Of a DNA stretch of 64,000 bases, positions 1-64,000 are shown in pieces. The notes beneath the pieces were generated by a model. The model ran no database searches. It was not told where the DNA came from and saw nothing but the letters and a program-made list of their open reading frames with translations. Source of the stretch: Flavobacterium psychrophilum (GTDB lineage: Bacteria; Bacteroidota; Bacteroidia; Flavobacteriales; Flavobacteriaceae); NCBI GenBank assembly GCA_001708385.1, contig CP012388.1, positions 310,001 to 374,000 on the forward strand, in the 5' to 3' direction. The position numbers and the translations under genes were made by a program. Position 1 is the first letter of the stretch. Each line of letters starts with the position of its first letter.

Positions 1-900
1 TTTAAAGTGCCATGTAGATTTTCCGCTTTGCACAGGCCTGGTTAGTTTCGTATTGCCAACTTCGTTAGGTGCAATAAGGTAAACTGTCTTGTCACTTTGT
101 GAAGCTTTATCTAAACGGCTGATAAGTTCTTTGGTAAGTACCTCTTTAGCATTTACTAATTCACCCGATCCAACAACTATATAATCATAAGGAAGGGTAA
201 CTTTATAATCAAAATCTCCATATTCAACATAAAATTCACCTGCACCTAGATAAGGTTCAGTATTCCATCCTGTTACATCATCAAAAACACAGGCTCTGGG
301 ATACCATTGTGCCATTGAATATACTATACCGCTTTTGGTTTTAAGCTGACCCATCCTGTCCATTCCTTCCTCAGGAATTTTGAATTCAAAATTCATTGAA
401 ACAGTCGCAGTACCGCCTTTGGCAGGAATAGGTTCGTCAAGTAGAACCTGCATCCTTGTATCTGTAATAATAAATTTAGATGAAGCATCTCCTTTTACCT
501 TTGCCGAAAGGTTACTAATTTTAAAGCCACCGTCGGTATCGCCTGCATAACGGTTCATACCATTTATAGGAGTAGTAAGTGTACCTCTCGAATCTGCAGT
601 GAAACGGTTTTGCTCGACATACATCCCTATATAGCTAAGCTCTTCAGGGCTGTTATTACGGTAGGTCATAACTAGTTTACCCTTTAAAGTATTCGTTGTA
701 TCATCAAATTCGGCTTCAATGGCATAGTCGGCTTTATTTTGCCAGTATTCAGGTCCGGGTACACCCGATGCAGAACGGTAACTGTTACCACGTCGGTACA
801 TTACATCGTCAAATTTCGACTGGTTATTCGGTATAACTTCCTGTGCAAAAGATGTCAATCCACTCAGGCACAAGAGTAAAAATAATTTCGGTATCTTCAT
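1..900 (-). CDS. M1 family metallopeptidase, N-terminal part (runs off the window)
   Basis: The reading frame is open from an ATG at 898-900 to the left edge, giving about 300 residues of N-terminal sequence. A signal peptide ending near CLSGLTSFAQ begins the protein, so it is exported. The following region (MYRRGNSYRSASGVPGPEYW, then beta-rich sequence with NRFTADSRGTL and YPRACVFDD) resembles the N-terminal beta domain of Bacteroidota M1 aminopeptidases. The catalytic HExxH domain would lie beyond the window, so activity cannot be judged. A TAnnTTTG promoter element lies about 55 bases upstream, divergent from the ccsBA gene. Family call is by resemblance of the N-terminal domain only. Confidence 0.7.
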   Translation of the reverse strand, partial: MKIPKLFLLLCLSGLTSFAQEVIPNNQSKFDDVMYRRGNSYRSASGVPGPEYWQNKADYAIEAEFDDTTNTLKGKLVMTYRNNSPEELSYIGMYVEQNRFTADSRGTLTTPINGMNRYAGDTDGGFKISNLSAKVKGDASSKFIITDTRMQVLLDEPIPAKGGTATVSMNFEFKIPEEGMDRMGQLKTKSGIVYSMAQWYPRACVFDDVTGWNTEPYLGAGEFYVEYGDFDYKVTLPYDYIVVGSGELVNAKEVLTKELISRLDKASQSDKTVYLIAPNEVGNTKLTRPVQSGKSTWHFK

Positions 901-951
901 TAATGTTTAGGGTTAGTTAGGGTACTAATAAATTGGGTTGACTGTAATTGT

Positions 952-959
952 CAAATATA
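952..959 (-). promoter_or_regulatory. TAnnTTTG -7 element for the M1 peptidase gene
   Basis: On the minus strand this reads TATATTTG, an exact match to the Bacteroidota -7 consensus, about 52 bases before the ATG at 900. I see no clear TTG -33 box at the usual spacing. Confidence 0.5.
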
Positions 960-1047
960 CCTAACTTAACTTTATATAAAAAATTATTTGTAACTGAGAA
1001 TTACTCAATTTTTGTAATTAAATAGGGGCTTAAAATGAAGTTTTGAG

Positions 1048-1055
1048 TACTTTTG
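1048..1055 (+). promoter_or_regulatory. TAnnTTTG -7 element for ccsBA
   Basis: TACTTTTG matches the Bacteroidota -7 consensus and overlaps an in-frame TTG at 1053. Transcription would begin a few bases further on, so the coding start must be the downstream ATG at 1086. Confidence 0.55.
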
Positions 1056-1085
1056 CATCAATTTACAAAAACAACTTCCGTACAC

Positions 1086-4000
1086 ATGGATAAAATTATA
1101 TCGTTCTTTTCATCAACCCGTTTAATGGCAGTTCTTTTTATCGTTTTTGCCTTTGCAATGGGGATAGGTACTTTTATAGAAGATGCTTACAATACAGATA
1201 CTGCGCGCATTTATATTTACAACGCAAAATGGTTTGAAGCCATAATGCTTTTATTTGTAATTAACTTTTTTGGTAACATTAAGCGTTACCAACTAAACAA
1301 AAAAGAAAAGTGGGCCACTTTACTGCTTCACTTATCTTTTATTTTTATCATTATAGGTGCTTTCGTTACCCGTTATATTAGCTTTGAAGGCATGATGCCA
1401 ATAAGGGAAGGCGCTACCGAAAGCCGTTTTTATTCTGATAAAACATACCTTACCGTTTTTGTAGACGGTGAGCATGAGGGTGAAATTCGAAGAAAAACTT
1501 TTGAAGAAAACCTTTTACTATCTCCTGCTGCAAACAACAATTTCACTATATCTGAAGAGTTTAGTGGTACTCCATTTGAAATTAAATATAAAGATTTCAA
1601 ACTGGGAGCTAAAGAAACCATTGTTGAAGACCCTAAAGGAATTTATTACATTAAACTTGTTGAAGCAGGTGATGGAGGCCGTCACGAACATTACTTGAAA
1701 GAGGGCGAAGTACAAAACATCCATAATATTCTTTTCGCTTTTAATGTACCTACAGAAGGTGCTATTAACATCGGGTTTAAAGATGGTAAGTACACTATAA
1801 AAACTCCATTCGAAGGAGATTACATGCGAATGGCAGACCAAATGAAAGGCAGTGTATCTAAAGATACAACTCAACCGTTGGTAATGCGCTCGCTATATAA
1901 TGTTGCTAATGCGCGATTTGTTTTCCCTGAGCCTGCGATACGAGGCAAGGTAGATTATATTTCTAACAATGACTACAAAACAAAAGAAGAGTCGGCTCTT
2001 ACTTTAGTTGTAAAATCAGAAGATCAGGAGCATGAGGTTACATTATTAGGTGGCAAATCTCAAATGGGAGTGCCACAATCATTCAAGCTTGGTAAATTGG
2101 AATATACACTTATATACGGAAGCAAAACGTATGAATTGCCATTTGCAATAAAAGTGAATGATTTTATAGCTAACAAATATCCCGGAACTGAATCCAGTTA
2201 CGAGTCATTTGAAAGTAAAGTAACTATTGAGGACAAAGAAGAAGGAAAGAACTTTGATGCGAGAATCTATATGAATAACGTTCTTGACTACAGGGGGTAC
2301 CGTTTCTTCCAGGCTGGTTTTGATCAGGACGAACTAGGAACAAAACTTTCGGTTAATCACGATTTTTACGGAACATGGATAACGTACATTGGTTATTTCC
2401 TTTTATACATAGGCCTTATGGCGATATTATTTGATAAAAATACCCGTTTTGGTGACCTGAAACGTAAGCTTGAAAAAGTAAAAGCTAAGAAGGCAACATT
2501 ATTTGCTATTGCATTATTTTTCTTTGCGTTTGCAGGATATTCTCAAAACCATATGCATGAGCAGCCTACGCAAAAGCAAATGGATTCCCTTATTCAAAAG
2601 TACAAGGTAAGCGATGAGCACGCTGCTAAATTTGGACGATTGATAATCCAGGATGCAGGTGGAAGGATGAAGCCGGTTAATACCTTCTCATCTGAACTTT
2701 TACGTAAGGTAAGTAAAAGCGATACATACAACGGATTAAATTCTGACCAGGTATTTATGTCGATGCTTATGATGGACCAGATGTGGTTTAGTGTGCCGAT
2801 TATAGAATTGAAGCGTGGTAATGACAGTTTACGAATTGTTGCGGGCCTTGATAAGGAAGCTGAATTCGCATCTTTATCTAACTTCTTTGATGCCCAGGGT
2901 AACTATAAATTGTCAAATATACTACAGAGAGCACATCGCGAAAAAGAACCTACACAGTTTGAAAAAGATTATATAAATATTGATAAAAGGGTAAATCTAT
3001 TATACTCTGCACTTACAGGACAGATACTAAAAGTATATCCTGTACCAAACGACAAAGGCAATAAATGGGTTTCTTATCTTGAAATACCGCAAATTAAAAA
3101 CGCAGAGTTAGATAAGATTAAAAACGTACTTCCGTTTTATCTTCAGGCAGTAGGAGAGGCGACTCAAAAAGGTGACTATAAATTATCAGATAGCCTTCTT
3201 GAAGGGCTTATAAAATACCAGCATAAATATGGAGGCAGCATTATGCCAAGCGATGACAAGGTTAATGCGGAGATACTTTATAATAAATACGATATTTTCA
3301 AAAAGCTTTTCTCTTGGTACTGTTATGCCGGAGTTTTAATGTTTGTTTTTGCAATCATTAAGATATTTAACTCAAGAAAATGGGTTACAATTACATTAAA
3401 CGCCTTTAGATGGATAATTGGAATCTTGTTTTTACTTCATACTGCCGGACTGATAGTTCGCTGGTATGTTTCAGGCCACGCGCCATGGAGTAATGCATAC
3501 GAGTCGGTTATATATGTAGGTTGGGCAACCATGTTTTTTGGTATGGCATTTGGTTTTGGCTTTAAACTTAATATTGCTTATTACCTGCTTTCAAAGCTGT
3601 CATTCGTCAAGCCAAAATCCGAACTTACACTGGCTGCCACCGCATTTGTAACCTCAATGGTACTTATGGTAGCACACTGGAACTGGACAGATCCTGAAAT
3701 AGGCAACCTTGTTCCTGTTCTTAACTCTTACTGGTTGATGATTCACGTTGCTGTTATCGTTGGTAGTTATGGACCGTTTACACTGGGAATGGTGCTAGGG
3801 TTGGTATCGTTGATACTAATATTGTTTACTAATAGTAAAAACAAAGCGAAAATGGATTTAAACATACAGGAACTTACATATGTAAATGAAATGGCACTTA
3901 CAATTGGCCTTGTGATGCTTTCAATTGGTAACTTCCTTGGTGGGCAATGGGCGAATGAGAGTTGGGGTCGTTACTGGGGCTGGGATCCTAAAGAAACATG

Positions 4001-4283
4001 GGCACTGGTAAGCATTATGGTATATGCCTTTGTAATACATATGCGTTTTGTACCGGCACTAAGAGGTAAATGGATATTCAACTTCTTTACTGTGCTGGCA
4101 TTTGCTTCTATACTTATGACTTATTTTGGGGTTAACTTCTATCTAACCGGATTGCACTCGTATGCAAGCGGAGAGGTAAGGACACCAATATATTTCTTAT
4201 ATATGGCGCTTATCGTCCTGGCAATAGGAGTCCTTTCATATATCCAGTACAAGAAGCATTTTAAAAAGCAGGTTAAGAAGTAA
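1086..4283 (+). CDS. ccsBA: Cytochrome c biogenesis protein, CcsB/ResB-CcsA/ResC fusion
   Basis: This protein of about 1065 residues joins the two halves of the system II haem-lyase complex, which carries haem across the inner membrane and attaches it to CXXCH apocytochromes. The first 460 residues are ResB-like: transmembrane helices near the N-terminus, a long extracytoplasmic region and a helix near 435-455. The C-terminal 330 residues are CcsA-like with many helices and the haem-handling tryptophan motif WGRYWGWDPKETWAL near residue 960. Between them lies KKATLFAIALFFFAFAGYSQ, which looks like a normal flavobacterial signal peptide now internal. I chose ATG 1086 (MDKIISFFSS) because the upstream TTG at 1053 lies inside the promoter. 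It is followed after 35 bases by a peroxidase gene. Confidence 0.9.
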   Translation: MDKIISFFSSTRLMAVLFIVFAFAMGIGTFIEDAYNTDTARIYIYNAKWFEAIMLLFVINFFGNIKRYQLNKKEKWATLLLHLSFIFIIIGAFVTRYISFEGMMPIREGATESRFYSDKTYLTVFVDGEHEGEIRRKTFEENLLLSPAANNNFTISEEFSGTPFEIKYKDFKLGAKETIVEDPKGIYYIKLVEAGDGGRHEHYLKEGEVQNIHNILFAFNVPTEGAINIGFKDGKYTIKTPFEGDYMRMADQMKGSVSKDTTQPLVMRSLYNVANARFVFPEPAIRGKVDYISNNDYKTKEESALTLVVKSEDQEHEVTLLGGKSQMGVPQSFKLGKLEYTLIYGSKTYELPFAIKVNDFIANKYPGTESSYESFESKVTIEDKEEGKNFDARIYMNNVLDYRGYRFFQAGFDQDELGTKLSVNHDFYGTWITYIGYFLLYIGLMAILFDKNTRFGDLKRKLEKVKAKKATLFAIALFFFAFAGYSQNHMHEQPTQKQMDSLIQKYKVSDEHAAKFGRLIIQDAGGRMKPVNTFSSELLRKVSKSDTYNGLNSDQVFMSMLMMDQMWFSVPIIELKRGNDSLRIVAGLDKEAEFASLSNFFDAQGNYKLSNILQRAHREKEPTQFEKDYINIDKRVNLLYSALTGQILKVYPVPNDKGNKWVSYLEIPQIKNAELDKIKNVLPFYLQAVGEATQKGDYKLSDSLLEGLIKYQHKYGGSIMPSDDKVNAEILYNKYDIFKKLFSWYCYAGVLMFVFAIIKIFNSRKWVTITLNAFRWIIGILFLLHTAGLIVRWYVSGHAPWSNAYESVIYVGWATMFFGMAFGFGFKLNIAYYLLSKLSFVKPKSELTLAATAFVTSMVLMVAHWNWTDPEIGNLVPVLNSYWLMIHVAVIVGSYGPFTLGMVLGLVSLILILFTNSKNKAKMDLNIQELTYVNEMALTIGLVMLSIGNFLGGQWANESWGRYWGWDPKETWALVSIMVYAFVIHMRFVPALRGKWIFNFFTVLAFASILMTYFGVNFYLTGLHSYASGEVRTPIYFLYMALIVLAIGVLSYIQYKKHFKKQVKK

Positions 4284-4318
4284 TTTTTCGTAATTTTATA
4301 TAAATAAAAAAATCAACG

Positions 4319-4909
4319 ATGAAAAAATTTGCAATAGCAGTAATGGGTTTAGCTCTTTTGTGTAGCTGTCAGAATCAGGCACAGACCAAGGCTGCTAAAA
4401 CAACAAAACAAACAACCAAGACTATGTCAGCATCCAATATATATCAGTTTAAAGTAACCGATCTTTACGGCAAAGAATTTGATTTTGCTTCTTTAAAAGG
4501 CAAGAAAGTCATTATTGTAAATACAGCATCTAAATGTGGACTTACGCCGCAATACAAAGATCTTGAAGCTATCTATAAAGAATACAAGGACAAGAATTTG
4601 GTTATAGTTGGTTTCCCTGCAAATAACTTTGCATCCCAGGAACCGGGCACCAATAAAGAAATCGCTGAGTTCTGTGAAATGAATTACGGTGTGACATTCC
4701 CAATGATGGATAAGATATCTGTTAAAGGAGATGATATGGCTCCGATTTATCAGTTCCTTACTCAAAAAAGTAAAAACGGCTTACAGGATAGCGAGGTAGA
4801 ATGGAATTTCCAGAAATACCTTATTAACGAGAATGGCCAGCTTGAAAAAGTAATAAGTCCACGTACGCTACCAACAGATCCTGAAATTGTTAACTGGATC
4901 AAAGCTTAA
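4319..4909 (+). CDS. Glutathione peroxidase family lipoprotein
   Basis: The 196-residue protein reduces hydroperoxides; bacterial members usually use thioredoxin as donor. A lipobox LCSC predicts lipidation at Cys17 and anchoring in the envelope. After a Lys/Thr-rich linker the thioredoxin-like fold begins near residue 42. The GPx motif NTASKCGLTPQY supplies the peroxidatic Cys73, with Cys rather than selenocysteine, and EWNFQKYL supplies the family Trp/Asn/Phe. PANNFASQEPG is the second family signature. It lies 35 bases behind ccsBA and could share its transcript, which would suit protection of the periplasmic cytochrome assembly space. Electron donor is not evident from sequence. Confidence 0.88.
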   Translation: MKKFAIAVMGLALLCSCQNQAQTKAAKTTKQTTKTMSASNIYQFKVTDLYGKEFDFASLKGKKVIIVNTASKCGLTPQYKDLEAIYKEYKDKNLVIVGFPANNFASQEPGTNKEIAEFCEMNYGVTFPMMDKISVKGDDMAPIYQFLTQKSKNGLQDSEVEWNFQKYLINENGQLEKVISPRTLPTDPEIVNWIKA

Positions 4910-4920
4910 TATTTTCAGAG

Positions 4921-4952
4921 CAGGGGTCAGGGTTATAAAATCCTGACCCCTG
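4921..4952. repeat. 11-bp perfect inverted repeat between the peroxidase gene and menD
   Basis: CAGGGGTCAGG at 4921-4931 pairs with CCTGACCCCTG at 4942-4952 around a 10-base AT-rich loop. It is GC-rich compared with its surroundings but has no T-run after it, so it is not a standard intrinsic terminator. It may end the peroxidase transcript or be an intergenic repeat. Confidence 0.6.
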
Positions 4953-4971
4953 ACTACTTAAACTCCAAAAA

Positions 4972-6630
4972 ATGATCTACCCTAAAATACCTTTAGCGCA
5001 AAGCATATTAGAAATATGCCTGGCTAAAGGAATTACTGATATTGTAATATCTCCCGGTTCACGTAATGCCCCGTTGACGATTGGTTTTGCTAACAACCCT
5101 AACTTTAATTGCTATAGTATCGCTGACGAACGTTGTGCTGCATTTTTTGCTACTGGTATGGCACAACAGCTTAAAAAGCCTGTTGCTGTGGTTTGTACAT
5201 CAGGATCTGCGTTGCTTAATTATTATCCGGCTGTTGCAGAAGCTTTTTACAGCCAGATTCCATTGATCGTTATTTCTGCTGACAGGCCGCATGACAAAAT
5301 AGACGTAGGGGATGGGCAGACTATACGCCAGGAGAACGTATATGCCAATCACATACTTTTTAATGCAAATTTACATGAGGATGCATCAGATGAAAATGAC
5401 AGGCTTATAAACGAAGCTATAAATGTTGCCTCGTTACAAAAAGGCCCAGTACACATTAACGCACCGTTTGAAGAACCATTGTATGAAACAGTGACTGAGC
5501 TTTCAGTACAGTCACAGGTATTTGATATTTTAATTGAAAAAGAGTCGGAAATAGAAAATCTTACACCGTATATCAGTAAATGGAATGCCGCTAAAAAGAA
5601 ATTAATATTAGTTGGGGTTAACAATCCTGACAGCATTGATACTGCAATTATTGAGCGGCTTGCCAATGATCCTTCGGTAACAGTAATGGTAGAAACTACA
5701 TCAAACCTGCATCATGCTACTTTTTTAAATAGCATAGATACTATAATTACACCGTTTACCCATGACGATTTTGAAACCTACAGACCGGAAATACTAATCA
5801 CATTTGGTGGTATGGTAGTTTCTAAACGTGTAAAAGCCTGGCTGCGCAAATATAGCCCTGCTGAACACTGGCATATTGATACCCTAAGAGCCTACGACAC
5901 TTTTGGAGCGCTTACCAAACATTTTAAAGTTGAGCCAAATAAATTCCTTAATGAATTTCTTCCTGAAACAATAGCTGTAGAAAGTGGTTACCACACTATG
6001 GCACAGGAACTCAATACTTTCAGGAGAATAAAACATGACGAATATCTGGCAAAGATCCCGTTCTCAGATTTTAAAGCTTTTGAAATTATTTTGCCACAAC
6101 TTCCCGATAATTCACAGTTACAGATAAGTAACAGTTCTGCAATACGTTATCTCCAGTTATTTGATGTAAAAGAATCGGTGGAAGTATTCTGTAACAGAGG
6201 TACCAGTGGTATCGACGGAAGTAGTTCAACAGCAGTTGGAGCAGCTGTAGGGAGCGGAAAGGAAACTGTGCTTGTAACAGGTGATGTTAGCTTTTTATAT
6301 GACAGTAATGCGTTGTGGAATAACTACATTCCAAAAGACTTTAAGATCATAGTAATAAACAATGGCGGAGGCGGTATTTTCAGAATATTGCCAGGGCATA
6401 AAGAAACACCCGTATTTAATACTTACTTCGAAACTGCACACCATTTAAACGCAGAGCATCTTGCGAAAATGTATGGCTTCAGTTATCACACGGCATCTAA
6501 TGAGGCAACTCTTAAAACTGAATTAGATACATTTATTCAGAAAAGCGGTCAGCCAAAAATTCTGGAAGTGTTTACACCAATGCTGGAAAATGATAAGATA
6601 TTATTACAGTATTTTAAAGAACTTACATAA
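4972..6630 (+). CDS. menD: 2-succinyl-5-enolpyruvyl-6-hydroxy-3-cyclohexene-1-carboxylate synthase
   Basis: MenD is the thiamine-diphosphate enzyme that condenses 2-oxoglutarate with isochorismate in the first committed step of menaquinone synthesis. The 552 residues match the family length. The N-terminal pyrimidine-binding domain shows VISPGSRNAPL and ADERCAAFFATGMA, with the catalytic Glu region near residue 53 and GPVHINAPFEEPLY near 160. The C-terminal pyrophosphate-binding domain contains RGTSGIDGSSSTAVGAA and the ThDP/Mg motif GDVSFLYDSNALW followed by NNGGGGIF. It precedes a CvfB-like gene by about 96 bases. Other men genes in the window are menB, menA and menC; menF and menE are not present. 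Confidence 0.95.
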   Translation: MIYPKIPLAQSILEICLAKGITDIVISPGSRNAPLTIGFANNPNFNCYSIADERCAAFFATGMAQQLKKPVAVVCTSGSALLNYYPAVAEAFYSQIPLIVISADRPHDKIDVGDGQTIRQENVYANHILFNANLHEDASDENDRLINEAINVASLQKGPVHINAPFEEPLYETVTELSVQSQVFDILIEKESEIENLTPYISKWNAAKKKLILVGVNNPDSIDTAIIERLANDPSVTVMVETTSNLHHATFLNSIDTIITPFTHDDFETYRPEILITFGGMVVSKRVKAWLRKYSPAEHWHIDTLRAYDTFGALTKHFKVEPNKFLNEFLPETIAVESGYHTMAQELNTFRRIKHDEYLAKIPFSDFKAFEIILPQLPDNSQLQISNSSAIRYLQLFDVKESVEVFCNRGTSGIDGSSSTAVGAAVGSGKETVLVTGDVSFLYDSNALWNNYIPKDFKIIVINNGGGGIFRILPGHKETPVFNTYFETAHHLNAEHLAKMYGFSYHTASNEATLKTELDTFIQKSGQPKILEVFTPMLENDKILLQYFKELT

Positions 6631-6700
6631 TACAAATTAAGCCGGTATCAGCAGGCTTTGTTGTTTACAATAGTTAAGGAAGATATTACTGTATTCTTTG

Positions 6701-6708
6701 TACCTTTA
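6701..6708 (+). promoter_or_regulatory. Candidate -7 element (TAnnTTTA) before the S1-domain gene
   Basis: TACCTTTA, one base from the TAnnTTTG consensus, lies 18 bases before the ATG at 6727. It argues that the ATG at 6727 is the start rather than the TTG-type start at 6658. No clear -33 box is seen. Confidence 0.35.
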
Positions 6709-6726
6709 CGCCAGAAATTTATACGA

Positions 6727-7560
6727 ATGATTGAAATAGGAAAATACAATACGCTTAAGATAGTTAGGGATACACAGGTGGGGCTTTATCTTAGCGACGG
6801 AAAAGAAGATATATTATTACCCAATAAATATGTTCCCAATGAATTTGAGATAGGTGAAGAACTTATCGTTTTTGTTTATCTGGATCAGGAAGAACGCCCT
6901 GTTGCTACTACACTGGAGCCTTATATTTACCTTAATGAATTCGCATTATTGCGTGTAAATTTCACAAATAAATTTGGTGCTTTCCTTGATATGGGATTAG
7001 AAAAGGATTTGTTTGTGCCTTTCCGTGAGCAGGCCCGTGAAATGGAAAAAGGCAAGCGTTACCTTGTACACATGTACCTGGATGAAAAATCGAACAGGCT
7101 TGTTGGTACAAGTAAGATCAATCAGTTTCTTAACAACGATGAGTTAACTGTTGAGAAAGGAGAGGAAGTAGACCTTATCATTTCTCATATTACCGAGATG
7201 GGTATTAATGTAATCATCAATGAGCAGCATAAAGGTTTACTTTATAAAGATGAAGTATACGAAGATGTTCGTACAGGAGATAGGATGAGAGGGTATATTA
7301 AAAACATCCGCCCCGACAAAAAAATTGACGTTACGTTACAAGTACAGGGATTTGAAGGTATTGAACCCAATGCTGAAAAAGTATTGGATGAACTTCGTGC
7401 AAGCCGTGGCTTCCTTCGTTTAAACGACAATAGCCATCCGGAAGATATTAAAACTGTTCTTAGAATGAGTAAAAAAACATTCAAGAAAGCTATTGGTACC
7501 TTATACAAACAAAAGCTTATAGAAATAAAAGAAGATGGAATTTATCTTCTAAAGGAGTAA
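6727..7560 (+). CDS. S1 RNA-binding domain protein, CvfB/YitL type
   Basis: The 277-residue protein resembles the CvfB family: S1-like OB folds followed by a C-terminal winged helix. The first S1-like segment (GLYLSDGKEDILLPNKYVP) spans about residues 15-65, the second (AFLDMGLEKDLFVPF) about 75-130 and the third (GINVIINEQHKGLLYKDEVY) about 150-215. The winged-helix part ends with SKKTFKKAIGTLYKQKLIEI. Family members bind RNA and affect virulence or gene expression in Firmicutes; the role here is not known. The start at 6727 (MIEIGKYNTLKIV) is preferred because the longer frame begins upstream of a likely promoter. It is convergent with the desaturase gene. Confidence 0.85.
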   Translation: MIEIGKYNTLKIVRDTQVGLYLSDGKEDILLPNKYVPNEFEIGEELIVFVYLDQEERPVATTLEPYIYLNEFALLRVNFTNKFGAFLDMGLEKDLFVPFREQAREMEKGKRYLVHMYLDEKSNRLVGTSKINQFLNNDELTVEKGEEVDLIISHITEMGINVIINEQHKGLLYKDEVYEDVRTGDRMRGYIKNIRPDKKIDVTLQVQGFEGIEPNAEKVLDELRASRGFLRLNDNSHPEDIKTVLRMSKKTFKKAIGTLYKQKLIEIKEDGIYLLKE

Positions 7561-7577
7561 TTCCATACTAAATTTTT

Positions 7578-7613
7578 GTATTACAGACTACTTATCTATT
7601 TAGTCTGTAATAC
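7578..7613. terminator. 13-bp perfect inverted repeat between convergent genes
   Basis: GTATTACAGACTA (7578-7590) pairs with TAGTCTGTAATAC (7601-7613) around a 10-base loop. It covers the last codons of the minus-strand desaturase gene and lies just after the S1 gene. The position suits a shared terminator, but neither side has a T-run after the stem, so the function is inferred. Confidence 0.5.
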
Positions 7614-8810
7614 ATATCCCTGATACCATTTGCTGAGTGAAAATATTTTTTCTGCAGCAATCATAACAAATACCGGAACTAAAAGTAATTCTGCATGTCC
7701 TTCTATGTAGAGTAAGTAAGAGAATAAAATTCCTAAACGGAAATATTCAAGATAATAAATCCATTTTCGTTGTTCGAGTAAAGCCCCACAGTTGATAAGA
7801 GTTATAAGTATAAAGCTGAGATAAAAAGCTTTGTCGGCATATTCATAAGAACTATAAAAGAAGGTGAACCAGGTTAACATCACTACAGATAGTGAAATCT
7901 GGAACGCAAGGTAACTTTTAAATTTGAGTTCTTTAAGGCGTAATCTTCTGTCCTGAAGAAATTTCTTTTCCAATTCCGGGCGTATATCCTGATCCATGTA
8001 GGCAGGGCTTCCAAAAACGGCCTTCCATTTTCCTTTAAAAGTATCTGCGCGTCTGTAAGATTCGTATATCTCAAAATAATAGTGAAAATGCATCCATAGA
8101 AAACTGTAACTTTTTAGCGGATGTGTTAGTCCATATTTTGGTTGTTCTTCTTCAGTCTGAAAAGTACCAAACATCTTATCCCAAAATACAAACATATCGC
8201 CGTAGTTCTTATCGAGGTATTTTTCATCAGAAGCATGGTGTACGCCGTGAAGTGATGGGGTTATAAAGACATACTCAAGCCATTTTACTCGTTGTAAAAC
8301 CTGCGTATGTGTGAAGAATGAATATGCTCCGTGAACCAACAGCATTGTGATGACCATAGTAGGGTGAAAGCCTATTAATGGTAAGACACTCCAAAATACA
8401 GTTCTAATTAAAGCCTGTATAGTTGTAATTCTTGCAGATGCAGTTAGGTTAAACTCTTCGCTTTGATGGTGCACAATGTGAGCAGCCCAAAACAAGTTTA
8501 CTTCGTGTCCAAGTCTGTGATACCAATACCAAACAAAATCGGTTGCCAGAATTAATCCTATCCAAACCATCCAGTTATTTGGAATATCAAATAATTTATA
8601 ATTATTGTATACCCAATAATAAACCTGATAGAAACTAGCAGAGACAAAAAGATTAATAAGCCTTTCTGCTATCCCTATACTTATGTTAGATACTGAACTT
8701 TCATATTTAAAAAGGTGTTCTTTTTTTCTGTGTTGAGCAAGCTTATATTCAATGTAAACAAACAGGAAGAAAGCAGGCATGGCAAACGCCAGATAATTTA
8801 AGTTTTCCAT
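7596..8810 (-). CDS. Sterol desaturase / fatty acid hydroxylase family membrane protein
   Basis: This 404-residue membrane protein belongs to the di-iron fatty-acid hydroxylase superfamily. The His clusters that bind the metal pair are visible: HRLGHE near residue 101, HIVHHQSEEFN near 112-122 and GVHHASDEKYLDKNYG near 190-205. Helices flank the clusters, and an extra hydrophobic C-terminal region (about residues 300-400) adds several predicted helices beyond the catalytic core. Bacteroidota homologues are poorly characterised; substrates are probably lipids. A TATATTTG element lies upstream at 8832-8839. The 3' end overlaps a long inverted repeat shared with the convergent S1 gene. Confidence 0.85.
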   Translation of the reverse strand: MENLNYLAFAMPAFFLFVYIEYKLAQHRKKEHLFKYESSVSNISIGIAERLINLFVSASFYQVYYWVYNNYKLFDIPNNWMVWIGLILATDFVWYWYHRLGHEVNLFWAAHIVHHQSEEFNLTASARITTIQALIRTVFWSVLPLIGFHPTMVITMLLVHGAYSFFTHTQVLQRVKWLEYVFITPSLHGVHHASDEKYLDKNYGDMFVFWDKMFGTFQTEEEQPKYGLTHPLKSYSFLWMHFHYYFEIYESYRRADTFKGKWKAVFGSPAYMDQDIRPELEKKFLQDRRLRLKELKFKSYLAFQISLSVVMLTWFTFFYSSYEYADKAFYLSFILITLINCGALLEQRKWIYYLEYFRLGILFSYLLYIEGHAELLLVPVFVMIAAEKIFSLSKWYQGYVLQTK

Positions 8811-8831
8811 TTTATTTGATTATTGATTTTG

Positions 8832-8839
8832 CAAATATA
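8832..8839 (-). promoter_or_regulatory. TAnnTTTG -7 element for the desaturase gene
   Basis: On the minus strand TATATTTG precedes the ATG at 8810 by about 21 bases and matches the Bacteroidota consensus. No convincing -33 TTG is present at the normal spacing. Confidence 0.5.
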
Positions 8840-8890
8840 GCTATTACTCTACTAGTTTGGTAGACTAATTATCAACAACCATAGTTAATA

Positions 8891-8920
8891 AAAAGAAAAA
8901 GCCCTTAAAATAAGGGCTTT
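8891..8920 (-). terminator. Intrinsic terminator of the serine hydrolase gene
   Basis: The 10-bp stem AAAGCCCTTA / TAAGGGCTTT with a 3-base loop is followed on the minus strand by TTTTTCTTTT. It lies 5 bases beyond the stop codon of the serine hydrolase gene. Confidence 0.85.
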
Positions 8921-8924
8921 GGTG

Positions 8925-10118
8925 TTACTCGAGTTCGTCGTCTTTATCCGGTTTTATAGGGTAGTGACCAAATAGAGGTGATAATTTCCACACTTTATAG
9001 GGCTTGTAAGAGAACTTATTTGATAATGCTATAATAGCAACAGTATCTTTTTTAAGCGTAACATAGGATGATGTATTACCATGCCACCAACCGTTGTGAT
9101 AGAATAGTTTTTCACCGGTTTCCCATTCGTGCATACGTATCCCGAGTCCATAATTTTTAGTCCCTTTATGCTCATAACTGTATCCTTTAAATACTTCGTC
9201 ATAGAGTTTAGGATTCAGGAAGTTTTTACTGTATGTGGCAAGATCAAATTTCAGCAAATCGCGAGGCGTAGAATAGATGTTTTTATCGCCATATACATCA
9301 TCAAGAAAGTCAAATCCGTACAATACATTGTTTCCTTTATAAGACTGGCTCGCTGTAGCACGGTCTTTTTGGTAATCGAAAACATAAGTATTTTTCATGC
9401 CAAGCGGATCGAAAAGTATTTTTTTCATTGCATCACGATAATTCATGTGCGTTACTTTTTCAATTATTAGGGCAAGCATAGCATAATTGGTATTGCAATA
9501 GCCAAATTTCTTATCCGGTAAAAAGTAAAGATTGAATTTATGCTGTGCAAAAAGATCCAGAACATCCTGATTAGTAAGCACGCTACGATCCCAAATTTTA
9601 CGATCATCACAAAAATAGGCGTAGTTGGGTAATCCACTGCGGTGATTCAATAGCATCCTCACAGTAATATCTTCATAAGGAAATGTTGGCAGGATTGAGT
9701 TTACTTTCTGGTCCAGTTGAAGTTTTTCCCTGTCAACAAGTTTTAAGACTACAGCTGCCGTAAGCACTTTACTCACAGAAGCTATATGTATAGGTGTTTG
9801 CGAGTTTATTTCAAGTTTACTGCTTCTATTAGCGAAACCTCCATATTTTTCAAAGATTACCTTTCCATTTTTAGCAACGATAAAACCTCCGCTTAAATCA
9901 TTTCGGCTCCATAGTTTATTATAAAAATGTTCAACGCTTGCAGTTTTAGCATTAATAAATTTCTTGCTGACTTTATTCAGCTTAACATTTAACGGTGCTA
10001 TCCGTAAGACGGTGTCTTTAACTTCCTCTTTGGTATTTTCTGCCAGTTCAGATTTCTCCTTAAGGCATGAAACAAATGTAAGTGCAAATATATAGGGTAG
10101 TAATCGTAATAACTTCAT
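8925..10118 (-). CDS. Serine hydrolase (beta-lactamase / class C PBP family) lipoprotein
   Basis: A protein of about 397 residues with a hydrophobic N-terminus and a lipobox-like FVSC at Cys18, so probably envelope-anchored. The beta-lactamase-like fold shows the SxxK motif (SVSK, Ser near residue 114) inside HIASVSKVLTAA, a YCN motif in the YxN position (GYCNTNYAM), and HNGWWHG near the C-terminus in the place of the KTG box. This pattern is typical of family S12 esterases and D-aminopeptidases rather than true beta-lactamases. I chose ATG 10118 because a TATATTTG promoter element at 10140-10147 would overlap the longer start at 10142. Substrate unknown. Confidence 0.85.
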   Translation of the reverse strand: MKLLRLLPYIFALTFVSCLKEKSELAENTKEEVKDTVLRIAPLNVKLNKVSKKFINAKTASVEHFYNKLWSRNDLSGGFIVAKNGKVIFEKYGGFANRSSKLEINSQTPIHIASVSKVLTAAVVLKLVDREKLQLDQKVNSILPTFPYEDITVRMLLNHRSGLPNYAYFCDDRKIWDRSVLTNQDVLDLFAQHKFNLYFLPDKKFGYCNTNYAMLALIIEKVTHMNYRDAMKKILFDPLGMKNTYVFDYQKDRATASQSYKGNNVLYGFDFLDDVYGDKNIYSTPRDLLKFDLATYSKNFLNPKLYDEVFKGYSYEHKGTKNYGLGIRMHEWETGEKLFYHNGWWHGNTSSYVTLKKDTVAIIALSNKFSYKPYKVWKLSPLFGHYPIKPDKDDELE

Positions 10119-10139
10119 CTTTTGGTAACGGGTAAACAG

Positions 10140-10147
10140 CAAATATA
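10140..10147 (-). promoter_or_regulatory. TAnnTTTG -7 element for the serine hydrolase gene
   Basis: TATATTTG on the minus strand, 21 bases before ATG 10118. A TTTTC sequence about 21 bases further upstream could be a weak -33 box. The element decides the start codon of the gene. Confidence 0.5.
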
Positions 10148-10317
10148 ATTAAACCATAACTTTTGAAAAGCGTTTTCGTACAAGGTTAACATTAAAAAAT
10201 TTTATTTATTGCCCACAAATGCTGTAATATTTTGAACTAAAACAATTTAGCACAATATTAGATTTATACCTATATTTTAAATATGTAAGGTAACTTGTAG
10301 GAGTGGTTATATTTTTA

Positions 10318-10348
10318 TTGATGAATGCAAAAAATGGCTTATTTTTAC
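10318..10348 (+). promoter_or_regulatory. Candidate promoter of menB
   Basis: TTG at 10318-10320 is followed after 19 bases by TATTTTTA at 10340-10347, close to the TTG-N17-23-TAnnTTTG arrangement. The ATG of menB lies about 20 bases further. Confidence 0.4.
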
Positions 10349-10366
10349 GGTAAATTATTATAGAGT

Positions 10367-11209
10367 ATGAGTACTATAAACTGGACAACCGTAAAGGAAT
10401 TTGAAGATATAACATACAAAAAAAGTAATGGTGTAGCACGTATTGCATTCAACAGGCCGGACGTGAGAAATGCTTTCAGGCCAAAGACCACAGCCGAACT
10501 TTTCGAAGCTTTCCTTGATGCAAGGGAAGATACCTCTATAGGTGTAGTATTGCTTTCTGCAGAAGGTCCATCATCAAAAGATGGCATATATTCGTTCTGT
10601 AGCGGCGGCGACCAAAAGGCACGTGGTCATCAGGGCTATGTAGGCGATGATGGCATGCACCGACTTAATATACTTGAAGTACAGCGTTTGATACGCTTTA
10701 TGCCTAAAGTAGTTATAGCTGTAGTTCCCGGATGGGCGGTAGGAGGAGGGCATAGCCTTCATGTTATCTGCGATCTTACGCTTGCCAGTAAAGAGCATGC
10801 AATATTTAAACAAACTGATGCCGATGTAACCAGTTTTGATGGTGGTTACGGATCTGCTTACCTTGCTAAAATGGTAGGGCAGAAACGTGCACGTGAAATA
10901 TTTTTTCTGGGACGTAATTATTCTGCTCAGGAAGCTTATGAAATGGGAATGGTTAATGCAGTTATTCCTCATGACGAACTGGAAGATACTGCGTACTCAT
11001 GGGCTCAGGAAATACTTGATAAATCGCCAACATCTATAAAAATGTTGAAATTTGCCTTTAACCTTACGGATGATGGTATGGTAGGTCAGCAGGTATTTGC
11101 CGGTGAAGCAACCCGCTTAACATATATGACCGAAGAAGCTAAAGAAGGCCGTGATGCTTTCCTTGAAAAAAGAAAACCTAACTTTAGGGATATCAAATGG
11201 ATACCATAA
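10367..11209 (+). CDS. menB: 1,4-dihydroxy-2-naphthoyl-CoA synthase
   Basis: MenB closes the second ring of the naphthoquinone from o-succinylbenzoyl-CoA. The 280 residues form a crotonase fold: CoA/active-site segment FNRPDVRNAFRPKT near residue 28, FCSGGDQKARG near 78, the oxyanion-hole region VVPGWAVGGGHSLHV near 123-137, and DVTSFDGGYGSAYLA near 155-170. The C-terminal EKRKPNFRDIKWIP is the characteristic MenB tail. It is followed by an unusual intergenic inverted repeat and the PH-domain genes, then menA. Confidence 0.95.
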   Translation: MSTINWTTVKEFEDITYKKSNGVARIAFNRPDVRNAFRPKTTAELFEAFLDAREDTSIGVVLLSAEGPSSKDGIYSFCSGGDQKARGHQGYVGDDGMHRLNILEVQRLIRFMPKVVIAVVPGWAVGGGHSLHVICDLTLASKEHAIFKQTDADVTSFDGGYGSAYLAKMVGQKRAREIFFLGRNYSAQEAYEMGMVNAVIPHDELEDTAYSWAQEILDKSPTSIKMLKFAFNLTDDGMVGQQVFAGEATRLTYMTEEAKEGRDAFLEKRKPNFRDIKWIP

Positions 11210-11224
11210 TGTAAAAATAGTATT

Positions 11225-11268
11225 GTTTATGGTTTGCTGCTTATAACCATGAACAACAAACCATAAAC
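11225..11268. repeat. 12-bp perfect inverted repeat downstream of menB
   Basis: GTTTATGGTTTG (11225-11236) pairs with CAAACCATAAAC (11257-11268). The 20-base loop contains AACCAT (11245-11250), which can pair instead with ATGGTT inside the left arm, so two exclusive hairpins are possible. It ends 8 bases before the TTG start of the next gene. No T-run follows. Confidence 0.65.
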
Positions 11269-11276
11269 ATATACAA

Positions 11277-11804
11277 TTGGAAAATTATAGTAACGAACTT
11301 ATAAATACTGCCGGATTACCCAGATTTGAAGATGTAGAACTTACACCACTGCATCCTTCTTATCTTAAAGTGATATTACTAAATCTTGCTCTGGTATACG
11401 GTATTATTACTATAGTTGCAGGAATAGCTTTCTACTTTATAGAGGAATTACATAATTATTGGGTGCTTATTACAGCAGCGTATATAATTATTGTGGTTCT
11501 TTCTATACTACTCTCATTTATAAGTTTCAGGAACAGGGGATTTGCTTTCCGAACTCATGATACTATTTACCGCAGTGGTGTAATTAGCCTTACCACTACT
11601 ATTATTCCGCATAACAGGGTACAGCACGTAGCCATGCACGAAGGATTTATTTCCCGTTATTTTGGACTGGCATCTGTAGAAATATTCACTGCCGGTGGCG
11701 ATCAGAGCGATATAAATATTCCGGGCATTGAAAAAGAACATGCGGAAAAGATCAAACAACTTCTTATGGGTAAAATTATAAACCAGGTAGCCGATGGAGA
11801 ATAG
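11277..11804 (+). CDS. PH-domain membrane protein (YdbS-like)
   Basis: The 175-residue protein has two transmembrane helices (about residues 37-60 and 65-85) followed by one bacterial PH domain (bPH2, DUF304; about 90-165) with the typical GFAFRTHDTIYRSGVI and IPHNRVQHV segments. It probably starts at a TTG codon, since the frame has no suitable ATG. It overlaps the next gene by 11 bases, so the two are translationally coupled, as in the ydbS-ydbT pair of Bacillus, where they affect envelope stress and bacteriocin resistance. Role here inferred only from the pair. Confidence 0.8.
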   Translation: MENYSNELINTAGLPRFEDVELTPLHPSYLKVILLNLALVYGIITIVAGIAFYFIEELHNYWVLITAAYIIIVVLSILLSFISFRNRGFAFRTHDTIYRSGVISLTTTIIPHNRVQHVAMHEGFISRYFGLASVEIFTAGGDQSDINIPGIEKEHAEKIKQLLMGKIINQVADGE

Positions 11805-13296
11805 TTTCAGCCAGCCTCAGCGCCAATCTCTTATTGGTGTAGTTGTTATGTTTGCTGATACTTTTCAGGGTGCATTGCGTTCGCTTTGGCCTGTGCTTGT
11901 ACTTTGGGCTTTTAGGATAAAGGAGATAAGCAGTTTAGGTCTTTGGGTTGGAGTTAGTGTTATTTTTTGCGGTATATGCATTGTTGCCTATCTTAAATAC
12001 CTGAATTTTACTTTTTTCCTTGATGAGGAAAATGAAGAATTTGTTGTAAGTAAAGGAATATGGAATAAAAGCCGAATTGCTATACCATTGGATAAAATAC
12101 AGCAGGTTAATATTAATCAGTCACTTATACAGAAAATGATAGGGGTTCACGCTCTTGAAGTTGATACAGCAGGAAGTAGTAGTAAAGAAGTTTCTATTAG
12201 GGCAATCAAGCATGATATTGCACTTTTATTAAAAGAAAGGCTTTTAGAGACTGATAGAAAAATATCTTCAGAAGATCTAATTCAGGAAAGCACCTCAAAA
12301 AAATCTCACCCATTTATACATATAAGCCTGTTGAGTCTATTTAAAACAGGTATTACATCGAACTATACAAGAAGCTTCGCTTTACTACTGGCTTTTATAA
12401 TATCCTCGTTTCAGTTCGTTGAAGATATAATTAAGGCTGCCGGTTACGACGAAGATCCGCTTGATGATTATATAAACACAGATGTATTATTACGCTTCCT
12501 TACATTTATTATCGTTGGGATCATGATAATAACGCTTATAATAAATCTTGTCAGAACAATCGTGAGATATTATGACTTTAAGATCACAAAACAGAAAGAT
12601 TCATTACTGTTATCATACGGATTGATAAATACCAAAAACACCATCCTGAGGCCAAATAAAGTTCAGATAGTTACTATCGGTCGCAATTTTTTTCAAAAGA
12701 AATTCAATATTAACGATCTTAAAATACGTCAGGCATCAGGTGTAGAAGCTAATGATAGAGATCAGAAGAAAACTGCAATTGAAATTCCTGGCTGTAGTGA
12801 TGAAGAAAAAAGTGTATTGCTCGAATTTCTATTAGGAAAGATCCCGGAAAAGGGCATTGCATTGAAGCCGAGTATGAGAAAGATAATAATGGAATTATTA
12901 CAGTTTATTATTATTCCGCTTTCAATATATTTCGCTCTTGCATATTTCGCTTTTCCCTCAATCAAAGAATATATCATTTTCCTTCCCTTGTATGTCGCTT
13001 TTTCATCAACACTGATATATTTTGGATTCAGGCACAGCAGGTTGTTTGTGAATGATGATTTCATTATAAAACAAAGTGGCGCCTGGGATATTGATAAGGA
13101 ATTTATAGCACCAAATAAAATACAAACCATTTCTATAAAGCAATATTTTTGGCATAAAGGCTCGAATATTGGAATAATTACGCTACACACAGCAGGAGGC
13201 ACATTATCATTTGGTCTCGCTGATTATACCCATCTTAAACAATTGGTTAATTACTGGTTATACCAAGTTGAAACAGGAACAAAACACTGGATGTAA
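11794..13296 (+). CDS. PH-domain membrane protein (YdbT-like)
   Basis: The 500-residue partner of the preceding gene contains three PH (bPH2) repeats separated by transmembrane pairs. The first repeat is at about residues 70-145 (IPLDKIQQVNINQSLIQKMI), the second about 265-345 (LRPNKVQIVTIGRNFFQKKF) and the third about 415-490 (IAPNKIQTISIKQYFWHKGS). Paired helices lie near 25-70, 195-250 and 370-410. Each repeat keeps the N-K/R-x-Q core that marks the family. The start overlaps the upstream gene. Function unknown beyond a likely envelope role. Confidence 0.8.
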   Translation: MENSFSQPQRQSLIGVVVMFADTFQGALRSLWPVLVLWAFRIKEISSLGLWVGVSVIFCGICIVAYLKYLNFTFFLDEENEEFVVSKGIWNKSRIAIPLDKIQQVNINQSLIQKMIGVHALEVDTAGSSSKEVSIRAIKHDIALLLKERLLETDRKISSEDLIQESTSKKSHPFIHISLLSLFKTGITSNYTRSFALLLAFIISSFQFVEDIIKAAGYDEDPLDDYINTDVLLRFLTFIIVGIMIITLIINLVRTIVRYYDFKITKQKDSLLLSYGLINTKNTILRPNKVQIVTIGRNFFQKKFNINDLKIRQASGVEANDRDQKKTAIEIPGCSDEEKSVLLEFLLGKIPEKGIALKPSMRKIIMELLQFIIIPLSIYFALAYFAFPSIKEYIIFLPLYVAFSSTLIYFGFRHSRLFVNDDFIIKQSGAWDIDKEFIAPNKIQTISIKQYFWHKGSNIGIITLHTAGGTLSFGLADYTHLKQLVNYWLYQVETGTKHWM

Positions 13297-13329
13297 ATCC
13301 TCTAAAAATAAAATAAGATTTAGATTAAA

Positions 13330-14232
13330 ATGTCAAATACAAAAGCATGGCTTCAGGCCGCACGTTTAAGAACACTTCCCTTATCAGTTTCAGGAATACT
13401 AGTAGGTTGTTTCTATGCCTTTTCGCAAGGGCTTGTCAATTATGCAATACTTGGTTTTGCATTACTGACAACATTAGGATTGCAAGTGCTTTCTAATTTT
13501 GCTAATGATTATGGCGACGGTGTAAAAGGTACAGACAATGAAAACAGAATTGGCCCACAACGTGCCATACAAAGCGGTGCTATTACAGTACAGGCAATGA
13601 AGAAAGGAATTGTATTTACATCAGCTCTAACGCTGGTTGCCGCAATCATACTTATCTATGTTGCATTCGGGAAAGATAATTTTGGATATTCGTTATTTTT
13701 CTTTGTTTTAGGTATTGCGGCAATAGCGGCAGCAATCAAATATACTGTAGGGAATTCCGCCTATGGTTACAGAGGATTAGGTGACGTGTTTGTGTTTATC
13801 TTTTTTGGTTTGGTAAGCGTTATAGGATGTTATTTTCTGTTCGCTAAACACGTAGACAATCTTGTAATATTTCCTGCAATAACTGTAGGTCTGCTGAGTG
13901 TTGCAGTACTAAATCTTAACAATATGCGTGATCAGATTTCTGATGCATTATCAGGCAAGAATACCCTTGTGGTAAAAATGGGATCGAAAAAAGCTAAAAT
14001 ATACCATTACAGTATAATTATTGCAGCATTGTCATTAACACTGTTATTTGCGATACTTTCTAACTTTAAACCTGTACAATATCTTTTTCTTATCGCATAT
14101 ATTCCCTTTATACTGCATATTAAAACAGTGGTTAGAAATACAGTTCCACGTGACCTTGATCCGGAACTTAAAAAAGTAGCGTTGGGAACTTTTTTTCTTT
14201 CTGTGTTGCTTTGTATAGTATTGCAGTTTTAA
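13330..14232 (+). CDS. menA: 1,4-dihydroxy-2-naphthoate polyprenyltransferase
   Basis: MenA attaches the polyprenyl tail to dihydroxynaphthoate in the inner membrane. The 300-residue protein is a UbiA-superfamily enzyme with eight to nine predicted helices. The first Asp-rich substrate motif appears as NFANDYGDGVKGTDNENR near residues 56-74, followed by GPQRAIQSGAIT, which is typical of MenA. The second conserved loop is LNLNNMRDQISDALSGKNTL near 195-215. It starts 33 bases after the PH-domain gene, so it may be in the same transcript. Confidence 0.93.
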   Translation: MSNTKAWLQAARLRTLPLSVSGILVGCFYAFSQGLVNYAILGFALLTTLGLQVLSNFANDYGDGVKGTDNENRIGPQRAIQSGAITVQAMKKGIVFTSALTLVAAIILIYVAFGKDNFGYSLFFFVLGIAAIAAAIKYTVGNSAYGYRGLGDVFVFIFFGLVSVIGCYFLFAKHVDNLVIFPAITVGLLSVAVLNLNNMRDQISDALSGKNTLVVKMGSKKAKIYHYSIIIAALSLTLLFAILSNFKPVQYLFLIAYIPFILHIKTVVRNTVPRDLDPELKKVALGTFFLSVLLCIVLQF

Positions 14233-14270
14233 ATCTATAATTTCCAAAAACACACATTAAAATTAAATCT

Positions 14271-14948
14271 ATGAAAATCACATTTTACGGCCACGCGAGC
14301 CTTGGTATAGAAGTTGGAGGCAAACATATTATTGTTGACCCGTATATTACTGCTAACGAAAAAGCGAAACATATTGACATTATGCAGCTTAAAGCTGATT
14401 ATATCTTTATTACACACGCTCATGGCGACCATATCCTCGATGTTGAGGCTATCGCTAATAATACAGGAGCTACAATTGTTTCTAATGCAGAAATTACAGG
14501 CCACTATGAAAAGAAAGGCTTTAATGTACACCCAATGAATCATGGTGGAAGCTGGAACTTTGACTTTGGTAAGGTAAAGTATGTTGTAGCACATCACTCA
14601 AGCTCTTTCCCTGACGGAAGCTATGGAGGAAACCAGGGCGGCTTTGTTATAGAGGGTGAGCATAAGAACATTTATATAGCAGGAGATACAGCGGTAACTT
14701 TCGATATGAAACTTATACCGATGCGAACTAAGTTAGACCTTGCAATTCTTCCGATAGGCAGCAACTTCACTATGGATGTGGAGGATGCTATCATTGCTGC
14801 CGAATTCTTAGAATGCGATAAAATCCTTGGTTATCATTATGATACTTTCGGTTACATTGTAATTGATCACGAAGATGCAGTTAAAAAATTCTATGATAAA
14901 GGTAAAGATCTTATGCTTCTTGAAATCGGAGCGTCTATAGAACTATAA
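14271..14948 (+). CDS. UPF0173 family metal-dependent hydrolase
   Basis: The 225-residue protein has a metallo-beta-lactamase fold of the UPF0173/UlaG-like type. Metal ligands are visible as THAHGDHI near residues 49-56, a His in VVAHHSSSFPDG near 105, GDTAV near 140-144 and GYHYDTFG near 186. No natural substrate is known for UPF0173 proteins. It follows menA by 38 bases. Its stop codon is only two bases from the left inverted repeat of the four-helix-bundle cassette, which separates it from menC. Confidence 0.88.
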   Translation: MKITFYGHASLGIEVGGKHIIVDPYITANEKAKHIDIMQLKADYIFITHAHGDHILDVEAIANNTGATIVSNAEITGHYEKKGFNVHPMNHGGSWNFDFGKVKYVVAHHSSSFPDGSYGGNQGGFVIEGEHKNIYIAGDTAVTFDMKLIPMRTKLDLAILPIGSNFTMDVEDAIIAAEFLECDKILGYHYDTFGYIVIDHEDAVKKFYDKGKDLMLLEIGASIEL

Positions 14949-14950
14949 TA

Positions 14951-14983
14951 TAATTATGAATTACGAATTTTAAATTACGAATT
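14951..14983 (+). repeat. Left inverted repeat of the four-helix-bundle cassette
   Basis: AATTATGAATT (14952-14962) and AAATTACGAATT (14972-14983) are the reverse complements of 15344-15354 and 15330-15341. AATTACGAATT also occurs twice directly within this arm (14959-14969 and 14973-14983). Confidence 0.75.
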
Positions 14984-14984
14984 C

Positions 14985-15338
14985 ATGAAGGCAGACAATG
15001 TCATTCAGATAAAAAGTTATGCGTTTGCTATCAGAGTTGTAAATGTCTATAAATATTTGACATCTGAGAACAATGAGTATGTTTTATCTAAGCAACTTTT
15101 GAGATGTGGTACTTCTATCGGAGCCAATATAGAAGAGGCTATTGGTGGACAAAGTAAAAAAGACTTTATTGCTAAGCTCGCAATTTCCTATAAAGAAGCA
15201 AGGGAGGCACATTATTGGATTAGAATATTAAAAGATACCGATTATTTAAGTCAGGAGCAAAGTGCAAGTTTACTGAATGATGTTGATGAACTTCTTCGAA
15301 TAATTGGAACTATTCAGAAAACTATGCGTAATTCGTAA
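14985..15338 (+). CDS. Four-helix-bundle protein of the 23S rRNA intervening-sequence protein family
   Basis: The 117-residue protein matches the IVP/bAvd-like four-helix-bundle family: a run of amphipathic helices with the family core SKQLLRCGTSIGANIEEA near residues 38-55 and KEAREAHYWIRILKDTDYL near 69-87. In 23S rRNA intervening sequences the same kind of gene sits in the loop of an RNA stem that is cut out. A related protein (Avd) serves retroelements of the diversity-generating type as an accessory factor. Here it lies between a hydrolase gene and menC and is flanked by inverted repeats; its last codons are part of the right repeat. The function of this copy is unknown. No reverse transcriptase is nearby. 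Confidence 0.85.
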   Translation: MKADNVIQIKSYAFAIRVVNVYKYLTSENNEYVLSKQLLRCGTSIGANIEEAIGGQSKKDFIAKLAISYKEAREAHYWIRILKDTDYLSQEQSASLLNDVDELLRIIGTIQKTMRNS

Positions 15339-15355
15339 TTTGAAATTCATAATTT
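15328..15355 (-). repeat. Right inverted repeat of the four-helix-bundle cassette
   Basis: AATTCGTAATTT (15330-15341) and AATTCATAATT (15344-15354) pair with the left arm. Together they give 23 base pairs interrupted by a 9-base versus 2-base internal loop. The repeat ends 6 bases before the ATG of menC. Confidence 0.75.
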
Positions 15356-15361
15356 ATAAAA

Positions 15362-16396
15362 ATGGTTGCTAAATACAAAAAATACGTTCTTGACTTTAAG
15401 CGTGCAAGCGGTACATCCCGCGGGGTGCTTACGCAAAAAGAAACCTGGTTTATTATTCTTGAAAAAGATGGCAAACAAGGGATAGGGGAGTGTGGTATAT
15501 TACGATCATTAAGTATTGATGACAGGCCGGATTATGAAGATCAGTTGAAATGGACCTGCGATAATATTCATTTAGGCGAAGATCAATTATGGGAGGCGTT
15601 AACAGAATTCCCTTCGATTCAGTTTGGAGTAGAAATGGCCTTTCAGTCATTAAAATCAGATTCTCCATATTTGCTTTTTCCTTCGGATTTTACAGATGAT
15701 AAGAAAGAAATTGCCATAAACGGACTGGTTTGGATGGGTGAAAAAACCTATATGAAGCAACAAATTGAAGAAAAGCTGCAACAGGGATTCAACTGCATTA
15801 AATTAAAAATAGGTGCTATCGATTTTCAGAATGAGCTTGATCTTTTGGCGTTTATTCGTGAGCACTTTTCTGCAGAAAAGATAGAAATTCGTGTAGACGC
15901 TAATGGTGCTTTTACTTCTAATAACGCTTTATATAAATTGAATCAATTACATAAATATCAATTACATAGTATTGAACAACCTATAAAGCAGGGGCAGACT
16001 GAAGCCATGGCAGGATTGTGTAAAGTTACTCCTTTCCCAATCGCCTTGGATGAAGAACTGATAGGTGTTTTTGGTTACGAGAACAAGAAACGATTGTTAG
16101 AAGATATACAACCCCAATACATCATTTTGAAGCCAAGCCTTGTTGGCGGTTTCCGAGGATCCAAGGAGTGGATAGAACTGGCAGAAAAACTTAATATTGG
16201 ATGGTGGATAACATCTGCACTGGAAAGTAACATCGGACTAAATGCCATTGCGCAATGGACATACCTCCAAAATAATCCTATGCCACAGGGGTTGGGAACC
16301 GGTGCATTATACACCAATAATTTTGATTCTCCATTAGAAGTTAAAAACGGAAAACTATTTTATAACCCAGATATTAACTGGAATGTAAATCTTTAA
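15362..16396 (+). CDS. menC: o-Succinylbenzoate synthase
   Basis: MenC dehydrates SHCHC to o-succinylbenzoate in menaquinone synthesis. The 344-residue enolase-superfamily protein shows the N-terminal capping domain (GIGECGILRSLS) and a barrel domain. The catalytic Lys lies in CIKLKIGAIDF near residue 140, metal ligands in IRVDANGAF (Asp near 178), SIEQPI (Glu near 203) and ALDEELIG (Asp/Glu near 228), and the second Lys in YIILKPSLVGGF near 255. The ATG follows directly after the inverted repeat of the inserted cassette, so any promoter or processing in the cassette could affect its expression. Confidence 0.93.
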   Translation: MVAKYKKYVLDFKRASGTSRGVLTQKETWFIILEKDGKQGIGECGILRSLSIDDRPDYEDQLKWTCDNIHLGEDQLWEALTEFPSIQFGVEMAFQSLKSDSPYLLFPSDFTDDKKEIAINGLVWMGEKTYMKQQIEEKLQQGFNCIKLKIGAIDFQNELDLLAFIREHFSAEKIEIRVDANGAFTSNNALYKLNQLHKYQLHSIEQPIKQGQTEAMAGLCKVTPFPIALDEELIGVFGYENKKRLLEDIQPQYIILKPSLVGGFRGSKEWIELAEKLNIGWWITSALESNIGLNAIAQWTYLQNNPMPQGLGTGALYTNNFDSPLEVKNGKLFYNPDINWNVNL

Positions 16397-16402
16397 TAAA
16401 GA

Positions 16403-16430
16403 AAAGGCGGTAACATTTATTACCGCCTTT
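16403..16430. terminator. Bidirectional intrinsic terminator
   Basis: The 11-bp stem AAAGGCGGTAA / TTACCGCCTTT with a 6-base loop lies between the converging menC and acyl-CoA dehydrogenase genes. T-rich sequence follows on both strands. Confidence 0.85.
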
Positions 16431-16435
16431 AAATT

Positions 16436-18742
16436 TTATGCTTCTGCAGCTTTATTGGTAACAATAGCACCTAGGCAACTTTCCGGTATATTAAATGCGT
16501 TTACTAAAGGAACAGCATCCTGTCTTATTTCCCAACACAACTGGCTAACAAGCTTACGAACAGCTTTGGTTTTTACACCTTCCATATAACCTTGCTCTAA
16601 ATACCATGCTTTGTGTTCTTCAATTTTATTAAGGGCAAATAAATTGTATAGCTTTTCTAATACTTCCTTAACTCCTGCATCGGTAACTAATTCCAGATTT
16701 GCCTGAAACTGTTCAAGGAAAACACGATCAAGATAGCTATCCGAAATTTGTATCATGTGAGGATGCATGACATTGGCTGCATCAAATGCATCAAGACCAT
16801 CATCAACAAGTTTTTTAAACCTTCTTGCCGCAGAACTTACTATTTCTTTCTCTCTGTATAAAAATGCCTGTAGATGAAAGTTTTTATCTTTTAAATGTTG
16901 CTCGTCTGTGTTTCGTGTAGCAAAAGGATTTTTTTCTGTAATTGAGGTCTTTGCCTGATCCAATACGTAATTAAATATCGTTGAAACATTCATTTCTCCA
17001 AACTGTTTACGGAATTCACCTAAACGGTTTTTAGCAGTAAGCTGCATCAATACAGTATTGTCACCTTCAAATGTGGTATATATCTCGGTGTCATTTTTAA
17101 GATCGTCTATACGATTCTCGCTAAGATATCCTTTACCGCCACAGGCTTCACGGCATTCTTGAAGAGTATCGCGGGTATTCCAGGTAGAATATGATTTCAT
17201 TCCTGCAGCTAACGCTTCGATCTCCTGCATTTCTTCTTCCTTACGATTGACAAAACGCTTGGTTAAATATTGTAATCCAAAGTGAATAGCATAGGCGTTA
17301 GCCAAATAAGGCATAAGCCTGCGTTGGTGCATTCTGTAATTCAGAATCGGAACTTCAGTTCCTCCTTCTGGCCCAAACTGCCTACGTTTGTCGCCATACT
17401 TAATAGCAATAGTCAATCCTGTTTTAGCAGCTGCCAAAGCAGAACGCGGAATACCAATACGCCCGCCAACTAGTGTGCCCAGCATGGTGAAAAAGCGCCT
17501 GTTATCACTTGGTATTGGGCTTTCGAATTCTCCATTTTCATTAACCTGCGCAAAACGGTCAAGCATATTTTCATAAGGAATAACAACGTTTTTAAACGTA
17601 AGTATTCCGTTATCGACACCATTTAAACCCATTTTATGGCCACAGTCTTCAATAGTAACTCCTTCAAGCACATTTTTTTCAGTATCACGAATAGGAACTA
17701 CAAAAGCATTTACGCCATAATCCTTATCGTTAATTACAAGCTTGGCAAAAACAGTAACCATTTCTCCATGGTTAGCCGTATTACCAATATACTCTTTACG
17801 ATCATATTTTTCAGGAGTATTTATGGTGAAAGTCCTGTCGTTGTGATTATACGTAGCTGTTGTGCGTACACCCTTCACGTTAGACCCATGATGTGTTTCT
17901 GTCATAGCGAAACCTCCGGGTAATTTTAACGTACCGATATCCTTTAGATATTTCTTATAATGTTTTTCTGTACCTAGTGAAAGTATACTCATTCCCCACA
18001 GTCCAAACTGTACGCCGAACTTAATCACAAGACTTAAGTCATGGTAGCTAAGCGTTTCCATTACAGAAAAGTAACCTTCAATGTCATCTTTACCGCCGTG
18101 TTCTTTGGGGTAGGCATACGCCCCCAAATCATGTTTTGATAGCGACTTGCTCCAGTCTAAGACTTTTTCCCTGTACTCCATAATATTCTCCGGAATATCT
18201 AAAGCAAATTCAGGGGAAGATATAAGTTCTTTGACCTTGTTTATGGTTGTTGCCTGGCTACCATCAAGAAAATCAGTTAGCAGCTTTACATCAAAGCTTT
18301 CAACTGTTTTATACTTATCGGTTATCGTGTCACGTTTTTCATTGAACCCGGAGATAACCTCGCGGCTCATAACACCAAGCTCAGATTCCATTTTAGCAAA
18401 AGCTTCCCCGATATTTCTTATATCTTCATCGTTTAACGACTGTCTCTCTGAGTTAGCTATAAGAATGCCCAGTTCGGTAAGGTTTGACGGCTTTTGAATA
18501 GTATCCAGCGCTTTATCTATCTTTTCTTTCCAGTGAAAAAGTTCAGAGCGGCTAGGAGGGGAGGTATAATCTATTTTCGATTTAAGGAATTCTTTTTCAG
18601 CCTTAGTAATCCAGTCTTGTTTGTTTATAAAATCATTAAGCGTTGTAAATTCATTCTTGGTTAAAAAATCATCCTGCCACGCTAAGTAAAAGACAGGAAT
18701 AAGTATGCTGAGTTTGGGATCGTTATTAAAAGTAATGTCCAT
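16436..18742 (-). CDS. Large acyl-CoA dehydrogenase / oxidase family protein
   Basis: The 768-residue flavoprotein is longer than a standard 380-residue acyl-CoA dehydrogenase and resembles acyl-CoA oxidase-type members. An N-terminal alpha-helical region of about 190 residues precedes the core. FAD-contact motif MTETHHGSNVKG lies near residue 279, GHKMGLNGVDNG near 370, and the catalytic Glu is in YTTFEGDNTVLMQL near 557. A C-terminal domain of about 150 residues follows. It probably oxidises acyl-CoA thioesters; chain length and whether oxygen or ETF is the acceptor cannot be told. It lies just downstream of nudK on the same strand. Confidence 0.85.
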   Translation of the reverse strand: MDITFNNDPKLSILIPVFYLAWQDDFLTKNEFTTLNDFINKQDWITKAEKEFLKSKIDYTSPPSRSELFHWKEKIDKALDTIQKPSNLTELGILIANSERQSLNDEDIRNIGEAFAKMESELGVMSREVISGFNEKRDTITDKYKTVESFDVKLLTDFLDGSQATTINKVKELISSPEFALDIPENIMEYREKVLDWSKSLSKHDLGAYAYPKEHGGKDDIEGYFSVMETLSYHDLSLVIKFGVQFGLWGMSILSLGTEKHYKKYLKDIGTLKLPGGFAMTETHHGSNVKGVRTTATYNHNDRTFTINTPEKYDRKEYIGNTANHGEMVTVFAKLVINDKDYGVNAFVVPIRDTEKNVLEGVTIEDCGHKMGLNGVDNGILTFKNVVIPYENMLDRFAQVNENGEFESPIPSDNRRFFTMLGTLVGGRIGIPRSALAAAKTGLTIAIKYGDKRRQFGPEGGTEVPILNYRMHQRRLMPYLANAYAIHFGLQYLTKRFVNRKEEEMQEIEALAAGMKSYSTWNTRDTLQECREACGGKGYLSENRIDDLKNDTEIYTTFEGDNTVLMQLTAKNRLGEFRKQFGEMNVSTIFNYVLDQAKTSITEKNPFATRNTDEQHLKDKNFHLQAFLYREKEIVSSAARRFKKLVDDGLDAFDAANVMHPHMIQISDSYLDRVFLEQFQANLELVTDAGVKEVLEKLYNLFALNKIEEHKAWYLEQGYMEGVKTKAVRKLVSQLCWEIRQDAVPLVNAFNIPESCLGAIVTNKAAEA

Positions 18743-18802
18743 AATGTGAGTTTTAAAACTTAAAAATAAGCAATTAGCCCCAGCTATATATGAAAAATAG
18801 TG

Positions 18803-19381
18803 TTAAACTAAGTCGTGAATCTTAGCATATTGTAACAACATAATTGTCTTAGCATCTTTAATTTCACCGGTTTCAATCATTTGCATTGCTTTGCTAAAAG
18901 AAAGTTCTAAAACTTCAATATTTTCCTGTTCTTTATCCAAACCGCCACCTTCGCTAGTTTTCATAGTATCAGAGTAAGCTGCAACATAGAAATAAAGTAT
19001 CTCAGTTACGGATCCCGGAGACATATATACTTCCATAATTTTCTTTACATCGGATACAGTATATCCCGTTTCTTCTTCAGTTTCACGGCGTATGGTTTCC
19101 TCGGGATTATTTTCATCAATAACACCTGCACAGGCTTCAATCATAAGGCCGTCTTTATTACCATTAAACCAGGTGGGTAGTCTAAATTGCTGTGTAAGGA
19201 TAACTGTTCCTTTTTGCTTGTTATACAGCAGAATAACGGCGCCATTGCCACGATTATATACTTCGCGTTCCTGAGTTTGCCATGAGCCATCTTTAAGCTG
19301 ATAATCGTATTTTACTTTATTTAATTTTCCCCAGTTATCAGATAATACAGTAGTTGATTGAATATTTACTTTTTCAGACAT
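18803..19381 (-). CDS. nudK: GDP-mannose pyrophosphatase NudK
   Basis: This 192-residue Nudix hydrolase matches NudK along its whole length. EVYNRGNGAVILLYN, QQFRLPTWFNGN and GLMIEACAGVIDE are close to the E. coli protein, and the Nudix box ends in RRETEEETGY near residue 97. The C-terminal DAKTIMLLQYA is also typical. NudK hydrolyses GDP-mannose to mannose-1-phosphate and GMP. It is upstream of the acyl-CoA dehydrogenase on the same strand with a 60-base gap; no functional link is evident. Confidence 0.9.
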   Translation of the reverse strand: MSEKVNIQSTTVLSDNWGKLNKVKYDYQLKDGSWQTQEREVYNRGNGAVILLYNKQKGTVILTQQFRLPTWFNGNKDGLMIEACAGVIDENNPEETIRRETEEETGYTVSDVKKIMEVYMSPGSVTEILYFYVAAYSDTMKTSEGGGLDKEQENIEVLELSFSKAMQMIETGEIKDAKTIMLLQYAKIHDLV

Positions 19382-19565
19382 AGAATTGTTTTGGAATTAA
19401 TATTTATAGATAACGCACTAATTAAATAAAATTACGCTAATCAGGAAAGTTTTTACAGAGCTTTATATTATGTAAAGTATTAAAATTACTTTTTTAACTA
19501 TAATGGTATTCCCTGAACTTTAAAACTTTTTATATTTACGCAAATATTAATCTGATTTAAACCAA

Positions 19566-19979
19566 ATGAAAAAATTACTAATCTGTATGATGCTGGCGTT
19601 TGCCTTTAGCATGAATGCCCAGGATAAATCTGTGCCATTATCAATTAAAAATTTTGAGCTGTATTCAAATTTAAAAAAATCAAATTCGTTTAAAGATTTT
19701 CCGGCGTTGCCTGAAAATGTCACTGAACATTATGTTGGCGGAGAATTACAATACACAACAGCAGAAACAGAAAAATTTACGCTTAAGATTATGGCTGATG
19801 GTGAATTTAGGTTTAAGATGAAAAAGCCGGCAACAACATTTATAGATCAGTCGTATTACATAAGGTTTCCAAATAATACAGTATTTGGATATGCAATGCA
19901 GACAAGGAAGGACGGAACAGTTCAGCTGACTGTTTACCAAGGAGAAAAATTTGTATATACCGGAGAAGTTAAGAAATAG
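19566..19979 (+). CDS. Small secreted protein of unknown function
   Basis: The 137-residue protein begins with a clear signal peptide (LICMMLAFAFSMNAQ) and is therefore exported. The mature part is beta-rich with no cysteine and no motif I recognise. A TATATTTA element at 19531-19538 is placed as a promoter, and a strong terminator follows, so the gene is probably transcribed alone. I do not recognise the family. Confidence 0.75.
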   Translation: MKKLLICMMLAFAFSMNAQDKSVPLSIKNFELYSNLKKSNSFKDFPALPENVTEHYVGGELQYTTAETEKFTLKIMADGEFRFKMKKPATTFIDQSYYIRFPNNTVFGYAMQTRKDGTVQLTVYQGEKFVYTGEVKK

Positions 19980-19996
19980 CTTTAAAACAATATATT

Positions 19997-20019
19997 AGCG
20001 GGTTCTGCCCGCTTTTTTA
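19997..20019 (+). terminator. Intrinsic terminator
   Basis: GCGGG (19998-20002) pairs with CCCGC (20008-20012) around a 5-base loop, followed by TTTTTT. It ends the small secreted-protein gene. Confidence 0.8.
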
Positions 20020-20103
20020 TAATCCTCCATTTGACTTATAATGTATATTATGTAAAATAATAAATATACTTTTTACTTCTTTTTTATGGTTTCAGTTATA
20101 AAC

Positions 20104-20141
20104 AATAAAAAAGCACATTACCATATTAAGATAATGTGCTT
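20104..20141 (-). terminator. Intrinsic terminator of the DUF2911 gene
   Basis: The stem AAGCACATTA / TAATGTGCTT (20111-20120 with 20132-20141) is followed on the minus strand by a T-run. It lies 20 bases beyond the stop codon. Confidence 0.8.
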
Positions 20142-20161
20142 CTATTTAAATTGAGCCTAAA

Positions 20162-20668
20162 TTATTTTACAGATACCGGAATATCTAAATGTTCCCAGCT
20201 AAGTGTAATATTATTTTTTCCTACTGTGTAAACAAGTCCTTCGTTAGCTTTAGAAGATTTCTTTGTCTTAACGTTTACACGTAATTGATCCTGAGCTTCA
20301 TCATAATTAAAAGCATTCATTTTTGCATCTTTGCTAAAAATTACTGTAGCATTACCTTTTTCGGGAATTACATAAACGTTATATTTTCCTGCAGGTAAAT
20401 CTTTACCTGCAACTTTAAGTGCTTTATCTGTTTCAATTGTCGTAGCAGCATTAGCACCAGCACGCCAAACTTTTCCGTAAGGTACTAATTCACCCCATAT
20501 AGTTCTTCCTTTAACAGATGGGCTACTATAATTAATAGTAATGTTAGCACCATTAATTGTTCCTTTAGCCGTCGCAGCCGGACTTGCAGGTTTTTTGTCC
20601 TGTGCTACAGCGATTGTTGTAAAAAACACTGTCATAAACAGTGTTGCAATTTTTGCAGTAAATTTCAT
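20162..20668 (-). CDS. Secreted DUF2911 protein
   Basis: The 168-residue protein has a signal peptide ending FFTTIAVAQ. The mature region matches DUF2911: NYSSPSVKGRTIWGELVPYG, VWRAGANAATTIE and AGKYNVYVIPEKGNATVIF. The domain is common in Bacteroidota and its biochemical role is not known. It is transcribed alone, divergent from the DUF294 gene. A TAAATTTA element upstream of the start on the minus strand is a possible promoter. Confidence 0.88.
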   Translation of the reverse strand: MKFTAKIATLFMTVFFTTIAVAQDKKPASPAATAKGTINGANITINYSSPSVKGRTIWGELVPYGKVWRAGANAATTIETDKALKVAGKDLPAGKYNVYVIPEKGNATVIFSKDAKMNAFNYDEAQDQLRVNVKTKKSSKANEGLVYTVGKNNITLSWEHLDIPVSVK

Positions 20669-20827
20669 TTTTATAATGTTATGGTTAATTAAAGCGTAAA
20701 TTTAAACAAGCATTTCTGCATAAATTATATTGATGCCAATTTTAACAAACCTTTAAGGATTTGCTGTAGGCTTTTTACTTTCATACAATCTTAAAAAGCA
20801 TTACTTTTAAAATTCATTACTATCATT

Positions 20828-22744
20828 ATGAAAAACCCTGTTGCCCAAAGCATTGTAGATTTTCTTAAGCATTTTCCTCCATTTAGTTTTTTGGAAAGTG
20901 CTGAACTTAGCAGTATTGCAGAACATTCTAAGATTATATATTTGGAAAAAAACCAGATTTTATTTAAAGGTGGCGATGCTACACACACCGACTTTTACAT
21001 TGTAAAAGATGGTGCGGTTGGACTTTCAATTACTTCTGATGCAGAAGAGACACTTATAGACAAATGTGACGAAGGCGATATTTTAGGATTACGCCCATTT
21101 TTTGCTAAAAATGATTACTTAATGACGGCTAAAGCCCGTGAAGAAGCCATTGTGTGTGCTGTCCCTATCGCTGTTTTTCAGCCATATGTTACGGAAAATT
21201 CAAAAGTTTTGGAGTTTTTACTTGAGAGTTTTGCTTCGCAAACACGTAATCCATACGATAAGGAACGCCAGGGAAAACTTATTTCTGAAAATAGCTTTAG
21301 CGATCAGGTAGCCGATATACAATATTTTCAACCCATTAAATATACAAGGAATCCTATAACTGCAAATGCAGACGATATCCTGAAGTTTATTGCCAAAACT
21401 ATGGCTAACAGCGCCATTGGCAGTGTCATAATTCAGGAAAATCAATTGCCTATTGGTATTATTACAGACAGGGATCTACGGTCTAAAATTGCAACTGGCC
21501 TCTACTCTATTGATATTGATGCCCGTACAGTAATGACAAGCCCTGTAATAACCGTGCCCGAAAATATTTCTATAGCTGAGGCTCAAATGATTATGCTTAA
21601 ACATAATGTTGGGCATTTATGTGTTACCCGCGATGGAAGTAATAAGTCAGCTATTAGCGGTATAATCAGTGAGCACGATGTTGTTGCTGCCCAGTCTAAT
21701 ACTCCGGGTGTGTTGCTTAAGCAAACCAGGCGTTCAACAAATGCTAAAGAACTTAAATATGTTCGTGAAAAACTCACTGATCTTATTCAGAGTTCTATAG
21801 ATACAAACATACCTGTATCACATATATCTAACATCGTTGCCGAGATAAACATTGCGCTTACACGACGTGCTATTGAGCTATCTGTAATTAAAATGGGATC
21901 TCCCCCACCAGTTGGATTTACGTGGGTAAATGTTGGTAGTCAGGGGCGTAAAGAGCAATTGTTACGTACAGATCAGGATAATGCACTTATATTTGAGGAT
22001 GTTCCTGCGGAAAAATATGAGGATGTAAAAACATACTTCCACGAACTGGCAGAACACGTAAATGAAATACTTGAGAAGGTAGGTTATGAACCCTCTCCTA
22101 CCGGTCTTTTGGCTAGCAATCCGTTATGGTGCAAATCATTATCAGGATGGATCAAGCAATACAATTCATGGATCAACACTCCGGCAGAGAAAGGTGTTGA
22201 ATTAAGCACTACTTTTTTTGACTTTGACTTTATATATGGAGCGCCTGACCTTGAAGATGCATTAACCGAGAACATATTACACAACATCAATCACAATAAA
22301 AAATTCTTCGGATACCTCGCAGCAGATACGTTAAGAAATCCACCACCACTTGGTTTCTTCAGGCAGTTTCTTGTTGAGAATGATGGCGAACACAAGGACA
22401 GTTTCGACATTAAAAGCCGCGCACTTGAACCTCTTATAGATGCAGCCAGATTGTTATCGCTTAGCCTTAATATTCTGGAAGTAACGAATACATACCATCG
22501 CTTTAAAAAGCTGGCTGAAATAGAACCTAAAAATGCTGAACTTTATGAAGAGTGTGCTGAAGCATTTAATATCCTTATGCGTTTCAGGACCGAGGAGGGT
22601 TTAATAAACAATTCTAACGGCAGGTATTTAAATCTGGATGAGTTATCAAAAACAGATAAAGTTAAGCTGAAAAATTGTTTTCAGCCAATCAATGATATCC
22701 AGGATATGATTAAAAACCGTTTTCCCATCACCTATATAAACTAA
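20828..22744 (+). CDS. cNMP-binding / CBS / DUF294 nucleotidyltransferase-like signalling protein
   Basis: The 638-residue cytoplasmic protein has four parts: a cyclic-nucleotide-binding-like domain (residues 10-135), two CBS domains (about 165-290, with ITDRDLRSKI and ISEHDVV), a DUF294 nucleotidyltransferase-like domain (about 320-460) and a C-terminal DUF294 helical domain. The nucleotidyltransferase signature is intact: VGSQGRKEQLLRTDQDNALI near residue 367-386. This looks like the GlnD-type uridylyltransferase fold and may modify a partner protein; no target is known. In many bacteria the gene pairs with a DnaQ-like exonuclease and sits near acs and a symporter, as here. The next gene starts 4 bases after the stop. 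Confidence 0.9.
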   Translation: MKNPVAQSIVDFLKHFPPFSFLESAELSSIAEHSKIIYLEKNQILFKGGDATHTDFYIVKDGAVGLSITSDAEETLIDKCDEGDILGLRPFFAKNDYLMTAKAREEAIVCAVPIAVFQPYVTENSKVLEFLLESFASQTRNPYDKERQGKLISENSFSDQVADIQYFQPIKYTRNPITANADDILKFIAKTMANSAIGSVIIQENQLPIGIITDRDLRSKIATGLYSIDIDARTVMTSPVITVPENISIAEAQMIMLKHNVGHLCVTRDGSNKSAISGIISEHDVVAAQSNTPGVLLKQTRRSTNAKELKYVREKLTDLIQSSIDTNIPVSHISNIVAEINIALTRRAIELSVIKMGSPPPVGFTWVNVGSQGRKEQLLRTDQDNALIFEDVPAEKYEDVKTYFHELAEHVNEILEKVGYEPSPTGLLASNPLWCKSLSGWIKQYNSWINTPAEKGVELSTTFFDFDFIYGAPDLEDALTENILHNINHNKKFFGYLAADTLRNPPPLGFFRQFLVENDGEHKDSFDIKSRALEPLIDAARLLSLSLNILEVTNTYHRFKKLAEIEPKNAELYEECAEAFNILMRFRTEEGLINNSNGRYLNLDELSKTDKVKLKNCFQPINDIQDMIKNRFPITYIN

Positions 22745-22748
22745 CACT

Positions 22749-23354
22749 ATGGCTTTTGACTGGTTAACAGGTAATAACCTTCCTCAATTTTGGAAAAATT
22801 ATGTTTCGCTTTTTGACGACGACGATGAGAAGTCGCGAAAACGTTACGTTGTTTTTGATATGGAAACTACAGGACTCGACTGGAGAGAAGATGTTATTCT
22901 TTCTATAGGAGGAATTGGGGTTGCTTCAAATGCTATACATATAGGAGATTATTTTGAGGTATCAATTAAACAGGATGGTTTTTCGCCTCAGTCTGTAGCT
23001 TTACAGGGAGCGTTGAAAGATGATGAAAAAGTTGTAGAAGCTGAAGCTTTGATCCAATTCCTTAACTTCGCTAAAGATGCAATACTGGTTGGTCATAATG
23101 TAAATCTTGACATCGAAATGCTAAATCAGGCTTTGAAACGCCTTGACCTTGGAAGAATTAAAAATCCACTAATGGATACTAATGTGTTGTACCAGCGCTG
23201 GAAAGATTTGCCGGATGATACCCAATCTACACTTGATGAAGTTTGTGATGCGTTAAAAATCAAAAAAAACGAATTACATACTGCTTCCGGAAATGCTTAC
23301 ATCACCGCGCTGATATTTTTAAAACTAAAAAAGAAATTAGGAATTCAGGATTGA
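22749..23354 (+). CDS. DnaQ-like 3'-5' exonuclease domain protein with altered motif III
   Basis: The 201-residue protein has a DEDDh exonuclease fold. Motif I is VFDMETTGLD, motif II VGHNVNLDIEML. Motif III would be HxxxxD but reads H177-TASG-N182, so the last catalytic Asp is Asn (codon AAT at 23292-23294). If real, metal-dependent nuclease activity should be weak or lost and the domain may act as a binding partner. It is coupled to the DUF294 gene (4-base gap), a known pairing near acetate genes. Family members in this context are not DNA polymerase proofreading subunits. Confidence 0.85.
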   Translation: MAFDWLTGNNLPQFWKNYVSLFDDDDEKSRKRYVVFDMETTGLDWREDVILSIGGIGVASNAIHIGDYFEVSIKQDGFSPQSVALQGALKDDEKVVEAEALIQFLNFAKDAILVGHNVNLDIEMLNQALKRLDLGRIKNPLMDTNVLYQRWKDLPDDTQSTLDEVCDALKIKKNELHTASGNAYITALIFLKLKKKLGIQD

Positions 23355-23362
23355 TCGTATTG

Positions 23363-24029
23363 CTAGCGACAATCTATATCTATTATTATAATTTTTTTGG
23401 TTGCTATATATTGTACCAAATGCATTTCAGATTCTGCAGTGCTGTTTTTTACAACAAAAACCTCCTTTATTATTCCATTAGGAATAGTACTATCTTTCTT
23501 CCACTTTCTATACAGTAATCCGGTAGGATATAGAAAAGGCATTTTAAAATTATTAGTGTTGTCCAGAAATATAATACGTCGGCAAAAGATTCTTTTTCTT
23601 TATCTCCTTTTTATTTAATGGGTTAACCACAAAACAATTATACCTGTTGGTGTTTATAATGGTGTCAGAAAGTTTTCTAACCTCATAATCTTTTAGATTT
23701 TCATAATCGCTGTTTCTTTTAGTCCATGTTTTAGGACATTTTAAACTTATAGCTTCCACAAAAAAATCCTCGCGTTTTATTTTATCATAATACCGTTGTC
23801 CGCTCTCTAAGGTAAGCCACATGTGTATGCTTTCATTATCGTCGTTAACCCATAACATATAGCTATTATCTTTAGAGTTATAAAATTGATATTGAGTTGT
23901 AACCATAGAGCGATTTATGCCTCCCTTTATTTTATATTCCGCTACATAATCGAATTCAAAACTTTTTTGGGCATGACCCGAAAATAGAGAAGACAAGCAG
24001 ATAAATAATAATAGTCTTAAAATCATCAC
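23363..24029 (-). pseudogene. Secreted hypothetical protein gene broken by a frameshift
   Basis: From ATG 24029 the frame encodes a signal peptide (ICLSSLFSGHAQ) and a beta-rich mature region but stops at 23553 after TYYISGQH. In another frame coding-like sequence continues without a break from about 23570 to a stop at 23363-23365, beginning LDNTNNFKMPFLYPTGLLY. Removing one base in the ATTTCTGG near 23566-23570 would join them into a protein of about 221 residues. It resembles secreted Bacteroidota proteins in layout but I do not recognise a family. It is either a real pseudogene or a sequencing error. Confidence 0.6.
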
Positions 24030-24056
24030 AAATAGTTTTAATATCCTAAATAAAAT

Positions 24057-24084
24057 AAAAAAAGCGGCCTTACTACAAAGCCGC
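24057..24084 (-). terminator. Intrinsic terminator of acs
   Basis: GCGGC (24080-24084 read on the minus strand) pairs with GCCGC (24064-24068), followed by TTTTTTTA on the minus strand. It lies 24 bases after the acs stop codon. Confidence 0.75.
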
Positions 24085-24108
24085 CATCTTCAATTTAAAT
24101 AAAAAAAT

Positions 24109-26016
24109 CTAAAGTTTTCCATCCTTAATCTCGTCCACGATTTCAGGATTTAATAATGTCGATGTATCTCCGAAGTTAGAGAAATCGCCTTCGGCAATTT
24201 TTCTAAGTATTCTTCTCATAATTTTACCCGAACGTGTTTTTGGTAAACCGGACACGAATTGTATTTTATCAAGCTTCGCAATTGGACCAATATGACTGGA
24301 TATGTGCTCGTTAATCTCTTTTTGAAGATTTTCCCTGTCACGTCCTGAACCTGACTCTTTAAGGATAATAAATCCGTAAAGCGCATTTCCTTTAACATCG
24401 TGAGGGAAACCAACAATAGCAGATTCTGCTACGGCCGGATGCTCATTAATTGCATCTTCAATAGGTGCTGTACCAAGGTTATGCCCTGAAACAATAACAA
24501 CGTCATCTACCCTACCGGTAATCCTGTAATAGCCTACTTCATCTCTAAGTGCACCATCTCCTGTGAAATATTTACCCGGGAAAGTAGTGAAGTATGTTTC
24601 TTTAAAACGCTGATGATCGCCCCATATTGTCCTCGCCATCCCCGGCCACGGAAATTTAATACAAAGGCTGCCTACCACTTGGTTACCTTCAATTTCATTG
24701 CGTAATTCATCCATAAGTACCGGTTGCACTCCCGGAAGTGGTAGTGTTGCATAAGTTGGTTTTGTAGGTGTTACAAAAGGAAGCGGCGATATCATAATAC
24801 CTCCGGTTTCGGTTTGCCACCATGTATCTACAATTGGCGATTTCTTTTTACCAACATGGTCATTGTACCAGTGCCATGCTTCTTCATTAATAGGCTCTCC
24901 TACAGATCCTATCACTTTTAGCGTAGAGAGGTCGTGTTTATCTACCCATTCCCAGTTTTCTTTCGCTAACGATCTGATTGCTGTAGGTGCTGTATAAAAT
25001 TGGGTTACTTTGTGTTTGTCAATTACTTCCCAGAAACGTCCAAAATCAGGATATGAAGGAATACCTTCAAAAATTACGGTTGTAGCACCGTTCAATAATG
25101 GTCCGTATAATATATAAGAGTGACCTGTTATCCAGCCAATGTCGGCAGTACACCAGTAAATGTCGTTTTCTTCGTATGCAAATATGTTTTTAAATGTATA
25201 AGCAGTGTAAACCATATATCCAGCTGTAGTATGCAACATACCTTTAGGCTTACCTGTAGATCCTGAAGTGTAAAGAATAAATAATGGGTCTTCAGCATCC
25301 ATAATTTCAGCTACATTGTTACCGACAGCTTCGTCTAATAAAGGCTGAAGCCACTGATCACGGCCTTCTTTCATGTCAACTTTGCCATTAGTTCTCTTGG
25401 CTACAAGTACCTTTTCTACAGAAGGGCATTTCTGTAATGCTTCATCTACAATAGATTTCAGTTCAATAGTTTTGTTGCCACGGAAACCACCATCAGAGGT
25501 TATAACCATTTTACATGCTGAATCATTAACCCTTGCAGTTACAGCAGAAGCTGAAAAACCTGCAAAAACGACAGAATGTATAGCACCAATTCTTGCACAT
25601 GCTAAAACAGAGATAGCAAGTTCGGGAATCATAGGAAGATAGATACATACCCTATCCCCTTTTTTTATACCCTGATCGCGAAGAACATTTGCCATTTTAG
25701 ATACGCGCTCGTACAGTTCGTTATAAGAGATGTGGACTGCCTCTTCTTTCGGGTCGTTCGGTTCAAAAATTATAGCTGTTTTTTCACCTCTTTTAGCCAA
25801 ATGTCTATCTATACAGTTCTTAGTAATATTAACTTTTGAATTTACAAACCATTTTACCTCGGCTTCCTGCATATCAAATTCTACAACTTTGTCCCATTTC
25901 TGGTACCATGTAAAATTTTCATCTGCAATTTTATCCCAAAATTTTCGTGGCTCGCGTATAGATTTATTATAATGCTTAAAATATTGTTCTAAATTTTTAA
26001 CTTGATAGTAACTCAT
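24109..26016 (-). CDS. acs: Acetyl-CoA synthetase
   Basis: Acs activates acetate to acetyl-CoA through acetyl-AMP. The 635-residue protein has the ANL-family signatures: FILYTSGSTGKPKGML near residue 265, the acetate-pocket and adenylate segment DTWWQTETGG near 405, and TGDGALRDEVGYYRITGRVDD near 495-515. The C-terminal PKTRSGKIMRR contains the catalytic Lys (about 598) that acetylation inhibits in other species. It follows the response regulator and symporter-kinase genes on the same strand but has its own promoter-like sequence at 26052-26078 and a strong terminator. Confidence 0.96.
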   Translation of the reverse strand: MSYYQVKNLEQYFKHYNKSIREPRKFWDKIADENFTWYQKWDKVVEFDMQEAEVKWFVNSKVNITKNCIDRHLAKRGEKTAIIFEPNDPKEEAVHISYNELYERVSKMANVLRDQGIKKGDRVCIYLPMIPELAISVLACARIGAIHSVVFAGFSASAVTARVNDSACKMVITSDGGFRGNKTIELKSIVDEALQKCPSVEKVLVAKRTNGKVDMKEGRDQWLQPLLDEAVGNNVAEIMDAEDPLFILYTSGSTGKPKGMLHTTAGYMVYTAYTFKNIFAYEENDIYWCTADIGWITGHSYILYGPLLNGATTVIFEGIPSYPDFGRFWEVIDKHKVTQFYTAPTAIRSLAKENWEWVDKHDLSTLKVIGSVGEPINEEAWHWYNDHVGKKKSPIVDTWWQTETGGIMISPLPFVTPTKPTYATLPLPGVQPVLMDELRNEIEGNQVVGSLCIKFPWPGMARTIWGDHQRFKETYFTTFPGKYFTGDGALRDEVGYYRITGRVDDVVIVSGHNLGTAPIEDAINEHPAVAESAIVGFPHDVKGNALYGFIILKESGSGRDRENLQKEINEHISSHIGPIAKLDKIQFVSGLPKTRSGKIMRRILRKIAEGDFSNFGDTSTLLNPEIVDEIKDGKL

Positions 26017-26051
26017 ATCTTTAGTAGTAGTTGTTTATTCGTTAATTAATG

Positions 26052-26078
26052 TAAATATAGCAAAACATAAACTTTCAA
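26052..26078 (-). promoter_or_regulatory. Candidate promoter of acs
   Basis: On the minus strand TTG (26078-26076) is followed after 16 bases by TATATTTA (26059-26052), about 36 bases before the ATG. It resembles the TTG / TAnnTTTG promoter with one mismatch. Confidence 0.45.
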
Positions 26079-26100
26079 TCGATGTATTTATGCTAAAATT

Positions 26101-26469
26101 CTATACATGACTTACAAGCGTATTCACCTCTTCTACAAGCTTTTTAACCGAAAATGGCTTTGTCATATATAGGTCTGCACCTAATGCTATACCCTTTTCT
26201 ATATCGCTTGTTTTATTTTTTGCAGAGAGGAAAATTACCCTGCATTTGTTAAGTCTTTCATCCTGTTTAATTTGCTCTAAAGTAGCATATCCGTCAACCA
26301 TTGGCATCATAACGTCTAAGATTATAATGTCCGGTAATTCCGTTTTTAATATGTCCAGAGCTTCCTGTCCGTCGCGGGCAATAAAAACCTGAAAATTGTT
26401 CTTTTTAAAAGTATATTCAAGAGACATAACGATGTTTGGTTCGTCGTCTACTATCAGCATTTTCTTCAT
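26101..26469 (-). CDS. Receiver-only response regulator
   Basis: The 122-residue protein is a single CheY-like receiver domain with no output domain. Acidic pocket D8/D9 (VDDEPN), phosphoacceptor D52 (IILDVMMP), Ser82 in FLSAKNK and Lys104 (MTKPFS) are all present. It lies 16 bases downstream of the symporter-histidine kinase gene and is its probable partner. Since it lacks a DNA-binding domain it must act on another protein or pass the phosphate on. Confidence 0.92.
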   Translation of the reverse strand: MKKMLIVDDEPNIVMSLEYTFKKNNFQVFIARDGQEALDILKTELPDIIILDVMMPMVDGYATLEQIKQDERLNKCRVIFLSAKNKTSDIEKGIALGADLYMTKPFSVKKLVEEVNTLVSHV

Positions 26470-26485
26470 ATATACACTTTATATT

Positions 26486-29173
26486 TTAAAGCTTTTTAGG
26501 CAATGTAAAGATAAGGCAAGCCCCACCATCTTGGTTATTTTCTGCCCAGATTTTTCCCTTATGATGCTCTATGATCTGGCGGCTGATAGCAAGCCCTAGC
26601 CCACTACCTAAAGGCTTCTTAATGTTTTGATTGATCGATTGATAAAACTTGTCGAAGATATTTTCCATATCTTCTGTATTAATTCCTTTACCATTATCTG
26701 CTACAAATGTTGTAATTTCATATTGCCCATCATTAGCAGATATCGTAATTATTCCATCCTGATCCGGACAAAATTTAATAGCATTTGACAAAAGATTTGT
26801 TATTACCTGAATCATCCTGTCTTCATCATACATAGCAGTAAGATTCTCACTTTTACTTAGTTTAACCTTTATGCCTTTATTCCTTATTAAATGCTGAAGC
26901 GGTTCCAAAGCTTTCTCTAAAGTAGCATCAAAATTATGCTGCTGTGCGTTTAATACCTGCTTACCTGTTTCAAACTTTTCAAGGTCAAGTATCTTATCAA
27001 TAAGCCTGCTCAGCCTGTCTGATTCCGACATTATATTCTGTAAAAACTGTTTTCTTAAATCTTCAGGCATATCTGAATCATCATGCAGTATTTCCCCAGC
27101 TGCTTTAATGGCTGTAATTGGAGTTCTTAGCTCATGAGTAACCGTATCCAGAAATTCATCCTTCTGATGATCTTTCCACAGCAGTTTTTCATTTGCTTTT
27201 TGAAGTTCTGCAGTAATAGATTTTAACTCATTTGATGTTTCTGTCAGCTTTTTATTGATGATAATATTTTCCTTAGATTCTTCAAGTATTTTAAGTACTT
27301 CCGGCAGTGTAATTTCTTCTTCTTTTACCACACTTGAAATCAATATTTTTGCCGAAGCAGTTCCAATATGCCCTGTAAGCAGGTTTTCGGCGAATTTAAC
27401 GAGCCTGGCATCTGCCAGTTCCTGATTTTTATCTACATCATATTTTACCTGAAAAATATTCATTGCCCTTCGTGTTCTTTCTTCACCAAGGAAACGCTTT
27501 AATATCATTGTAATATCACTTGTATAGGCAGTACCTTTCCAGATAAAGGCGTTTTCATGCATCGTAATATATTTGTCAATATCCACAAACATCTCTGCAT
27601 AGTTGCGCTCCCTGTAGTTCCCTTTAAAGCTGACTGATACGGCCATATAAGTGAAAATATTAAAGAACATACTCCAAAATACTGCATGCGGTACCGGCGA
27701 CAGATAATCTAATCCTAAAAAAGCGAAAGGTTTTAAAAGCGCTATACCAAAAGGACCGTCATTGATAAAAGTATTGCCTACATGCGTTACGCCTGTAGCA
27801 TAAGGTATGAGTACGCAATAAGTGCAGACTAAAAATCCTGCTATAATACCTGCTGTCGCGCCATAAAGCGATCCTCTTCTCCAAAATATTGCGCCGAAAA
27901 ATGATGGTGCCAACTGAGCAATAATCACGAATGATAAAAGCCCTATTGAAACCAGATCGTAATCTAAAACCAAAACCCTGTAAATAAAGTACGAGATAAT
28001 GATAAGGCTGAAAATGCCCACCTTACGGATGTTTACAATACGCTTTGTGTTCTCTACCTGGTTACCTGTTTGTAACGACCCTAAAAAACCATACGGAATT
28101 AATATATTGTTACTCAGCATAGTTGAAAGGCCTATTGACGATACGACAATCATGGATATTGCTGCAGAAAATCCCCCAAGAAAAACCAAAACAGTAATGG
28201 TTTGATTGTTCATGAATTGAGGTATGAGTAGCGAATACGTATCTGCGTTTACATCAGACCCTTCAAAAAGTATGTTTCCTCCCCAGGCTATCGGGTATAC
28301 AAAAATATTAATAAGCAGCATATACAACGGAAACACCCATACTGCGGTTTTTATATGATTTTCGCGATTGTTTTCTATTACCCCCATCTGAAATTGCCTC
28401 GGAAGCAAAAAGATTGCAAACAGCGATAACACACACAAAAAGGACCAATTAATTGCTTGAGGTATTCCGCCGATAGTATTCTTCTCTGTAAAATTATTAA
28501 GCAGCGACGCTTTTTGGTAAATATCATCAAAACCATCAAAAACAAAGAAAGTTACGTACAAGCCAACCAGTAAGAAGAAGAACAACTTTAGTAGCGATTC
28601 CATTGCTACAGCAGTAACAATACCTTTTCTTTTCTCCGATGCATCTACATAACGTGTTCCGTAATAGGATGCAAACAACGCCAATGCTATAGCTACATAA
28701 GTAGTTGTATCGTTAAAAATACTATCAGATGAATTTGTCATTGTCACTACATGGAAAGTTTCAGCTATAGCCTTAAGCTGGAGTGCTATATAAGGTAAAA
28801 TTCCAAGTAAGCATATAAATGTAACCAGTGCTCCTAGTGAGCGGCTATTACCGTATCTCAAAGAGATAAAATCGGCAATACTGGATATTTTATTAACCCG
28901 CGATATTCGTATGATCTTACGAAGAATAAGCATCCAAGCCGGAATAATTAATATAGGCCCGATATAGACAGGTAAATAAGTGATTCCCGAATTTGCTGCG
29001 ACACCAATGCTTCCATAGTATGTCCACGCAGAACAGTACACCGCTAGCGATAATGAATAGATGTACGGATTATTCGTCCACTTTGTATTGGCTTTTTTTT
29101 CAGCCCAATGCGCTACAAAAAATAGCAGCGCGAGATAGAGCGATAAAATAAAAAGTAATGCGGCGCTACTCAT
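26486..29173 (-). CDS. Sodium:solute symporter-histidine kinase fusion
   Basis: The 895-residue protein begins with a solute:sodium symporter domain of about 13 helices (residues 1-520), which recalls the CbrA architecture. A soluble linker with coiled-coil sequence (NKKLTETSNELKSITAELQK) leads to a histidine kinase: HisKA with TVTHELRTPITAI (His near 679), N box NLLSNAIKFC near 790, DNGKGINTEDMENIFDKFY, and the G box GSGLGLAISRQIIEHHKGKIW. No PAS domain is obvious. It probably senses or transports a small carboxylate and passes phosphate to the neighbouring receiver. The start overlaps the stop of the upstream small membrane gene by 8 bases. The acs neighbourhood suggests acetate, but the ligand is unproven. 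Confidence 0.9.
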   Translation of the reverse strand: MSSAALLFILSLYLALLFFVAHWAEKKANTKWTNNPYIYSLSLAVYCSAWTYYGSIGVAANSGITYLPVYIGPILIIPAWMLILRKIIRISRVNKISSIADFISLRYGNSRSLGALVTFICLLGILPYIALQLKAIAETFHVVTMTNSSDSIFNDTTTYVAIALALFASYYGTRYVDASEKRKGIVTAVAMESLLKLFFFLLVGLYVTFFVFDGFDDIYQKASLLNNFTEKNTIGGIPQAINWSFLCVLSLFAIFLLPRQFQMGVIENNRENHIKTAVWVFPLYMLLINIFVYPIAWGGNILFEGSDVNADTYSLLIPQFMNNQTITVLVFLGGFSAAISMIVVSSIGLSTMLSNNILIPYGFLGSLQTGNQVENTKRIVNIRKVGIFSLIIISYFIYRVLVLDYDLVSIGLLSFVIIAQLAPSFFGAIFWRRGSLYGATAGIIAGFLVCTYCVLIPYATGVTHVGNTFINDGPFGIALLKPFAFLGLDYLSPVPHAVFWSMFFNIFTYMAVSVSFKGNYRERNYAEMFVDIDKYITMHENAFIWKGTAYTSDITMILKRFLGEERTRRAMNIFQVKYDVDKNQELADARLVKFAENLLTGHIGTASAKILISSVVKEEEITLPEVLKILEESKENIIINKKLTETSNELKSITAELQKANEKLLWKDHQKDEFLDTVTHELRTPITAIKAAGEILHDDSDMPEDLRKQFLQNIMSESDRLSRLIDKILDLEKFETGKQVLNAQQHNFDATLEKALEPLQHLIRNKGIKVKLSKSENLTAMYDEDRMIQVITNLLSNAIKFCPDQDGIITISANDGQYEITTFVADNGKGINTEDMENIFDKFYQSINQNIKKPLGSGLGLAISRQIIEHHKGKIWAENNQDGGACLIFTLPKKL

Positions 29174-29360
29174 AATATCGTTTAATTACATATAAGGAAA
29201 CAAGTATTGAGGCTAGCCATACCGAAAAGAAATAAACATAAATAACGGGAACTCCAAATACAGGCTGTGCACTATCAAAAAGCAATAGCAAAGGCATATT
29301 GAATGCCATTAGCAGCAATATAGATAAGATAATTAGTTTTTGCTCGTGCCTTTTTTTCAT
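29166..29360 (-). CDS. Small two-helix membrane protein coupled to the symporter-kinase
   Basis: The 64-residue protein has two hydrophobic segments (about residues 9-27 and 36-58) and basic ends. Its 3' end overlaps the symporter-kinase start by 8 bases, so translation is coupled. Small membrane proteins are commonly encoded before SSS transporters and may be accessory subunits. I do not recognise the family with certainty. It is separated from the upstream gene by a terminator-like hairpin. Confidence 0.75.
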   Translation of the reverse strand: MKKRHEQKLIILSILLLMAFNMPLLLLFDSAQPVFGVPVIYVYFFSVWLASILVSLYVIKRYYE

Positions 29361-29370
29361 ACCTGATAGT

Positions 29371-29401
29371 AAAAACCGTAGCCCCTTAAGAGGAGCTACG
29401 G
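29371..29401 (-). terminator. Intrinsic terminator inside the carboxylate gene run
   Basis: CCGTAGC (29401-29395 on the minus strand) pairs with GCTACGG (29382-29376); the stem extends through CTCC/GGGG and is followed by TTTTTA. It lies between the 72-residue membrane gene and the 64-residue gene, so it separates the porin-MFS transcript from the symporter-kinase genes or limits readthrough. Confidence 0.75.
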
Positions 29402-29423
29402 AAAATTATAAAAAATAAATCAA

Positions 29424-29642
29424 TTATACGTTGTCATACTCTCCTCTAAGGGCATAATAACCAAATGTTCCTAACCCTAAAGAAATTAGCGGCGTTAAAA
29501 CAAATAGCAGGATAATGCCAAATACCAGGTCGTCAATTTTGCCCGAAGTAAATCTTGGCCATCCAAAGGTTATGCAATAGTACGCAGCTGCAGCAGCCAG
29601 TAAAAGCCATAAAACTCCAAGTACTCTTTTTAATGCTTTCAT
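29424..29642 (-). CDS. Small membrane protein beside the MFS symporter (DUF6814-like)
   Basis: The 72-residue protein has two transmembrane segments (residues 7-26 and 39-62) joined by a short loop. It starts 11 bases after the stop of the MFS gene and is likely in the same transcript. In other Bacteroidota a small protein of this kind, which I recall as DUF6814, accompanies MFS transporters; the family label is from memory. Role probably in transporter assembly, but unknown. Confidence 0.75.
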   Translation of the reverse strand: MKALKRVLGVLWLLLAAAAAYYCITFGWPRFTSGKIDDLVFGIILLFVLTPLISLGLGTFGYYALRGEYDNV

Positions 29643-29653
29643 ATTTCTTTGTT

Positions 29654-31189
29654 TTAATCGTGTTCTACATTATTTTTAGACTTAAGGTAAATCATACCTA
29701 TGGCAAAACTGATAGCCGCTATTATAATCGGATACCATAAACCTTCCAGGTAAAACTTAGCATCGCCTGCATCTTTAGCTGTTGTTACGAAGTAAGTTGA
29801 AACAGCAGGAAGCAGTCCGCCAAATATACCGTTACCCACATGATATGGCAGTGACATAGATGTATACCTGATCTTAACAGGAAACATTTCTACAAGGAAT
29901 GCCGCAATAGGACCGTAAACCATAGTTACAAATATTACCTGAATAAATACAAGGAATATTAACATCCATCTGTCAGATGAATTTATCGTAATAGTCGTTT
30001 TAGTATCTGCTTTTGCCTTACCATCAACTATTATTGGCTGACCATCTTCTAAATGTACAGTTTTTACCTGTTTGTAAGCAGTACCGTCAGAATATGCTTT
30101 TGTAGTTGTGTAAATAGAGTCTAGCTGACCGTTTTTGGTTTCTTTAATAATGGCATCAAGTTTAGTATCTGTAACTACTTCTGTTTTATTGGCAACATCT
30201 ACAGTTGTATACATTTTATCATAAATTGGCCTGTATAACAATATTGCACAAAGCATACCCAGCATCATAATAGCCTTTCGCCCTACTTTGTCACTCAACC
30301 ATCCGAAGAATACAAAGAAAGGAGTAGCAAATAGCAACGCTAAACCAAGTAGTCCGTCAACTTGAGAAGACTCGACAAACATTACGGTTTTCATAAAACT
30401 CATTGCATAGAATTGTCCCGTATACCATACAACACCCTGACCCATCGCTGCTCCGAAAAGCGCAAGAAGGATAAATTTAAGGTTAAATTTGTTACCAAAA
30501 CTTTCTTTAAGCGGATTTGTACTTGTTTTACCTTCAGCTTTTGCTTTGGCAAATACCGGAGATTCATGCATTTTTCTCCTGATGAAATAAGAAACAACAA
30601 CCATTAGGATAGAAATCCAGAATGGTACCCTCCATCCCCATTCGTCAAAAGCTTCTTCAGATAATGTTCCTCTTGTAACGAGGATCACCATAAGCGAAAT
30701 AAACAAACCAAACGTTGCTGTAGTCTGTATCCAGGATGTCCAGTAACCACGTTGCCCTTTCGGCGCGTGTTCAGCTACATAAGTTGCAGCCCCACCATAT
30801 TCGCCACCTAATGCAAGTCCCTGTAATAATCTAAGAACTAGTACTAATAATGGTGCCATAAACCCAATGGTCTCGTAACTGGGAATACAACCTATTAAAA
30901 ACGTTGCCCCTCCCATTAACAACAGGGTTACCATGAACGTATATTTACGCCCAATTAAATCTCCCAACCTTCCAAAAAATAGTGCTCCAAACGGTCTTAC
31001 AACAAAACCAGCAGCAAATGTTGCCAGTGTAGACAGGAATGCTGCGGTTGGATTATCGGCAGGGAAAAATTTTGTAGATATTACAACAGCAAGGCTTCCA
31101 AAAATGTAGAAGTCATACCATTCTATCAGTGTTCCCAGGGATGATGCAGTAATAACTTTCCAAATCCCTTTAGTAGATGTATTGCTCAT
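29654..31189 (-). CDS. MFS transporter, metabolite:H+ symporter family
   Basis: The 511-residue protein shows the MHS-family pattern: SSLGTLIEWYDFYIFG at the N-terminus, FFGRLGDLIGRKYTF as the loop 2-3 motif, and LLQGLALGGEYGGAATYVAEHAP in helix 4. Relatives import small organic acids or osmolytes. An extra hydrophilic stretch of about 75 residues (about 326-403, rich in Thr, Lys and Asp) lies in the second half where normal members have a short loop. It follows the porin by 22 bases, so outer- and inner-membrane steps are probably co-expressed. Confidence 0.9.
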   Translation of the reverse strand: MSNTSTKGIWKVITASSLGTLIEWYDFYIFGSLAVVISTKFFPADNPTAAFLSTLATFAAGFVVRPFGALFFGRLGDLIGRKYTFMVTLLLMGGATFLIGCIPSYETIGFMAPLLVLVLRLLQGLALGGEYGGAATYVAEHAPKGQRGYWTSWIQTTATFGLFISLMVILVTRGTLSEEAFDEWGWRVPFWISILMVVVSYFIRRKMHESPVFAKAKAEGKTSTNPLKESFGNKFNLKFILLALFGAAMGQGVVWYTGQFYAMSFMKTVMFVESSQVDGLLGLALLFATPFFVFFGWLSDKVGRKAIMMLGMLCAILLYRPIYDKMYTTVDVANKTEVVTDTKLDAIIKETKNGQLDSIYTTTKAYSDGTAYKQVKTVHLEDGQPIIVDGKAKADTKTTITINSSDRWMLIFLVFIQVIFVTMVYGPIAAFLVEMFPVKIRYTSMSLPYHVGNGIFGGLLPAVSTYFVTTAKDAGDAKFYLEGLWYPIIIAAISFAIGMIYLKSKNNVEHD

Positions 31190-31211
31190 ACGAATAGTGT
31201 TTTATTGGATT

Positions 31212-32585
31212 TTATAAATAGATTTGTAATTGTACAATAAATTCGCCTTTAAGGCTTGACGTATCCGGAGTTGTATAAACAGGCCTTGTAGAATATTGCG
31301 CTGTTATTTTGGCATGCTGTCCGTCAAGATGGAAATTAGTCCCGATATCGAACTGGCTGCTGGATTTTTCTAAAGCCTCAAAGTTTTTATAGGTAAAGGC
31401 ACCGAAAGGCTGAACCCTTACTGCCGGTTTAGGCGAAGAATCGGGTATCATGAAACCAGCCTGGGTGTACCAGATGTTTCCTGTGCCCATTGTAGGCTGT
31501 AGGTTTCCTGCTCCTGCCAATGCTGCCTGACCTGTAAAGTCCGGGTTAGCGACACCAACATTCATAATACCAAGGTTCCTTAAGTAATTCGGACCAAAAT
31601 TGTAGTTATAGAAAACACTGTACGCCGTAATTGCCATTTTCTTTTCTGGTGCTCCTAAAGGCATATCCAGAAAAGCATCTAAAGCAAAAAGCTTTATATC
31701 ATGTTTTCTTACGTTTCCATCGACAGAACTTCTTGTAGCATCCGGAGCTGTGTAAAAGCCCGCACCTATATTGAAAACTTTTTTGGTTCCAAGATAACTT
31801 CCAACCTTATAAGGTAGCAGGTTAGATTCCTGATCTAAAAACTGGTATTCTACATATCCGGCTTTAGACCATTTGGTGTTTCCGCTATTGTCAACTGCCA
31901 CTTCCCTACCGCCTCCGGGAACATCTGTTGGAACCAGGTTTGTAGCAAACGGTTTGTTTACACTAAAGCGATATTCAAATTTTCCGTATTTACCTTTGGC
32001 GAATATACCCATCTGACGTGCAAACTGATCTGAATTTTCAATCAGAGGCCAGTTAAAGATTGGAGCATCAATAGCTAAATAGTTCAATGTAGATGACATT
32101 GTCATACGGGAAAGACCCATGTAGTAGTGTAACCCTCCTCCTAAAGTAAGGCTGAATTTCTTATCGGCCTGCGGAAGCACTACAGCATATTCATTCCATA
32201 CATCATGAAAAAACATTCCCGGTTTTTTACCCTGGCCATAACCTCCGGTACCTGTTGTACCTGCGGCGCCGCCATTGGTAAAGGTTTGGTTATTAATACC
32301 GAAGTGTGTAAGTATCATATACCTCTTAGATATCTGGGCATATAACAACATACGAAGCCTGCGGTTACCAATATCGGTACTTGAAGAGGCTTCCTCACCG
32401 TTAATCATGGTTCCCGGATTCATTTCACTGGACCTGAACCATATTTGGTTCCATGCAATGATACGCATGTATTTGGTACCTGTGGTGTCAAGATTAAATT
32501 TTAATCCTGATCCGTATTCCGTTGACCCCTGAGAGAACGCAGCCATCGAAAACAGTAGGCCGGCAATAACGTAAATTCGTTTCAT
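31212..32585 (-). CDS. Outer-membrane porin
   Basis: The 457-residue protein has a signal peptide ending SMAAFSQ and alternating beta strands through to a C-terminal aromatic-rich strand, FIVQLQIYL. Sequence such as MRIIAWNQIWFRSSEMNPG and LGGGLHYYMGLSRMT suits a phosphate/organic-acid-selective porin-like barrel of Bacteroidota. It heads the run with the MFS transporter and small membrane gene. A perfect 27-bp palindrome lies 62 bases upstream of the start and probably controls it. Confidence 0.82.
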   Translation of the reverse strand: MKRIYVIAGLLFSMAAFSQGSTEYGSGLKFNLDTTGTKYMRIIAWNQIWFRSSEMNPGTMINGEEASSSTDIGNRRLRMLLYAQISKRYMILTHFGINNQTFTNGGAAGTTGTGGYGQGKKPGMFFHDVWNEYAVVLPQADKKFSLTLGGGLHYYMGLSRMTMSSTLNYLAIDAPIFNWPLIENSDQFARQMGIFAKGKYGKFEYRFSVNKPFATNLVPTDVPGGGREVAVDNSGNTKWSKAGYVEYQFLDQESNLLPYKVGSYLGTKKVFNIGAGFYTAPDATRSSVDGNVRKHDIKLFALDAFLDMPLGAPEKKMAITAYSVFYNYNFGPNYLRNLGIMNVGVANPDFTGQAALAGAGNLQPTMGTGNIWYTQAGFMIPDSSPKPAVRVQPFGAFTYKNFEALEKSSSQFDIGTNFHLDGQHAKITAQYSTRPVYTTPDTSSLKGEFIVQLQIYL

Positions 32586-32646
32586 AGAGTGTTTGGTTAG
32601 GTTAGAAAATCGTTTTCGTTACTGCCAAATTCTTAAATTGAAACGA

Positions 32647-32673
32647 AGAAATATATATTGAATATATATTTCT
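32647..32673. promoter_or_regulatory. 27-bp perfect palindrome upstream of the porin gene
   Basis: AGAAATATATATT (32647-32659), a central G, and AATATATATTTCT (32661-32673) form perfect 13-bp arms. It lies between the zinc-ribbon/HTH gene and the porin start. Direct arms with a one-base centre suggest a dimeric protein site rather than an RNA hairpin. Confidence 0.65.
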
Positions 32674-32687
32674 GTAAAGTAGTATAG

Positions 32688-33107
32688 CTAGTCTTTAAAA
32701 CGTTCCCATTTTATAAGCATAAACTTATCACCGAGTTCAGTAATAATCATACCGGCACCCGATAACTGATCTTTGTTTTTAAGATGCTCTATAAGCTCTG
32801 TATGGTTAAATATCTTATAAGTAGGATGATAATCGCCATGGGACGGCTTCTTGATTTTAAACTCTTTTACCCAATTACTCACTGTAACGTGCGAAACACC
32901 AATAATACGTTCAATTTCCCTAAAACTAAGGCCTTCAAGGTAAAGTTGCAAAGCCTTGGTAACATAGTAATTATCTATCTTTTTACCAAGTTTGTTAACA
33001 GTGAAATAGTATTTGCATTTTTTACACAAATACCTTTGTTTATCATTAATCACACCACTTTTAACGATAGTGCTACTTTGGCATTTTGGACAGGCTAAAA
33101 TCTCCAT
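32688..33107 (-). CDS. Zinc-ribbon / helix-turn-helix regulator derived from an IS1-type transposase N-terminus
   Basis: The protein of about 139 residues starts with a zinc ribbon (CPKCQS and CKKCKYYF, four Cys) like that of IS1 InsA, followed by an HTH (LSFREIERIIGVSHVTVSNWVKEF) near residues 60-85. The C-terminal 40 residues (AGMIITELGDKFMLIKWERF) form a small beta domain not found in transposases. No DDE catalytic domain follows, so it is a regulator, not an active element. The ATG at 33107 (MEILACP) is preferred over 33143 because the family begins just before the zinc ribbon. It is the likely ligand of the 27-bp palindrome. Confidence 0.75.
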   Translation of the reverse strand: MEILACPKCQSSTIVKSGVINDKQRYLCKKCKYYFTVNKLGKKIDNYYVTKALQLYLEGLSFREIERIIGVSHVTVSNWVKEFKIKKPSHGDYHPTYKIFNHTELIEHLKNKDQLSGAGMIITELGDKFMLIKWERFKD

Positions 33108-33153
33108 GTATAGTATTTTTGCATAAATATAGTATTTTAGCAAATATATAAAA

Positions 33154-33226
33154 ATGAATAATTAAAATAATTGCCAATATTTTTATTTACTGTAAAATTT
33201 AATCAAGTAAAGTTTGAATTATTCAT
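33154..33226. repeat. 10-bp inverted repeat in the divergent intergenic region
   Basis: ATGAATAATT (33154-33163) and AATTATTCAT (33217-33226) are perfect reverse complements separated by 53 bases between the zinc-ribbon regulator and the flavin reductase gene. The region is very AT-rich, so chance is possible. Confidence 0.35.
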
Positions 33227-33247
33227 ATTAAATTTTCTTTTATTTGC

Positions 33248-33260
33248 AGTAATCATTACT
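33248..33260. promoter_or_regulatory. 13-bp palindrome immediately before the aromatic operon
   Basis: AGTAAT-C-ATTACT is a perfect palindrome ending 7 bases before the ATG of the flavin reductase gene. Its place in the leader suits a repressor site. Confidence 0.45.
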
Positions 33261-33267
33261 ACTAATT

Positions 33268-33879
33268 ATGAAAATTTACCCTGAGCATACCAGCCAGAAG
33301 GATATATATAAAATACTTACAGGAACTATTATACCACGGCCTATCGGCTGGGTGTCCAGCATAAGTGAAGACGGAGTTCCAAACCTCGCTCCTTTCTCTT
33401 TTTTTAATGCTGTTGGCGAAGATCCACCGCATGTAATGTTTTCTACTGTACGAAGCGGAAACACCAATAAAGATACATTAAATAATGTTCTGGCGACAAA
33501 ACAGTTTGTAGTAAATATGGCTACCGAAGAGTTAGTAGATGCCATGAATGCTACGTCAGTTAACTTGCCTCCAGATGGCAATGAATTTGATTATGCAGGG
33601 CTTACAGCTATAACCTCAGATTTTGTCAAAGCACCACGAGTTAAAGAAAGTCCCGTCTCTATGGAGTGCGAACTTGTACACCATTATAGTCTTGAAGATC
33701 ATAAAGATGGAGGAGCAACAATAATGATAGGGCGTGTAGTAATGTTTCATGTTGATGAATCGATATTGTTGCCTGACTATAAGATAAACCTGGAAGCCTA
33801 CAGGCCCATAGCCCGTTTAGCAGGAGCTAATTATGCTAAGCTTGGTGAAATTTTTTCAATTAAAAGACCTTTTAAATAA
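33268..33879 (+). CDS. Flavin reductase-like FMN-binding protein
   Basis: The 203-residue protein belongs to the flavin reductase-like split-barrel family (DIM6/NTAB). Typical segments are IIPRPIGWVSSISEDGVPNLAPFSFFNA near residues 17-45 and DTLNNVLATKQFVVNMA near 70-86. Members reduce free FMN or bind it as a cofactor. It is the first gene of the aromatic operon and its stop overlaps the next ATG (TAATG), so it may supply reduced flavin or act on an aromatic intermediate; the exact role is inferred. Confidence 0.85.
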   Translation: MKIYPEHTSQKDIYKILTGTIIPRPIGWVSSISEDGVPNLAPFSFFNAVGEDPPHVMFSTVRSGNTNKDTLNNVLATKQFVVNMATEELVDAMNATSVNLPPDGNEFDYAGLTAITSDFVKAPRVKESPVSMECELVHHYSLEDHKDGGATIMIGRVVMFHVDESILLPDYKINLEAYRPIARLAGANYAKLGEIFSIKRPFK

Positions 33880-36185
33880 TGAGAGTAACAGTTATAGGCG
33901 GAGGCCCGGGCGGATTGTATTTTTCAATTCTACTAAAAAAGGCTATGCCTGATTGCGATATCCATATTTACGAGCGTAACAAAGCTGATGATTCTTTTGG
34001 ATTTGGCGTTGTATTCTCTGATGAAACACTTAGTGAGTTCCTTACAAGAGATCCGCAATCATATGATTTAATACGCACCAAATTTGCTTACTGGGATGAA
34101 CTCGATGTAGCCCGCGACGGCGAAAAAGTACGCATCACCGGAAATGGTTTTTGCGGATGTTCGCGCAAAACACTTTTACAACTATTACAGCAACGCTGCA
34201 TCGACGAAGGAGTTAAACTGCATTTTGAAGCTAACGTGGACGATTTAGGCCAGTTTGAAGATTCTGATATAATTGTAGCTGCTGACGGTATAAATAGCAG
34301 CGTGCGTGATAAATTCGCAACTGACTTTGGAACCAAAACAGAACTTAAAAGCAATAAATTTGTATGGATGGGTTCTACCCGCCCACTCGATGCTTTTACT
34401 TATTTCTTCAGAACTACGCCTTATGGAACATTTGTAGCACACACCTATCAATACGAAGAAGGTATGAGTACATGGATTTTTGAGACAACTGACGAAACCT
34501 GGCAGAAAATTGGCTTTAGTACTACTGATGAAGAGGACACTATAAATAAGCTTTCTGAAATATTTAAAGAAGAACTTGATGGTCACGGATTGATATCAAA
34601 CCGCTCTCATTGGAGACAGTTCCCTGCTATTACTAACGACAAGTGGAGTAAAGACAACATAGTTTTACTTGGAGATGCTAAAGCAACGGCCCACTACTCT
34701 ATCGGATCGGGCACAAAACTGGCAATGGAATGCGCTATCGCATTAGCAGATTCTGTTATAAAATATAAAACGGATATACAATCGGTTTTTGCTAACTACG
34801 AAAAGCTACGCCGCAACCGTGTTGAAATGATTCAGCATGCTGCGAACGTGTCGCTTGATTGGTTCGAACACATGGACAGGCATATCCAGCATCCCTTTAT
34901 GCAGTTTGCCTTTAGCGTAATGACAAGAGCCAAAAAAGTTACTTTCGAAAATCTCGCATTACGAGACCCATCATTTCCTCAGAAAGTACAGGAAGAATTT
35001 AACAAAAATACAAATCAGCCTACAACATCACCGGCCTTTACTCCTTTTACTTTAAGAGGTATGACTCTAGATAACCGTATTGTTCTGAGTCCGATGGAGC
35101 AATATTCCGCTAATGATGGATTGGTTTCAGACTGGCATTTAATGCATTATGGTTCGCGCGCAACAGGAGGTTTAGGACTAATTCTTACTGAAGCTACAGC
35201 CATATCACCAACAGGAAGAATCACTTTAGGATGCCCTGGAATATGGTCTGAAGAACAAACAATTGCATGGAGAAGAATAACTGATTTTATTCATCAAAAC
35301 AGCAGTTCTAAAATAGGAATCCAGCTGGGGCATTCGGGACGTAAAGGAGCCGTACAATTTCCTTGGGAAGATGCAGGCAACCCTATAAACGAAGCATGGC
35401 AGCTGATCTCTGCATCCCCTATTCCATTCAGTTCGAAAATGGCTATTCCCATAGAATTGACAGTGGAAGATGTGGACTGCATTACGAACGAGTTTGTAAA
35501 CGCCGCAAAGAATGCTGATGCTGCAGGGTTTGATATGATTGAACTGCAGGCGCATCATGGTTTTCTATTGGCTTCTTTTCTTTCTCCACTAACAAATATC
35601 CGAAAAGATGAATTTGGTGGAAGTATTGAAAACCGGTTAAAATTTCCAATAAGGGTATTTACTGCAATGCGCGAAGTTTTTCCAAAAGACAAGCCTATGA
35701 GCGTTAGAATCTCAGCATCAGACTGGGCAGAAGGCGGAATTACGCAAGATGATGTGATTATAATTGCCCAGGCATTTAAAAATGCAGGTGCAGATATTAT
35801 AAATGTATCAACAGGGTTGACTGTAGAACATCAAAAACCGGCTATAGGCAGAATGTGGCAAACACCTTTCTCTGATATGGTTCGTAATGAAGTACATATT
35901 CCCACGATTACCGCAGGTTATATTCAGGACATAGACCAAATAAATACAATACTATTAAATGGCCGTGCCGATTTAGTAGCCCTTGGCAAAACACTATTAC
36001 TAGATACTGCGTTTGTGCGCAATGCACAGGCATATGAACAATATAAAGCTAACGACCTGCAATCGGCAGGAATACCTAAACAATACATGGCAGCGGCATC
36101 GCACCATTATCCGTACAAAAATGGTGAACGTAAAGCTATCGAAGGCATGAAAATGGCATTAAAACCGGTAACACATAAAAAGTAA
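33879..36185 (+). CDS. Aryl-CoA 5-hydroxylase / old yellow enzyme fusion (salicylyl-CoA 5-hydroxylase-like)
   Basis: The 768-residue protein joins two flavoenzymes. Residues 1-380 are an FAD monooxygenase with VIGGGPGGLYFSILL near 5-18, ADGINSSVRDKF near 140 and VLLGDAKATAHYSIGSGTKL near 265-285. Residues 387-768 are an OYE-type NADH:flavin oxidoreductase (LDNRIVLSPMEQYSA, GLGLILTEATAISPTGR, ELQAHHGFLLASFLSP). The architecture is that of salicylyl-CoA 5-hydroxylase and 2-aminobenzoyl-CoA monooxygenase/reductase. The former is favoured because gentisate dioxygenase is encoded 13 kb away, but anthranilate chemistry is possible. TAATG coupling with the upstream gene supports joint expression. 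Confidence 0.85.
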   Translation: MRVTVIGGGPGGLYFSILLKKAMPDCDIHIYERNKADDSFGFGVVFSDETLSEFLTRDPQSYDLIRTKFAYWDELDVARDGEKVRITGNGFCGCSRKTLLQLLQQRCIDEGVKLHFEANVDDLGQFEDSDIIVAADGINSSVRDKFATDFGTKTELKSNKFVWMGSTRPLDAFTYFFRTTPYGTFVAHTYQYEEGMSTWIFETTDETWQKIGFSTTDEEDTINKLSEIFKEELDGHGLISNRSHWRQFPAITNDKWSKDNIVLLGDAKATAHYSIGSGTKLAMECAIALADSVIKYKTDIQSVFANYEKLRRNRVEMIQHAANVSLDWFEHMDRHIQHPFMQFAFSVMTRAKKVTFENLALRDPSFPQKVQEEFNKNTNQPTTSPAFTPFTLRGMTLDNRIVLSPMEQYSANDGLVSDWHLMHYGSRATGGLGLILTEATAISPTGRITLGCPGIWSEEQTIAWRRITDFIHQNSSSKIGIQLGHSGRKGAVQFPWEDAGNPINEAWQLISASPIPFSSKMAIPIELTVEDVDCITNEFVNAAKNADAAGFDMIELQAHHGFLLASFLSPLTNIRKDEFGGSIENRLKFPIRVFTAMREVFPKDKPMSVRISASDWAEGGITQDDVIIIAQAFKNAGADIINVSTGLTVEHQKPAIGRMWQTPFSDMVRNEVHIPTITAGYIQDIDQINTILLNGRADLVALGKTLLLDTAFVRNAQAYEQYKANDLQSAGIPKQYMAAASHHYPYKNGERKAIEGMKMALKPVTHKK

Positions 36186-36197
36186 TATTACAGTATA

Positions 36198-37817
36198 GTG
36201 ATGAAACATTACGAAGATAATTTTGCGCACGATCATCTGCCCAAACAGTCTTTACAGGCTGAATGCTTTACAGGTCATCCCGATTTTGAATTCCCTGAAG
36301 ATCTCAATTGTGTAGAAAAGCTTTTGGACAGGCATATTGCTGAAGGTAATGGCGACAGGATTGCTATTAGAACTTTTGAAATCTCATGGACATTTAGTGA
36401 CCTGTATGAAAAAGCAAACCAGATCGCCCATGTATTAACAGATAACCTCGATTTTAAATCGGGGAACAGGGTATTGATTCGTTCGGCAAATAATCCAATG
36501 TATGTAGCTTGCTGGTTCGGTATATTAAAAGCAGGAGGCATTGTTGTTGCAACAATGCCACTGCTTCGTGAAAAAGAACTTAGCGTGATGATTGAAAGTG
36601 CCGAAATTAGTCACGTACTGTGCGATTACAGGCTTGAAGACGCAATGACAGAAGTTAAATCTTCATTCCTTAAACACATTATAACTTTTGATGGTTCAGG
36701 TGAAAGGGTATCTAAACTGGAAACACTTATGGGTAACAAACCTAAGGTATTTGCAAACTATCCAACCAAAGCTGACTCACTTTCTATTATAGGGTTCACA
36801 TCGGGTACAACCGGTAAGCCAAAAATGACAGCACATTATCATAAAGATATATTGTTGATCTGTGAAGCATTTCCTAAATATTCATTAGAGCCTATACCGG
36901 ATGATGTATTTACCGGAAGCCCCCCATTGGGCTTTACTTTCGGATTGGGAGGGTTAGTGTTATTCCCTTTTTATTACGGGGCATCAACATTCCTAATAGA
37001 AAAACCAACACCCGAATTATTGCTTAAAGCTATTGAAGACTACAAAGTAACAGTATGTTTCACCGCCCCGACAGCCTGGCGTGTACTGACATCTAAAGTA
37101 CATGAATTTGATATTTCAACGCTGCGTAAATGTGTGTCGGCAGGGGAAACACTTCCTGTAAAAGTTTGGGAAGACTGGTATGAGGCTACGGGATTAAAAA
37201 TAATTGACGGCATAGGTTCGACTGAGATACTACATATCTTTATATCATCGAATGAAGAAAATATGCGTAAAGGCGCAACAGGAAAAGCAATTCGTGGTTA
37301 TGAAGCCAAAATTGTCGATAAAAAAGGTAATGTGGTTGAAACCGGAATGCCGGGCCGCCTTGCTGTCAAAGGAATTACAGGGTGCAAATACTTAAATAGC
37401 CCCGATAAACAAAAGGAATATGTTGAAAAAGGCTGGAACATTACCGGGGATATCTTTAAACAGGATGAAGATGGCTATTTTTGGTTTGTTGCCCGTGGAG
37501 ATGACATGATAATTTCTTCAGGGTATAATATTGCAGCTATTGAAGTAGAAAGTGTTTTGCTTTGCCATGAAGATATTGCTGAATGTGCTGTTGTAGGCCT
37601 TGCAGATGAAAACAGAGGGATGTTAGTTTGCGCCTATATCGTACTTAAGAATAAAGAAAAAGCCTGCGACGAATTTACCAGAACTATACAGGACTGGTTT
37701 AAACAGGTTGCAGCACCTTATAAATACCCAAGAGAAATTCGCTATATGGATGCACTTCCTAAAACAGAGACAGGTAAAATACAGCGATTTAAACTTAAAA
37801 CTATATTACAAGCCTAA
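36198..37817 (+). CDS. Aryl-CoA ligase (benzoate / 2-aminobenzoate-CoA ligase family)
   Basis: The 539-residue ANL enzyme would activate an aromatic acid to its CoA thioester through an acyl-AMP. The P-loop-like motif IGFTSGTTGKPKMTAH lies near residue 203, the adenylate-pocket segment GIGSTEILHIF near 342, the hinge YFWFVARGDDMIISSGYNI near 427-445 and the catalytic Lys in PKTETGKIQRFKLK at the C-terminus. Resemblance is to benzoate and 2-aminobenzoate-CoA ligases. It starts 12 bases after the hydroxylase gene, and its stop overlaps the thioesterase start (TAATG). Salicylate or anthranilate are the likely substrates. Confidence 0.87.
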   Translation: MMKHYEDNFAHDHLPKQSLQAECFTGHPDFEFPEDLNCVEKLLDRHIAEGNGDRIAIRTFEISWTFSDLYEKANQIAHVLTDNLDFKSGNRVLIRSANNPMYVACWFGILKAGGIVVATMPLLREKELSVMIESAEISHVLCDYRLEDAMTEVKSSFLKHIITFDGSGERVSKLETLMGNKPKVFANYPTKADSLSIIGFTSGTTGKPKMTAHYHKDILLICEAFPKYSLEPIPDDVFTGSPPLGFTFGLGGLVLFPFYYGASTFLIEKPTPELLLKAIEDYKVTVCFTAPTAWRVLTSKVHEFDISTLRKCVSAGETLPVKVWEDWYEATGLKIIDGIGSTEILHIFISSNEENMRKGATGKAIRGYEAKIVDKKGNVVETGMPGRLAVKGITGCKYLNSPDKQKEYVEKGWNITGDIFKQDEDGYFWFVARGDDMIISSGYNIAAIEVESVLLCHEDIAECAVVGLADENRGMLVCAYIVLKNKEKACDEFTRTIQDWFKQVAAPYKYPREIRYMDALPKTETGKIQRFKLKTILQA

Positions 37818-38245
37818 TGGAAAATGCATTTATAAAAAAAGAAAAAGTACGCTTTCAGCATGTAGATTACGCAGGCATAGTATTCTATCCCCGCTTTTTG
37901 GAGATGCTAAATTGCCTTGTTGAAGATTTTTATGAGGAAGCACTAAATCTTCCGTTTAAAAACATTCATAAAACAGGCGGTATTCCCACAGTTGACCTTA
38001 AGGTTCAGTTTAAAAAAGCTGCCCGCCTCGGAGATGAACTTACAAAGTACTTCTGGATTAAAAAACTGGGAAGTTCATCTATGAATTGCGGATTTAAATT
38101 TGAACATGAAGACGGATCAATATGCCTTGAAGGCGATGTTACCCTGGTTAAAGTAGATTTTCTTGATGATCGCGGCGGTATTAAAGCCAGTCCGTTTACT
38201 GATGATATGCGGATGAATCTTGAGAGATATAAAATTGAAGAATAA
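37817..38245 (+). CDS. 4HBT-type acyl-CoA thioesterase
   Basis: The 142-residue hotdog protein resembles 4-hydroxybenzoyl-CoA thioesterase: HVDYAGIVFYPRFLEML contains the DxAGIVF active-site helix near residues 15-25, and GGIPTVDLKVQFKKAARLGDEL is the next conserved strand pair. In this operon it would release gentisate from gentisyl-CoA after hydroxylation. It is translationally coupled to the CoA ligase gene. Confidence 0.87.
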   Translation: MENAFIKKEKVRFQHVDYAGIVFYPRFLEMLNCLVEDFYEEALNLPFKNIHKTGGIPTVDLKVQFKKAARLGDELTKYFWIKKLGSSSMNCGFKFEHEDGSICLEGDVTLVKVDFLDDRGGIKASPFTDDMRMNLERYKIEE

Positions 38246-38262
38246 TATAAATTCCATATATA

Positions 38263-39234
38263 ATGCTGGATTTACCAAAGTTTAAAGCTGCTGCCGTACA
38301 GGCATCTCCCATATTTTTAAATGTTGATGCTACAGTTGACAAGGTTATTTCAATTATAAAAGAAGCCGCCGGCAACGGGGCATCCTTAGTTGCATTTCCT
38401 GAAGTTTTTATAGCAGGCTACCCATACTGGAACTGGATCATGACACCAGTACAGGGCAGTAAATGGTATGAGAAATTATATGTAAATTCTATCACAGTGC
38501 CAGGCCCGGAAGTTGACCGTATCTGTGAAGCTGCAAAAGAAACCAATACTCATATTGTTATTGGCGTTAACGAACGCGGGCAAAGCTTTGGAGAATTATA
38601 CAACACCAACCTTATTATTGACAACAAAGGTAATCTAGTTGGCAAACACAGAAAATTAGTTCCTACCTGGGCGGAGAAACTTACCTGGACGGGAGGAGAC
38701 GGATCTTCATTAAAAGTTTACAATACTGAAATTGGACCCATAGGCACACTTGCCTGCGGTGAAAACACTAATACCCTGGCGCGTTTTGCGCTCCTTGCTC
38801 AAGGCGAACTAATTCATATTGCAAATTATATATCACTACCTGTTGCCCCTCCCGACTATGATATGGCAGAAGCTATTAAAATTAGGGCAGCAGCACATTC
38901 TTTTGAAGGTAAACTGTTTACGATAGTTTCATGTTCTACAATAACGAAAGAAATAATTGATATCATGAAAGAGGATGTTCCTAATGCCGAAGAACTACTT
39001 ACAAGGAAGAACAGTGCTTTTTCGGGTATTATTGGTCCGAACGGAGCTGTAATCGGTAAACCGCTTATTGATGAAGAAGGAATTGTATATGCTGATATCG
39101 ATCTTTCGAAATGCATTCAGCCTAAGCAAATGCATGATATACTGGGGCACTACAACCGTTTTGATATCTTTGACCTTCGTGTTAATACAGCATCCCGAAA
39201 AAATATTACATTTACAGACGAAACACCTGAATAG
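38263..39234 (+). CDS. Nitrilase family carbon-nitrogen hydrolase
   Basis: The 323-residue protein carries the full catalytic triad: Glu47 in FPEVFIAGYPYWNW, Lys131 in GKHRKLVPTWAEKLTW and Cys165 in IGTLACGENTNTL. The GYPYWNW and WAEKLTW segments and the length match true nitrilases rather than amidases, so hydrolysis of a nitrile to an acid and ammonia is the likely reaction. As the last gene of the aromatic operon it could make an aromatic acid from a nitrile and feed the CoA ligase. The substrate is not known. Confidence 0.87.
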   Translation: MLDLPKFKAAAVQASPIFLNVDATVDKVISIIKEAAGNGASLVAFPEVFIAGYPYWNWIMTPVQGSKWYEKLYVNSITVPGPEVDRICEAAKETNTHIVIGVNERGQSFGELYNTNLIIDNKGNLVGKHRKLVPTWAEKLTWTGGDGSSLKVYNTEIGPIGTLACGENTNTLARFALLAQGELIHIANYISLPVAPPDYDMAEAIKIRAAAHSFEGKLFTIVSCSTITKEIIDIMKEDVPNAEELLTRKNSAFSGIIGPNGAVIGKPLIDEEGIVYADIDLSKCIQPKQMHDILGHYNRFDIFDLRVNTASRKNITFTDETPE

Positions 39235-39246
39235 GATCTAAATGTT

Positions 39247-39287
39247 ATACGGCTTACTTCCTGAATTTTTCGGGAGTAATGCCGTAT
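39247..39287. terminator. Hairpin between nitrilase and AraC genes
   Basis: ATACGGC (39247-39253) pairs with GCCGTAT (39281-39287), with an inner CTTCC/GGGAG stem. It overlaps the last codons of the AraC gene. It may serve as a shared terminator, though flanking T-runs are short. Confidence 0.4.
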
Positions 39288-40234
39288 TTACTTTTAAATG
39301 CAGTTGAAAAAGACTGAACGTAAACATAACCGCATTGTTCTGCTATTTCCGCTATACTTTGCGAGGTTCCAATGAGCAAATCACGAGCGGTGGTCATTCT
39401 CAGATCACGGAGGTATCCAAATACTGTAGCACCAAATAATTCTTTAAAACCCTTTTTAAGCTTAAAATCGTTAAGCCCACTCTTTCTGCTAAGTTCAGTA
39501 AGTGAATGGTTGTCTGAAATATTTTCTTCCAGTAGTCTTCTTACCAACTGTAATTTTTCTATATCATATACTTTTACCGATTTATATTCTTTTTTTACGA
39601 AGGTGGTTTCATATTGCTCAAATTGTAATAGTAAGAGCTTTAAAACGCTTGTTTCAATAAACAATTGTTTTATAACTCCCTCTTTATCGCAATGCACGAT
39701 ATCATTAAGAATAGTATACATTTCCGGAGTTATCTGCAAATCTGAATGACTTAAGATCGAAAGTTCTTTGTCGTCAATCTGTTCAACGAATGTTGAAAAT
39801 AACGGATGTCCTATCGGCAGAAATCTTTTAAAATAATCTTCAGTGAATTGTACCTGTAAGCTTATGTTTTCATAATCATTTACAGATGGTTCAATATAAA
39901 ATTCGGTATCTGGAATATAATATAAATTATGATAGCCCTCTCTTACTGAATCTCGCTGTTTACTTTGGGTAAAATAGATATCTCTACTCCCCTTTAAAGA
40001 AAAATACATTTCTACATAAGGGTTTTTGTTATGAACAGTTATCGGCACGGGCTTTATAAATGTGAGCTTACCATATAGCAACCTGATTCCGTTGAAATTT
40101 ATTCTTTTAAATGATGTTTTACCCAAGTCATATGAAAAAGAAATCTCATTTTCTCTTATCTCTTCTACAGAATTAATATCTATTGGCATATTCGCCTCAG
40201 AAATTTCTCCATTTAAAAACGCATCTCTTTCCAT
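39254..40234 (-). CDS. AraC family transcriptional regulator
   Basis: The 326-residue protein has an N-terminal ligand-binding region (about 1-220) and the C-terminal double HTH (about 228-326). The HTH contains SLTELSRKSGLNDFKLKKGFKEL and SIAEIAEQCGYVYVQSFSTAFKSKYG, with the terminal GITPEKFRK. It is convergent with the aromatic operon and divergent from the T9SS locus, so it could control either. Two ATCCGTTTGGC repeats spaced by 21 bp lie just upstream of its start and suggest autoregulation. Confidence 0.9.
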   Translation of the reverse strand: MERDAFLNGEISEANMPIDINSVEEIRENEISFSYDLGKTSFKRINFNGIRLLYGKLTFIKPVPITVHNKNPYVEMYFSLKGSRDIYFTQSKQRDSVREGYHNLYYIPDTEFYIEPSVNDYENISLQVQFTEDYFKRFLPIGHPLFSTFVEQIDDKELSILSHSDLQITPEMYTILNDIVHCDKEGVIKQLFIETSVLKLLLLQFEQYETTFVKKEYKSVKVYDIEKLQLVRRLLEENISDNHSLTELSRKSGLNDFKLKKGFKELFGATVFGYLRDLRMTTARDLLIGTSQSIAEIAEQCGYVYVQSFSTAFKSKYGITPEKFRK

Positions 40235-40245
40235 TGCTGCTAATT

Positions 40246-40277
40246 ATCCGTTTGGCTTATTTAAAAATCCGTTTGGC
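40246..40277. promoter_or_regulatory. Two ATCCGTTTGGC direct repeats, 21 bp apart: candidate AraC operator
   Basis: Identical 11-base copies lie at 40246-40256 and 40267-40277. The 21-bp period puts both on the same face of the helix, as for half-sites of AraC-type proteins. The first copy is 11 bases before the AraC start codon, which suits self-repression. Confidence 0.65.
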
Positions 40278-40450
40278 ATACAACATTCTTTCAACTGTTG
40301 ATGAAATTTGCGCAAACTTAGCTATTATTATTTAGACTAATTATTAATAAATGAGTTTAGCGTGGTATAAACTGACAAAATCACAAAAAGGATTCTTATT
40401 GTTATGTTAACCATTAGCTATGAAATTGAAACCTAATATTATTCAATAAA

Positions 40451-42424
40451 ATGTCAAATTTTACAAATTTTAGCAAAAGGTCTGCCTTATCAGGCAGTGC
40501 CCTAGTGCTTTGCTCATTCTTATTTCTGAATAGCACTTACGCACAGGATTGTGTGGTTCCCTCAGAAATTACGCCTTCATCTTTGGGTATTAAACATGCC
40601 AGGGTAAGTTGGGAAAATGATACCCAACCCCAATTTGGTTATGAATGGAAAATAACATTGCCTGGCAACAGTGAAGTCCTACAATCGGGTACCGCAAAAA
40701 ATCTTTCCGTTCTTATTGCCGGCTTAAATACAAACACAGAATACAAATTAAGTGTTCGTGCACATTGTGCAGATGCTGAATACAGCGAATGGGCAATTGA
40801 AAATTTTACCACTTTGCCTGTAATTTCTAACCTAAATGGCCAGATAGGCTTTGGCGCCTCGGCCAGTCCGCTCTTTGGATCAAGCTACGGCCCTATTATG
40901 TATGCCGGTATTGCTCAAAGAAATGGCTCTGTAGCAAATATGCTATTTACACAAAATGAAATAGAACAACTTAAGATACCTGTTGGCGCAAAAATTAAAG
41001 GCGTTGCTTTTGATAAAATAAGCAACGCTAAGGGAGGCGATGAATATCCGGATCTTAGAATGAGAATGTTTGTGAAAAATTCTGATGCGGCAGCTCCATT
41101 AGATCCTGCAACAACTTACGGCGACCTATTGACTTCTCACATAGAAGTTATGGATAATCCGGCCTACGACCTACCCGCTGCTACCGGCTGGGTAGATTTT
41201 AACTTTGATACCCCTTTTGAATATGGAGGGCAAGGCATAGAATTAGCTACAGCTATGTATCAAAATGGACAAACGGCGCAATTTAGTACTTATGTTATCT
41301 GGCAGTTTACTGCAGGCTATAAAGATTACCTTATTGGTGCATGGCCGATAAATACTGTGCCAATGGATGAGAACCTTATATTAAGCCATAACAGTGGTGG
41401 AGGACAATATAAAGATCGTCCGAATATGAAGCTATACTATGACGTAGATAACAGTCCTAAAGATATTACTGTAAGTACAGAAAATGATACTGCTGCAGAA
41501 ATTACAGAAAACCAGGGATCGTTGCAACTGATTTCATCAATTGAACCTGCCTATGTAAGCCAGGAAGTAGTTTGGGAAATGGTTTCGGGTGCAGAATTTG
41601 CAACTCTGGATCAAAATGGGCTTGTAAAAGCATTTGCTAATGGAACTGTAGTTATAAGAGTTTTATCTGCTGATAACAATGAAATACTTGATGAGATAAC
41701 AATAACCGTTACAAACCAGGCTCCGTGTAAAGTTTTGTTTCCCGGCAATGTTGAGCCAATAACCTCGGTATTATTTGCAGGTATTAACAACCAGTCGTCT
41801 GCAGTTGCAGGAGGAGAAACACCCGCTCAGGAAGATTTTACTACGTATACAGCAGAAGTTGCTTGGAATAAAGAATATACACTTACCGTTAAGGGAAATA
41901 CCAACGGAGACTTTACACATTACATTACTGCTTATGTGGACTGGAACAGGAATAATAATTTTGAGGACGAGGGAGAAATATATCCTATAGGTATACTTGT
42001 AAATTCTACCGGAGAAGATAATGTATCTGTTACCGGTACTATCGCTGTGCCTGCTGATGCCCCTTTGGGTATTACAAAGATGAGGGTTATAAAGAAGTTT
42101 AACTCGGAAGCATTATCATGTAACAGTTTGGGTTATGGACAGGCTGAAGATTACAGTATTAATCTACATGAAGAAATCGTAGTTGGCCTGGATGATTTTT
42201 CAAAGAGAAGCATTTCCCTATACCCCAACCCTACCTCGGATATGATTTATCTGCAATCACAAGAAACCATTAATGATATAGAGATAATTAATTCGCTTGG
42301 GCAATCTGTAGCTAAAGGTAGAGGAAAAGAAATAAACCTTTCTACTCTCAGTAATGGTATATATGTGCTAAGAGCCAATTTTGGCGCCGGAAATTCGGAA
42401 ACATTTAAAATCATAAAAAAATAA
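40451..42424 (+). CDS. T9SS type A cargo protein with FN3, Big2-like and GEVED domains
   Basis: The 657-residue exported protein has a signal peptide ending LNSTYAQ. A fibronectin type III domain (about 30-125, ending EWAIENFTTLP) is followed by a large beta-rich domain (about 130-330), a Big2-like Ig domain (about 335-425) and a GEVED domain (about 440-570, with AYVDWNRNNNFEDEGE and GQAEDYSINL). The C-terminal type A secretion domain begins SLYPNPTSDMIYLQS near 590 and ends GNSETFKIIKK. Type IX secretion should place it on the surface. A role in adhesion is only inferred. A terminator follows before the next gene. Confidence 0.85.
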   Translation: MSNFTNFSKRSALSGSALVLCSFLFLNSTYAQDCVVPSEITPSSLGIKHARVSWENDTQPQFGYEWKITLPGNSEVLQSGTAKNLSVLIAGLNTNTEYKLSVRAHCADAEYSEWAIENFTTLPVISNLNGQIGFGASASPLFGSSYGPIMYAGIAQRNGSVANMLFTQNEIEQLKIPVGAKIKGVAFDKISNAKGGDEYPDLRMRMFVKNSDAAAPLDPATTYGDLLTSHIEVMDNPAYDLPAATGWVDFNFDTPFEYGGQGIELATAMYQNGQTAQFSTYVIWQFTAGYKDYLIGAWPINTVPMDENLILSHNSGGGQYKDRPNMKLYYDVDNSPKDITVSTENDTAAEITENQGSLQLISSIEPAYVSQEVVWEMVSGAEFATLDQNGLVKAFANGTVVIRVLSADNNEILDEITITVTNQAPCKVLFPGNVEPITSVLFAGINNQSSAVAGGETPAQEDFTTYTAEVAWNKEYTLTVKGNTNGDFTHYITAYVDWNRNNNFEDEGEIYPIGILVNSTGEDNVSVTGTIAVPADAPLGITKMRVIKKFNSEALSCNSLGYGQAEDYSINLHEEIVVGLDDFSKRSISLYPNPTSDMIYLQSQETINDIEIINSLGQSVAKGRGKEINLSTLSNGIYVLRANFGAGNSETFKIIKK

Positions 42425-42442
42425 TTTATTTCAACTAAATAA

Positions 42443-42468
42443 AAATGCCTTGAGTTATCAGGGCATTT
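42443..42468 (+). terminator. Intrinsic terminator-like hairpin
   Basis: AAATGCCTTGA (42443-42453) pairs with TCAGGGCATTT (42458-42468) around GTTA, with one T-G wobble. A short T-rich stretch follows. Confidence 0.65.
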
Positions 42469-42492
42469 CCTTATTTACAAGGTTACTTTAAA

Positions 42493-45396
42493 ATGAAATC
42501 AAAATATAATCTACTACACCTTCTAGCTTTACTATTTTTGTGTATCGCTGCAAATGCACAATATACTAACAAGCATTTTATAGCACTGTCGCCTTGGCAA
42601 TACTGGAGCAATGCTAACGAAATTATCGTCACAACAACAGAAATCGGTACTGTAACCGCAACACTTACCAAAAGTAACGGAGAAGCTATTATAAACTTAA
42701 CAGTAACAGCAGACACACCGGCTGTTTATCGTTTTACAGGCATCCCTTCTCAAACACCTAAAAACTGGACTGAAGTTGTATATGATAACAGAGGCCTGAT
42801 AGTTGAAGCTACAGGAAAAATATCGGTAACATTGCGAAATGTAGCATCCGATCAGGGAGGTACGTCGGGAGACAACGCAGGTGATTACATAAAAGGAAAT
42901 GCTGCTATGTTAAGTTATGGCGATCAGGGAAAAGGAACTGAATTTCTTTTAGGTTATTACCGAACCAATTTTACTGGTATTTCCGGTAATGCGCCGGTAT
43001 ACAGCGTAATGGCTACCGAAGACAACACCAACGTGAAGTTAAATGGAGTATCATTTATAAATCTTAATGCAGGACAAAGCTACTTGTTTAAAGCAGCAAT
43101 CGGGAGTAAATTAAGTACTGATAAACCAGTTGTAGCAAATGTCGGTGCCTACGCCGATACCCCTGTTGTATGCTCAGATGGGGTTGTTACGCAAATAATT
43201 CCTACGCATAACATTGGATTGAGATATCTTATCGTAAGAGGAAGCGGTCAGGCCGGTACTCTTTCAAATTTCCCCGAACAAACTACCATAATTGCTTCTG
43301 AACCGGGAACAGTTGTTGTGATTACTAATAATAGTTTTAACGGAATCATTTTAAACACTACAACACAAACGCTTGCCAATGCAGGTGATTCATTTTCGTT
43401 TTTTCATGGTGATGCGGCAAACGAATATTCAACCAGTCATGTGGTTTCATCAAAGCCAATAATAGTTTATTCTGGAATAGCAAACGGATGTGAGATAGAT
43501 ATGCACACCGTGATGCCAATAGGTAATTGTACAGGTGCTGAATCTTTTACAATGCACAAGTTTACAGACTATAGTAACACTGATCTTGACGCATTTGGAT
43601 ATGTTATTACAGAAAGCCCCACCGAGCCTGTTTTTGTAAACGGGCTTAATCTTGAAACTTTAACAGCCTCATTTAGAACTACACTGGGAAATTCCGGATA
43701 TTTTATGCTGCGCTTTACCCCATCTGACTTTGATAATGCCGCTAACCTTAAATTTACTTCAGCTGCAAAGATGAATGCCGGCCTTATTCAGCGTACCAAT
43801 TCGCACAATATGGCAGAATTTTTCTCGGTTTTCAATGAGCCGCTTGCAACACCTGAAATTTCAGACAACGGCACCTGTACTCCTGTAATAATAGCTGCAG
43901 CCGGCATGGCGCCATACCAATGGTATCTAAGCGGAATTGCAATAACCGATGCAACCGCACAGCAATACAGCCCGAAAATTACAGGTAATTATACTGTTAC
44001 TGCAACTAGAGACTGTGGTGTTACGAGCCAGTCTGTACCAGTATATGTAAAAGTTTGTAGTGATCTTGAAATCATAAAAGAGATAATTGATGTAGTTAAT
44101 GGTCAGATTACATTTAAACTCACAGCCAAAAACAATGGCCCGGAAAATGAAACAGTAGCTCAGGTTACCGACATGCTTCCTTCAGGTTATACATATGTTT
44201 CTTCTGTTACACAAACAGGTTCATACAATAACACAACAGGCGTATGGTCTGTGGGATCGCTTAGCGTAGGCACTGAAGCATCGCTGTTGATTACAGCACA
44301 GGTAAATACAACGGGGAATCACACCAATACAGCTACCATATCCGGATTAAATACTGATGCAGATAGTTCAAATAACACATCATCGGCAACACCAAATGGC
44401 AAACTGTATTTAAGTAAAAAAACGCAAAAAGAGGTATACTATAACATAGGAGAGATTATACTCTATGATATAGTGCTTATGAACACAGGTAACGTCACGA
44501 TAAATGATATTAAAATTACAGATGCTAATGCCGATGCAGGAAGTATAAATCCGTCTCAGGTAAGCAAACTAGCCCCGGGTGAAAGTATTTCAATTACCGC
44601 TCAACACACTGTTACCTTAGCAGATGCACTCGCAGGACAAGTTGTAAACCAGGCTAATGCTGTGGGTGAAAGCTATAATGAAATATTTGTAAAGGTTATT
44701 TCTGATAATCCTGAGACTACAATAATAGAAGATAAAACGATAACACCTATTGTTTACCAGGCAGATCTTTCTATCACAAAAACGAACAATCAGGATATAT
44801 ATAAAAAGGGAACACAGGTAATTTATACTATTACAATTACTAATAATGGCCCTTCAAATACTATCGATGTGACTGTAACCGATGCCCTGCCTGCCGGTAT
44901 AATGATTATGGAGTGGTCTGCTGACAATCAAACCTCTGGTAATGGAGCGCTAAATGATGTAGTACAGCAGCTAAATGTTGGTGAAAGTATTACGTATTCT
45001 GTTACTCTAACGGTACCTGAAACGTACGAAGGTAATTTATCTAACACTGCGACAGTAAATAGTGCAATAACCGACAAAGACCTTTCTAACAATGAGGCTA
45101 CAGATATAGATACACCGTGCACTACTTGTGGTGCGATTGTTATACCAAGAGGTATCTCACCGAATAACGATACTAAAAACGATGTGTTTGACCTTTCGGC
45201 GCAGCCACAAATAGAAAAGCTGGAAGTATATAACCGTTATGGCCAAAAAGTATATAGCCTTACTAATTATACAAATCAATGGAATGGAAATAACGATAGT
45301 GGGAAAGAATTACCTACGGGTACTTATTACTATGTGATCTATTACCTTGAAAATGGAACAAAAACTGGATGGGTATATATTAACAGGGAGGAATAA
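42493..45396 (+). CDS. T9SS type B surface protein with IgGFc-binding-like and DUF11 domains
   Basis: The 967-residue exported protein has a signal peptide ending LFLCIAANAQ. Residues 25-450 resemble the IgGFc-binding protein N-terminal domain (GTEFLLGYYR, PTHNIGLRYLIVRG, PIIVYSGIANGCEID). An Ig-like segment follows near 455-520, then three DUF11-type repeats (about 525-635, 640-755 and 765-880), each with a NNGP- or NTGN-like strand and a DLPxG-type segment. The last 80 residues are the type B, gliding-associated C-terminal domain (IPRGISPNNDTKNDVFDL, VYNRYGQKVY, ELPTGTYYYVI). Likely a surface adhesin; no ligand is known. The next gene starts 22 bases later. Confidence 0.85.
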   Translation: MKSKYNLLHLLALLFLCIAANAQYTNKHFIALSPWQYWSNANEIIVTTTEIGTVTATLTKSNGEAIINLTVTADTPAVYRFTGIPSQTPKNWTEVVYDNRGLIVEATGKISVTLRNVASDQGGTSGDNAGDYIKGNAAMLSYGDQGKGTEFLLGYYRTNFTGISGNAPVYSVMATEDNTNVKLNGVSFINLNAGQSYLFKAAIGSKLSTDKPVVANVGAYADTPVVCSDGVVTQIIPTHNIGLRYLIVRGSGQAGTLSNFPEQTTIIASEPGTVVVITNNSFNGIILNTTTQTLANAGDSFSFFHGDAANEYSTSHVVSSKPIIVYSGIANGCEIDMHTVMPIGNCTGAESFTMHKFTDYSNTDLDAFGYVITESPTEPVFVNGLNLETLTASFRTTLGNSGYFMLRFTPSDFDNAANLKFTSAAKMNAGLIQRTNSHNMAEFFSVFNEPLATPEISDNGTCTPVIIAAAGMAPYQWYLSGIAITDATAQQYSPKITGNYTVTATRDCGVTSQSVPVYVKVCSDLEIIKEIIDVVNGQITFKLTAKNNGPENETVAQVTDMLPSGYTYVSSVTQTGSYNNTTGVWSVGSLSVGTEASLLITAQVNTTGNHTNTATISGLNTDADSSNNTSSATPNGKLYLSKKTQKEVYYNIGEIILYDIVLMNTGNVTINDIKITDANADAGSINPSQVSKLAPGESISITAQHTVTLADALAGQVVNQANAVGESYNEIFVKVISDNPETTIIEDKTITPIVYQADLSITKTNNQDIYKKGTQVIYTITITNNGPSNTIDVTVTDALPAGIMIMEWSADNQTSGNGALNDVVQQLNVGESITYSVTLTVPETYEGNLSNTATVNSAITDKDLSNNEATDIDTPCTTCGAIVIPRGISPNNDTKNDVFDLSAQPQIEKLEVYNRYGQKVYSLTNYTNQWNGNNDSGKELPTGTYYYVIYYLENGTKTGWVYINREE

Positions 45397-45418
45397 AAGC
45401 TGATTGTTCTATAAGAAT

Positions 45419-48088
45419 ATGAAATATAATACTGCATTTTTACTTATACTCTTATTCATAATTTCCACTAGTTTGCCTGCTTTTTCCCAAAGCGGGCAGC
45501 AGGAAATTTGCAATAATGGTATTGATGATGATGGTGACGGATTTATAGACCTGAATGATCCTGATTGTATATGCAATCAGTCGCAGGTAAATTCACTTAT
45601 ACCTAATCATTCTTTCGAAGATTATAGCGAATGTCCGTCGGGACTGCATCAGATCGATAAGGCTGTCCCCTGGATACAGCCTACTGCTTACGAAAATCAC
45701 TGGCAGGCAACTACAGATTATATTAATACCTGCGGACACATGGGAGACGCAGGTGAACTCCTTCCGTTTCCCGATGGCAATGGTCTGGCGGGTTGCGTTA
45801 TCGAACAACTATACAAAGAATATGTTGGAACGTGCTTAGAATCTCCATTACAGGCTGGCAAGCCTTACAGGATAACGTTTAATGTTGCAGCTATTGAAGA
45901 TGGTCCTCCGGCATGCAAAGATGGCGACATGAGTGCTTATGAGGCACTGGATCTAACCATTTACGGAACCCAGAAGTGCGAATATCTTCCCGCTAAAAAC
46001 ACTCAGGATTATCCAACAACCGATCCAAATTGGGTTGTTTTAGGTCATGCCCGTTACAAACCGGAGTCAAACTGGAGCCTGGTTACAATTGCTTTTACTC
46101 CCAAGACTGATATTAACGCATTTATGCTTGGCGGACCAGAAGTTTTGCCACCTACGTATCCTGTATGGGATTTAAATACAAACACCTGTTACCCCTATTT
46201 TTTCTTTGATAACCTTATATTAAATTCAGGTTCGGCATTTGGACTCGAAGTTACTCAATCGGGGAATTTATGTGATAATAACCTTATACTTAATGCCACC
46301 CCTACTCAACCTTTAAGTAATTTGGCAACCTACCAATGGTATAAAGAAGGTATTGCAATTACAGGTGCTGTAAATCCTACCTATAACATAGTTCAAAATA
46401 ATAATGCGTATGGGATTTACGCTTTAAGAATAACAGATGGTAACGATTGCTTTACGGGCTATACAGAAGTAAATGCAGATTTACTGGCACCGAAAGCATC
46501 ATCTGTCCCGGTATGTAAACCCGGAACAGGAAGTATTGCTATAACTACTCCCGCCCCATTTTATAGTTTTGACAAAGGGGAAACATGGACAGCTGACCCT
46601 ATAGCGCAAAACCTTACTGTTGGTTTCTATGGGGTAAGAATTAAAAATGAACAGGGTTGTATTTCTGATCCGACGTACATTGAAGTAAAAGAATTTACGC
46701 TACCTGCTCCTGATTTCGAGATAATTCAGCCGAAAGATTGCGTAAATGGCTGGAAAATAACCATCACTACACCTGCTTCCGAGTATAGTTTTGATAATGG
46801 ATCTACATGGCAGGATGTCAATTTTATTTCAGGACTTTTAGGTGGTGACTATCGTTTACGTGTTAAAAATCAAGATGGGTGTGTATCTGATTCAGTATTT
46901 ACCCATATCAATGAATTTTTCACACCTGCACCTACTTACATCGCGGCACAACCAAACTGTAGTACTGATGGAAGTCTTACTATAACAACACTAGCCGATG
47001 CATACAGCATTGATGGCGGAACCACATGGCAAAATGAACCATTGTTCGATAATCTTATCTCGGGATATTATGAAATGAAAGTAAGATATAACAACGGCTG
47101 TATATCCTATTCTTCATATCAGCTCATTGCACCGGCAGAAACCCTACCGGATGCACCTTTAGTAACAGTACAGCTGCCTTTATCATGTCTCATACCTTTC
47201 GGAAAAATAATTATCACAACGCAGGCATCTCAATATAGTTTTGACAATGGATTGACCTGGATAAATAGTAATACGTCAACAAACCTGACTCCCGGTACTT
47301 ATCGGGTAAAGATAAAAAATGCAGCAGGCTGTCAATCACCAGACACTATTGTTACAATAAATCCTCCTGCAGATACTCCTGTAACACCTCTTATTTCTGT
47401 TATTCAGCCTACATGCAGCCAACCTACAGGAACCATAACCATATCTACCATATCAGATCACTATAGTTTTGACAACGGGACTAGCTGGGAAACTACAAAT
47501 ACCAAAACAGGATTAACTGCCGGATCCTATACCGTAAAAATCAGGAATACTGCAGGATGTGAATCAGAAGGTATAGAAGCAGTTATCAATACAATCAATC
47601 TACCTTCAAAGCCTCTCGTTTCGAATATCATTTATTGTGAAGGAGATGTTGCATCAGCACTTATAGCAAATGGCGTTAATTTGTTGTGGTACAGTGAAGA
47701 AAACGGCAACACTGGGAGTTCAACTTCACCCATTCCAGACACTAATACTACAGGAACAACATCGTATTATGTCTCCCAAACAGTAGATGGATGTGAGAGC
47801 GAAAAAGCTGTACTATTGGTAACGATAAATGCTATACCAAGTTTACCAATTACCGAATCTACAATTGTCTACTGCCAGCATCATCCTGCTGAACCACTTA
47901 CTGCAACAGGAACAAACTTATTATGGTATACATCAGCAAGCGGAACAGGAACAACGATAGCTCCTACTCCTTCAACAGAAATAGTTGGTTCTACCGTTTA
48001 TTTTGTAAGTGAATATAATGATGGATGTGAAAGCGGACTCGTTGCTATTACGGTTGTTGTTAATCCCGCACCAGAGCACCGGAGGTAA
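45419..48088 (+). CDS. Repeat-containing surface protein, truncated by a frameshift
   Basis: The open frame gives about 889 residues after a signal peptide ending SLPAFSQ. ICNNGIDDDGDGFIDLNDPDC is a Cys/Asp-rich N-terminal motif typical of Bacteroidota surface proteins, followed by a carbohydrate-binding-like beta domain to about residue 280. Five repeats of about 60-70 residues (core YSFDNGxTW, then Y-x-V/M-K-x-x-N/Y-x-x-GC) span about 370-735, and two Ig-like repeats (NLLWYSEENGNTG, NLLWYTSASGTGT) follow. The frame stops at 48088 after NPAPEHRR, just before a third Ig-like repeat and the type B secretion domain. ATG 45419 is preferred over TTG 45404. Confidence 0.75.
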   Translation: MKYNTAFLLILLFIISTSLPAFSQSGQQEICNNGIDDDGDGFIDLNDPDCICNQSQVNSLIPNHSFEDYSECPSGLHQIDKAVPWIQPTAYENHWQATTDYINTCGHMGDAGELLPFPDGNGLAGCVIEQLYKEYVGTCLESPLQAGKPYRITFNVAAIEDGPPACKDGDMSAYEALDLTIYGTQKCEYLPAKNTQDYPTTDPNWVVLGHARYKPESNWSLVTIAFTPKTDINAFMLGGPEVLPPTYPVWDLNTNTCYPYFFFDNLILNSGSAFGLEVTQSGNLCDNNLILNATPTQPLSNLATYQWYKEGIAITGAVNPTYNIVQNNNAYGIYALRITDGNDCFTGYTEVNADLLAPKASSVPVCKPGTGSIAITTPAPFYSFDKGETWTADPIAQNLTVGFYGVRIKNEQGCISDPTYIEVKEFTLPAPDFEIIQPKDCVNGWKITITTPASEYSFDNGSTWQDVNFISGLLGGDYRLRVKNQDGCVSDSVFTHINEFFTPAPTYIAAQPNCSTDGSLTITTLADAYSIDGGTTWQNEPLFDNLISGYYEMKVRYNNGCISYSSYQLIAPAETLPDAPLVTVQLPLSCLIPFGKIIITTQASQYSFDNGLTWINSNTSTNLTPGTYRVKIKNAAGCQSPDTIVTINPPADTPVTPLISVIQPTCSQPTGTITISTISDHYSFDNGTSWETTNTKTGLTAGSYTVKIRNTAGCESEGIEAVINTINLPSKPLVSNIIYCEGDVASALIANGVNLLWYSEENGNTGSSTSPIPDTNTTGTTSYYVSQTVDGCESEKAVLLVTINAIPSLPITESTIVYCQHHPAEPLTATGTNLLWYTSASGTGTTIAPTPSTEIVGSTVYFVSEYNDGCESGLVAITVVVNPAPEHRR

Positions 48089-48579
48089 CCTCGCCTGTTA
48101 TCTATAACTATAATGATAAAGCCTTACCACTTGTAGCCAAAGGACGGAATATTGCCTGGTACGATTCTGATATGAATTTCATATCTTATACACCACCTTT
48201 ACCGTCTACTAATCAAACAGGTGAAACTATATATTATGCGGTTCAGATTCCTGAAGCTTGTGCTAGCCTTCCTTCCGAAGTTATTGTAAATATTGTCCCT
48301 GAGGATCTTGCTTTTAACTATCCCAAATTCTTTACTCCAAATGGTGATAATGTTAATGAGAGATGGAATATAACAGACCTTAAAGATCAAAAGGATGCCA
48401 AGATTTACATTTTTGACCGTTACGGAAAAGTAATTATTGCGCTAAAACCAAATGAATTAGGTTGGGATGGCACATACCACGGTTATAAACTTCCTGCTAC
48501 TGATTATTGGTTTAAAGTATTATATTTCGAAAATGGCAGTGAACAGGAATTTAAAGCGCACTTTTCACTTATAAGATAA
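48089..48579 (+). pseudogene. C-terminal T9SS type B part of the preceding gene, out of frame
   Basis: From 48076 another frame continues as APEVTSPVIYNYNDKALPL, a third Ig-like repeat, and ends with the type B domain (FFTPNGDNVNERWNITDL, IYIFDRYGKVI, KLPATDYWFKVLYF). A single missing base near 48074-48077 explains the break; restoring it gives one protein of about 1053 residues. The fragment has its own ATG at 48172 but no signal peptide, so it would not be exported alone. No slippery sequence is seen. Either a true mutation or a sequencing error. Confidence 0.75.
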
Positions 48580-48599
48580 TCCATTTTAATTATTATTTA

Positions 48600-48628
48600 A
48601 GCCGGGCTAAAGCCCGGCTTTTTATTTT
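48600..48628 (+). terminator. Strong intrinsic terminator
   Basis: AGCCGGGC (48600-48607) and GCCCGGCT (48612-48619) form an 8-bp GC-rich stem with loop TAAA, followed by TTTTATTTT. It ends the T9SS gene run. Confidence 0.9.
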
Positions 48629-48848
48629 GTTTAAATCAAAAATATAAGAATTCAATAATTTTTTACGATATAATAAATATACCGTATATTTTTTCAGTAT
48701 ATTTTTTATAATTTTACCATATTTTGCAGAATGTAGCTAATAATGTACATCTGTCATTAAGTCTAATTCATCGATTACTCTGAGAAACGAAAAGTTAGAA
48801 TTAAAGAAAAGCTATTTGCAATACTATAAAGACTGAACCAATCTAATT

Positions 48849-49949
48849 ATGGATAAAAAATATGACGATAGTGTTCTGGGACGTGCACGCGTGCAGGATA
48901 CCCCGGAACTTGAAGCCTACTATGAAGAGCTTGAAACCCTTGGCGCGGGTGCTTTATGGACTGTCGCTAATGATATTGAACCATGGGAACCAAGAACATC
49001 TTCTATACCTATGTTATGGAAGTATGAAAAACTTCGCGAACTGGTACTTAAATCATCCGAATTAGTAACACCGGAACAGGCAGGCCGTCGTGTTGTTTAT
49101 CTTGTAAACGATAAACGTAAAGATGTTAGTGCCGCAGTAGGCTGGCTGTACACCGGAATTCAGGTAACTCGCCCGGGAGAAAGCACATCTGCCCACAGGC
49201 ATAAAGCTTCTGCACTGCGTTTTATTATGGAAGGCGAAGGTGGCTATACCGTGGTAGACGGAAACAAAATAATGCTTGAAGTTAATGACTTTGTAATTAC
49301 CCCAAACAGTACATGGCATGAGCATGGTGTTGAAGAAGGCGGAAAGACATGTATTTGGCAGGACGGATTAGATATACCGCTTATTAACGCTCTTGAAGCA
49401 AATGATTATGCTGTCTACGATGGCAAACAACCCTTATCTGCTCCGGTCAACCACTCTCCTCTTACCTATGGTGGAGCAGGTTTAGTTCCTGCCGATATCG
49501 CCTGGAATAAGCCTTACTCTCCCCTATTTAAATATTCATGGAAACAAGTATACCCTGCACTATTAGAAGCTGCTAAAGTTAATGAGAGTTCGCCTTACGA
49601 TGGTATACTCATGCATTATATAAACCCGGTAACGGGAGGCCACGTTATGCAGACTATGGGTGCTTCTATTCAGTTGCTACGTGCAGGAGAACACACTAAA
49701 GCACATAAGCACACAGGGTCTTTTGTTTACCAATGTGCAAAAGGTCACGGCTATTCTATTATTGGAGGAAAACGCTTTGACTGGAAAGAACGCGATATTT
49801 TTTGTGTTCCATCATGGGAATACCACGAACATGTAAACCTTTCTGAAACTGATGATGCATGCCTGTTTTCTTTTAACGATCTGCCAGTAATTACCTCTTT
49901 AGGATTGTATCAGGAGAAAGAACATCCCGAAGGATATCAAACAATATAA
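48849..49949 (+). CDS. Gentisate 1,2-dioxygenase
   Basis: The 366-residue bicupin iron enzyme opens the gentisate ring to maleylpyruvate. The N-terminal cupin has metal ligands His116 and His118 in SAHRHKASALRFIMEG and His157/His159 in TWHEHG. The C-terminal cupin keeps HTKAHKHTGSFVYQCAKG and WEYHEHVN. Length and the HRHKASALRF segment are typical of gentisate dioxygenases rather than salicylate or hydroxynaphthoate dioxygenases, though substrate should be tested. It starts a three-gene run with the hydrolase and maleate isomerase. The 269-base upstream region is AT-rich and holds the terminator of the T9SS gene. Confidence 0.9.
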   Translation: MDKKYDDSVLGRARVQDTPELEAYYEELETLGAGALWTVANDIEPWEPRTSSIPMLWKYEKLRELVLKSSELVTPEQAGRRVVYLVNDKRKDVSAAVGWLYTGIQVTRPGESTSAHRHKASALRFIMEGEGGYTVVDGNKIMLEVNDFVITPNSTWHEHGVEEGGKTCIWQDGLDIPLINALEANDYAVYDGKQPLSAPVNHSPLTYGGAGLVPADIAWNKPYSPLFKYSWKQVYPALLEAAKVNESSPYDGILMHYINPVTGGHVMQTMGASIQLLRAGEHTKAHKHTGSFVYQCAKGHGYSIIGGKRFDWKERDIFCVPSWEYHEHVNLSETDDACLFSFNDLPVITSLGLYQEKEHPEGYQTI

Positions 49950-49996
49950 TTTTAATCCGGACTACTTATAATTGATATATACCCAAAAAATAATAA

Positions 49997-50914
49997 ATGA
50001 AATTAGTTACATACAGAATAAACCATACTCCATCGCGTCTTGGTTTTATAGAGGAGAAAATGATTATTGACGCTGAAAAGTTAGGAAACATTAAAAGCAG
50101 TCCATTACCGGATAATATGCTTGATTTCATAGATTTAGGTATTGATGGAATTAATCATGCTGTCCGACTTATAAATACCGCTACAAAAGAGGAATTACTT
50201 GATTGTTCAATCCCTTTAGCGAATGCAACATTGCTGGCACCAATCCCAAAACCGCGTAAAAACATATTTGGTATCGGACTTAATTACACAGAACATGTAG
50301 CTGAGTCTGCCCGCACGTTAGATACTTCTAAAGATCTGCCGCAAGAACCTGTAATCTTTTCAAAGCCAACTACAGCTGTCACCGGCCCTGATACTAATAT
50401 TATTCACAATCAAAAATTAACCAAGCAACTTGATTATGAAGTAGAGCTTGCAGTTATTATTGATAAAGGCGGAAAGAATATAACCAAAGAAACAGCAATG
50501 GATCATGTATACGGATATACAATAATTAATGATGTAAGCGCCAGGGATTGCCGACGTGCCGGTCAATGGATAGTATCTAAAGGACAGGACACCTTCGCGC
50601 CTATGGGACCAGTTTTGGTTACACGTGACGAAATTTCAGACCCTCAGAATTTAAATCTTAAGTTAAGCGTAAATGGTGTAGAGAAGCAGAATTCTAACAC
50701 AAAATTCATGTTGTTCAATATCAGCGATCTAGTTCACGATTTAAGTACTGTATTTACATTGGATACAGGAGATATTATCGCTACAGGTACTCCTGCAGGT
50801 GTCGGTGCCGGTCGAAACCCACAGGAATTTATGTGGCCCGGCGATGTGGTTGAGGCTACAGTAGAAGGTATAGGAACACTAAGAAATACAATTGTAGATT
50901 CCGAAGAGGTTTAA
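49997..50914 (+). CDS. Fumarylacetoacetate hydrolase family protein (maleyl-/fumarylpyruvate hydrolase)
   Basis: The 305-residue protein has the FAH fold. KNIFGIGLNYTEHVAESA near residue 90-107, PVIFSKPTTAVTGP near 120, DYEVELAVIIDKGG with the metal-binding ExE near 145, and INDVSARDCRRAG near 176 are family hallmarks. C-terminal DIIATGTPAGVGAGR is also conserved. Next to gentisate dioxygenase it should cleave the ring-opened product. No maleylpyruvate isomerase is present in the window, and the next gene is maleate isomerase, so direct hydrolysis of maleylpyruvate to maleate and pyruvate is favoured. Confidence 0.87.
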   Translation: MKLVTYRINHTPSRLGFIEEKMIIDAEKLGNIKSSPLPDNMLDFIDLGIDGINHAVRLINTATKEELLDCSIPLANATLLAPIPKPRKNIFGIGLNYTEHVAESARTLDTSKDLPQEPVIFSKPTTAVTGPDTNIIHNQKLTKQLDYEVELAVIIDKGGKNITKETAMDHVYGYTIINDVSARDCRRAGQWIVSKGQDTFAPMGPVLVTRDEISDPQNLNLKLSVNGVEKQNSNTKFMLFNISDLVHDLSTVFTLDTGDIIATGTPAGVGAGRNPQEFMWPGDVVEATVEGIGTLRNTIVDSEEV

Positions 50915-50925
50915 TATTATTCATA

Positions 50926-51681
50926 ATGATTAAATTAAAATATAAAATAGGCCAGATTGTTCCAAGTTCTAATATTACAATGGAAACTGAGATTCCGGCC
51001 CTGTTTCGCTCACGTGAGACGATATCTCCCGAACGTTTTACATTCCATTCCAGTAGAATGAGAATGAAAAAAGTTACGAAAGAAGAATTAGAAGCTATGG
51101 ATGCGCAAAGCTTAAAATGCGCACAGGAATTATCGGATGCACGTGTAGATGTTATGGGGTATGCGTGCTTAGTTGCAATTATGAGCATGGGCCGCGGTTA
51201 CCACTGTGTTTCTGAGACTAACCTTTACGAAGAAACTGTAAAAAACGATGCCCCTGCACCTATTGTGACCAGCGCAGGAGCTTTGATAAACGGTCTTAAC
51301 GTGTTGGGTGCTAAAAAGGTTGCTGTCATAACGCCTTACATGAAGCCATTAACCGAAATGGTTGTTGATTATATTCAGCACCAGGGGTTTGAGGTTTTAG
51401 ATTACATTGCGTTAGAAATTTCAGACAATCTTGAAGTCGCGGCACAAAACCCAATGAATCTTCTGGATATCTACAAACGCCTTAATCTTAAAGATGTTGA
51501 CGTTCTTGTAGTTTCAGCGTGTGTACAGATGCCCTCTCTGGAGGCAATAGATGCGATAGAAAAAGAAATTGGCATACCGGTAACGTCTGCTGCAGTATGC
51601 ACAACCTATGAAATGTTGAAAAAAATGGGACTTGACACTAAAGTTCCAATTGGCGGTGAACTTTTGAGTGGAAAATATTAA
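50926..51681 (+). CDS. Maleate cis-trans isomerase (Asp/Glu racemase superfamily)
   Basis: The 251-residue protein matches maleate isomerase. QIVPSSNITMETEIPALF and RFTFHSSRMRMKKV are at the N-terminus, with the catalytic Cys pair placed as Cys81 in MGYACLVAIM and Cys199 in VVSACVQMPS. SAGALINGLNVLGAKKVAVITPY and GIPVTSAAVCTTYEMLK are family features. The enzyme converts maleate to fumarate. Its place 12 bases behind the FAH-family gene points to a gentisate pathway that goes through maleate. A bidirectional terminator follows. Confidence 0.87.
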   Translation: MIKLKYKIGQIVPSSNITMETEIPALFRSRETISPERFTFHSSRMRMKKVTKEELEAMDAQSLKCAQELSDARVDVMGYACLVAIMSMGRGYHCVSETNLYEETVKNDAPAPIVTSAGALINGLNVLGAKKVAVITPYMKPLTEMVVDYIQHQGFEVLDYIALEISDNLEVAAQNPMNLLDIYKRLNLKDVDVLVVSACVQMPSLEAIDAIEKEIGIPVTSAAVCTTYEMLKKMGLDTKVPIGGELLSGKY

Positions 51682-51728
51682 AAAGTTGGTAATTATATTA
51701 CATTTAAAATATAATAATTAGTTATATA

Positions 51729-51758
51729 ACAAAAGCAGCTATTATAAGCTGCTTTTGT
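51729..51758. terminator. Bidirectional intrinsic terminator
   Basis: ACAAAAGCAGCT (51729-51740) and AGCTGCTTTTGT (51747-51758) form a 12-bp perfect stem with a 6-base loop between the convergent maleate isomerase and XRE genes. Confidence 0.85.
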
Positions 51759-51788
51759 TTATTTTGAGTTTTAGTATCTATATAGAAA

Positions 51789-52172
51789 TTATATTTCGCC
51801 AAATTTATTTTTATAACGTTCTACTTCCGCTTCAGTTTTTTCGAGGAGCTTTTGAAGCAGTTTTATTTTGTCTTCATATAAGCTTTTGATAAAATCTGAA
51901 CTTTCATCACCTATTGTCGCGCCTAACAGGTTGTTCGTTTTCAATTTATTACGGTTGCTTAAATACTTCTGACTATCAAATGCGATTATGTCTTCGATAT
52001 TAATTTCCAGAATTTTGGCGATCTGTGTTAATTTTGCATATGTAAGTACGGTACTACCATTTTCAAGCTTACTATAGCCAGCCTGTGTTATGCCAAGTTT
52101 ATCTGCCATATACTCCTGAGTAAGATTTTTAAGCTCCCTGATATTTCTAATTTTCTCTTCAACTGTAGCCAT
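51789..52172 (-). CDS. XRE-family HTH regulator
   Basis: The 127-residue protein has an N-terminal HTH of the Cro/C1 type (EKIRNIRELKNLTQEYMADKLGITQAGYSKLENG) in residues 5-62. The C-terminal part ends in a charged coiled coil (DKIKLLQKLLEKTEAEVERYKNKF) that should make dimers. No effector domain is recognised. It is divergent from a small membrane-protein gene, with 236 bases between, which contain no clear operator. Confidence 0.88.
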   Translation of the reverse strand: MATVEEKIRNIRELKNLTQEYMADKLGITQAGYSKLENGSTVLTYAKLTQIAKILEINIEDIIAFDSQKYLSNRNKLKTNNLLGATIGDESSDFIKSLYEDKIKLLQKLLEKTEAEVERYKNKFGEI

Positions 52173-52408
52173 TTATAAGTTTTAAATTATAACTAATAGG
52201 AATATAATACAACTCCAATTTTAATATTTTATTAATCAATAGTAATAGTTTTGATGCGCCTTACAATTATACCCTAAACAGCATTACTTCTGCTGAAAGC
52301 TATATGGATTAAACCAAATAGCCTCATATTCTTATTTAACAACTATTCTCAATGTAATACGATTTTTTACATTATGATAGTATTGTACTCAAATGATAAA
52401 TAAAATAT

Positions 52409-52885
52409 ATGCGCCATTTAGGAGAAATCCACGTCATCGATAAAATAATTACTATCAAAGATGATATCATAACGATCAGGTACAAAAAAGAAGAAATATC
52501 TCATTATTTTTCTGAAGTACACGATATTAGCCTTACTAAAATTAAGATAAAGAAAAACGTTATAGCGCTAAAAATTACCTTAATTATCCTAACGCTGTAC
52601 CCAATTTTATTCTTTTTTATAAACCATATTTACGCTATATTCCCCTACGTACTGCAACTTTTGTTATCCATTTACTTTAAAAGTAATCGCTATGAACAAG
52701 GTTATTTCTTAAAAATAATTTTGAATAACGGATCAAGATCACGTTTAAGAATACATTCAAAGGACAGACTAAACATAATAAGAGAAATAACCAATTATAT
52801 TGATTATCGCTTTAAGAAATCTATGCAGGAATTCTTTATGGATTTAAATCTAAATGAAACCATTTACAATATTAAGGTTTCGTAA
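52409..52885 (+). CDS. Membrane protein of unknown function
   Basis: The 158-residue protein has a basic N-terminal part (residues 1-45), a pair of strongly hydrophobic helices (about 52-90) and a basic C-terminal part with an amphipathic segment (NIIREITNYIDYRFKKSMQEF). The layout resembles small PH-like or two-helix anchored proteins, but I do not recognise a family. It lies divergent from the XRE regulator. Confidence 0.6.
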   Translation: MRHLGEIHVIDKIITIKDDIITIRYKKEEISHYFSEVHDISLTKIKIKKNVIALKITLIILTLYPILFFFINHIYAIFPYVLQLLLSIYFKSNRYEQGYFLKIILNNGSRSRLRIHSKDRLNIIREITNYIDYRFKKSMQEFFMDLNLNETIYNIKVS

Positions 52886-53236
52886 TCTACTTAATCAATA
52901 ATAATCAAATTAACAATATCACTAATAATTTTTCAACTTTTATCACCACAATAATCAGGCGATACGGTAATCTGTTGTCAATTCTACAAATATAGTTGGG
53001 AATATTCGATTAAAAAAAAATATATATAGACATTTAATCGACACACATATCATATTATTGGGGAAAGATATGATCAACTGTATCATTATCAACATTTTAT
53101 TTTAAAATCCAAAAAGAATAAAAAAACACTTTCAAAATCAATGAAAATAAATACTTTCATAACTAAAGAATTACCTCTTAAAGCCTTCAAACCAAAAAAA
53201 TAAATTACATTTATAGTATAGTTTTATTTGTTAGAT
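52886..53236. other. 351-base AT-rich gap without a gene
   Basis: I see no open frame of note. It holds two short inverted repeats: CGATTAAA/TTTAATCG (53007-53014 with 53033-53040) and ATCATAT/ATATGAT (53049-53055 with 53068-53074). It may carry the promoter and leader of the histidine kinase gene. Confidence 0.4.
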
Positions 53237-54544
53237 ATGACCCCTTTAGAACACCATTTCCAGGAAGACATTAATAATGTTGGAAAGATTACAATTATAC
53301 CTACTATACTAAATGTAATCTGTCAAACGACGGGGATGGGATTTGCCGCTATTGCAAGGGTAACTGACAGCAGATGGATAACATGTAGCGTTCAGGATGA
53401 TATAAATTTCGGATTAAAACCTGGTGATGAACTAGAGATTAAGACTACTATATGTAATGAAATACGTGAATCTCAAAAGGTAGTTGTTATAGATAATGTT
53501 GCGGAAAGCCCGGAATTTCATGATCATCATACTCCAGCCATGTATGGGTTCCAAAGCTACATCTCTGTACCTATAATGAGGAAAAACGGCTCTTTTTTCG
53601 GAACATTATGTGCCATAGATCCGAATCCCAATATCCTTAATACCCCGGCAGTACTCGGAATGTTTGACCTCTATGCAGATCTGATAGCATTTCATCTCAA
53701 TGCTATTGAGCAACAACAAATTAGTGATATTAAACTTAGAGAAGAAAGAGGTTTTAAAGATGCACTTGAAAAGGAAGTAAAAGAACGGACTCAGGAATTA
53801 AAAGAATATAATATATCGCTGGAGAAGATGAATAAGGATTTGCAGGCGTTCGCCTACATCTCCAGCCATGATTTGCAAGAACCACTTAGAAAAATTCAGA
53901 CTATAGTTTCTATTATCGAATCGAGCGAAAGCGATAATTTATCAACTAAAGGAAAAGATTATTTTGAAAGAATGAAAAATGCTGCCGAGCGAATGCAGAC
54001 ACTCATAAACGATTTATTAGCTTATTCTAAAACCAGCCTTGTTGAAAAGATTCTCGAAGATACTGATCTAAAGACTATACTTGATGACGTGAAGGAAGAT
54101 TTATACGATGATCTGCAGCAGATAAATGGAGAAATTATTTCAAAAGAAATGTGCAGGATCGCTGTAATTCCTTTCCAGTTTAGGCAGCTTATCTATAATT
54201 TATTAAGTAACTCGATAAAATTTAGCGATCCCAAAAAGAAACTGGTTATTACTATTGACTGTGTTATTGCAAATGGACGCGCATTACAATATGAAAGATT
54301 AAACCCTGTTACAAAGTATTGCCACATAAGTATAAGCGACAACGGAATAGGCTTTAATCCAAAATTCTCCGACAGAATCTTTGAGCTCTTTCAGCGTCTT
54401 AATGATAAATCAGAATACAAGGGTACCGGCATTGGGTTATCAATTGTAAAACGTATCGTAGAAAATCACAAGGGTTATATTACCGCCAGCGGAGAAATTA
54501 ACAACGGAGCTACATTCGATATTTATTTACCTGTAAAAGAGTAA
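53237..54544 (+). CDS. GAF-domain sensor histidine kinase
   Basis: The 435-residue protein lacks transmembrane helices and so acts in the cytoplasm. A GAF domain covers about residues 15-160 (SYISVPIMRKNGSFFGTLCAID), a coiled coil about 170-205, then HisKA (FAYISSHDLQEPLRKIQ, His near 211) and HATPase_c with NLLSNSIKFS, SDNGIGFNPKFSDRIFELFQR and GTGIGLSIVKRIVENHKGYI. This resembles bacteriophytochrome-type kinases but without a bilin-binding PAS domain or lone cysteine. No response regulator is next to it. The ATG at 53237 is used; the TTG at 53228 is less likely. Confidence 0.9.
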   Translation: MTPLEHHFQEDINNVGKITIIPTILNVICQTTGMGFAAIARVTDSRWITCSVQDDINFGLKPGDELEIKTTICNEIRESQKVVVIDNVAESPEFHDHHTPAMYGFQSYISVPIMRKNGSFFGTLCAIDPNPNILNTPAVLGMFDLYADLIAFHLNAIEQQQISDIKLREERGFKDALEKEVKERTQELKEYNISLEKMNKDLQAFAYISSHDLQEPLRKIQTIVSIIESSESDNLSTKGKDYFERMKNAAERMQTLINDLLAYSKTSLVEKILEDTDLKTILDDVKEDLYDDLQQINGEIISKEMCRIAVIPFQFRQLIYNLLSNSIKFSDPKKKLVITIDCVIANGRALQYERLNPVTKYCHISISDNGIGFNPKFSDRIFELFQRLNDKSEYKGTGIGLSIVKRIVENHKGYITASGEINNGATFDIYLPVKE

Positions 54545-54565
54545 CAATTATAAAATTTTATTTAT

Positions 54566-55507
54566 CTAATCAGTAGCTTCAATCATCCAGGGACGATTTC
54601 GTCCTCCAAAATTCTTAGCCTCGATATAGATTTTCTTTACATTAGGAAACGCTTTCTTAATCTGATCTTCGAGTTGACTTACTGCGTCAAACAACTCTTC
54701 AACAGTCATATCTTTTTTAAACTCAACATCCAACGCAAGTAAAATCTCATTTGGAGCTAAATGCATTGTTAACGGAAAATAAAGTGTTTCAACCCTCGGC
54801 TCTTTATTTACGATATCATATATACCATCTACAATTTCGCGATTAGCACTCTCGCCTACCAATAATCCTTTACTCTCCTTAACCATGGTTATAGCGACCA
54901 GTATCAGCACTAGCCCAATTAGCATAGATGCAAGTGCATCGAACAATGGGTTATTAAAGTAGTGTCCTAAAAACACTCCTAATAAGGCAATTGTAAGCCC
55001 GGCAATGGCAGCGCTTTCTTCATATATAACTGCAAAAAGACCAGGATCTTTACTCATACTAAGTTCTTTCCAAAAACCAAATCTACCTTTAGTTTTATTA
55101 AATTCACGAACAGCGTATACGAGCGAGGCTCCCTCGAAACACATTGAGGCCACTAAAACCACATAGTTCCAAAACGGATTTTTTAATTCTTCAGGATGTT
55201 GTAAATGACTTATACCTTCATATACAGACATTCCGCCTCCAAGCGAGAAAACAAGTATAGCAACTATTAGTGACCAGAAGTATATTTCTTTTCCATGTCC
55301 AAACGGATGACCTCTATCCGGCGGACGTTGGCTGCGCTTCATACCTAACAATAGTAGTAATGAATTACCACTATCGACAGTACTGTGAATACCTTCGCTG
55401 ATCATTGCAGAACTCCCTGTAATAGAAGCTGCTATAAATTTCACAACAGCAATACCTATGTTTGCAGCGAGGGCGCCATATATCGCTATCTTAGAGTTTC
55501 CGGTCAT
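54566..55507 (-). CDS. Cation diffusion facilitator family transporter
   Basis: The 313-residue protein exports divalent cations such as Zn2+, Co2+ or Fe2+. Six predicted helices, SSAMISEGIHSTVDSGNSLLLL with the helix-2 metal-site pattern, DRGHPFGHGKEIYFWSL near residue 68, and a C-terminal cytoplasmic domain (about 215-300) agree with the CDF family. I chose ATG 55507 (MTGNSKIAIYG) instead of ATG 55531, because the first lies inside the terminator of the upstream gene. It is convergent with the histidine kinase gene. Confidence 0.87.
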   Translation of the reverse strand: MTGNSKIAIYGALAANIGIAVVKFIAASITGSSAMISEGIHSTVDSGNSLLLLLGMKRSQRPPDRGHPFGHGKEIYFWSLIVAILVFSLGGGMSVYEGISHLQHPEELKNPFWNYVVLVASMCFEGASLVYAVREFNKTKGRFGFWKELSMSKDPGLFAVIYEESAAIAGLTIALLGVFLGHYFNNPLFDALASMLIGLVLILVAITMVKESKGLLVGESANREIVDGIYDIVNKEPRVETLYFPLTMHLAPNEILLALDVEFKKDMTVEELFDAVSQLEDQIKKAFPNVKKIYIEAKNFGGRNRPWMIEATD

Positions 55508-55517
55508 AATTGTGTTT

Positions 55518-55551
55518 AAAAAATCCCCCATATCAAATTGATACAGGGGAT
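55518..55551 (-). terminator. Intrinsic terminator overlapping the distal start of the CDF gene
   Basis: On the minus strand ATCCCC, TATC, GATA and GGGGAT form a two-part stem followed by TTTTTT. It ends the acidic-protein transcript and overlaps an in-frame ATG at 55531 of the CDF gene. Confidence 0.65.
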
Positions 55552-55572
55552 AATTATATATAATTCAGTAAT

Positions 55573-55968
55573 TTAATATCTTTCGTTTGTTTCTTCAAAG
55601 TCTTCATCATCACTTGATATCGACTGATTTTGGTCTTCATCAAGATCCAGATTGTCTTCAAGGATATAATCGTCCTGATTAAAAGCCTCGGAGTTCTTAC
55701 TGTTCCCCCCATCTTCGCTCCATCGCTTTTTCTGGCTTTCACTTCCAAAATCTGACTGATCAGAATTGAGTGTCGGATCTGTGTCGTGTGTAAAAGATAC
55801 ACCGGGTTGCTCCATAGCCAGATATTTATCGGTATCGTCTATGTCATCCTGATCATTCTGAACATGATGTTTATGTTCAGAATTTTGATTATGTTTTTTC
55901 TCATTAGCAGTGTTATCCTGCTGATGAAACTCTTTATTATCTGCGTGTTTTTTAGGTTGGTTTTCCAT
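55573..55968 (-). CDS. Acidic, disordered hypothetical protein
   Basis: The 131-residue protein is almost entirely polar: Asp, Glu, Asn, Gln, Lys, His and Ser, with a His/Lys/Asn-rich first third and an acidic final third (ILEDNLDLDEDQNQ and SSDDEDFEETNERY). It has no signal peptide or helix, so it is probably an intrinsically disordered cytoplasmic protein. I do not recognise a family. It follows a 64-residue gene by 10 bases and has its own terminator. Confidence 0.65.
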   Translation of the reverse strand: MENQPKKHADNKEFHQQDNTANEKKHNQNSEHKHHVQNDQDDIDDTDKYLAMEQPGVSFTHDTDPTLNSDQSDFGSESQKKRWSEDGGNSKNSEAFNQDDYILEDNLDLDEDQNQSISSDDEDFEETNERY

Positions 55969-55978
55969 AGCATTATTT

Positions 55979-56173
55979 TTAAAATAGTAACATTGATCGT
56001 ATTTCGTTGATCTTAAGCAACTTTAAATTATTCATCAAAAGATTTTTCAGCAAAAGACTGCAGCTAACATCTTCAGTTCTTTCATTTTCTTCAGCAAATT
56101 CTAAGGCTGCCTTTTCATAAGATAAAGCATTGAGTGCCTTGTCGTGGCCTGGCTGTGTAATTATACGTTCCAT
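55979..56173 (-). CDS. Small hypothetical protein
   Basis: The 64-residue frame encodes a mostly helical, charged N-terminal half (ALNALSYEKAALEFAEENER) and a hydrophobic, basic second half (LLLKNLLMNNLKLLKINEIR). It lies 10 bases upstream of the acidic-protein gene and may be transcribed with it. No family is recognised, and a spurious call is possible. Confidence 0.45.
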   Translation of the reverse strand: MERIITQPGHDKALNALSYEKAALEFAEENERTEDVSCSLLLKNLLMNNLKLLKINEIRSMLLF

Positions 56174-56408
56174 GGTAATAGTATTTTTTAGTATGTAATT
56201 GCTTGTTTTAAGGTTCTCCTAAGTTACTCACTTTAATTCTAAATATTCTATAATGTTCTATTAAATAATAGCCAATTTCGTTCTCATAATAAGCTGTTGA
56301 TACTGAATTACTACTTTCAATTCATAGACATAATTATCACTTTATGATTTTGTTATCTTATTTTATATAACCTGACAGCTAACTTTAACGTCATTAAAAA
56401 TTTACATT

Positions 56409-56933
56409 ATGAAAACACTTTCACTTATACTACAATTAATCCTTTTCACAACCTTTGGAGTAAATACATCAATCGCTCAACAGACAAAACCTGAAATACC
56501 ACGTTACACAAAAGTACCGGCGGGATATCTAATGGTACTTCGAGAAGGTGATAACATTCTACGGGAAATTGAAGCACTGACAGAAAAGGAGAATATACCA
56601 TCAGCAAACTTTACGGGAATGGGCTTTGTAAATATGACTTTTGGTTTTTATGATTTCAAACTTAAAAAATTTGACCCTAAAGCATTTAAAGATATGGAGC
56701 TTGCAAGTATGCATGGTACTATTGCATGGCAAAAAGGCAAAGTGTCTATTCATGCGCACGGCACATTAACAGGCAAAGATTTTAAAGCTTACGGAGGACA
56801 TATTTTATCGGGTACAGTTGGCACAGGTTCGTTAGAAATATTAGTTACTGTACATGATAAAAAACTGGAACGTGTTAAAGAAGAAAAACTTGGAGCAAAT
56901 GTGCTTTGCATAGCCCCTTCCTGCCCTGAATAG
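56409..56933 (+). CDS. Exported PPC/DUF296 domain protein
   Basis: The 174-residue protein carries a signal peptide (LILFTTFGVNTSIAQ), then a PPC (DUF296) domain from about residue 38. The core HAHGTLTGKDFKAYGGHILSGTVG has the three conserved His that may bind a metal. PPC proteins are usually cytoplasmic or nuclear, so export is unusual for the fold but known in some Bacteroidota. It is likely monocistronic. Function unknown. Confidence 0.82.
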   Translation: MKTLSLILQLILFTTFGVNTSIAQQTKPEIPRYTKVPAGYLMVLREGDNILREIEALTEKENIPSANFTGMGFVNMTFGFYDFKLKKFDPKAFKDMELASMHGTIAWQKGKVSIHAHGTLTGKDFKAYGGHILSGTVGTGSLEILVTVHDKKLERVKEEKLGANVLCIAPSCPE

Positions 56934-56982
56934 TGATATCGTTAAAAACCTGCTTTACAAATTAAGAAAGTAGTATTCTAAG

Positions 56983-56990
56983 TATCTTTG
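56983..56990 (+). promoter_or_regulatory. TAnnTTTG -7 element before the DUF763 gene
   Basis: TATCTTTG matches the consensus and lies 34 bases before the ATG at 57025. No clear -33 box is seen. Confidence 0.5.
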
Positions 56991-57024
56991 CTTAACCAAA
57001 TCTACTTTTACAAATCCACTATAA

Positions 57025-58242
57025 ATGAAACGATCCGGTTCTGCCGACTTACCCCTTCATGGAGGCCATGTACCACTTTGGTTATCTGAACGAATGGCGA
57101 AGCTTGGGCTTGCTATTGTAGAAACCATTGCTATGGAGTTCTCAACCTCTGAAGTGATAAGTAAATTAGCAAATCCATTTTGGTTTCAAAGTTTTGGAGC
57201 TGTTATGGGTATGGATTGGCATTCGTCAGGTATTACAACATCTGTACTTGGCGCATTAAAACGATCGGTAAACCCGCATGCTAAAGAACTGGGTATTTAC
57301 ATCTGTGGAGGCAAAGGGAAAAACTCTACTAAAACGCCTGATGAATTGCTTATAGTTGGTGAACGCACCGGACTTAACGGAATGGAACTTGCAGGATTAA
57401 GCAGGCTAACTGCTAAAGTAGATAATACTGCAATACAAGATGGGTTTCAGTTGTATCAGCACAATTTTATTGTAAACGCTAAAGGTGACTGGTGTGTTAT
57501 TCAGCAGGGCATGAATAATACTACCGGCACAGCACGCCGTTATCACTGGCACTCAGAAAACTTACAGTCTTTTATTAACGAGCCACATACTTTTATATAC
57601 GGACAAAATCAGGGCAAAATACTTAATCTGACCGATGCTATGGCAGCTAGTACAAGAGAAAAATCGTTGCTTATTATGAACGAACACCCAGACAAGATAA
57701 TTAAAGAAATTAATCATCTTGTGATGCCTAACCATCATGATGTTAGAATGAAAGATGTAAACATGAAACGCCTTGGCGCTATGTTATGGGTGGCTCATGA
57801 GAACAAACCCGAAGATTTTGAAGATCTTTTAATGCTAAAAGGAATGGGCCCGAGAACTATACAATCTGTTGCCCTGGTAAGCGAAATCATTTATGGCACT
57901 CCTACCCGATTTGACGACCCTGCACGTTATAGCTTTGCGCATGGTGGCAAGGACGGACATCCGTTTCCCGTACCCATAAAAGTGTTTGATGAAACAATAA
58001 ATACATTACAAACAGCTATACAACGTGCTAAGATTGGTAACAGCGATAAAATGGATGCTATAAGAAAGCTGTCTGAAATTTCGCGTAATGCCGAAAAAGA
58101 CTTTACACCTAACACAAACTTTGACGCCCTCATACAAAAAGAACGAAATGAATCTTATAAATATGGAGGTAAAACTATCTTTGGGGATGCAAAACCGCCC
58201 AAAAACAAAGGTGGCGATAGTAATCAATTAAAATTATTTTAA
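57025..58242 (+). CDS. DUF763 protein with a helix-hairpin-helix-like segment
   Basis: The 405-residue protein matches DUF763 at the N-terminus (RSGSADLPLHGGHVPLWLSERM) and through GMDWHSSGITTSVLGALKR and GGKGKNSTKTPDEL. The segment LLMLKGMGPRTIQSVALVSEIIYG near residues 270-295 looks like a helix-hairpin-helix, a DNA-backbone-binding element. The family is common in thermophiles and Bacteroidota but has no proven function that I know of. It converges with an SF2 helicase gene with a 9-base overlap and lies near endonuclease V, so a nucleic-acid role is plausible. Confidence 0.87.
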   Translation: MKRSGSADLPLHGGHVPLWLSERMAKLGLAIVETIAMEFSTSEVISKLANPFWFQSFGAVMGMDWHSSGITTSVLGALKRSVNPHAKELGIYICGGKGKNSTKTPDELLIVGERTGLNGMELAGLSRLTAKVDNTAIQDGFQLYQHNFIVNAKGDWCVIQQGMNNTTGTARRYHWHSENLQSFINEPHTFIYGQNQGKILNLTDAMAASTREKSLLIMNEHPDKIIKEINHLVMPNHHDVRMKDVNMKRLGAMLWVAHENKPEDFEDLLMLKGMGPRTIQSVALVSEIIYGTPTRFDDPARYSFAHGGKDGHPFPVPIKVFDETINTLQTAIQRAKIGNSDKMDAIRKLSEISRNAEKDFTPNTNFDALIQKERNESYKYGGKTIFGDAKPPKNKGGDSNQLKLF

Positions 58243-59775
58243 TTCTACATCGTCATCTTCAGCTTTATATGTATTAAAAAGACGTCCGATAAGAATACCT
58301 AAACGTGTTTTATAATCTTCTATAAGCCACTCCCTGTAGTTTTTTGTTGTCTTCGCCAGAAGTTTTGCATATTGCTTTACACGATATTCAATATCCGGTT
58401 CGAGCAGTTTAGAAAGTCTACGGGCTTCAGGTATAGTTTCAGCATTTTCAATGCACATAACCGCATGTTGCGTTATAGATTTATCAATAACAGCTTTTGG
58501 CTTTTGCTTTTCTTCTGCTGCAAGGCGAAACTCCTCCTCTACATTAAATGAAATATCAACGCTTTTAGCAAATTTCGCACGCACTTCATCAGGCATACTG
58601 TAACTGTGGAAACTTTCAATATCTGCATCTGTCCTTATATTTTCAAGGAATTGCTCTGGATGCTTAAAAATGTATTGCCAGTCCATCGGATCTTTCCATA
58701 AACCGAAACGCTGTGCATTGTTACCTAAGTCAATAACCGTAAATATATCTTTTCCGGGAAGTTTACGCGATCCACGTCCTATCATTTGGAAATAAAGAGT
58801 AAGCGAGCGTGTTGCTCTATTCAGGATGATCGCTTCAACTGTAGGTTCATCGAAACCTGTTGTTAAGATGGATACCGACGTTAATATAGCATCGGGTGTC
58901 TTCTTAAACCATGTCAGTATCTTTTTACGTTCAAGATCGGGTGTTTTATTATCAAGATGCTTGATTGGTAATCCGGCAGCTTTAAAGGTCTCATAAACAT
59001 ACAAAGACGTAAAGATACCGTTGTTGAAAATCAGTGTCTTTTTACCTCTCGCACGGGTATCATACGCCTGAAGCAGTAAGTCCTGCATGGCTGACCGTGA
59101 ATATAACTCGTCTGATGAGCTAACGGTATAATCACCATTTATACCCAGTTTGAGCGAAGTAAGTTCTACGTCATAGCCAAACATGACGGCTTTTGCTAAA
59201 AACCCTTTATCTATAAGTGACTGTATCGGTTCACCTACAATAAGTTCATTATAGGTTTCATACATCGGAAGTTCTATATTTGAACTAAGCGGTGTAGCAG
59301 TAACTCCCAGAAAAAGTGAGTTCTTGAAATATGTGAATAGCTTTCTAAAAGAATTATAATGCGCCTCATCCACAATAACAAGACCTACATAATCCATGTG
59401 GAATTTTTTATCTTTAAGACGGTTATTAAGTGTTTCAACCATAGCAACATAACATGAATAGTCATTATCGTATGGTAACTCTTTCACTGCACTGTCTATA
59501 ATTGTATTTTTTACGCCAAAACTTTTCAGCATTTGCGAAGTTTGCTTGCTGAGCTCTATCCTATGTGTAAGCACGAGTACCTTACGCTGATATTTTTCAA
59601 TAAAGCGTCTGGCAATTTCAGAAAATATAACAGTTTTACCGCCTCCTGTAGGAAGCTGGTACAATAAATGATAGTCATTAGGTTTGCCCTCAAACTTTTC
59701 AAAAATGGCATCTATATCTTCTTGTTGATAATGGTACAGCTCTTTCCTGTCCTCGACATTGTCTTCTCTTTCCAT
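58234..59775 (-). CDS. SF2 DEAD/DEAH-box helicase
   Basis: The 513-residue protein has the SSL2/XPB-type helicase core: LPTGGGKTVIFSEIARR (Walker A) near residue 40, VIVDEAHYNSFRKLF near 133, FLGVTATPLSSN near 153, and the second RecA domain with LTTGFDEPTVEAIILNRATRS and FQMIGRGSRKLPGKD near 345. No nuclease domain follows; the C-terminal 110 residues are charged and helical. Likely a DNA or RNA translocase with a repair role. It is divergent from the endonuclease V gene by 167 bases. Confidence 0.87.
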   Translation of the reverse strand: MEREDNVEDRKELYHYQQEDIDAIFEKFEGKPNDYHLLYQLPTGGGKTVIFSEIARRFIEKYQRKVLVLTHRIELSKQTSQMLKSFGVKNTIIDSAVKELPYDNDYSCYVAMVETLNNRLKDKKFHMDYVGLVIVDEAHYNSFRKLFTYFKNSLFLGVTATPLSSNIELPMYETYNELIVGEPIQSLIDKGFLAKAVMFGYDVELTSLKLGINGDYTVSSSDELYSRSAMQDLLLQAYDTRARGKKTLIFNNGIFTSLYVYETFKAAGLPIKHLDNKTPDLERKKILTWFKKTPDAILTSVSILTTGFDEPTVEAIILNRATRSLTLYFQMIGRGSRKLPGKDIFTVIDLGNNAQRFGLWKDPMDWQYIFKHPEQFLENIRTDADIESFHSYSMPDEVRAKFAKSVDISFNVEEEFRLAAEEKQKPKAVIDKSITQHAVMCIENAETIPEARRLSKLLEPDIEYRVKQYAKLLAKTTKNYREWLIEDYKTRLGILIGRLFNTYKAEDDDVELK

Positions 59776-59942
59776 GTAGGTATGATAATTCCCAAAAATA
59801 AGCCATTTGTCTGCATTATTTTGTATATAAAATCATAATTCTTACAAGTTGAGGTGAAATTTAATACAACATTGGCAGGCAGTATCACGAAATCAGCCAT
59901 TTAAATAATTAATTTTATAGAAAAGATTTATGTAGGAAGAAA

Positions 59943-60650
59943 ATGAAAAATTATGACGGAACATCGCTTACAGAAGCTACTGAAATACAAAACCAGTTAC
60001 GCAATAGCGTATCGCTTATAACTGAAAATAAACATATTACCACAATAGCCGGGGGTGATATATCGCACAATAAAGATGCGGATATCGTATATGCTGGTAT
60101 AGTTGTTCTTAGTTACCCGCAAATGCAACTCCTATCCTACTCACTTGTTGTTTCAAAAACTATTTTCCCTTATGTTCCCGGTTATCTCGGCTTCAGAGAA
60201 GTACCCTCACTACTGGAAGCCTGGCAGCAACTACCACAAAAACCGGATTTAATGATTCTTGACGGGCAAGGTGTTACCCACCCCAGAAGAATGGGAATAG
60301 CCTCTCACTTTGGCGTCTTAGCCAACCATCCGAGTATTGGCTGCGCTAAGAATATGCTATATGGTAATTACCGGCCATTAGGATTAGAAAAATTCAGTAC
60401 CAGCCCTATTATCAGTCAGGAAGAACATATGGGTTACGCAGTTAGAACAAAAGACAATGTAAAGCCGGTATACATTTCACCGGGACATAAAGTTTCTGTT
60501 ACCGATAGCCTTGAGCTGATAAAACCCTGTATTTTAAAACACAGAATACCTGAGCCCACACGATTAGCACATGAAAAAGTAAATTTATTTCGGGTAGGTA
60601 AATTAAAAGAGGGCTACCATACAGTAAATGTTCAGGGAGAATTATTCTAA
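59943..60650 (+). CDS. nfi: Endonuclease V
   Basis: The 235-residue enzyme nicks DNA or RNA near deaminated bases such as inosine. Family motifs are intact: AGGDISHNKDADIVYAG with the first Asp, YVPGYLGFREVPSL, LDGQGVTHPRRMGIASHFGVL with the catalytic Asp near residue 103 and HPRR, and GCAKNMLYG near 140. Length is normal. It may be transcribed toward the convergent DUF6155-like gene. Confidence 0.93.
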   Translation: MKNYDGTSLTEATEIQNQLRNSVSLITENKHITTIAGGDISHNKDADIVYAGIVVLSYPQMQLLSYSLVVSKTIFPYVPGYLGFREVPSLLEAWQQLPQKPDLMILDGQGVTHPRRMGIASHFGVLANHPSIGCAKNMLYGNYRPLGLEKFSTSPIISQEEHMGYAVRTKDNVKPVYISPGHKVSVTDSLELIKPCILKHRIPEPTRLAHEKVNLFRVGKLKEGYHTVNVQGELF

Positions 60651-60656
60651 ACCTAA

Positions 60657-61169
60657 TTACTCGAAGTTGTCGTAAATGCGCTCAAATTCTTTTTTATTTT
60701 CCCAACGCTGCCTAAAGGTTTCATCATAAATACCTTTAATACGTGAAGCAAAATTAGTGTTCATGCCATTGGCGGCGACATAATCTACCGCCTGCTTATA
60801 CGAATTGAGTAAACTCTTGTAGAATGCTGACGAGCTAAGTTCCCTTCGCTGAGAATACGTTTGTGCAATTTCGATATTATAAAGCATGACATCTGCAACA
60901 ACATAAGGGTCAACACCCAGCGATATAAAATGCTTTATATATTTTTGAGCTGTAGACCTGCGCAGCTTAGGCCTTTTTCCCCTCGTCGGAAAATATTCAT
61001 TAGAAATTTTCACTTTAGCTTCCTGCTCAAGCTTTTCTTCCTTAGGATTAAATACAAAATCATAATACGCCTTTACGTCAGCAAATTTCTCGTATAAGGC
61101 CAGCATCTGCTCTTCAAGTTCTTCCTTTGGTAGTGAAGTCAGGTATTTTTTTAAGTCACGTTTACTCAT
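60657..61169 (-). CDS. DUF6155-like hypothetical protein
   Basis: The protein of about 170 residues is helical and charged. KRDLKKYLTSLPKEELEEQML and AYYDFVFNPKEEKLEQEAKVKISNEYF match what I recall of DUF6155 in Bacteroidota, a family without known function. The start at 61169 (MSKRDLKK) is used because a TAATTTTG promoter-like element overlaps the ATG at 61178. The 3' end is 6 bases from that of endonuclease V. Confidence 0.75.
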   Translation of the reverse strand: MSKRDLKKYLTSLPKEELEEQMLALYEKFADVKAYYDFVFNPKEEKLEQEAKVKISNEYFPTRGKRPKLRRSTAQKYIKHFISLGVDPYVVADVMLYNIEIAQTYSQRRELSSSAFYKSLLNSYKQAVDYVAANGMNTNFASRIKGIYDETFRQRWENKKEFERIYDNFE

Positions 61170-61246
61170 CGTATTCAAAATTAAGCCTTAATTTTACCAT
61201 CAGCAATAAAAACTAAAAAAGAATGCTGAAAAACTAGATAAAATAG

Positions 61247-61254
61247 TATTTTTG
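61247..61254 (+). promoter_or_regulatory. TAnnTTTG -7 element
   Basis: TATTTTTG matches the consensus and lies 43 bases before the GTG start at 61298. Confidence 0.5.
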
Positions 61255-61297
61255 CATTCCTTGAAATTAAAGTCAAAAAACTAAATCAACTTTTACT

Positions 61298-61669
61298 GTG
61301 GAAAATCCGAGTGCACAAAAACTGATCAACAAAATACAGCTTGACCTTTTTAAAAAAGGTTTTAATGCAGAAACATTAATTAACGATCTGAAAAAATTAC
61401 GCGAATATTCCCTTGAAGAGCAAAACCCTGTACTTACAAAGGCGATACGCTTAACGTATGAACACCTTGAAGCAAACGGCGCTTTTCTTATCGCTATTCC
61501 TGATGATGAGCCTGTAGATGAAGAAACAGAACTTGTAAAAGGTGAAGATGTTACTTCTGAAAACAATGTTGAAAGCCTTGAGTACCTAATATCACTATTC
61601 AGTGATCTTAGCCATAAAAATAACCTTCTTGACCTAAGGGAATACAACAAAGCTTTTTTAGCATTTTAA
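61298..61669 (+). CDS. Small hypothetical helical protein
   Basis: The 123-residue protein starts at GTG. It is acidic and helical (KLINKIQLDLFKKGFNAETLINDLKKL, then PDDEPVDEETELVKG) without a signal peptide or membrane helix. I do not recognise the family; similar small proteins occur in flavobacteria. A terminator follows at once, so it is probably a single-gene transcript. Confidence 0.75.
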   Translation: MENPSAQKLINKIQLDLFKKGFNAETLINDLKKLREYSLEEQNPVLTKAIRLTYEHLEANGAFLIAIPDDEPVDEETELVKGEDVTSENNVESLEYLISLFSDLSHKNNLLDLREYNKAFLAF

Positions 61670-61699
61670 TATTTTTATCACCGGTTATATAATTATCAA

Positions 61700-61727
61700 A
61701 GCTGTTTGGAAACAAACGGCTTTTTTA
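61700..61727 (+). terminator. Intrinsic terminator
   Basis: AGCTGTTTG (61700-61708) pairs with CAAACGGCT (61713-61721), one wobble, loop GAAA, followed by TTTTTT. Confidence 0.85.
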
Positions 61728-61756
61728 TTGTTATAAAAAGTAAGTAATTATCCGTG

Positions 61757-61794
61757 TTTTTGTTTTTATAAAAAAGCAGTATCAACTACCTTTG
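61757..61794 (+). promoter_or_regulatory. Promoter of the DUF3817 / MscS genes
   Basis: TACCTTTG (61787-61794) is a perfect -7 element. TTTTTG at 61757-61762 lies 24 bases upstream as a possible -33 box, slightly beyond the usual 17-23 spacing. Confidence 0.6.
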
Positions 61795-61819
61795 CACCAT
61801 TAACTTAAACCCCCGCCTT

Positions 61820-62122
61820 ATGACACGTTTATTTAAAATTATTGCTACACTGGAAGGTGTATCCCTTTTAGCCTTACTATTTGTAGCTATGCCTCTTAAA
61901 TATGTATACGACATGCCCGAGTATGTTCGTGTAGTAGGTATGGCTCATGGATTGCTATTTATTGTTTATATTGTTATTGCCTGTATGCTTAAAGCTGAGC
62001 TTAAATGGCCATTAAACAAGTTCCTTATCATTTGCCTGGCATCCGTAATACCTTTTGGTACTTTCTACATAGAACACAAGTACTTTAAAGATTCTGCCGA
62101 TACCGATAACAAAAACATTTAA
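61820..62122 (+). CDS. DUF3817 membrane protein
   Basis: The 100-residue protein has three predicted helices (residues 7-28, 40-60 and 68-86) and the DUF3817 pattern GMAHGLLFIVYIV. Function unknown. It lies 7 bases before the MscS channel gene and probably shares its promoter, which suggests a joint envelope role without proving it. Confidence 0.87.
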   Translation: MTRLFKIIATLEGVSLLALLFVAMPLKYVYDMPEYVRVVGMAHGLLFIVYIVIACMLKAELKWPLNKFLIICLASVIPFGTFYIEHKYFKDSADTDNKNI

Positions 62123-62129
62123 ATTCTAA

Positions 62130-63374
62130 ATGGAAATACTAAATTGGGCTTATAAATTATTAAAAGGAATTGGATTTGGCCATATTACAGCCATCTACAT
62201 TAACCTTGTAATTAATTTGGTGATTATTGCCTTTGTAGCTTATGTTATAGATAAGATTGCAAAGGCAATCCTTATCATCGGGTTTACAATTCTTGCAAAA
62301 AGAACCAAAACCACTTTTGATGATTTCCTGGTTGAAAATAAGACTACCAAATATATTGGCCATTTAGTACCTATTTATTTTATTTATAAAAGTGTACCCA
62401 TTGCACTTAAAGATTTTACCTATTGGGAATACCTGTTTTCTAAGGGTGTAACGATATTAATTATACTTATAAGTCTTTGGATAATACGAAGTATTTTTAA
62501 TGCAATCCGTGATTATTTAAAACAGCAGCCGGATTATAATGACAAACCGATAGATAGCTATGTTCAGGTAGTTATGATTGTATTATGGATATTTGGCACC
62601 GTAGCCATTATTCTTATATTATTTAACTTAAGCCTTGGAAGTATATTAGGAACGTTCGGTGCAATATCTGCTGTTATAGTGTTGATTTTCAAAGACACTA
62701 TTCTTGGCTTTGTTGCAAGCGTTCAGGTAACTGCAAATGATATTGTGCGTATTGGAGACTGGATCACTATCGAAAAATTTGGCGCAGATGGCGATGTTAT
62801 CGAAATTAACCTGGCAACTGTAAAGGTTAAGAACTTCGATAATACAACAACAACGATACCGACATATAGTCTTATTTCCGATTCATTCAGAAACTGGAGG
62901 GGAATGCAAAACTCTAACGGAAGACGTATAAAAAGGCATATTCTTATAAAGGCGAATAGTGTTCGTTTTGTGCATAAAGACGAAATGAATGACTTAAAGA
63001 AAATTCACCTCATTTCTTCTTACATAGAACACAGACAGGCAGATATCGACAAATATAATTATCAAAACGGCATTGATAAGACATTGTCAATCAACGGTCG
63101 TAACCTTACAAACCTTGGACTATTCCGTAAATACATAAACAGTTATATTGAAACACATCCGGGAGTGAATAAGGACATGACCATCATGTGCCGTCACTTA
63201 CAGCCTACCGAAAAAGGTATCCCTATAGAAATTTATGTATTTACTTCAGATAAGCGATGGATAAACCACGAGTATATTATGGCTGATATTTTCGACCATA
63301 TCATTGCCTCTGTGGCTTACTTTGATCTGGAGATATTTGAGTTACCTTCCGGAAAAGGATATATAGACGCTTAA
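62130..63374 (+). CDS. Mechanosensitive ion channel, MscS family (YbdG-like)
   Basis: The 414-residue channel protects against osmotic downshift. Several N-terminal helices (about 20-170) precede the MscS core. The pore-lining helix is GSILGTFGAISAVIVLIFKD near 172-192, and the following beta domain has IVRIGDWITIEKFGADGDVI and TTTIPTYSLISDSFRNW near 205-255. The long C-terminal cytoplasmic part places it with the YbdG/YnaI-like group rather than small MscS. It overlaps the 3' end of the convergent thioesterase gene by 4 bases. Confidence 0.9.
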   Translation: MEILNWAYKLLKGIGFGHITAIYINLVINLVIIAFVAYVIDKIAKAILIIGFTILAKRTKTTFDDFLVENKTTKYIGHLVPIYFIYKSVPIALKDFTYWEYLFSKGVTILIILISLWIIRSIFNAIRDYLKQQPDYNDKPIDSYVQVVMIVLWIFGTVAIILILFNLSLGSILGTFGAISAVIVLIFKDTILGFVASVQVTANDIVRIGDWITIEKFGADGDVIEINLATVKVKNFDNTTTTIPTYSLISDSFRNWRGMQNSNGRRIKRHILIKANSVRFVHKDEMNDLKKIHLISSYIEHRQADIDKYNYQNGIDKTLSINGRNLTNLGLFRKYINSYIETHPGVNKDMTIMCRHLQPTEKGIPIEIYVFTSDKRWINHEYIMADIFDHIIASVAYFDLEIFELPSGKGYIDA

Positions 63375-63787
63375 GGTTTAATAACCCCTATTCTATCTTT
63401 AACGTACTCAATTTTCGTTTTTCCGTGAGCAGACGGACGTCCGAAACTATCAAGATTCACCATTGTAATATTATCAACGGTAATTATTTTCTCCTGCGTC
63501 ATTTTGTTTCGTACTTCAGAGCGAAGCACAATAGATGAAGTTCCAAAACGCACGACATCTATACCAATTTCAATAATATCGCCCTGTTTAGCAGAACTCA
63601 TAAAATTGATTTCCGACATGTGTTTTGTTACTACTCTTTGATTTTCAAGTTGTATAATAGAATAAAGTGCTGCTTCTTCGTCAATCCAGGCAAGCAATTT
63701 ACCTCCAAATAAAGTTCCGTTAGGATTTAAGTCTTCCGGTTTTACCCATTTTCTGGTGTGAAATCTCATAGGTGATATTTTTTTCAA
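63371..63787 (-). CDS. Acyl-CoA thioesterase (hotdog fold)
   Basis: The 138-residue protein matches the YciA/BFIT-type thioesterases: NPNGTLFGGKLLAWIDEEAAL contains the active-site helix, with Asn/Gly and Asp near residues 22-36, and GDIIEIGIDVVRFGTSSIVLR is the long strand pair. It hydrolyses acyl-CoA; substrate range unknown. The start is inside the 3' end of the upstream Nudix gene, so the two overlap by about 68 bases in different frames. A later ATG at 63769 is possible. Confidence 0.87.
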   Translation of the reverse strand: MKKISPMRFHTRKWVKPEDLNPNGTLFGGKLLAWIDEEAALYSIIQLENQRVVTKHMSEINFMSSAKQGDIIEIGIDVVRFGTSSIVLRSEVRNKMTQEKIITVDNITMVNLDSFGRPSAHGKTKIEYVKDRIGVIKP

Positions 63788-64000
63788 TGGCTAAAGTTAC
63801 GATATCTGCATGGTCAAATGCCAATTCAGGCAGGTTTTTAACCGAAAACCATTTCGCTTCATCGGCATCGTCAGCTCCGAAAACTTCTGCATTTTCTTCC
63901 GCAAAGCCTGTATAAGCTATAGACACTGTATGTTGCCTTGGGTCACGACCTGGTTTACCGAAAGCGCCCAACTGTTCAAGCTGCGTAACCTTAAGTCCGG
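63720..64000 (-). CDS. Nudix hydrolase, C-terminal part (runs off the window)
   Basis: About 93 codons of the C-terminal half are visible from the right edge: GLKVTQLEQLGAFGKPGRDP, HTVSIAYTGFAEE and ADEAKWFSVKNLPELAFDH. These segments are typical of ADP-ribose-pyrophosphatase-like Nudix proteins; the Nudix box itself would lie outside the window. No HTH can be assessed. It overlaps the thioesterase start, so the two are probably co-transcribed. Confidence 0.75.
   Translation of the reverse strand, partial: GLKVTQLEQLGAFGKPGRDPRQHTVSIAYTGFAEENAEVFGADDADEAKWFSVKNLPELAFDHADIVTLAIEKNITYEISHQKMGKTGRLKS

Follow-up and report, generated by a model that had tools for sequence, protein, structure and literature searches.

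Four-helix-bundle (IVP) genes of Flavobacterium and other bacteria lie between inverted heptad or octad arrays whose unit follows the protein clade: a probable protein-repeat system

One of the questions raised by the window (the whole stretch of 64,000 nucleotides that was analysed) is why a short gene for a four helix bundle protein, of a family also encoded within the intervening sequences (IVS) of 23S rRNA genes, should sit between a hydrolase gene and a menC-like gene, enclosed by flanks that can pair with each other. A sequence-only reading of this locus had viewed it as an analogue of the 23S IVS, and possibly as a mobile unit and a site of mRNA processing. The features on which the argument turns are the following.

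14271..14948, + strand: upstream neighbour, metal-dependent hydrolase gene (NCBIfam PRK00685 model, UPF0173 type)
14952..14986, + strand: left arm, five AATTACG-type heptads (AATTATG AATTACG AATTTTA AATTACG AATTCAT)
14985..15338, + strand: IVP gene, four helix bundle protein of 117 aa (PF05635, E=5.6e-29; TIGR02436)
15330..15359, - strand: right arm, inverted heptad array (reverse complement TTATAAATTATGAATTTCAAATTACGAATT), 27/30 complementary to 14954-14983
15362..16396, + strand: downstream neighbour, menC-like (o-succinylbenzoate synthase), top NCBIfam score 118 against a cut-off of 130.55

The fit of this cassette between its neighbours is tight, as the left arm starts 3 nt past the hydrolase stop codon and shares two bases with the IVP start codon, and the right arm covers the 3' end of the IVP gene and stops 2 nt short of the menC start codon. 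The four-helix-bundle gene thus lies where it had been placed, between a UPF0173 hydrolase gene and menC (a name that is likely rather than certain, because the best NCBIfam model scores below its cut-off), and the right arm does overlap the final codons of the frame, as had been remarked. Two pairings of 11 and 12 bp had been reported between the flanks, and both are exact: AATTATGAATT, at 14952-14962 with 15344-15354, and AAATTACGAATT, at 14972-14983 with 15330-15341. They are different registers of one repeat array, and the uneven internal loop that had been drawn between them is superfluous, since an ungapped register (14954-14983 with 15330-15359) pairs at 27 of 30 positions. The transcript of 14949-15361 has a fold z of -4.2, as expected of such an inverted repeat, and a search of 14200-16500 against Rfam gave no match at the gathering threshold. 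The IVP protein has a solved relative (2RLD, E=1.9e-32); the gene has no Pfam match other than PF05635, and no catalytic domain.

The same genome (one contig of 4.14 Mb) holds five IVP genes, each with ORFs of 126-473 aa on either side, and all five are armed, the top inverted repeat of each having arms of 25-31 nt at 80-93% complementarity. The units are all different, however: AATTACG-like in the window, GGTTGNN, GTTTAAR, TCAGTNN (L003) and the octad ATTTGANN. A search of this genome with the 32-nt left arm, allowing three mismatches or fewer, returned the window copy only; a looser unit pattern gave six matches against one for its reversed control, among them two further AATTACG-array sites without an IVP gene.

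Within the wider sample PF05635 was found in 59 of 61 Flavobacterium genomes and in 157 of 198 from Bacteroidota, and in none of 14 control genomes, with 0-14 IVP copies per genome in the Flavobacterium survey. Ninety of the 150 matches listed, best scores first, were added to the five loci of the own genome to give a survey set of 95; because the loci are the best-scoring matches, degenerate cassettes are under-represented among them. After omission of one incomplete locus (L157), the median flank-to-flank score of the 94 Flavobacterium IVP loci was 22.75, compared with 9.5-10 at four shifted positions, and scores above 29.5 were reached by 15 of the 94 and by none of 375 shifted controls. 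A control that mismatched left and right flanks from different IVP loci was heavy-tailed (95% point 19.5, 99% point 29.5) because unit types recur among loci, and the shifted positions are therefore the cleaner control; even so, 62 of the 94 lay above the 95% point of the mismatched pairs and 15 above the 99% point. The periodicity is confined to particular spacings: at least 21 of 28 positions matched at lag 7 in 32 of 190 IVP flanks (0-2 of 187-190 control flanks) and at lag 8 in 28 of 190 (none of 187-190), and no periodicity was seen at lag 6 or 9 in the 190 IVP flanks. Arrays most often have five units (84 of 246 arms), with four to six in 194 of the 246, and control flanks mostly have no array or three units. 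The 2RLD entry holds five chains, and a Xanthomonas member of the IVP family is described as a homopentamer in the available part of PMC4990558; that five units would correspond to five subunits is no more than a hint.

Can the unit be predicted from the genomic site, or from the protein? For this comparison 29 loci found by a search with the window protein were added, making 124, and pairs were taken to differ in context if no neighbouring ORF matched within 1.5 kb. Among such pairs the mean cosine of repeat similarity was 0.51 at 70% or more amino acid identity (188 pairs), 0.42 at 60-70% (187 pairs), 0.15 at 50-60% and 0.07-0.12 lower down, and IVP identity correlated with repeat similarity with a Mantel r of 0.505, compared with a maximum of 0.061 in 300 permutations. 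Unit and period are distinct for each clade on the IVP tree, and the same period occurs in both arms at 58 of the 59 loci (among the 124) that have two clearly periodic arms. The window clade, defined at 60% identity or more, comprises 27 loci, 25 of which carry an AATT-type unit in one or both arms, some of them weakly periodic; the exceptions by this measure are L181 and L202, and L202 shows no arms above its controls. Only five of the 27 occupy the hydrolase-menC junction, the other 22 being without a hydrolase or menC match in their stretch, whereas the TAGT clade is found mostly at one type of site (flanked by frames of some 191 and 194 aa). As judged from sequence comparison, the unit follows the IVP protein clade and not the genomic site.

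Arrays also occur without the gene. A 25-nt AATTACG array, allowing one mismatch, was present in 26 of 150 genomes, with up to 91 matches in one of them and none for the reversed control; reversal of the TAGT pattern yields a control that hits the very same arrays and is uninformative, and some TAGT matches are cassette arms (nine such are listed in G011, for example). An IVP gene was seen in the stretch at one of 50 AATTACG-array loci (L277, at a distance of about 650 nt), the 50 being drawn as 30 plus 20 from two partly overlapping sets, and at one of 20 TAGT-array loci. With overlapping matches counted and kinship uncorrected, AATTACG arrays were found in 10 of 17 genomes with an AATTACG-type IVP and in 16 of 133 others (p=4e-5), and TAGT arrays in 25 of 42 genomes with a TAGT-type IVP and in 31 of 108 others (p=7e-4). 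The reciprocal associations across these two clades had odds ratios of 0.48 and 0.41 and were not significant, so that solo arrays are associated with the cognate IVP clade only, for the two clades tested and again with kinship uncorrected. In all of the ten AATTACG genomes there were arrays outside the close IVP gene's own arms. Apart from the arms of their own cassettes, 82 arrays could be placed, nine at stretch ends and three inside open frames; of the other 70, several of which share one stretch and are not independent, 26 had the outer end alone within 15 nt of an ORF edge, one the inner end alone, seven both and 36 neither. Three loci (L256, L266 and L295) have inverted pairs of AATTACG arrays with a short spacer and no gene, possibly minimal cassettes comparable to the paired GGGAATC repeats of Xanthomonas. 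The 91 matches are those of the Flavobacterium genome G120 (L285-L292), where some arrays reach 14 units and the sole listed close IVP gene is at C4:72720.

The general rule, by which IVP genes have inverted heptad or octad arrays of a clade-specific kind and solo arrays occur at other places, is a stronger finding than the single cassette in the window. It also bears on the earlier proposal of a mobile unit, for which the hydrolase-menC junction provides a comparative view. A menC match lies within reach in 73 of 80 named Flavobacterium loci, and an IVP gene detectable with the window protein is present in one of those 73 (L010, F. salilacus). Eight relatives (L007, L008, L009, L011, L013, L015, L019 and L024) have the hydrolase and menC genes 110 bp or less apart without an IVP gene, and in three of these (L015, L019 and L024) the hydrolase stop and menC start overlap as TAATG; in most other relatives' loci the two genes are split by further genes. 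Close relatives thus have an empty site, and neither conservation of the cassette at this position in all relatives nor a lack of further repeat copies, two of the three outcomes named beforehand as counting against the earlier reading, was observed. L008 and L013 have AATTNNN units at the junction without an IVP gene, perhaps as remnants. The junction seems to attract small elements: that of F. rivuli (L013:4680-4790) has an inverted repeat of GCCACGAATTACGC, and at L014:4680-4970 there are AATTAATTCCCTAACGGGAAA-type inverted repeats. Against the empty sites L015, L019 and L024, which are diverged, no target-site duplication was evident by eye, and neither an excised form nor such a duplication has been demonstrated for the cassettes.

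Comparison of cassettes with their surroundings points to exchange as well as to polymorphic occupancy. Several related cassettes in different contexts (L146/L155, L154/L155) align across gene and arms with similarity ending near the arms, the cassettes of L154 and L155 being about 80% identical with flanks at background; many other different-context pairs align inside the IVP gene only. The converse is seen in L088 and L130, where identity in the majority of flank windows is 95-100% (lower in a few on the downstream side, with 78% in one) and the cassettes are 61-79% identical with units CTAAGATN and CAAAGNNN, and in L105 and L165, with flanks at 83.5% and IVP genes at 57.9% identity. Among the 403 pairs examined there are others in which the IVP gene is more conserved than the flanks, down to -13.4 points. 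The L088 site, beside a gene encoding MINLFNTHIDTLSIHRVGNK..., is occupied by an IVP cassette in all of the 30 closest genomes (L325-L354), among which no empty site was found; the alleles differ, and by eye three or more unit types can be told apart within similar flanks. As all are occupied by different alleles, exchange rather than gain and loss is indicated there, and the occupancy looks like vertical descent with allele exchange. Empty sites, occurrence at other sites, cassette exchange and IVP-less arrays therefore lend the mobile-unit proposal comparative support, with movement itself a prediction from these sequence patterns.

The placement of cassettes follows a further regularity. 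Among 106 with a score of at least 16 (18 of the 124 were dropped), and with neighbours taken as long open frames rather than curated genes, 90 have genes on both sides that run in the direction of the IVP gene; the remaining 16 comprise 11 with a reversed downstream gene, three antisense to both neighbours and two without an upstream call, and the (-,+) arrangement of neighbours occurs in none of the 106. In 88 of 104 cassettes neither outer arm edge is more than 40 nt from the adjacent frame, and in 55 of the 104 a limit of 15 nt holds for both. On plasmids this co-directional rule is weaker, because by annotation nine of 14 loci are co-directional, four are antisense to both neighbours and one is divergent (upstream gene reversed). 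These 14, taken from 26 IVP-bearing plasmid records and spanning five phyla, are ten cyanobacterial loci and one each from Bernardetia (Bacteroidota), Chlorohelix (Chloroflexota), Treponema saccharophilum (Spirochaetota) and Monoglobus (Bacillota), and in every one the arm score exceeds both of its own shifted controls. The same holds for 25 of 28 new loci in a survey across phyla (22 of the 25 outside the genus; three of the 28 are from the same genus), L208, L224 and L230 being the loci without arms above controls. Plasmid IVP genes were encountered among defence genes (L236, L237, L242, L246 and L247): twice in the order cas2-IVP-cas1 with the IVP gene antisense to both, and elsewhere beside csx2 and cas1, hsdS-type and hsdR genes, or DISARM drmD and an MmeI-type enzyme.

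The explanation that we consider probable is that of a selfish protein-repeat system, similar in its logic to RAYT/REP, in which an IVP gene between inverted arrays encodes a ring that reads its own repeat. It is based on what is observed, namely the architecture, units specific to each clade, sites that are polymorphic, exchange of cassettes, placement in operons and solo arrays; we infer the binding, the correspondence of one unit to one subunit, active movement and selfishness over host benefit. The cassette would consist of an IVP gene between inverted arrays, each with about four to six copies of a 7- or 8-nt unit, placed between co-directional genes and presumably transcribed from their operon, and each IVP clade would keep its own unit across different sites. 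The IVP ring may then bind tandem units of its own type, most simply with one of them at each subunit, and this binding could let the cassette and free arrays spread or persist via host enzymes, as REP elements do with RAYT. In its widest form the proposal is tentative, and we rate it as somewhat doubtful: IVP proteins would be sequence-specific heptad or octad readers with one unit per pentamer subunit, each clade, though devoid of a transposase, driving its own repeat in trans, such that the heptamers of cyanobacteria, Xanthomonas, Beggiatoaceae and Bacteroidota would all be their footprints and the ribosomal IVS would be members that settled in rRNA.

The processing model, in which the arms form a stem in a polycistronic mRNA that is cut by RNase III, as for an IVS, with the hydrolase/menC message being split, can draw on the protein family shared with the 23S IVS ORFs, on the fold z of the window transcript and on the 90 sense-oriented cassettes between co-directional genes. 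If pairing in RNA were maintained, the differences between arms might be biased towards those that a G-U pair tolerates, but a strand-aware wobble test on 113 loci gave no excess (173 compatible versus 204 incompatible, p=0.12). Arms were also swapped between loci: by unit class, own arms score 16.6-23.6, within-class swaps 15.0-22.1 and swaps between classes 10.3, and because within-class swaps keep most of the score, most of the complementarity comes from the shared unit. Own arms nevertheless do slightly better than same-class swaps (mean +1.8, p=9e-4; 72 loci in six classes), as in 11 of 12 cases in the TAGT class and nine of ten in the TTAGA class, and selection on pairing, or else concerted evolution, could therefore play some part. 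Selection on an RNA stem is thus rejected as the general explanation, the wobble test being negative and the shared unit explaining most of the pairing, and we favour unit recognition over stem maintenance with a small residual pairing effect. Since IVP-less arrays are common and often single, and Rfam offered no match around the window locus, we regard RNase III processing as quite improbable here.

A benefit to the host is conceivable if the IVP protein binds arrays near stop and start codons in mRNA and so tunes the translation or stability of both neighbours, the solo arrays being more targets. The excess of solo arrays with the outer end alone near an ORF edge (26, against one with the inner end alone) and the full occupancy of the L088 site agree with such a regulator, as does the suggestion, in the available text of MacGregor 2015 (PMC4679880), that a post-transcriptional regulator may bind to TAACTGA repeats close to start codons. 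Yet the wide range of copy number (0-14 per genome), neighbours as diverse as a men gene and, on plasmids, cas, restriction and other genes, and units that differ from copy to copy within one genome argue against it, and we view a regulatory function as unlikely. Polymerase slippage might also generate heptad arrays in intergenic DNA, where IVP genes would simply be prone to reside; in what is accessible of Rehm 2015 (PMC4692102) slippage is among the ideas put forward for heptamers, and array lengths do vary. Against slippage alone stands the link of unit to protein clade over unrelated sites; the arrays moreover face each other in inverted orientation across the gene and seldom occur at shifted controls, and across genomes the association is with the cognate clade only (kinship uncorrected), so that passive hitchhiking appears very improbable.

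If the IVP protein does read its own repeat, the link would give the protein family a likely ligand and the repeats a likely agent, where both IVP genes and heptamer repeats are common and apparently unexplained so far. It would amount to a protein-repeat system without a transposase-like gene, located between genes and spread over several phyla, and a built-in code for testing lies in the large number of IVP clades and the separate unit of each.

To our knowledge, neither the IVP protein nor a tandem heptad or octad repeat type defines any known mobile system. RAYT/REP, whose REP units are palindromic, is the nearest: a protein gene (RAYT or TnpA-REP) is flanked by its own class of repeat, protein type and repeat type are coupled, the location is intergenic, and repeats are scattered without the gene, singly or as inverted pairs (REPIN). 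The IVP cassettes likewise have a gene flanked by a repeat that is dispersed in genomes with that protein type. They differ in having no HUH/Y1 transposase domain, in repeats that are tandem 7- or 8-mers and not palindromic REPs, and in the sense orientation of most of them between co-directional genes. With two defining features absent, the IVP cassette could be a new kind of element; on a stricter view it could be a variant of RAYT/REP. From a classical insertion sequence the window cassette differs in lacking a transposase catalytic domain (PF05635 is its only match). Avd of the diversity-generating retroelements is a related four-helix-bundle ring, said to bind nucleic acid, but there is no reverse transcriptase among the four genes examined at the window locus. 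TRAP provides an analogy only for the proposed IVP binding: this ring of 11 subunits reads tandem (G/U)AG repeats with variable spacers, one per subunit, and it is an unrelated protein with more subunits and shorter units. The STRR are heptamer repeats of cyanobacteria. The comparison with the 23S rRNA IVS stands for the layout, as the available text of PMC4990558 also has an S23p/IVP-family ORF between complementary arms, about 400 nt overall and sporadically present; it fails in that the window cassette lies between hydrolase and menC-like genes instead of in an rRNA helix and has clade-specific tandem heptads as arms, with no sign of wobble-tuned pairing; excision by RNase III, a feature of the IVS, would be at most a possibility for the cassette.

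Published heptamers, STRR-like in being 7-nt tandem units in mostly intergenic positions, match the IVP arrays in these respects in the available descriptions. Rehm 2015 (PMC4692102), in its accessible sections, reports GGGAATC in Xanthomonas and GGGGA(C/T)T in Nostoc, with 70 convergent inverted pairs in one Xanthomonas genome and 75 in another, and few inverted pairs in Nostoc; the left arm of a Planktothrix IVP cassette contains AATCCCC repeats, the reverse complement of GGGGATT and thus of the Nostoc type. The TAACTGA repeats of several groups, for which the available text of MacGregor 2015 (PMC4679880) finds no evident transfer mechanism, read TCAGTTA in reverse complement, which fits the TCAGTNN pattern of L003 although TCAGTTA itself is not among the L003 units. 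In what is available of these papers the repeats are treated alone, without an IVP protein: 'S23', '23S' and 'helix bundle' are absent from the main text of Rehm 2015, and '23S' and 'four helix' from the available text of MacGregor 2015. Among openly licensed papers, in their accessible parts, none was found that links an IVP/S23 protein to heptamer repeats; in those parts PMC8700078 names a 'four helix bundle protein' among the unique genes of an Arthrospira strain, and PMC5524665 places an F. columnare IVP gene between guanylate kinase and nadD genes, under phage elements, both without a link to repeats.

IVP relatives at about 40% identity also occur on two phage contigs from human faecal samples (MT835815 and MT835590). 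IVP genes with an in-frame stop recur (L110, L128 and several other survey matches), and for this reason decay of cassettes seems to be common.
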